Source: a virus. From it: a stretch of DNA of 22,412 nucleotides. The notes under the pieces are model-generated. The model was not told the origin of the DNA. It did not search any database and worked only from the letters and a program-made list of their open reading frames with translations. Of the stretch, positions 1 to 22,412 are shown one piece after another. The stretch spans positions 1-22,412 of IMG/VR virus record IMGVR_UViG_3300033571_001271. One strand, written 5' to 3'. How positions within the stretch are numbered: position 1 is the stretch's first letter; each line of letters begins with the position of its first letter. The position numbers and the translations under genes were made by a program.

Positions 1-846
1 AAGTGTATCGCCTTGAGAAAAGGCACTCATGTTTAATTTGGATAATTGACCTTGAGTAATCACAAAGCCAGTTTGATTTGCGCCAATACTATTTTGCGCC
101 ACCAATCCCAAAGTTTTTGCTGATGTTGCGTCACCAAGATTTGATGCAAGTTTAACTGATGCCCTATCGCCGCTTGCTTGATATAAATAAACAGCTTGAC
201 CGCGTGTAATGGCAAACGATTCAGCATTGGTTACAAAAGCAAACATTTGTTCGCCAATGTTTACTTCATCAGTGCCATCAACAATACCAAATGCGGCTGT
301 GGCTGTGGCAGTATTCCAGCGCAATTTTCCTAAAGCAATTGCTGTTGCCGCCGCTGTATCTAATTGCAAAAAATCAGCCGTCTGAATGCCGCCTGTAATT
401 CCGCCCAATGATGTAATGTCTGTATTTGCACCTGATTGTGCCGCCTGTAAATTTGCTCTTGCGCCTGATGCTGTTGATGCGCCAGTGCCGCCATTTAATA
501 CATTTAAAATGCCATTAAGTGTAATTGTGCCTGATGTTGTAATAGGCGAACCAGTTGCAGTTAATCCTGTTGTTCCGCCCGAAAATGCAACGCTGGTAAC
601 AGTGCCGTTACCAATGCTTGCCCAAATTGCATCATAATTTGCATTGCTTGCTTTAACCAATGCTTGACCTGTTGTGCCGCCTGATGGGATTCCGTTCCCA
701 GTAACAGTGCGGTCAAGATTGATTTCAATTCTTTGTTGTGGCGTAACCTCAACCAAAACGCTATTTGCTTGTTGAACTGTAACTGATGTGCTATTAACAG
801 CAACATCAATATCCTGAACATTGCCTTTTGTAATAGTCAAATCCAT
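1..846 (-). CDS. Tail fibre protein, partial (C-terminus beyond left edge)
   Basis: An open frame of 282 codons without a stop runs from ATG at 846 off the left edge; I translated it by hand. It starts MDLTITKGN, then shows low-complexity fibre segments rich in Gly, Thr, Ser and Ala, such as GGTTGQALVKASNANYDAIW (about residues 55-75) and LNVLNGGTGASTASGARANL, and a later domain around AESFAITRGQAVYLYQASGD. The GQAL..W and NGGTG motifs recur in phage tail fibres, so a receptor-binding or fibre-shaft role is inferred. The start lies 1 nt past the stop of the upstream gene, so the two are probably co-translated. The missing C-terminus would normally carry the receptor-binding tip, so specificity cannot be judged. 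Confidence 0.75.
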   Translation of the reverse strand, partial: MDLTITKGNVQDIDVAVNSTSVTVQQANSVLVEVTPQQRIEINLDRTVTGNGIPSGGTTGQALVKASNANYDAIWASIGNGTVTSVAFSGGTTGLTATGSPITTSGTITLNGILNVLNGGTGASTASGARANLQAAQSGANTDITSLGGITGGIQTADFLQLDTAAATAIALGKLRWNTATATAAFGIVDGTDEVNIGEQMFAFVTNAESFAITRGQAVYLYQASGDRASVKLASNLGDATSAKTLGLVAQNSIGANQTGFVITQGQLSKLNMSAFSQGDTL

Positions 847-847
847 G

Positions 848-1327
848 TTAATTCACCACGCCGTCTGAACGCACCAAGAACAATAGGAATATTATGCTGT
901 CCTGCGCTGGCGTTTCACCAACGGCTGGAAAACTTAATTTGATTCTGCCACTAAAGCCAACGCAATTTGTTGCATTGATGTCTAGTTGCGGGTCGGTTGA
1001 TATAACGCCCCATGCGCTTTCATCAATAACCAATGTAAATTCGCCAAGTGCGTCATCACGATTTGCGATTGTCAGCGTAACTGGTGATGGTGTTGGTGTG
1101 TAATCGGCAATGTCAAATGACAACCCATATCGGCTGTCTTGAATATTGGATAATTGTCTGCGGATAATTTGCGCGCTGATAGTGCAACCTGTCAAATCAA
1201 CAGGCACGCCATCGTTTGACATTGTGAGATTCCAAAAGGTGTTTTGGTTATACACCAATTCACCCGCGATAATCGGATTGTCAAAACCACTGACCTGTGT
1301 CAGCGTGTTCTTGTTAAATATAGCCAT
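848..1327 (-). CDS. Small beta-rich virion protein, possibly BppU-like baseplate or fibre adaptor
   Basis: The product is 159 aa, beginning MAIFNKNTLTQ. It carries YNQNTFWNLTMSNDGVPVDL followed by TGCTISAQIIRR. A polar patch followed by DGxPVDLTGxTxxAQIR resembles the N-terminal Ig-like fold of BppU-type upper-baseplate proteins that anchor fibres, but the resemblance is weak and I do not assign a family firmly. An SD site (AAGGGAAAAATC before ATG) supports the start. It sits directly before the partial fibre gene and after a gap with a hairpin and a possible promoter, so an attachment or anchoring role for that fibre is inferred. Confidence 0.6.
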   Translation of the reverse strand: MAIFNKNTLTQVSGFDNPIIAGELVYNQNTFWNLTMSNDGVPVDLTGCTISAQIIRRQLSNIQDSRYGLSFDIADYTPTPSPVTLTIANRDDALGEFTLVIDESAWGVISTDPQLDINATNCVGFSGRIKLSFPAVGETPAQDSIIFLLFLVRSDGVVN

Positions 1328-1354
1328 GATTTTTCCCTTGCTCTCGGTAAATAA

Positions 1355-1380
1355 CGCGATTCATGCACTCACAAATCGCG
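1355..1380 (-). terminator. Hairpin between two fibre-region genes (possible terminator or 5' UTR structure)
   Basis: The arms CGCGATT and AATCGCG (plus-strand 1355-1361 and 1374-1380) form a perfect 7-bp stem around a 12-nt loop, which can pair a little further with wobbles. On the minus strand the stem is followed by TTATTT, a weak U-tract. It lies in the 81-nt gap between the tail-chaperone-like gene and the 159-aa gene, one of the longest gaps in the window. It could attenuate transcription or act as a leader structure. Confidence 0.4.
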
Positions 1381-1407
1381 GCTCATGTCTTATATTATCT
1401 TTTCGTG

Positions 1408-1440
1408 ATTATACTGTTTTCCAAACTTCTTGTGGAATTT
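1408..1440 (-). promoter_or_regulatory. Possible sigma70-type promoter before the fibre genes
   Basis: A perfect TATAAT box lies at minus 1413-1408 and overlaps the TAA stop of the upstream gene. About 17 nt upstream the sequence is TTCCACA, a poor -35 box. Transcripts starting here would contain the 1355-1380 hairpin in their leader. A TATAAT can arise by chance in AT-rich DNA, so this is only a candidate. Confidence 0.25.
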
Positions 1441-1783
1441 CTGCAAATATAGAAATATCGCCATCAATAGGATTAACAGCAATTGCCCTTACCTGACTAC
1501 GCCACGCAATAAATTCAGCTTGATTGTCTAAATATGGATTGCTCTGCGATGGGTCTGCAACACTAGGTAATTCAACCCAATCTGTTTGTTTCAACAATGC
1601 TATTGCTTGCGCTTTGTTTTCGTCAGCTTGTTTCAAATATTCTTGCGATATGAATTTACCATTTTTATATGTATCACCAATCGAACCCGATGCAGTTGCA
1701 TCTACTAAATTTGGCAAAACATCCAAATCATCAACCTCAATAATATTAACAACGATGTTGCCTTGCAATAATGCGGCTCTCAT
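1409..1783 (-). CDS. Tail (fibre) assembly chaperone-like protein
   Basis: The product is 124 aa. The N-terminus (MRAALLQGNIVVNIIEVDD) is a small beta unit. The C-terminal half has ALLKQTDWVELPSVADPSQS, then NPYLDNQAEFIAWRSQVRAI and IPQEVW. The order LLxxTDW, YR/WRxxVRxIA and P..P.EVW matches the Phage_tail_APC type of small assembly chaperone commonly found beside tail fibre genes. A strong SD (AAGGGGAAAAG) precedes the ATG. It follows the Gly-rich adhesin gene by 12 nt, so it may assist folding or attachment of that adhesin. This rests on motif memory, not a search. Confidence 0.65.
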   Translation of the reverse strand: MRAALLQGNIVVNIIEVDDLDVLPNLVDATASGSIGDTYKNGKFISQEYLKQADENKAQAIALLKQTDWVELPSVADPSQSNPYLDNQAEFIAWRSQVRAIAVNPIDGDISIFAEIPQEVWKTV

Positions 1784-1795
1784 AATCTTTTCCCC

Positions 1796-2821
1796 TTACC
1801 AAATCACTGTAACAGTAACGCGCCCTGCCGCGCCAGCACCCGATGTTCCGCCTAATGAACCACCGCCACCACCCGCAGGGGCAACGCCTGAACCAGCAAC
1901 ACCATTACCTGAACCCACTCCACCAGCCCCAGCAAACTGCGATGTTCCACCTACTGTTCCGCTGTTTGAGCCACCGCCAGCACCGCCACCGCCACCATAA
2001 ACTGCATCACCGCCATCACCACCTCTGCCACTAGATGTTCCAGCACCACCACCGCCACCGCCAAAAAATCCTGAACCGCCTTTGCCACCAATATTGCTAG
2101 TTGTGCCTGAAAAACCTTGTGCGCTACCAATTCCACCAACACCAGGTGTTGTTCCTTGTGCGCCACCACCACCACCGCCAATAGAACCTGTCCCGCCACT
2201 TACTCCAGTGTTTCCACCACCGCCACCTGTTCCTGCATTTTGGGATGTTGATGTGTTACTAAACATACCACCACCGCCACCTAAAGCTGATAAATACGAA
2301 CCAAATGTTGTTGTTCCACCTGCATCGCCTTGCACATTACTGGTTTTGGCTAAACCGCCAGCACCAATAGTCACTGTTTCAGTTGATGATAAATCAGACA
2401 ATCTGCGCCAAGTCCAAGCATATGTGCCACCACCACCGCCACCGCCGGCAGTTGTTCCGTTGTTTCTAGCACCTGAACCACCGCCGCCCCATGCTTGAAT
2501 TAAAACAATTGCAGTTGATGGCGCATTTGATGGTTTTGACCATGTTCCTGACGCATTAAATGTTTGAATATCTGTGCCGCCAACATTACCTGCAACCCAT
2601 GTCGTTCCATCAGATAACAATGCTTGCCCAGCCGTTCCCAATGCAACCATTTTTACTTGACCAGTGCCGTTCCCTACAATAACAGCATCGGCAGTCAATG
2701 TTGCCCTACCTGTCCCGCCATTTGCCGCTGGCGTTGCATTCACCAATCCTGTTGATGCGTCTAATTGACCTGATGTATTAACTTTGTTTGCCAGTTGGCT
2801 TAAATTAAATGCCTGTGTCAT
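1796..2821 (-). CDS. Polyglycine-rich tail fibre tip / adhesin
   Basis: The product is 341 aa. Residues 1-80 are fibre-like (ATPAANGGTGRATL near 29-42; GTAGQALLSDGTTWVAGN near 62-79). From about residue 88 there is a glycine-rich domain opening with FNASGTWSKP and closing with GRVTVTVIW, the usual beginning and end of phage glycine-rich domains. Between them are about eight runs of four to seven glycines, e.g. near 112, 126, 181, 199, 215, 254, 276 and 317, spaced by short variable loops. In T-even gp38 adhesins similar runs form a polyglycine-II sandwich with receptor-binding loops. By analogy this is likely a host-range determinant, but homology to gp38 is not shown. SD AGGGGAATAGC precedes the ATG. 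The gene lies directly after the tip gene. Confidence 0.8.
   Translation of the reverse strand: MTQAFNLSQLANKVNTSGQLDASTGLVNATPAANGGTGRATLTADAVIVGNGTGQVKMVALGTAGQALLSDGTTWVAGNVGGTDIQTFNASGTWSKPSNAPSTAIVLIQAWGGGGSGARNNGTTAGGGGGGGTYAWTWRRLSDLSSTETVTIGAGGLAKTSNVQGDAGGTTTFGSYLSALGGGGGMFSNTSTSQNAGTGGGGGNTGVSGGTGSIGGGGGGAQGTTPGVGGIGSAQGFSGTTSNIGGKGGSGFFGGGGGGAGTSSGRGGDGGDAVYGGGGGAGGGSNSGTVGGTSQFAGAGGVGSGNGVAGSGVAPAGGGGGSLGGTSGAGAAGRVTVTVIW
1855..2480 (-). repeat. GGN codon repeats (low-complexity DNA in the adhesin gene)
   Basis: The polyglycine runs are encoded by clustered GGN codons, giving repeated CCACCGCCACC-like stretches on the plus strand from about 1855 to 2480. Similar runs occur many times within 0.6 kb and could recombine or slip in steps of three, changing glycine-run length without breaking the frame. 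This is a coding low-complexity region, not a CRISPR or mobile element. Confidence 0.7.
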
Positions 2822-2830
2822 GCTATTCCC

Positions 2831-5800
2831 CTATGCCGCACCCGCTGATGCGAAAGTTTGTTGCAATAAAACTGTTGTGCTATTGGTTGGCGTTATGCTA
2901 AATGTATAACTGCCTGAACCAAGTGTGTAATCTGAAGGCTCTATTAAAAGCACGCCATTCGCATATAAATTAAACGCATTTGCCGCAAATGTGGCTGAAT
3001 ATGTTGCCTGTCCTGATACTGTATAAACAACAGTATTGGATGGCGTTCCAATTGGCGTTGTCAGATTGTTTTCACCAAATTGTATTATAGTCAAATTGCC
3101 TGTGACAGTTGCAGGAAAGTTTGTGATTGTATTTCCTGATATGTCGTAATCCTGTTCATTGACAGCCGTTCCGTTCAAAAATATCAATTCATAACCGCTA
3201 TGCAAAGCCCAATCCGTTGGCGTATAAGAACCCGCACTTGTCATTGTTGTTGTATATCGGCTGAATACAGGATATGAACTTCCAGCCGCACGATAACGAT
3301 AAATGACCGCGCCCGCTGTTGCCGTTGGATTTGTGCTAAATGTAATAGTTTGCGTTGTGTAATTGACCGCAGTAACAGTGTATTGCGTTGGTGTGCCAGT
3401 ATTGGCAAATGTTAATATGTCACCGACATTGATATATTGATATGGCATATTTGCACTGTCCCAAGTAACAGTGTTTGTGCCGGTGCTTAATACATTGATG
3501 TGCAAGTTTTCATAATACGCGGCAACAGAAACGGCTCTCATTGAAATGCAAGAAATTTGGTCACCCGCAGTTGCGCCAACCGCCAATGTAAATGTTGTTG
3601 TTGTTTCTGTATATTCTGATGGATCAAGCAAACATCCGTTTTGCAGAATTAAATCTTGACCTGCAATATAACCTGCCGCCCTTGCTGTTGGCGTGAATAA
3701 TGTTTGACCCGCAGTTGCAACAAAGTTTTGTTCACTGAAATAGAAATTATCAGGCGTTGTGAATCCTAATACGCGACCATAAATATCAATAGTAATTGTT
3801 GCCGCGCTACCTGTTAATGTTGGCGCACCGCCAAAATCCAAGAACTGTTGAAGCGATGCAACAATCTTGCCATCATTGTTGTTCACAATAGCAATCTCAC
3901 CAGTGCCAACAGTCGTTGTGCCTGTTTCAATTAACTGCCCTGTTCTAACATCAAGGTCAATGTAATTGATTCCATCCTCAAGTGCTGACCATATTGATGG
4001 GTCAAACTGCGTTGCTGTTGATGGCACAAATGCGGCAGTGCCAGCGGCATATATAGCGAAGTCTGTATCAAAGCTAAATCTGCGACCAGTGCGATTAATG
4101 TAAACCAAATATATGTTATCGCCAAAGTTTGGTTCTGCGATATACCATTTGTAATCGCTTGGCGTTAATGATGGTGTTTGGGTTGATTGATTATAAAGTC
4201 CATAATAAATCTTGTTGCGTGGACTCAATGAAAAACCATTGCCGTTTTCGTCATCAGCATATGCCACTGACAAATATCGTTCAGTGTATTGGAATGTTGT
4301 TGGACGCCATTTATATATTTCTGATGCTGGTGAAAAGTCGCTTGACGCAATACTGTTTACCATGCGACTGAAAAAATACCAATTGCCCGCAGGAATGTTA
4401 AATAATTGAACTGGCGGCATCAATGTGTTTATGTCATACGGATTGCCGTTTGAATTGATTTCGGTTGTCCCAGCAAATATGCGTTGGGTTTCTGTTGGGA
4501 ACTTATAGGCTGAATACCAAATTTCTGCATATTGCGTAATGCCTGAACTTGATGTTGTGACATAAACTGAAAACGCAGGATTTGCCGCGTTGGGCAAACT
4601 ATTTGATATATATGGTGCTGGAATACTGCCAAAGGTAATAGGACTGCCAATACCGCTGTTTGGCGATGGCGTAAACTCTGTAATGTTGATGTCATCATAA
4701 ACTTGTGGATTGTATTCCATCAAAGTCAAAGCGGCTGTCACTTGACCATCATCCCCAAATTTTTGCACCACTTTGGATATGCGGAATAATTTATTAGTCC
4801 ACCCATAATTTGCATTGGTCACTGTAACAATGTCACCAGCTTCAAGTTGCAAGCCAACATAATTGATTTCAACAGTCATTTGCAAATCTTCTCGTGCCGC
4901 CTCTAAAAAGCGGTTTGCTATGTATTGCGCCTGAACGCTGTTATTAACCAAACTTAATGAAACAGATTGTTTATTCACTGGCTCATTTGGAAATAATAGT
5001 GATGGATTGATTACTGCCAAATCATATGTGACGCTGTTAAATGCGTCATTTGCAGAACTGTCGGGGAATTTAACCTCAACAATATTAAAGCTGTTTGCAA
5101 TATCAATTGGGCTGATTGTGATTGCTGACACCATATTTGTGTCGTTGATATTCATAACTGGGAACGCATATGGCGTTTGAACGACAACGCCCCAAAGCCC
5201 TGTTATTTCTGAATAGCGTAATAAACAATCACAACAGTCTGCCATTTGTTGCAGATTTGGCATAATGTTTTCGGCTGTATCAACAGTCCCATTGAATGTG
5301 AATCGTTTTTGATATGATGTTCCACCGCCATATGGTGTATAAACAATGGATTGATTTGAATATGCGTTTAGTGCGTCAATGCTTGCTGTATCAATTGATG
5401 CTAAAGGTATCGCCGCGCCATAGCGTGTTGATGTCAAATAATCCAACAAACAATCGCCAGTTGCGGTTCTTGAATTGATTACTTCAAACTTTGTTTGATT
5501 AAGTTGCGTTGTGTTTCTTGATTGACTATACCGCAAACGAACAATTGCAAATGCGCAATTTGTCATCAGCTTTGTTGCATCCCATTTATATGTCAATTCA
5601 GGAATGCTCAATACATCAATCGCATTTAATGTACTATTGGTTGGCGTATATGAACCATTGGAATACAAGTAAATGTCCAAATATCCTTCAACATCTTGCG
5701 AATCGCCAGTGCTTTCATCAAATAATGCGGTAACTCTATATGGATTGTCAGGGTCATCAAAGCGGCATAGTTTCCCACCCCAATATACTTTGCCAAATGT

Positions 5801-6199
5801 AATAGCATCACCACTGCCGCCACTCTCTGTATTAGTAACTTCACTCAAAGCAATAACCCAATAAATATTTTGGTTATTGTTTGTGATAGTCATGTCGGTA
5901 ATTATTCCACCAACAAAAGCCCTGCCGTAAACAACAGGTAATTTATTGTTTCCAGCTGGTGGTATTTGCTGACGATTGCCAATAGCTGGTTCTGCTCTAG
6001 GATTATTTGGGACATCAGGCGCAAATACTTTTGAAATAATTGTTGATGCGACCATGTTAATGGCGAATGCAATTGCCATCCCTGCGGCAGTTGAAGCAAA
6101 TGCGGCACTTGTTAATGCTGTAACAATAATTGAACCAACCGCAAAAACTGGCGTTGAATAAGTCATCCATAATAATGTCAGCAATATAAATCTAATCAT
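2831..6199 (-). CDS. Tail tip attachment protein (lambda gpJ-like central tip)
   Basis: The product is 1122 aa if it starts at ATG 6199, whose ATGATTAG overlaps the GNAT stop by 8 nt; an in-frame ATG at 6244 lies deep in the GNAT gene without an SD. The first ~65 residues are hydrophobic (MIRFILLTLLWMTYSTPVFA, then VTALTSAAFASTAAGMA). Next come LPVVYGRAFVGGIITDM, typical of this tip family, and a hub-like region with LQLEAGDIVTVTNANYGW, as in Phage-tail_3/TipJ proteins (L.pGD.V.VTN, then fRIskV). The C-terminal ~300 residues contain three similar beta units, each with an xNGxxL..xDY core (near 846, 1011 and 1083). It should form the central tip that contacts the receptor and opens for DNA release. 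Smaller or larger starts cannot be excluded. Confidence 0.85.
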   Translation of the reverse strand: MIRFILLTLLWMTYSTPVFAVGSIIVTALTSAAFASTAAGMAIAFAINMVASTIISKVFAPDVPNNPRAEPAIGNRQQIPPAGNNKLPVVYGRAFVGGIITDMTITNNNQNIYWVIALSEVTNTESGGSGDAITFGKVYWGGKLCRFDDPDNPYRVTALFDESTGDSQDVEGYLDIYLYSNGSYTPTNSTLNAIDVLSIPELTYKWDATKLMTNCAFAIVRLRYSQSRNTTQLNQTKFEVINSRTATGDCLLDYLTSTRYGAAIPLASIDTASIDALNAYSNQSIVYTPYGGGTSYQKRFTFNGTVDTAENIMPNLQQMADCCDCLLRYSEITGLWGVVVQTPYAFPVMNINDTNMVSAITISPIDIANSFNIVEVKFPDSSANDAFNSVTYDLAVINPSLLFPNEPVNKQSVSLSLVNNSVQAQYIANRFLEAAREDLQMTVEINYVGLQLEAGDIVTVTNANYGWTNKLFRISKVVQKFGDDGQVTAALTLMEYNPQVYDDINITEFTPSPNSGIGSPITFGSIPAPYISNSLPNAANPAFSVYVTTSSSGITQYAEIWYSAYKFPTETQRIFAGTTEINSNGNPYDINTLMPPVQLFNIPAGNWYFFSRMVNSIASSDFSPASEIYKWRPTTFQYTERYLSVAYADDENGNGFSLSPRNKIYYGLYNQSTQTPSLTPSDYKWYIAEPNFGDNIYLVYINRTGRRFSFDTDFAIYAAGTAAFVPSTATQFDPSIWSALEDGINYIDLDVRTGQLIETGTTTVGTGEIAIVNNNDGKIVASLQQFLDFGGAPTLTGSAATITIDIYGRVLGFTTPDNFYFSEQNFVATAGQTLFTPTARAAGYIAGQDLILQNGCLLDPSEYTETTTTFTLAVGATAGDQISCISMRAVSVAAYYENLHINVLSTGTNTVTWDSANMPYQYINVGDILTFANTGTPTQYTVTAVNYTTQTITFSTNPTATAGAVIYRYRAAGSSYPVFSRYTTTMTSAGSYTPTDWALHSGYELIFLNGTAVNEQDYDISGNTITNFPATVTGNLTIIQFGENNLTTPIGTPSNTVVYTVSGQATYSATFAANAFNLYANGVLLIEPSDYTLGSGSYTFSITPTNSTTVLLQQTFASAGAA

Positions 6200-6632
6200 G
6201 GCAAATCCAGTTTTCCTCAATTTTAACAAGCCCAAACTTTTCATATTTCATGTTTGGCGATGTTGTCAGTTTTGACAGTGTAAACATTTTGATTGTATTT
6301 GCATCTTTTAATGCTTTGGCATAATCTAAATATTTTTTTAACAATTTATATCCAATTGTTGTGTGTCTATGTTCAGGCTTAACAAACCAAGCCAATTCAT
6401 GCAAAACAAATGTTTTGTCGCACCATATTGCTGGCTGAATAATTCCAACAATCATTCCAACATCTTGTTCAATATATATAACACCGCGCCCAACAAGGAT
6501 TGAATCAATCAACGCGCTGATATATTCAACATTTTCCAAACTTTTATATTGCTTTATTGGAGATTCATCCCTAAACATCCGCAACATTTCAATTATTTGC
6601 GGCTTATCAAACTTGTTTGCTAATCTAATCAT
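6192..6632 (-). CDS. GNAT-family N-acetyltransferase in the tail module
   Basis: The product is 146 aa, a normal length for a single GNAT domain. It opens with MIRLANKFDKPQIIEMLRMF (beta1-alpha1), has a beta4 strand LHELAWFVKPEHR (78-89), then RHTTIGYKLLKKYL (89-102), which fits the acetyl-CoA pyrophosphate loop R/Q-x-x-G-x-G/A in degenerate form, and a C-terminal MKYEKFGLVKIEENW that fits motif B. It should transfer an acyl group from acyl-CoA to an amine; the substrate is unknown. It overlaps the hub gene stop by 1 nt and the tip gene start by 8 nt, so it is co-translated with tail-tip proteins. Possible roles are modifying a tip protein or a host target. The second loop glycine is replaced, so activity is not assured. 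Confidence 0.8.
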   Translation of the reverse strand: MIRLANKFDKPQIIEMLRMFRDESPIKQYKSLENVEYISALIDSILVGRGVIYIEQDVGMIVGIIQPAIWCDKTFVLHELAWFVKPEHRHTTIGYKLLKKYLDYAKALKDANTIKMFTLSKLTTSPNMKYEKFGLVKIEENWICHD

Positions 6633-7330
6633 CAGCTATTTGCTGGCGCGCCTTTGCCAAAAAAATAGTTTATGTTCTGAATAAAATTCACGCGATTCAT
6701 GGATGTGTCATTTGGCGCAAAGAACTGCCATGAATTGTCATTTGTATATCTACCCGCCGTTCTGTTTTGCAGAATAATCTGAATGCTTGATGCGCTGACA
6801 GTAACAATGCCAACAAATTGTCGGATTTCTTCCATCCATTGTTCGCTGATTTGGAAGCTGTTAATGTAACCAGTGAAAAATTTATAAAGCCCGCTTTGAC
6901 CTTGACCGCCACCAATAATCAATTGACCATCAGTATTAAAAAAGCCATGCCACATTTCAATCAAACAACCTTTTACATTGCTACTTAAAACCAAGCCCAA
7001 CATCGCGGTGTCAATTCCAACCAGCGTCACTGTTGTTTCATTTGCTGTTGATTTGATGTCGCGCTGAACATCATTGACCTTAACCAATGTGCTTAAAGCC
7101 GTAAACGGCTGGGCATCAACGGCTGGAATTGTTAATGGTGCTGGTGTTGTTGCAAATCTATATACGGCATCAGGCGTTGTTATGCGCACAAAGTCAGCCA
7201 TAATCATTGAATTTGATTCGGCGTAACCATCCCAATTTATAGTATTGGAAAATGAATTTGTCCAAGTAACAGCCGCACTTGAATTGTTAATCCAAGTAAT
7301 CGGTGCTGTGGAAAAATATATTGTTTCCAT
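6632..7330 (-). CDS. Baseplate hub / tail assembly protein (DUF2163-like)
   Basis: The product is 232 aa. It has VRITTPDAVYRFATTPAPLT near the N-terminus, a central segment with TTVTLVGIDTAMLGLVLSSN and LIEMWHGFF, and a C-terminal RTAGRYTNDNSWQFFAPND. A middle beta region followed by an R..GRYT....F.P.D motif recalls DUF2163-type proteins that sit between the distal tail protein and the central tip in many siphoviruses. The gene lies in that position and overlaps the upstream and downstream genes by 1 nt each (TAATG and TGATG). A role as hub linking the tail tube end to the tip is inferred from position and weak motif resemblance. Confidence 0.6.
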   Translation of the reverse strand: METIYFSTAPITWINNSSAAVTWTNSFSNTINWDGYAESNSMIMADFVRITTPDAVYRFATTPAPLTIPAVDAQPFTALSTLVKVNDVQRDIKSTANETTVTLVGIDTAMLGLVLSSNVKGCLIEMWHGFFNTDGQLIIGGGQGQSGLYKFFTGYINSFQISEQWMEEIRQFVGIVTVSASSIQIILQNRTAGRYTNDNSWQFFAPNDTSMNRVNFIQNINYFFGKGAPANS

Positions 7331-8067
7331 TATGCAACAACCGCTTTAAGTACCATAAATTTAAGAACTGGTGCTTCACTTGCTGTCGTTGTGGCTGAAT
7401 TGTTGCGGATTGTAATTGCCGCAGAACCAGCTGATGGCGTTGCGGCGCAAAGATAACGACCCATTGAACCAGCAATTTGCTGAACCAAAACCATATCATT
7501 GGCTTCAATAAATGAATTGGTTAATGTGAATGTTTGCGCTGTATTTGCCGCAAGTGTCGTTGTAAACAATGTGATGTTGCCAGTTAATTCATTTAATGTG
7601 ACACCTGTTGCTCGGGATGTTGTTTGAGTAACTGTGCCACCTGCGCCTGTTTCATAACCAATTTTGCCACTACTGGATGTTATTGCGCCAGTAACCGCCA
7701 GCGATGTTCCTGTTGCCGCGCCTATATTTGGCGTAACAAGTGTTGGTGTATTTGCAAACACCAATGCGCCTGTGCCTGTTTCATCAGTAACCGCGTTCCT
7801 TAAATTTGTGGATGATGGCGTTGCAAGGAATGTTGCTACATTTGTCCCCAATCCCGATATACCTGTCAACACTGGCAGATTTGTGCAGTTTGTCAAAATG
7901 CCTGAAACAGGAACGCCCAACGCTGGTGTTGCCAATGGCGTTGTGCCGTCACCTATCCCATTAACAATGCTTGAAACCTGCGTGAAGTCTGTATCTAAAT
8001 ATGATAATGGAATTGAACCAGTTGAACTGGCAAATGTATAAGTTGCGGTATATGGTAATGATGGCAT
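7330..8067 (-). CDS. Tail fibre-like protein encoded inside the baseplate gene cluster
   Basis: The product is 245 aa. The N-terminus has TGSIPLSYLDTDFTQVSSIV (16-35). It is followed by fibre repeats of the kind TPALGVPVSGILTNCTNLP (48-65), ISGLGTNVATFLATPSSTNL (70-89) and DETGTGALVFANTPTLVTPN (95-114). The C-terminus has SFIEANDMVLVQQIAGSMGR, then AGSAAITIRNNSA and APVLKFMVLKAVVA, a trimer-like beta cap common in phage fibre proteins. SD AAGGACAAAAT precedes the ATG. It lies between the distal-tail-like and hub-like genes, not with the other fibre genes near the left end, so it may be a side fibre attached to the baseplate. Confidence 0.75.
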   Translation of the reverse strand: MPSLPYTATYTFASSTGSIPLSYLDTDFTQVSSIVNGIGDGTTPLATPALGVPVSGILTNCTNLPVLTGISGLGTNVATFLATPSSTNLRNAVTDETGTGALVFANTPTLVTPNIGAATGTSLAVTGAITSSSGKIGYETGAGGTVTQTTSRATGVTLNELTGNITLFTTTLAANTAQTFTLTNSFIEANDMVLVQQIAGSMGRYLCAATPSAGSAAITIRNNSATTTASEAPVLKFMVLKAVVA

Positions 8068-8076
8068 ATTTTGTCC

Positions 8077-8760
8077 TTAATTTAAAACTGATTCAAATGC
8101 TTTAAAACTACCTGACCAATTGATAAAACTATCGTTTGTCATTGGAATCAAAGTATATGTTGGATAATCGCGCAAAATAACTGGGAATGTCACGCCAGTA
8201 TATGATGAACCGCCCAAAGAAATTGTTGACCCAAATTGACCAATTACGCACTGCATTGTGCTTGTCAATGGCGTAATTAAATTGCGGTGAACTGGAATGC
8301 TTACTGTTGATGCACCGCCTCGCTGAACATCGGCTGTTGCTATGTATGCGTAACGCCCCACTTGGCAAAAATCGCCAGTGCGAACAATGTATGCTGTGCT
8401 AGATATTGACGGCAGATTGCCCAACACCAATGTTTTGTTTATTGATGATGTCTGCCACAAACATGATGCAATTTGACCTGATGTCATATCGCCTTGGTAT
8501 TTGATGTAATTGACCCATCCAGTTGCACCAAAGTTTAAGTATTGTTCAATTGCTTTATCGGCTTGGCGTAATTGCGAAAGCAAAGTGCGGTTTTGAGAAT
8601 AAAGCAAATAATTCATTGGCTTCATTTCAAATGCAAATGGCTGAACAGTTAAAATTTCTGATGTGCTGATGCGCTGATTGCGACTGACAACCTGACCAAC
8701 AAACCTTTGGTCATTAATCCCAACGGATTCAGATATTGATAGTATTGTGGTCAGTGACAT
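8077..8760 (-). CDS. Distal tail / minor tail protein (Dit-like)
   Basis: The product is 227 aa. N-terminal beta strands carry QRFVGQVVSRNQRISTSEIL and LTVQPFAFEMKPM. The central domain has RTGDFCQVGRYAYIATADVQ, then GASTVSIPVHRNLITPL. The C-terminus ends FPVILRDYPTYTLIP and NWSGSFKAFESVLN. A GDfxqxGxxxY..tad block followed by a beta end with dyPxxxL.P and W.G.F is seen in minor tail proteins encoded right after the tape measure in many siphoviruses. Position (9 nt after the tape measure) supports a distal tail ring that connects tube and tip. The family name is inferred. SD AGGATAATTT supports the start. Confidence 0.6.
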   Translation of the reverse strand: MSLTTILSISESVGINDQRFVGQVVSRNQRISTSEILTVQPFAFEMKPMNYLLYSQNRTLLSQLRQADKAIEQYLNFGATGWVNYIKYQGDMTSGQIASCLWQTSSINKTLVLGNLPSISSTAYIVRTGDFCQVGRYAYIATADVQRGGASTVSIPVHRNLITPLTSTMQCVIGQFGSTISLGGSSYTGVTFPVILRDYPTYTLIPMTNDSFINWSGSFKAFESVLN

Positions 8761-8768
8761 AAATTATC

Positions 8769-10823
8769 CTATCTTGACATTGGCAATGCGCGGTTTGCTG
8801 ATTGATTTGCCGCCCATATTGCATCTTTGTTTTTGGCAATAAATTGAACGCCTGATTGCGTATCAATTGCACTCATGTTCTGAATTACTGTGCCATTATA
8901 AATCACTTGTTGCGATGCGCCTAATGCGCTTGATAATTGATGGTTTGGAATAATTGTCCCTGCCGTTTTTGGCACAAACAATTCTGCGCCCCTCTCACCA
9001 ACAATGCTTGGCACTCCAACAGGCGGGTTGCCGCCATCAGCAAAGCCATTTAAAAAAGGATTGTTAAATATATCATATGCGCCAGCGGTTGCACTTACGC
9101 CGCCCGAACTAAACATATCTTTTGCAAAATTTCCCAACATAGAAAATATGCCTGATGCTTGCGCTTTAATTTGCAAACTCAACAAATCTTTAATCATTGA
9201 ACCAATTAAATCTTTAAACGATATTTTGCCTGTCTGAACAAAATTATCCAATGCTTGTTCCATGCTGTTTGCCATTGAATTAAATGCGTCTGAACCAGCT
9301 TGCGCAGAATCCATTGCTCGTTCTTTAAAATTATTAAATGCTCTATCAAACCCAATCTGAAAAGTATTTTCCAATCTTTGCGTTTGTTCTTGCATCTTAA
9401 TTAATTCATCATTTGCTTTTGCGATTTGCTCTATTTGTTCAGGCTCAAACATTGGGTCTTTGCCCAATAAAACAATCCGTTCTTTAAGGTCAAAATATGC
9501 CAATGCTTTTTCGCGCTGTGTGTCAGACAAGCTGGCAATTTGTCTTTCATAATCCAAACGGCGAACTTGAATTTGAACAGCGGCAACCTCATCAGCAATA
9601 GCATCGCGCTGTTTATCTTTTGCATCAATAACTTCGCGCTGTATATCCAATCCCTGTTGTTGGAATTGCAAAATCTTTTCGCCATATTTAATTTGTTGTT
9701 CATCAGCAATTTCTCTGACCTTGTTTAATTTAACAGCAAGGTCATATTCCTCTGCCGTTTTAAGCATTTTTTCTTTTTGTGCCGCTGTTAATTTTTCAAA
9801 TCTGCCGCCTTTTTCAAATTCAAGTGCCAATTTTGCCGCAGTTGATTGTTGCTTTCCAATCTCGGCGGTTTGTAATTGAAGTGTTTTTAATTGTTGCTGA
9901 TATGCGTTTTGTTGTGATTCAATTTGGCTTTGTAATTTTTCACGCGCGGATTTTTCTTTTTCGCTTTCCTCAATCTTGCGAACAATAGGACTGGATTTTA
10001 ATATGTCCGGCGTTATCTGCCCACCTGACATTGGCGTAAATTTACTTTCAGCTTGTGCCTTGCCGCCACCAAATAATGACGCAGTAAACTTCCTAAACTT
10101 TTCGTCTGCCTTAACAAACAAATCAACCAGTTTTTCAAATTTATTGGAAAGCCATAAAATTGATTCGCCCAACCCACCTGATGCGGATGCTTGTAATTTT
10201 CCCCATGAACGCGCTAAAACATCGGCAGATTTTGCAGAATCCAATATTCCGTTTTCTGTTTCTTTTGATATTGATTCAAGATTTTTTAAGTCCTCGGAAA
10301 ATCCTTTTATGTCTAATGTTTTAACAGATTTTCCAAATAAATCCATGCTGACCGCGTTCATGCGAACTTGGTCATTCATTGTTGCCAATTGGCTTATAGC
10401 TTTTTCAAATAATTCTTGCTGGGATAGTTTTGCTAAATCATCAAGCGTAATTCCTAATTCAGCAAATGTTTTTCTTACCTTATCAGAACCTTGTGCGGCT
10501 TCATCAATCTTATTGGTAAACGATGCCAGCATTTTGCCGGAATCCTCTGCTTTGCCGCCATTTAATGTCAATGCTTGGTTTAATTTAATAACTGATGCAA
10601 TGGACATATCATTTGCTTTTGCCACATCATGCAATGCGTCAGCAAATTCAATTGCCTTGTATGCAATCGCACCCATTGCCGCACCAATCGCGCCAATTGT
10701 CGTTGCTGATGATTTGGCTTTGTTTGCAAAATTGACAAGTGCTGTATCAGCTTTCCCCAAATTGGCGGAAAACTGCCCTGCGTCAAGCCCTAAAACAACC
10801 GCCAATCTAGATATAATTGCCAT
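8769..10823 (-). CDS. Tail tape measure protein
   Basis: The product is 684 aa. It sets tail length and is thought to exit first on infection. The N-terminus has LAVVLGLDAGQFSANLGKAD, usual for lambda-H-type proteins, followed by a hydrophobic patch (IGAIGAAMGAIAYKAI). The middle (about 280-500) is Gln-, Lys- and Glu-rich and strongly coiled-coil-like. Near residues 525-560 the block FVQTGKISFKDLIGSMIKDL matches the lambda tape-measure C-terminal domain, and GVPSIVGERGAELFVPKTAG near 605-625 is a widespread tape-measure ending. By the usual 0.15 nm per residue, the tail would be about 100 nm. It starts 1 nt after the G/GT downstream frame stop. Confidence 0.92.
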   Translation of the reverse strand: MAIISRLAVVLGLDAGQFSANLGKADTALVNFANKAKSSATTIGAIGAAMGAIAYKAIEFADALHDVAKANDMSIASVIKLNQALTLNGGKAEDSGKMLASFTNKIDEAAQGSDKVRKTFAELGITLDDLAKLSQQELFEKAISQLATMNDQVRMNAVSMDLFGKSVKTLDIKGFSEDLKNLESISKETENGILDSAKSADVLARSWGKLQASASGGLGESILWLSNKFEKLVDLFVKADEKFRKFTASLFGGGKAQAESKFTPMSGGQITPDILKSSPIVRKIEESEKEKSAREKLQSQIESQQNAYQQQLKTLQLQTAEIGKQQSTAAKLALEFEKGGRFEKLTAAQKEKMLKTAEEYDLAVKLNKVREIADEQQIKYGEKILQFQQQGLDIQREVIDAKDKQRDAIADEVAAVQIQVRRLDYERQIASLSDTQREKALAYFDLKERIVLLGKDPMFEPEQIEQIAKANDELIKMQEQTQRLENTFQIGFDRAFNNFKERAMDSAQAGSDAFNSMANSMEQALDNFVQTGKISFKDLIGSMIKDLLSLQIKAQASGIFSMLGNFAKDMFSSGGVSATAGAYDIFNNPFLNGFADGGNPPVGVPSIVGERGAELFVPKTAGTIIPNHQLSSALGASQQVIYNGTVIQNMSAIDTQSGVQFIAKNKDAIWAANQSANRALPMSR

Positions 10824-10824
10824 T

Positions 10825-11169
10825 TTATTTTATCCCAAACTTGTCAACACTAAATCCATTTGCCTGTGACATAAATAATTTCAATGATTCACTTGCATCC
10901 ACTTCAACATCGGAATACATATAACCATACACATTTCCAATGATTGATTTTAAACTATATGGCGCAGTGTTTGGTGGTCTTATATAATTAAACACGCCAT
11001 TTGTTAATGCGCCAATTGTTGAAATAATTGCTTTGTTTCCAATTATCCCATCCGCATACATAACCATGATTGCAGTAAATGTTTCCTCATCTATTGCATC
11101 AATACTTTCCATTGTGTGTCCATTGAAAACCAAAGCCGCTTTTACTTGCGTTCTCAATGAACCAATTAC
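10825..11169 (-). CDS. -1 frame extension of the tail assembly chaperone (lambda gpT-like part)
   Basis: This frame holds 114 codons after the slip site (V at 11169 to K before TAA at 10827-10825). It is open upstream only to 11190, because a TGA sits at 11193-11191. It has no ATG start; the first possible start is a TTG at 11157, poorly placed. It therefore looks like the distal half of a G-T fusion, made by -1 frameshifting on the heptamer at 11175-11169. The peptide has DAIDEETFTAIMVMYADGII and a Pro-rich segment (YIRPPNTAPYSL). In lambda the fusion (gpGT) binds the tape measure and tube protein during tail assembly, and here the tape measure gene follows at once. The fusion would be about 270 aa. 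Confidence 0.75.
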   Translation of the reverse strand, partial: VIGSLRTQVKAALVFNGHTMESIDAIDEETFTAIMVMYADGIIGNKAIISTIGALTNGVFNYIRPPNTAPYSLKSIIGNVYGYMYSDVEVDASESLKLFMSQANGFSVDKFGIK

Positions 11170-11636
11170 TTTCCCCGCGTTTCTTTGTAATCAGGGGAAA
11201 TTGCATGATTAATTTTTTCCACAAACTCCAATTGAATTGGCAATGGAAATTCAGATTCAATATCAGAATACTCAAGGTCATCCAATGATGAATCCGTTTC
11301 AGGAATTAACAATTTAAAATATTCAACAATTCTATGTTGCAATTCTAATTTTGTAATTGCCGCCTGACGCATACTGCGCCCTTGAATAACAATATCATTT
11401 TCAGTTTTGACAACATCAGGGTCATCAGAAAACTGCAAATCCATAATCATTTCTTTATACATTGCATCAACATCAGCATCATCAGGTAATTTTTTGAAGT
11501 TGTATATTGCCTCTAATTCACCAACCTGCGGAACTCTTACCTTGAATGTGTGACCGCCTAATTCAAATGTTCGGGTCAAAATTTTAATTTTGTTTTTTTC
11601 AAAATTATCACCAAGTGCTTTTCCTAATTTACTCAT
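11166..11636 (-). CDS. Tail assembly chaperone (lambda gpG-like)
   Basis: The product is 156 aa, mainly helical and acidic in the second half (ETDSSLDDLEYSDIESEF). The N-terminal part has RTFELGGHTFKVRVPQVGEL, a small beta unit common in tail assembly chaperones. It lies between the HK97-gp10-like gene (ATGA overlap) and the tape measure, the expected place of lambda gene G. The stop TAA at 11168-11166 directly follows GGGAAAG, so about all chains stop here and a minority should continue in the -1 frame as the longer chaperone. Family assignment relies on location, size, acidic helical character and the slip site. Confidence 0.75.
   Translation of the reverse strand: MSKLGKALGDNFEKNKIKILTRTFELGGHTFKVRVPQVGELEAIYNFKKLPDDADVDAMYKEMIMDLQFSDDPDVVKTENDIVIQGRSMRQAAITKLELQHRIVEYFKLLIPETDSSLDDLEYSDIESEFPLPIQLEFVEKINHAISPDYKETRGK
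11169..11175 (-). promoter_or_regulatory. Programmed -1 ribosomal frameshift site GGGAAAG
   Basis: On the minus strand the zero-frame codons are CGG GGA AAG TAA, so the heptamer G GGA AAG fits X XXY YYZ and is the same as the published lambda G/GT heptamer. A -1 slip allows both tRNAs to re-pair on GGG AAA. The zero-frame stop follows at once. The -1 frame is open only from 11190 onward, and this is the only slippery heptamer in that short window. I did not find an obvious downstream pseudoknot, which lambda also lacks. Confidence 0.8.
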
Positions 11637-12166
11637 TTTGCGTTCTTACTCCTATATTGTTCAATTTTGTTTTTTAATATCATTCCCAAGCGATTTGTAA
11701 CATCAAAAACATTTCCTTCTAAAGCTGGTCGCAAAAATGGCTTGGCTGGCATTTTTGCTGTTCCAAATTCGTTTGCTACTGCTCTTGCATCATATCCTTT
11801 TTCTCTAAAAAACTTTTTCTTTTCTTTTTTTGACATTCCCTGTGTTTGTTTTTTTAACTTTGGTGGAATTTGTTTTGTTGCTACAAATGCAACAACATTG
11901 TCATTTCTAGAAATATATTTTGATTTTCTATCACGCGCAGTTGGTCGTTTTCCCTGTATTCCAAGCGTTGTTTTTAGTTTCCCAGTGTCAACAGGCGCAA
12001 GCAATCTTGCCGCATTTAATACTGGAATCATTGCGTCTTTAACTGCCGGAATTAAAACTTTTGAACGCGATTCTTTATCACCAATTTCTGATGCAAGCTG
12101 TTTGAAAACTTCTTGGGTTTCTTTTAAACCTTCAACAGTAACAGTGCTTTTATCAGCCATTTTCAT
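11633..12166 (-). CDS. HK97 gp10-like family protein
   Basis: The product is 177 aa. It contains VTVEGLKETQEVFKQLA at the start, ARLLAPVDTGKLKTTLG (55-70), a basic stretch (KLKKQTQGMSKKEKKKFF) and VANEFGTAKMPAKPFLRPAL. The pattern of VDTGxLxxSL, then EFGTxxMPAxPFLRPAL is typical of HK97-gp10-like proteins that act at the head-tail joint or tail terminator. In most HK97-type clusters this gene precedes the tail-tube gene, but here it lies between the tube genes and the chaperone. ATG at 12166 overlaps the preceding gene by 14 nt; an ATG two codons later is an alternative. Confidence 0.8.
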   Translation of the reverse strand: MKMADKSTVTVEGLKETQEVFKQLASEIGDKESRSKVLIPAVKDAMIPVLNAARLLAPVDTGKLKTTLGIQGKRPTARDRKSKYISRNDNVVAFVATKQIPPKLKKQTQGMSKKEKKKFFREKGYDARAVANEFGTAKMPAKPFLRPALEGNVFDVTNRLGMILKNKIEQYRSKNAK

Positions 12167-12407
12167 TTCGCTTAATCAATTTGTTGTATAACTCATTGTT
12201 TAATGCAACAACATATGCAACCACCTCATCAGGCGATAATTTGTCAGCATGATTCACTGCAATTTTATACGCCAAATCAATTCCTGAAATTCTTTGTTCC
12301 TGAAATCCAAACCAATTTTTTTGACCGCTTTTTGATTGTGCAATTAAAAATGTCAATAAATCACTTGATGATTTTATTTCAACCGATTGCATATCTTGTT
12401 TTGTCAT
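12153..12407 (-). CDS. Small hypothetical protein before the gp10-like gene
   Basis: The product is 84 aa and not recognised. It begins MTKQDMQSVEIKSSSDLLTF and has helical composition, with SPDEVVAYVVALNNELYNKL at the C-terminal end. There is no membrane segment or metal site. It overlaps the gp10-like gene by 14 nt and lies 6 nt after the 76-aa gene, so it is very probably part of the tail operon. A small chaperone or tail-assembly accessory role is possible from position only. Its SD is weak, suggesting coupling to the gene before it. Confidence 0.55.
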   Translation of the reverse strand: MTKQDMQSVEIKSSSDLLTFLIAQSKSGQKNWFGFQEQRISGIDLAYKIAVNHADKLSPDEVVAYVVALNNELYNKLIKRNENG

Positions 12408-12413
12408 AATTAA

Positions 12414-12644
12414 TTACTCGTCATCAGCAACAATTTTTGGTGCTTTTGGTTTTGCAACCTTTTCAGAATCATCAGTTGCAGATTGCAATAAAAGATTCAA
12501 AACAACGCCCTCTGCGGTATCGCTATCAGTTTTTGCCAATTCAGCCAAGATTTCAGATTTGCCAAATTGATATGTTTTTGCTTCGGCTTTTATATCGCCA
12601 TATGAATTGGATAATGTTTCAATTGCCTGTTTTAAAGTTGTCAT
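12414..12644 (-). CDS. Small hypothetical protein after the tail-tube genes
   Basis: The product is 76 aa and not recognised. It has a helical middle (GKSEILAELAKTDSDTAEGV), then an acidic-basic tail (KVAKPKAPKIVADDE). A good SD (AAGGAACAAAC before ATG) follows a terminator-like hairpin, so it opens a separate translational unit after the two tube genes. Its size and place suit a small tail-assembly protein, but no family motif is seen. Confidence 0.6.
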   Translation of the reverse strand: MTTLKQAIETLSNSYGDIKAEAKTYQFGKSEILAELAKTDSDTAEGVVLNLLLQSATDDSEKVAKPKAPKIVADDE

Positions 12645-12660
12645 GTTTGTTCCTTAAATT

Positions 12661-12685
12661 AATAAGCCCCTTGCGGGGCATTTAT
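12661..12685 (-). terminator. Terminator-like hairpin after the second tail-tube gene
   Basis: On the minus strand GCCCC-GCAA-GGGGC forms a 5-bp GC stem with a GNRA-type tetraloop, flanked by AATAA and TTATT arms that can extend it with a small bulge, then TTATTAATTT. It starts at the stop of the second tube gene. It is short but GC-rich in an AT-rich setting, and fits a leaky intrinsic terminator that would lower expression of the 76-aa and later tail genes relative to the abundant tube proteins. Confidence 0.6.
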
Positions 12686-13203
12686 TAGTTGTTTGACCAT
12701 CCGTATTGATTACCGCGTGGGTGAACTGTGAATGTGCATTTCGCTTCCGCGCCGGGATTTGGGTCAATTTGGAATTGGCTTACACGACCATTGAACGCAT
12801 ATGCAATTGTGTTTGTTCCGTCAACAGCGGCAACAACAAATGTTCTATCAACAACACCACTATACGCATCAGAACGGATTTGCAATAAAGCTGTGTCCGC
12901 TGGATTCCATGCGGCAGTGATAGTCATTGAAGTTGGTGCAGATTGTGTTGGGATTTTATCGCTTTGGCGTGAACCAGCAACAGAATAGTTTGCCACTGCA
13001 TCATCCTGACCAAATGCAGGAATTGCCTCAACAGGAACTAAAACACCATTTGCGCCTGTGCCGTTTGCTGTTGTACCAACAATTGCGGCAACCTGTGCTG
13101 TCCAAACAGACAAGTTTGCAGTTGTTAATGGTGTTGGCGTTGCGGCTGATTGCATCCACAATGATGCTGAAAAGCCCGGTAAAATTTTATTTGGAACTGC
13201 CAT
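12685..13203 (-). CDS. Major tail (tube) protein, copy 2
   Basis: The product is 172 aa and is a close paralogue of the gene just upstream. From residue 58 to the end about 86% of positions match copy 1, including AIPAFGQDDAVANY and VAGSRQSDKIPTQSAPTSMT. The N-terminal 28 residues match at about 75%, but residues 29-57 form a different, longer Gly/Thr/Asn-rich segment. A tail-tube role is inferred from size, place between tail completion and chaperone genes, and tandem duplication. SD AAGGGGAATAATT gives strong initiation. DNA of the two copies differs at many synonymous sites, so the duplication is not recent. Confidence 0.8.
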   Translation of the reverse strand: MAVPNKILPGFSASLWMQSAATPTPLTTANLSVWTAQVAAIVGTTANGTGANGVLVPVEAIPAFGQDDAVANYSVAGSRQSDKIPTQSAPTSMTITAAWNPADTALLQIRSDAYSGVVDRTFVVAAVDGTNTIAYAFNGRVSQFQIDPNPGAEAKCTFTVHPRGNQYGWSNN

Positions 13204-13218
13204 AATTATTCCCCTTAA

Positions 13219-13713
13219 TTAAGCGTTATTGCACCAACCATATTGGTTGCCACGCGGATGAATTGTAAATGTGCATTTTGTTTCAGCACCCGGATTTGGG
13301 TCAATTTGGAATTGTGACACTCTGCCATTGAATGAATAATAAACAATGTTTGTGCCATCAGTTGCGGCAATAACAAAAGTGCGGTCAACAGTGCCGCTAT
13401 ATGCGTCAGCACGAATTTGCAAAATTACTGAATCGCTTGGATTCCAAGCCGCAGTAATTGTCATGGATGTTGGTGCAGACTGTGTTGGAATCTTGTCAGA
13501 TTGACGGCTTCCTGCCACGCCATAATTTGCAACCGCATCATCTTGTCCAAAAGCTGGGATTGCCTCAACATTTAATTGATTGCCTGACACTGCAATTGGA
13601 GAAACACTGCCAACAGTTGCAAGCTGTGTTGTTGTCAATGGTGTTGGTGTTGCACCTGATTGCGCATACATGGTTGCGCTAAATCCCGGTAATACTTTAT
13701 TTGGTAATGCCAT
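13219..13713 (-). CDS. Major tail (tube) protein, copy 1
   Basis: The product is 164 aa, beginning MALPNKVLPGFSATM. It is followed after 15 nt by its paralogue. Conserved core strings include VEAIPAFGQDDAVANY, NGRVSQFQIDPNPGA and IHPRGNQYGW. The variable part is residues 29-48, nine residues shorter than in copy 2. SD AAAGGAAATGAAAA precedes the ATG. Tail tubes of siphoviruses are usually hexameric rings of one protein; here two proteins could alternate, mix, or occupy different parts of the tube. Tail-tube identity rests on gene order and is not proved by a motif I recognise. Confidence 0.8.
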   Translation of the reverse strand: MALPNKVLPGFSATMYAQSGATPTPLTTTQLATVGSVSPIAVSGNQLNVEAIPAFGQDDAVANYGVAGSRQSDKIPTQSAPTSMTITAAWNPSDSVILQIRADAYSGTVDRTFVIAATDGTNIVYYSFNGRVSQFQIDPNPGAETKCTFTIHPRGNQYGWCNNA

Positions 13714-13752
13714 TTTTCATTTCCTTTTTTTCAAAAATTAAAAAGTAATGTC

Positions 13753-14175
13753 TTATGTTGGAATATCAATGGTGCAATCAAGAACTATTTGATTCAAACC
13801 AATCTCATTATCGTATGTGTTAAAAAGCCAATCAACATCAGCTTTTGAAATATAAAATCCACCATCCAATACATTTCCAAACATCCCTGAAAATCCATGC
13901 AATGCTTGCAAAATTGTATTTGATATATCAAAACATTGATTCATATTTTGCGCATATATATTAACCTGAAAAATTGGTCGGTCAATACCTTTAACGCTTT
14001 GCGTTGAACCAGTGTAAACCGGCTGATGAATGTTCCTTAATGTCCATGTAATAAAAGCTGGCTCTGTCGCAAAATTTCTATTAAAACTAGCATATACAGG
14101 AATTGGCGAAACAATACTTGCCAATTTGTATTGAACAGCTTTGCCAATATTAATTGGATTGTTTTGTGAAGTCAT
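13753..14175 (-). CDS. Tail completion / terminator protein (DUF3168-like)
   Basis: The product is 140 aa. N-terminal NPINIGKAVQYKLASIVSPI, a strand-rich middle with RPIFQVNIYAQNMNQCFDIS, then TILQALHGFSGMFGNVL, and end VDWLFNTYDNEIGLNQIVLD, fit DUF3168-like tail completion proteins. Its place between the head-tail adaptor and tube genes is the usual one. It overlaps the adaptor stop by ATGA. The product is expected to cap the tail tube and join it to the head. Confidence 0.7.
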   Translation of the reverse strand: MTSQNNPINIGKAVQYKLASIVSPIPVYASFNRNFATEPAFITWTLRNIHQPVYTGSTQSVKGIDRPIFQVNIYAQNMNQCFDISNTILQALHGFSGMFGNVLDGGFYISKADVDWLFNTYDNEIGLNQIVLDCTIDIPT

Positions 14176-14516
14176 ATTGTCACCACTGGGTCATTTCTGT
14201 AACAACGCAAAATAACATGCTGTCTGTCATTTGTTTCAATTGCACCAGCGATTCGCCAATCCAAGTTGCGATATGTTAATGAATACAAGTTTTGGTTTTC
14301 CACAATGTCTTTCATCCACCTTGTAAAATTAAACTTAAATTCAATCAAATCAGCATAAACGCGATATTTTTCCGTAATTGAAACGGAATTTGACACTTCA
14401 CTGACAATAGCCATGCCATGAAATTTTAATGTTTTTATTGTTGATTGCTGTCCCAATGTATCAACACCAAAACTTAAATCAAAAACATCAACAGGTTCAT
14501 ATCTTGCGATTGTCAT
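14172..14516 (-). CDS. Head-tail adaptor / head closure protein
   Basis: The product is 114 aa, beta-rich. It has VYADLIEFKFNFTRWMKDIV, then LYSLTYRNLDWRIAGAIETN and RQHVILRCYR. This order recalls phage head-tail joining proteins (SPP1 gp16-type), where a central strand region ends in Wx(I)xG and a final ILRC strand. It overlaps the connector stop by one nt (TAATG) and the completion gene by 4 nt. It is expected to close the connector below the portal. Confidence 0.65.
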   Translation of the reverse strand: MTIARYEPVDVFDLSFGVDTLGQQSTIKTLKFHGMAIVSEVSNSVSITEKYRVYADLIEFKFNFTRWMKDIVENQNLYSLTYRNLDWRIAGAIETNDRQHVILRCYRNDPVVTI

Positions 14517-15157
14517 TACATCACCAAATCTTTATATGGTCGCAATAAAACATCCACGCCATATGGTATCTTTTGCAATTTTGTCAAAGTTGTTTCTGAC
14601 CGATTGTTATATAAATGCGTCAATAACAATAATCCAGCCTGTTTAATTACAGGATACTGTGACAATATACTTGGGTTTACAGTGTATTCAACAATCACTG
14701 GGTTTGTTCTTAATGTTGAAACATTGGATGGGAAACCACCGGAAACCACAACGCGATTTCCAGTTTGGTCATAAAAGTAATTGTTTGATGCCAAGGTCAC
14801 TAATACATTGTCAGAATTGTAATATTTGACAGCATTAATTACTGTTTGCCCCATTGATGTTTCAGGTAAATCCAAATTGGCTGGCGTGCTATATTGCCAA
14901 GGATTGCCATAATAAACACGATATGTTATTGAAAATATTGGTTTGCCCAAATAATCCTCAATGTGCATCCTTGTTGCTAAATCAAGCGTTTGCAATAAAT
15001 CATCTTGCGATTCATCACCATATAAATTTAATTGCTCTGTGATTTCAGCAAAGGTCAACCATTGCGTCTGAATGTCGCGTGTAACCTGTTCAATCTTTTC
15101 ATAATTGAACGGATTGCGATTTGACGCAAATGGAAGTGTGCCAATTTGGTTTGCCAT
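14516..15157 (-). CDS. Head-tail connector protein (HK97 gp6-like)
   Basis: The product is 213 aa. It has LLQTLDLATRMHIEDYLGKP (about 54-73), and near the C-terminus IKQAGLLLLTHLYNNRSETT then IPYGVDVLLRPYKDLVM. The pattern A..xIExYlGkpl, followed by A.lLLxxhlYxNR and iPxGVxxLLxPYr, is typical of gp6-like connectors that form a ring under the portal. The start is 2 nt after the second capsid gene stop. Confidence 0.88.
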   Translation of the reverse strand: MANQIGTLPFASNRNPFNYEKIEQVTRDIQTQWLTFAEITEQLNLYGDESQDDLLQTLDLATRMHIEDYLGKPIFSITYRVYYGNPWQYSTPANLDLPETSMGQTVINAVKYYNSDNVLVTLASNNYFYDQTGNRVVVSGGFPSNVSTLRTNPVIVEYTVNPSILSQYPVIKQAGLLLLTHLYNNRSETTLTKLQKIPYGVDVLLRPYKDLVM

Positions 15158-15159
15158 TA

Positions 15160-16209
15160 TTAAGCCCCAATCAAATAAACACCGGCGAATGGGTCACGAA
15201 CTGTGGAAACCATACGCTTTTCAGCCCAAAGGGTCACAAAACCGGGTGAAGTTTGGTCAAACATTTTGATTGTCATTTCCTCACCATCAGCAATGGTCAA
15301 GAATCTATCCCAATTTGCCAACACGCCTGACAGTTTTCCTGCGGCTGGTTCATCTAAATATGGGTTTGGAATTACTGGGAAACCCATCATAAATGCAACA
15401 GCACCACCATCATCATCGCCTGTTTCAACAAACATTGGTGCGCCACCAGTTGAACCTTTTAATTTACGCAATTGCTGAATCAGTTTTGGATGCAAATGCC
15501 ACGCTGTTGTATCCAGTGACCAGTATTGTGCTGGCAATAAATTTGCCGCATTAACAATGTCATCATAAGTAATTGCGGCGGCAGTGAAATCCTCTTTCAA
15601 AATAGTATGAATACCATTTGTGATTGCTGTGCCACTTGTGCCGTAACTTGCGGCTGATGTGCTTGTGTTGTAATAAGCTAAACCGCGCAAGCCATCAACG
15701 CCACCAGTTGTTGTCGTTGTTGAACCAGCTTGGTCATTGTTGATTGCCATTGAAGCGGCTTCAACAGCGGAAAATTCCAACATTAAATCATTTACAATTG
15801 CGGTTTCCAGTGCGTTCACATCGCTTAAAACGGCTGAACGAATTGGAAGTTGCGCAGAAATTACACGCATTGGAATTTGCCAAAATGCGGTATTGGTGTT
15901 TGGTGTTCCTGAATCCGGCGTGAATGTATAGCCGAATGGATTTGTTTGATTTGTTGCATTACCAGTTTTTGCCACGAATGAAACATCTGAACCTTTGGCA
16001 ATAATTTGGCGTGAACCCATGCGGAATGGATTTGCATAACGCAAAGCCGCAGTCGCATCGTCAAAGTAAATCCTACCACCGACACCTGAACCGCTACCAG
16101 TTAATAATGATGCCTCATCAACATCAATGGCTTCGGAAAGGCTGACAACGGATTGACCATTTTTCAACGCCTCTTGAATGCCTTTATAAATCTTTTGTTC
16201 AGTTTTCAT
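15160..16209 (-). CDS. Second major capsid protein homologue, without scaffold domain
   Basis: The product is 349 aa. It aligns with the mature part of the upstream capsid gene: LLTGSGSGVGGRIYFD (35-50) vs ALTGSGFNQGGRTGYD, ALRYANPFRMGSR vs ALRLANPLRGVSR, LMLEFSAVEAASMAINNDQA vs LLEFSQQEALSMVVNNDQG, and a C-terminal FDQTSPGFVTLWAEKRMVST vs YDQTAPGFITFFGEKRLASS. By eye the identity is about 40%. It keeps only ~35 residues in front of LTGSG, versus ~112 in copy 1, so the coiled-coil scaffold is missing. SD TAGGAAAAAGACC precedes the ATG. It could co-assemble with copy 1, form special capsomers such as vertices, or be an alternate capsid. Confidence 0.88.
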   Translation of the reverse strand: MKTEQKIYKGIQEALKNGQSVVSLSEAIDVDEASLLTGSGSGVGGRIYFDDATAALRYANPFRMGSRQIIAKGSDVSFVAKTGNATNQTNPFGYTFTPDSGTPNTNTAFWQIPMRVISAQLPIRSAVLSDVNALETAIVNDLMLEFSAVEAASMAINNDQAGSTTTTTGGVDGLRGLAYYNTSTSAASYGTSGTAITNGIHTILKEDFTAAAITYDDIVNAANLLPAQYWSLDTTAWHLHPKLIQQLRKLKGSTGGAPMFVETGDDDGGAVAFMMGFPVIPNPYLDEPAAGKLSGVLANWDRFLTIADGEEMTIKMFDQTSPGFVTLWAEKRMVSTVRDPFAGVYLIGA

Positions 16210-16235
16210 GGTCTTTTTCCTAAATCGTTAATAAA

Positions 16236-16261
16236 GGGGCAGGGGATTTTGTCCCCCGCCT
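16236..16261 (-). terminator. Hairpin between the two capsid genes
   Basis: On the minus strand the arms GGGGA and TCCCC (plus 16242-16246 and 16252-16256) pair around a 5-nt loop, and beyond an A/C mismatch GGC and GCC continue the stem for 3 bp. The stem is followed by CCTTTATT, a weak U-tract. It lies in the 62-nt gap between capsid copy 1 and copy 2. It could attenuate transcription, protect the upstream message, or set the ratio of the two proteins. Confidence 0.5.
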
Positions 16262-16271
16262 ATTCCTTTAA

Positions 16272-17624
16272 TTAGTTTGCTGTCGCTGTTGAACGATAGC
16301 GAACAATTGCGAATGGGTCTTGAATACTTGATGCCAAACGCTTTTCACCAAAGAATGTGATGAAACCCGGTGCAGTTTGGTCGTATCTACGCAGAACCAT
16401 GTTCAAGCGGTCAACGATTGTATGACCACGATTCCAGTCACCAAAATACATTGGATATAAGCTAGTTGTATCAGAACCAGTTGCAGTTGTGCCATTTGGA
16501 TTGTCCAAATATTTGTTCACAACAACATCAAAGCCCAACAATTTACCAACGATGCCATCGTAAACCAATGGATTCATGCGTTCAAACACTGGTGTGCCGT
16601 TGTCATCTACCAAGCCACGAATTTGTGACAAGAATACTGGGTTTACAACAAACTTTGTTGATTCACTCCAATATTGTTGTGGCAAGCTGTAAACGAAATT
16701 GACAATGTCTTTATAAGTAACATTTGCCGCTGTTGGGCTGTCACCATTGGTTGTCAATTGGTCGTATGTTGCAATGTTGTGCAAGCCGTCTGTTGATGCT
16801 GTGCCGGATGTGCCAAATGATGCAACGGATGTTGTGCCGCCTGTATAGGTTGAATTTGCGCCGGGATATTGGTCAAGTCCACGCAAACCATTTGAACCGC
16901 CATATGGCAATGTTGTTAAACCTTGGTCGTTGTTGACTACCATTGACAACGCTTCTTGTTGGCTAAATTCTAGCAACATATCAGAAACAACATTTGCCTC
17001 TAAACCATCAACGTCATCCAAAGCCGCTGTTCGGATTGGGAATTGAACATTTAGGTCTTTAAGAACTAATTGCCAAATGCTTGTATTTTCAGTTGTGTTT
17101 GCGCCATTGTTGTTAATAGCATAGCCCCAACCAGCACCAGCATTGCCAACCTTTGCGCGGAACTGGTAAACAGAACCATCAGTTGAAACATTACGGGAAA
17201 CACCACGCAATGGGTTTGCCAAACGCAATGCAACAAATACTGGGTCATAACCAGTGCGACCACCTTGATTGAAACCTGAACCTGTCAATGCTGATGCTTC
17301 GGTAACAAATGCTTGATGTTCAGCTTCATCAGCAAACAATTGCAATTCTTTTTCCTTGCGACCACCATTTTTAACATAGTCAGACAATGCTTCTTTAACG
17401 CGGCGGTTTACATCACTGCCAATTGTCTTTGCAACCTTGATGATGCTAGGTGCTTGAACTGATGCCATCTTTGCTTCCAAAGCGGCTACTTTTTCCTCAA
17501 AAGAAACTACTTTTTCATCCAATTTTGCTTCAATTTCTGTTTTAACAGAATCAATTTTTTCGGCAGTTTTGGATTCAATAGTCGTTTCAATCTCATTTAA
17601 TTTTTCAATGATTTTTTCAGACAT
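16272..17624 (-). CDS. Major capsid protein (HK97 fold), with N-terminal scaffold-like domain
   Basis: The product is 450 aa. Residues 1-60 are a charged coiled coil (EKLNEIETTIESKTAEKIDS; EEKVAALEAKMASVQ), typical of the delta or scaffold domain of HK97-type capsids. Residues 60-110 form a basic linker (TIGSDVNRRVKEALSDYVKN), and the mature part starts around SALTGSGFNQGGRTGYDPVF. The mature core ends with YDQTAPGFITFFGEKRLASS and IQDPFAIVRYR. The delta domain is expected to be cut by the prohead protease encoded just upstream. The exact cleavage site is not determined. SD AAGGAATAATC overlaps the protease end; the gap is 2 nt. Confidence 0.92.
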   Translation of the reverse strand: MSEKIIEKLNEIETTIESKTAEKIDSVKTEIEAKLDEKVVSFEEKVAALEAKMASVQAPSIIKVAKTIGSDVNRRVKEALSDYVKNGGRKEKELQLFADEAEHQAFVTEASALTGSGFNQGGRTGYDPVFVALRLANPLRGVSRNVSTDGSVYQFRAKVGNAGAGWGYAINNNGANTTENTSIWQLVLKDLNVQFPIRTAALDDVDGLEANVVSDMLLEFSQQEALSMVVNNDQGLTTLPYGGSNGLRGLDQYPGANSTYTGGTTSVASFGTSGTASTDGLHNIATYDQLTTNGDSPTAANVTYKDIVNFVYSLPQQYWSESTKFVVNPVFLSQIRGLVDDNGTPVFERMNPLVYDGIVGKLLGFDVVVNKYLDNPNGTTATGSDTTSLYPMYFGDWNRGHTIVDRLNMVLRRYDQTAPGFITFFGEKRLASSIQDPFAIVRYRSTATAN

Positions 17625-17626
17625 GA

Positions 17627-18439
17627 TTATTCCTTAATGAACTTGTTTAATTTATTCAGCAATTCGCGTTCCTCAATAGCACGCAAGATTGCATCCTCGG
17701 TGGCTTCCGCATCAGAATCTCTCTGATTCGGTGCATTTTCAATAGGCGTTTCAACAACATCTCGTTGTTCCAACACTTTTTTGAATACGGATGCGGCAAC
17801 CACCGCGTTCCGAACTGAAACCCCTGCATCTCGCAAAGTGCTTTCCAGTGTTCTTAAATCCAGCGAACCATCTTGCTGGAAATATTCTAATTTCTTGATA
17901 TTGGCTTCCAAGTTGTTTGGTTGCATAACGATGGACACTTCGCGCAAACCACCTTTAGTGATTTGAAAATATCCTTCATCAAACTTTTCAGGTTCATCAT
18001 CGTATGCCATACCAGCTTCATCAACCATTTGCCATTCATCAGCATATGCGCCAACAGAAACACCGCCAACCATATTTGGTGATTCCTTCATAATGGTATA
18101 AAGGTCACGACCCGCAGTTGTATTTGTGAAAATGCGACCTTTGCCACTCATGCCTTTATCGTCAAATTCAAATGATGTCCATTCGCCCACTGGCAATGAT
18201 TCATCATCGTGTTGGAAATACATTGGCAATGGCTTGCCTGTTGCTTCCAATCCTTTTGCCCATTCCATAAATGGTTCTGCAACATAAAAGAATCGCCTGC
18301 CGTCTGCGCCTTCTCGTGCGCCCCATGTTGTGAATACTGCCTCAATGTGTCCGCTTTCGCCACTGGCTTCATCGGCACTGATGCCCAATTCTACTTTTGA
18401 TTCATAAAAGAACCGAAAGTCTTTCAATTCGCTAGTCAT
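17627..18439 (-). CDS. Prohead protease (HK97 family)
   Basis: The product is 270 aa. It should cleave the capsid scaffold domain and itself inside the prohead. The N-terminal strand is EAVFTTWGAREGADGRRFFY. Catalytic candidates are H77 in PMYFQHDDESLPVGEW, S128 in MVGGVSVGAYADEW and E167 in GGLREVSIVMQPNNLEA; this His...GxSxG...LxEvSxVxxPxN order is typical. The C-terminal ~90 residues are charged and helical, perhaps the self-removed part. It starts inside the 37-aa ORF (8-nt overlap) and ends 2 nt before the capsid gene. Confidence 0.92.
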   Translation of the reverse strand: MTSELKDFRFFYESKVELGISADEASGESGHIEAVFTTWGAREGADGRRFFYVAEPFMEWAKGLEATGKPLPMYFQHDDESLPVGEWTSFEFDDKGMSGKGRIFTNTTAGRDLYTIMKESPNMVGGVSVGAYADEWQMVDEAGMAYDDEPEKFDEGYFQITKGGLREVSIVMQPNNLEANIKKLEYFQQDGSLDLRTLESTLRDAGVSVRNAVVAASVFKKVLEQRDVVETPIENAPNQRDSDAEATEDAILRAIEERELLNKLNKFIKE

Positions 18440-18545
18440 TTACTGGCACTCCCTTGTTTTTCATTCCGTTGGTTTCAAGCGGATTTGGCTTCCTGCGCAA
18501 TGCCGCTTGTTTTAACAATTTCAGGGTATCTGCTAATTTAAGCAC
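18432..18545 (-). CDS. Small ORF (37 aa) between portal and protease
   Basis: This ORF fills what would otherwise be the only ~100-nt gap between portal and protease. It starts with GTG at 18545-18543, preceded by AGGG six bases upstream, and reads LKLADTLKLLKQAALRRKPN, then PLETNGMKNKGVPVND, ending TAG at 18434-18432. It overlaps the portal end by 8 nt and the protease start by 8 nt (ATGACTAG), the same coupling form seen at the GNAT/tip junction. The first half looks like a basic amphipathic helix. No family is recognised. Its complete overlap fit and plausible helix suggest it is real, or it may translationally couple the portal and protease genes. Independent evidence is lacking. Confidence 0.5.
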   Translation of the reverse strand: MLKLADTLKLLKQAALRRKPNPLETNGMKNKGVPVND

Positions 18546-19944
18546 TTCCAGCCCTGCCTGTTCTGCCTATCGTGTCAGTGTTCCCGCCACCACCTGTATC
18601 TTGCGGGGATGAACCGGAAATTGGTTCTGTTTGTTTTGTGTCTGATTTTAATTCATTTGCACCATCAATGCTTGCGCGACCTAAATATTCACGCGCTTCA
18701 TTTGGTGTCAAGATTCCTGCATTTACGCCAGCAACCGCATAATTCATTTGGTCAAGGGGCGCACCTTTTAGGAAATTTTCTGTTTGAAACTGAATGCAAA
18801 GATTTGGATAACCTTGCAATAAACTAGATTTCAGCTTTTGTTCAATATTGGTCAACATGGGTGACATTGTGGATTTGTAAAATTCATCCAACATTGTCTG
18901 CGTGTTGTTATATTTGGAATCACCAATGCCAATCATGGCAGGGGGAACACCAAACAAACCACAAATTCGCTTCATGGTTTGCATCTTTAATGCCGCCGCA
19001 TCAGCATCCTGCAAGGTCAACATTTCAAGTTTTTCAAAGGTCATTCCCTGGTCTAATAGGATGGATTGCCCCGGTTTGCTTGGGTCTGTATCTTTTGAAC
19101 CTGTCATATTTGCCCATGCCTCTTTTAGTCGGCTGGCAATTTCTTTAAACTTGTTGTCAGGAATAACCAAGTCTGTTTTGAACAATCCACTTGGTTTTGC
19201 GCCGTTTTGCATAACAAAGTTTGCATAAAGGTCAATGTCTTGGTCAAGCCCAATCAATTCAGCCGCCAAAATGCCTTTATTAAATGAACCTGAACCTTGC
19301 CAAGCGGCATCCATAACATGAATGATTTGATGCGCTTTTAATGGCTTGTCTTTGCTGAATCCGTATGTTGGCGTGGAAACGCGATATGCCGGATAACGCA
19401 TTTCGGTTAATTGTGCTGTAATTAGTGTTGAATCCAACACATACATTTCAATTGGCGTTTGCAAAACATTGTCTTGGTCATTACGCCACAATAATGTGAA
19501 ATTTTCACCAGCCAATTCATACCACATACACCATTGATACCAAAACTCATATTGGCTTTGGAATTTGTTTGGCTCGCTTAATAATGCGGCAACAGCGCGT
19601 GCCTTTGCTTGGTCGCGCTTTGAAATACCTTTGTTCAATGTTGCATCAACAAGTGTTCCATCCTCGTTGTATGCCATAACCTTAATTGGCAATTGTGCCA
19701 ATGCGCGTGCTTTTGCGCCAACACAAGCCATAACAGTACTGTTTTGCGACAGCATTGTCATGTCCACTGGTCTGCCGGCAGTCGTGGATGAACCAGTTGT
19801 CACATATAAAAGTTGATATGATGCTGATGATGGATATGAACCTACATTGCGCAGGACATTGTTGCCTAAAGCTGTCTGCCCAAATAGGGCATTACTTTCG
19901 TTTGAACTTGCTTGTTTTCGCTTGAAAATGTCCAATATCGCCAT
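18538..19944 (-). CDS. Portal protein (HK97 type)
   Basis: The product is 468 aa, in the range for HK97-type portals. It shows VMACVGAKARALAQLPIKVM (71-90), HVMDAAWQGSGSFNKGILAA (209-228) and the typical ICGLFGVPPAMIGIGD (327-342), followed by a helical stem. It ends in a Gly/Ser/Thr-rich tail (SSPQDTGGGGNTDTIGRTG). The dodecameric ring is the DNA entry and exit channel at one vertex and the docking site for the terminase. SD AAGGTGAAAAC precedes the ATG, and the gene lies 9 nt after the large terminase gene. Confidence 0.95.
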   Translation of the reverse strand: MAILDIFKRKQASSNESNALFGQTALGNNVLRNVGSYPSSASYQLLYVTTGSSTTAGRPVDMTMLSQNSTVMACVGAKARALAQLPIKVMAYNEDGTLVDATLNKGISKRDQAKARAVAALLSEPNKFQSQYEFWYQWCMWYELAGENFTLLWRNDQDNVLQTPIEMYVLDSTLITAQLTEMRYPAYRVSTPTYGFSKDKPLKAHQIIHVMDAAWQGSGSFNKGILAAELIGLDQDIDLYANFVMQNGAKPSGLFKTDLVIPDNKFKEIASRLKEAWANMTGSKDTDPSKPGQSILLDQGMTFEKLEMLTLQDADAAALKMQTMKRICGLFGVPPAMIGIGDSKYNNTQTMLDEFYKSTMSPMLTNIEQKLKSSLLQGYPNLCIQFQTENFLKGAPLDQMNYAVAGVNAGILTPNEAREYLGRASIDGANELKSDTKQTEPISGSSPQDTGGGGNTDTIGRTGRAGSA

Positions 19945-19953
19945 GTTTTCACC

Positions 19954-21612
19954 TTAAAAACTTCGGAAACCAAATGATGTTGAAACCAACGGATGGTCAA
20001 GCGAACAGTGCATTGCAATAATCATCGCAATAATGCCATCCACCTTTGCGCTATAGTCAGCTTCATTTTTCCGAACTTTGATATTCCCATTAACATCGGT
20101 ATAAACTTCGCAATTGCCTAATTGCCATCCGACAAATGGGTTTCCATCATGTCTTATTGAATGTGACATTATCAGCTTTTCGGTATGCTTGGATGGATTG
20201 CTTAAAACCGCCATCCCCTGCCCAACCTTTTTAACTGGAATGCTGTTGTCGTTTAAACGCGCAATTAAACTTGCGGCGTTATACGCATCATAACCCACTT
20301 CTTTGACATTGTAAACTTCGCATTGGTTCTTAATAAATTCTGAAATTTCGCGGTCATCCATTACATTGCCTTGTGTAACTTGCAAGATTTTGGATTTTAT
20401 TGCCAAATCAAAAATGTCTTTGTAATGACTAGGAATTACTGACAATCCATATTCAGGAATAAAAAACTTAAATTCCGCAAAATAATCATCATCAGCATAT
20501 CGCTTCAAAATGCAAACAGCATTAAGGTCGCGCGTTGCCGCCAAGTCAAATCCAATAAATACGGCTTCCGGGTCATCTTTTGGTGCGCCAATAGAATCAT
20601 CCCAATATTGCCGGTCAATCCAAGCTGTGTTTGCAGAAACATATACATTTAATGTTTTGCAAAGAAATTCATTAAGTGTTGCTGGCTTTAACTTTGCCTG
20701 TTCGCATCTTTCCTCAATGGCTTCCTGAAATACTGTAATGCCATGCATTGGATTGGCTTTATGCCAAGTTGCTGGGTCACGCCAGTCATCCTGCGGGTCA
20801 AGTCCGTATAAAAGTCCAAACCAATGTGGATTGTCAGGTGCTTCACCATTCAGCATGGATTGAAACATTGTCATATCTTCAAAAAACTTGGTGTCTTTGG
20901 TAAACGATGCCGTTGTGATGTATATACGCAACGGATTTTGTCGCGCAACCATACCTGAATGCAAAACTTCAATTGAATTGCGGTCAACAATCTGCGCCGC
21001 TTCATCAATAATTGCGCATGATGGGTTTTTACCATCGCCTGTTTTTTTATTGTCCCGCGATAATGCTTTAAACATTGATTGCTGGTCACCGGTCTTTTGA
21101 ATCTCATATTTACTTGGCGTGAACACTTTTTTAATTTCAGGCGGCATAAATTCAACAAAACCTTTGGCGGCATCAAAAACAATTGATGCTTGTTCACGAT
21201 TTGTTGCCAATGTAAACACTTCCGCACCAGCTTCACCAAATTGCAATTCATACAGACTGATGGCGGCAATTAATGTTGATTTTCCCGCTTTGCGTGGAAT
21301 GTAAATAATGACATCAGTTGTCATTCGCTTGTCATGGTCTTTTTTATGACGGAATCCATATATGGCGCAAATAATCAAAATTTGAAAAGGCTCAAGCACA
21401 ACAGGCTTGCCAGCCCAAACACCTTTGGTGTGTTTTAGCGTTCCAATAAATTTTAAGAAGTGTTCAGGATAATCCGCGACAAATTCATATTCCCAATGCT
21501 TATCCTCAAGTTCGTTTAAGAATCTTTGACACGCCAATCGGACATAATTGCAAGCTGGGATGTTTCCTTTGACAACATCAATGGCGTATAAAATTCCATC
21601 CTCAATTTTCAT
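19954..21612 (-). CDS. Terminase large subunit (HK97-type, Terminase_1)
   Basis: The product is 552 aa, the usual size. The ATPase has an adenine-binding-like Q (EPFQILII, about 74-81), Walker A PRKAGKST (106-113), Walker B CAIIDEAA (199-206; D203, E204) and coupling motif YITTAS (231-236). The nuclease has the RNase-H-type acids D356 (FIGFDLAAT), D442 (EVGYDAYN) and D525 (KVDGIIAM). It packages DNA into the head and cuts concatemers. It starts inside the small subunit gene end (ATGA overlap). Confidence 0.95.
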   Translation of the reverse strand: MKIEDGILYAIDVVKGNIPACNYVRLACQRFLNELEDKHWEYEFVADYPEHFLKFIGTLKHTKGVWAGKPVVLEPFQILIICAIYGFRHKKDHDKRMTTDVIIYIPRKAGKSTLIAAISLYELQFGEAGAEVFTLATNREQASIVFDAAKGFVEFMPPEIKKVFTPSKYEIQKTGDQQSMFKALSRDNKKTGDGKNPSCAIIDEAAQIVDRNSIEVLHSGMVARQNPLRIYITTASFTKDTKFFEDMTMFQSMLNGEAPDNPHWFGLLYGLDPQDDWRDPATWHKANPMHGITVFQEAIEERCEQAKLKPATLNEFLCKTLNVYVSANTAWIDRQYWDDSIGAPKDDPEAVFIGFDLAATRDLNAVCILKRYADDDYFAEFKFFIPEYGLSVIPSHYKDIFDLAIKSKILQVTQGNVMDDREISEFIKNQCEVYNVKEVGYDAYNAASLIARLNDNSIPVKKVGQGMAVLSNPSKHTEKLIMSHSIRHDGNPFVGWQLGNCEVYTDVNGNIKVRKNEADYSAKVDGIIAMIIAMHCSLDHPLVSTSFGFRSF

Positions 21613-22085
21613 TTGACCTTTTTAACCCCTGACAGCAAATCATCAAATTCATTTTTTTCAGGCATTTTTGCTGACAATCTGCCACGCGGTGTCAGTCCTA
21701 ATTCATTGCATAGGCTGACAATCTTGTTCATTGTGTCCTTGGCAACAGTAATGTGTGGATTCGCGCCCATCGTTTTGCCATTATTAAATTCAGCAATGAC
21801 CGGTTCGGTTTCAACACTTTTCCAACAGCGAATATATAGCGTGATGTATTTTGCCAACATAGTCAGCAAATGTCTGTCCTGTGCCGAGCCAAGTCCATAT
21901 GTTTCAAATAGGAAGTCGGATGTTTCCGCAATAAAAACCTTTTCATCCCACGCATCCAAATTATCCTGCCATTCTGCAATCGGGATTCTTTGTCGCAGAT
22001 TTTCAGGAATTAAAACGCCAGCGTTCTCGCCTTTTGTGCCGCGCACTATGTGCAATTCAGGTGGAAGTTTGTTATGCGATTTCAT
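21609..22085 (-). CDS. Terminase small subunit (P27 family)
   Basis: The product is 158 aa. It begins PPELHIVRGTKGENAG, then a helical middle (LLTMLAKYITLYIRCW), and ends with MNKIVSLCNELGLTPRGRLS, the LGLTPxxR ending typical of P27-type small subunits. These recognise the packaging start site and hand DNA to the large subunit. The gene starts 14 nt inside the preceding ORF and directly precedes the large subunit gene. Confidence 0.85.
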   Translation of the reverse strand: MKSHNKLPPELHIVRGTKGENAGVLIPENLRQRIPIAEWQDNLDAWDEKVFIAETSDFLFETYGLGSAQDRHLLTMLAKYITLYIRCWKSVETEPVIAEFNNGKTMGANPHITVAKDTMNKIVSLCNELGLTPRGRLSAKMPEKNEFDDLLSGVKKVK

Positions 22086-22299
22086 GATTTATCCTTTGTC
22101 TAATTAAGTCTGAAATTTCCGAACTTGGAAATAATTTAGCGCAAGCATCGTTTTCAAACATTTGCCCATGCTTGAATGCTGTCTGAATTGCATCAGCCAA
22201 TTTATTGTTAGCATCCAGCGCACCTTGAATATAACCTTCTTTGTATGCCTCTGATGCCAATGCGTTTAATGTTTCTTTGTCCATAATCTGATTGTCCAT
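22072..22299 (-). CDS. Small hypothetical protein upstream of the terminase
   Basis: The product is 75 aa, all helical in character (ALASEAYKEGYIQGALDANN). No DNA-binding motif is recognised. The first ATG (22299) lacks a clear SD; an ATG five codons later (22284) has GGA nine bases upstream and is an alternative start. It overlaps the small terminase gene by 14 nt, so it is probably in the same operon. Small ORFs before terminase genes are common in phages, often without known roles. Confidence 0.55.
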   Translation of the reverse strand: MDNQIMDKETLNALASEAYKEGYIQGALDANNKLADAIQTAFKHGQMFENDACAKLFPSSEISDLIRQRINHEIA

Positions 22300-22412
22300 A
22301 ATGCCATTTTTTATTGGGAATTCCCTAAACGCAAAAAAGGTGCGTTTGATAAAAAAAACTAATCATAAATTATGCACCCCCCTTTTAAACCCATTGTTTG
22401 CGTGTAATTGCC
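22300..22412 (-). promoter_or_regulatory. Dyad-rich leader upstream of the terminase operon
   Basis: This 113-nt stretch holds no complete gene. It contains four dyads: GGGAATTCCC (22316-22325); AAACGCA/TGCGTTT (22327-22333 and 22341-22347, 7-nt loop); an imperfect TGAT...ATCA; and CATAAATTATG (22364-22374). A G6 run follows (minus 22382-22377). No consensus promoter is convincing. The cluster could hold operators, a leader structure or a packaging (cos/pac) site, which phages commonly keep next to the small terminase gene. Near the edge all three minus frames are open, so an upstream gene may end here. Confidence 0.35.

What the first reader, a model, noticed from the sequence alone, without database searches (positions are those of the whole stretch)
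15160..17624. Two adjacent major capsid homologues, only the first with a scaffold domain
Copy 1 (450 aa) has an N-terminal coiled-coil scaffold; copy 2 (349 aa) starts about 77 residues later in the alignment and lacks it, but keeps the capsid core (about 40% identity by eye) including the DQTxPGF..EKR ending. Both have strong SD sites and intact frames. T4 uses paralogues gp23/gp24 for hexamers and vertices; HK97-type siphoviruses usually have one capsid gene. Copy 2 could be a vertex or minor capsomer protein that uses the copy-1 scaffold.
Basis: partly seen in the sequence, partly recalled or inferred. Interest (0 to 1): 0.78.

Follow-up and report, generated by a model that had tools for sequence, protein, structure and literature searches.

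The report
Conserved paired capsid genes in phages
A large group of tailed phages always carries two neighbouring, related capsid genes, the second lacking the assembly (scaffold) domain and sitting behind a conserved RNA hairpin, which suggests a dedicated minor shell protein, such as a corner (vertex) protein, that seems not to have been described.

Summary
MCP1 (450 aa, with a roughly 108-residue helical delta/scaffold-like region) and MCP2 (349 aa, lacking it) are adjacent, 42% identical over 344 residues, and both match Phage_capsid. Both are predicted to have the HK97 fold, with the RcGTA capsid as best structural hit.

The pair is not a local oddity. In 216 non-redundant loci, all 198 MCP1 genes with enough downstream sequence have MCP2, and all 203 MCP2 genes with enough upstream sequence have MCP1. 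The copies form two separate clades, show no gene conversion, and are under purifying selection (median dN/dS about 0.06-0.2). The cultured relative, Methylophilaceae phage P19250A, has the pair, with MCP2 annotated "hypothetical".

New here: nearly every MCP1-MCP2 gap carries a strong terminator/attenuator-like hairpin (83 of 83 testable unique gaps at or below -10 kcal/mol). Stem sequences differ between clades. MCP2 is therefore probably made in smaller amounts than MCP1. MCP2 also lacks three loops (23 residues) in the predicted A-domain.

Best reading: MCP2 is a substoichiometric, co-assembling capsomer protein, most likely the pentamer (vertex) subunit, working like T4 gp24 but of separate origin. 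Vertex placement is inferred, not shown.

The parts
16272..17624 (-). MCP1: HK97-type major capsid protein, 450 aa, with N-terminal delta/scaffold-like region
   Evidence: Pfam PF05065 8.6e-27; phrog_10 major head protein 4e-33; AF2 model best hit RcGTA capsid 6tb9 E 7.3e-17
17301..17624 (-). MCP1 residues 1-108: predicted helical delta/scaffold-like region, absent from MCP2
   Evidence: helices 2-37, 42-55, 68-85, 100-112 in the model, low pLDDT; MCP2 alignment begins at MCP1 E109
17631..17635 (-). SD-like AAGGA of MCP1, 6 nt before ATG
   Evidence: sequence
16238..16260 (-). intergenic hairpin GGCGGGGGACAAAATCCCCTGCC followed by CCTTTATTAA: attenuator/terminator-like
   Evidence: pattern scan; hairpin kept in 83/83 testable unique MCP1-MCP2 gaps at or below -10 kcal/mol and 37/37 in a second clade
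16218..16221 (-). SD-like AGGA of MCP2, 8 nt before ATG
   Evidence: sequence
15160..16209 (-). MCP2: capsid paralogue, 349 aa, without the scaffold domain
   Evidence: 42% identity to MCP1; PF05065 3.3e-15; AF2 model best hit 6tb9 E 6.1e-17
16117..16209 (-). MCP2 residues 1-31: short N-terminal extension before the motif shared with MCP1 (E-A-S-x-L-T-G-S-G)
   Evidence: E32 invariant in MCP2, E109 invariant in MCP1; possible prohead protease site, inferred only
16842..16865 (-). MCP1 254-261, predicted A-domain loop absent from MCP2 family-wide
   Evidence: joint alignment of 56 pairs
16737..16757 (-). MCP1 290-296, predicted A-domain loop absent from MCP2 family-wide
16467..16490 (-). MCP1 379-386, predicted A-domain loop absent from MCP2 family-wide
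17627..18439 (-). S78 prohead protease, 2 nt upstream of MCP1
   Evidence: PF04586 3.9e-10
14516..15157 (-). head-tail adaptor Ad1, 2 nt downstream of MCP2
   Evidence: phrog_40 5.9e-11

Best explanation
MCP1 and MCP2 come from a single old duplication of a delta-domain (HK97/RcGTA-type) major capsid gene. MCP1 keeps the ancestral job: its N-terminal delta domain scaffolds prohead assembly, is then removed by the neighbouring S78 protease, and the core forms most of the shell (hexamers). MCP2 has no scaffold domain, so it should enter the prohead only by co-assembly with MCP1 through shared inter-capsomer contacts. A hairpin at the 3' end of MCP1 lowers transcription into, or stabilises mRNA upstream of, MCP2, so MCP2 is made in smaller amounts. 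It then fills a minor, specialised position, most likely the pentameric vertices (about 55 of 415 subunits if T=7), as gp24 does in T4. Shown: paralogy, predicted fold, universal linkage, purifying selection, hairpin, divergent predicted A-domain. Inferred: lower expression, virion incorporation, vertex placement, cleavage.
For: Homology 42%, 1e-72. HK97 fold predicted for both, same best hit RcGTA 6tb9. Same order portal-protease-MCP1-MCP2-Ad1 in surveyed loci. No exception among 198 MCP1 and 203 MCP2 loci with room; the loci were fetched with MCP1 alone, so MCP2 presence was not selected for. Median dN/dS 0.06-0.2 for both. Two clades, one change each. MCP1-MCP2 identity within genomes 43.3% against 43.0% between genomes, so no gene conversion. 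Distances of the two copies correlate, Mantel r = 0.46, above all 2000 permutations. Hairpin in 83/83 plus 37/37 unique gaps, with 4 or more T in the 9 nt after the stem in 61/83. The three MCP1-only loops lie in the predicted A-domain, while the N-arm is the best-kept region between copies (72% of consensus positions the same). MCP2 evolves faster than MCP1 (mean identity 62% against 75%). T4 precedent: gp23 hexamers, gp24 pentamers (PMC3012670).
Against: No virion proteomics, stoichiometry or complex prediction was available. Single-MCP relatives also carry a hairpin right after the capsid gene, so the hairpin may simply end the MCP1 message and damp everything downstream rather than tune MCP2. 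The A-domain difference could be insertions in MCP1 rather than losses in MCP2. HK97-type shells normally form both capsomers from one protein, so a vertex protein is not required. MCP1 and MCP2 trees are only partly congruent. Models have modest confidence (pLDDT 66.8 and 73.6).
Confidence: 0.5

Rival explanations
1. MCP2 co-assembles within hexamers (hetero-capsomers, or a set class of hexamers), thinning out the scaffold domains inside the prohead rather than marking the vertices.
For: Fold and likely inter-capsomer surfaces are shared. Lack of a delta domain would dilute scaffold mass. Both copies are always linked.
Against: The hairpin suggests unequal expression. The predicted A-domain, which packs around the capsomer axis, is among the less similar regions (34-52% of consensus positions the same), which argues weakly against mixing in one capsomer.
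Confidence: 0.2
2. MCP2 is a minor capsid-like protein at one special site (portal-proximal or head-completion) or is added after maturation, rather than at all 11 vertices.
For: The gene directly precedes Ad1 with a 2-nt gap. No scaffold domain, so not needed for prohead nucleation.
Against: The full predicted HK97 fold argues for a regular capsomer position. No known example was met in the library searches.
Confidence: 0.12
3. The hairpin reflects only transcript end protection or general damping of tail genes, and MCP2 is simply a second general-purpose capsid protein interchangeable with MCP1.
For: Hairpin also present after the single MCP in D14E, ctuI7215 and Bcep176.
Against: No gene conversion, separate clades, family-wide diagnostic indels and unequal rates indicate distinct constrained roles.
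Confidence: 0.1
4. MCP2 is not a virion protein (a regulatory, decoy or inhibitory capsid-like protein).
For: Nothing direct; MCP2 is annotated hypothetical in P19250A.
Against: Predicted HK97 fold, purifying selection, head-module location and no loss in any of 198 loci with room.
Confidence: 0.05

Closest known systems
T4 gp23/gp24 (hexamer protein and pentameric vertex protein)
   Same: Two HK97-fold paralogues, one forming hexamers and one the vertices, as proposed here (PMC3012670).
   Different: No match to a PHROG named as a T4-type vertex protein. Here a delta-type scaffold region is present only in copy 1, whereas T4 uses a separate scaffold core. The family has an HK97/RcGTA-type head module. 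Vertex role unproven.
RcGTA capsid protein Rcc01687 (6tb9)
   Same: Best structural hit for both copies and the only strong PDB sequence hit of the MCP1 profile.
   Different: RcGTA builds hexamers and pentamers from one protein that bends at the N-arm, core helix and E-loop (PMC7296036); this family has two.
HK97 gp5
   Same: N-terminal delta-like region of about 100 residues, neighbouring S78 protease, same predicted fold.
   Different: HK97 has one capsid gene; here a delta-less paralogue follows.
Methylophilaceae phage P19250A genes 0005 and 0006
   Same: Same tandem pair, 63.7% and 69.0% identical to MCP1 and MCP2; same gene order.
   Different: Second gene annotated only as hypothetical; no structural work found.

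Membership tests
HK97-fold major capsid proteins (PF05065) | Profile match above curated cut-off | tested here: met
   94.7 and 56.7 bits against 24.2
HK97-fold major capsid proteins (PF05065) | HK97 fold | tested here: met
   Foldseek E 7.3e-17 and 6.1e-17 to 6tb9, on predicted models of modest confidence
HK97-fold major capsid proteins (PF05065) | Forms the virion shell | not testable with these tools
   needs virion proteomics or cryo-EM
HK97/RcGTA-type delta-domain capsid proteins (MCP1) | N-terminal helical delta/scaffold region | tested here: met
   residues 1-108 modelled as helices, low pLDDT
HK97/RcGTA-type delta-domain capsid proteins (MCP2) | N-terminal helical delta/scaffold region | tested here: not met
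   only 31 residues before the shared motif
T4 gp24-type vertex proteins (MCP2) | Adjacent paralogue of the major capsid protein | tested here: met
T4 gp24-type vertex proteins (MCP2) | Sequence membership in the T4 capsid/vertex family | tested here: not met
   PHROG matches are phrog_10 and phrog_15928 only; so not filed as a gp24 member, only as working like it
T4 gp24-type vertex proteins (MCP2) | Substoichiometric to the main capsid protein | tested here: inconclusive
   hairpin between the genes suggests it; no protein data
T4 gp24-type vertex proteins (MCP2) | Occupies the pentamers | not testable with these tools
   no complex prediction or map available
Intrinsic terminator/attenuator (MCP1-MCP2 gap) | GC-rich stem followed by U-run | tested here: met
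   61/83 unique gaps have 4 or more T in the 9 nt after the stem; the rest have the stem with a weaker tail. Termination itself not tested

The most novel reading that the evidence does not exclude
A large clade of siphovirus-type phages builds a two-protein HK97 shell in which only the main protein carries the scaffold domain, and a scaffold-less paralogue, its dose set by a conserved attenuator hairpin, is the obligatory vertex subunit: a gp23/gp24-like division of labour that arose independently in the HK97/RcGTA line.
Probability: 0.4. Interest if true: 0.75.

Novelty: new variant of a known kind. Interest (0 to 1): 0.6.

Why it matters
Why some capsids need a separate vertex protein while HK97-type capsids do not is an old question in virus assembly. 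T4 gp24 is thought to be a recent, bypassable addition (PMC3012670). Here is an apparently independent and much more stable case: not one loss among the 198 MCP1 loci with room to see MCP2, in simple phages (P19250A is 38.7 kb) with a cultured representative. It would let one ask whether a scaffold on only part of the subunits is enough, how subunit dosage is set, and what makes a vertex protein indispensable. It also corrects the annotation of a "hypothetical" protein across many environmental genomes.

Tried and rejected
Degenerating copy: rejected by dN/dS, intact frames and no absence. Assembly or sequencing artefact: rejected, pair present in 207 of 216 non-redundant loci and in a cultured phage. 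Recent tandem duplication: rejected, MCP1-MCP2 identity is the same within and between genomes. MCP2 N-terminal extensions in many loci (ATGA overlap starts, apparent gaps of -4 to about -80): mostly rejected as real starts, because the hairpin is read in frame there and an SD-bearing start follows it. Prophage relatives in a sample of 274 genomes of one class: none beyond the seed MAG. GenBank phages: only P19250A carries the pair at close range. PDB profile search with MCP2 alone: no hit. Literature searches for two paralogous capsid proteins in HK97-type phages gave T4 and jumbo-phage papers, unrelated viruses, and one annotation of two capsid ORFs in Bacillus phage B450T, whose sequences were not checked. 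L018 and L117 insertions between the genes: homing-endonuclease-like ORFs, not part of the system.

Full report
OBSERVATION. The window is a 22,412-base virus record. On the minus strand the order is terminase large subunit, portal, S78 prohead protease, MCP1, MCP2, head-tail adaptor Ad1, tail genes. MCP1 (16272-17624, 450 aa) and MCP2 (15160-16209, 349 aa) are 42% identical over 344 residues, E = 1e-72. Both pass the Pfam Phage_capsid cut-off and match phrog_10, major head protein.

FOLD. AlphaFold2 models built from alignments of 61 MCP1 and 66 MCP2 relatives have mean pLDDT 66.8 and 73.6. Against the PDB both find the RcGTA capsid 6tb9 first (E 7.3e-17 and 6.1e-17), then HK97 and relatives. 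MCP1 residues 1-112 are modelled as helices, as expected of a delta/scaffold domain, but at low confidence. MCP2 has about 31 residues before the shared E-A-S-x-L-T-G-S-G motif.

HOW WIDE. The only close relative among GenBank phages is Methylophilaceae phage P19250A. Its genes 0005 ("gene transfer agent capsid protein") and 0006 ("hypothetical protein") are the same pair. Five MAG contigs also carry it. After removing duplicates there are 216 loci; 207 hold both genes. All 198 MCP1 genes with at least 1200 nt downstream have MCP2, and all 203 MCP2 genes with at least 400 nt upstream have MCP1. The loci were chosen by MCP1 alone, so the linkage is not an effect of selection. Only the best 80 of each scan were examined.

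EVOLUTION. In a quick tree of 56 pairs plus three distant single-MCP phages, MCP1 and MCP2 each fall on one side of a branch (SH-aLRT 75 and 89), consistent with one duplication before the family diversified. The outgroups are very distant, so the root position is uncertain. MCP1-MCP2 identity is 43.3% within genomes and 43.0% between them, so there is no gene conversion. MCP2 evolves faster (mean identity 62% against 75%). Pairwise dN/dS (NG86) medians are 0.06-0.15 for MCP1 and 0.07-0.20 for MCP2; pairs are not independent, but nothing suggests relaxed selection. Distances of the two copies correlate (Mantel r = 0.46, above all 2000 permutations), but imperfectly, so some exchange between lineages is likely.

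HAIRPIN. The genes on either side abut with 2-nt gaps, but MCP1 and MCP2 are separated by about 38-77 nt in most loci. In this gap lies a GC-rich hairpin, in the window at 16260-16238. Among 84 unique gaps, 83 were long enough to test: all fold at or below -10 kcal/mol (median -19.3), 80 beat 95% of mononucleotide shuffles, and 61 have 4 or more T in the 9 nt after the stem. A second clade gives 37 of 37. Stem sequences differ while pairing is kept, for example GGGCAGAGCAATCTGCCC in L098 and GGGCGGAGCAATCCGCCC in L146. Single-MCP phages D14E, ctuI7215 and Bcep176 also have a hairpin just after their capsid gene. So the hairpin probably belonged to the ancestral capsid gene's 3' end, with MCP2 now on its downstream, low side. 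From general knowledge, T7 also has a partial terminator after its capsid gene. Reduced MCP2 expression is inferred, not measured.

SHAPE DIFFERENCES. Across 56 pairs MCP2 lacks three stretches of MCP1 (254-261, 290-296, 379-386; 23 residues), all between the spine helix and the P-domain strands, that is in the predicted A-domain, and has about 3 extra residues in the E-loop. Domain limits are read from the predicted secondary structure and general knowledge of the HK97 fold. The N-arm is the most similar region (72% of consensus positions the same) and the third A-domain part the least (34%). In an HK97 capsomer the A-domain surrounds the 5- or 6-fold axis, so divergence there, with shared N-arm motifs, fits a subunit used in a different capsomer. 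It cannot be said whether MCP1 gained or MCP2 lost these loops. E109 of MCP1 and E32 of MCP2 are invariant; a common prohead-protease site is possible but untested.

MECHANISM AND RIVALS. The best reading is a minor capsomer protein that cannot scaffold itself, joins MCP1 proheads, and most likely forms the pentamers, as gp24 does in T4 (PMC3012670). RcGTA shows how a single protein otherwise bends at N-arm, core helix and E-loop to fit pentamers (PMC7296036); MCP2 could be a dedicated solution to the same problem. Mixed hexamers, a portal-proximal role, an interchangeable copy and a non-virion role remain possible, in decreasing order.

COMPARISON AND NOVELTY. It works like gp23/gp24 but is not a member of that family by sequence. 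No paper in the searched library was found to describe this pair; the original P19250A paper was not among those read. Two paralogous HK97-fold capsid proteins are a known kind; scaffold on one only, in a small HK97/RcGTA-type phage, with an attenuator-like hairpin between them and complete retention, appears to be a new variant.

Noticed in passing
window 12685-13203 and 13219-13713: A second tandem duplication: two major tail proteins, 73% identical. Also seen in L013, L018, L022 and L053, while only one was found in P19250A. It looks much younger than the capsid duplication.
   Followed up: partly
L024:5611-5940, L027:4740-5070: In these two loci MCP2 carries an extra N-terminal domain of about 105 aa; in L024 it matches phrog_2859, unknown function, E 1.2e-26.
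   Followed up: partly
L018:5462-6004, L117:5815-6528: Homing-endonuclease-like ORF inserted between MCP1 and MCP2 (L018: phrog_314, E 5e-15; L117 similar by eye).
   Followed up: partly
L244:2-1052: MCP1 is split into two ORFs (143 and 170 aa) upstream of an intact MCP2.
   Followed up: no
window 6192-6632: Acetyltransferase-like gene (phrog_1249, E 1.5e-15) inside the tail module.
   Followed up: no
window 1796-2821: Very glycine-rich C-terminal region in a tail-end protein, possibly a tail-fibre adhesin tip.
   Followed up: no
MCP1 and MCP2 trees: The window's MCP1 groups with L089, L097 and L158 but its MCP2 with L001, L139 and L155, suggesting that MCP1 and MCP2 alleles are sometimes exchanged separately.
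   Followed up: partly
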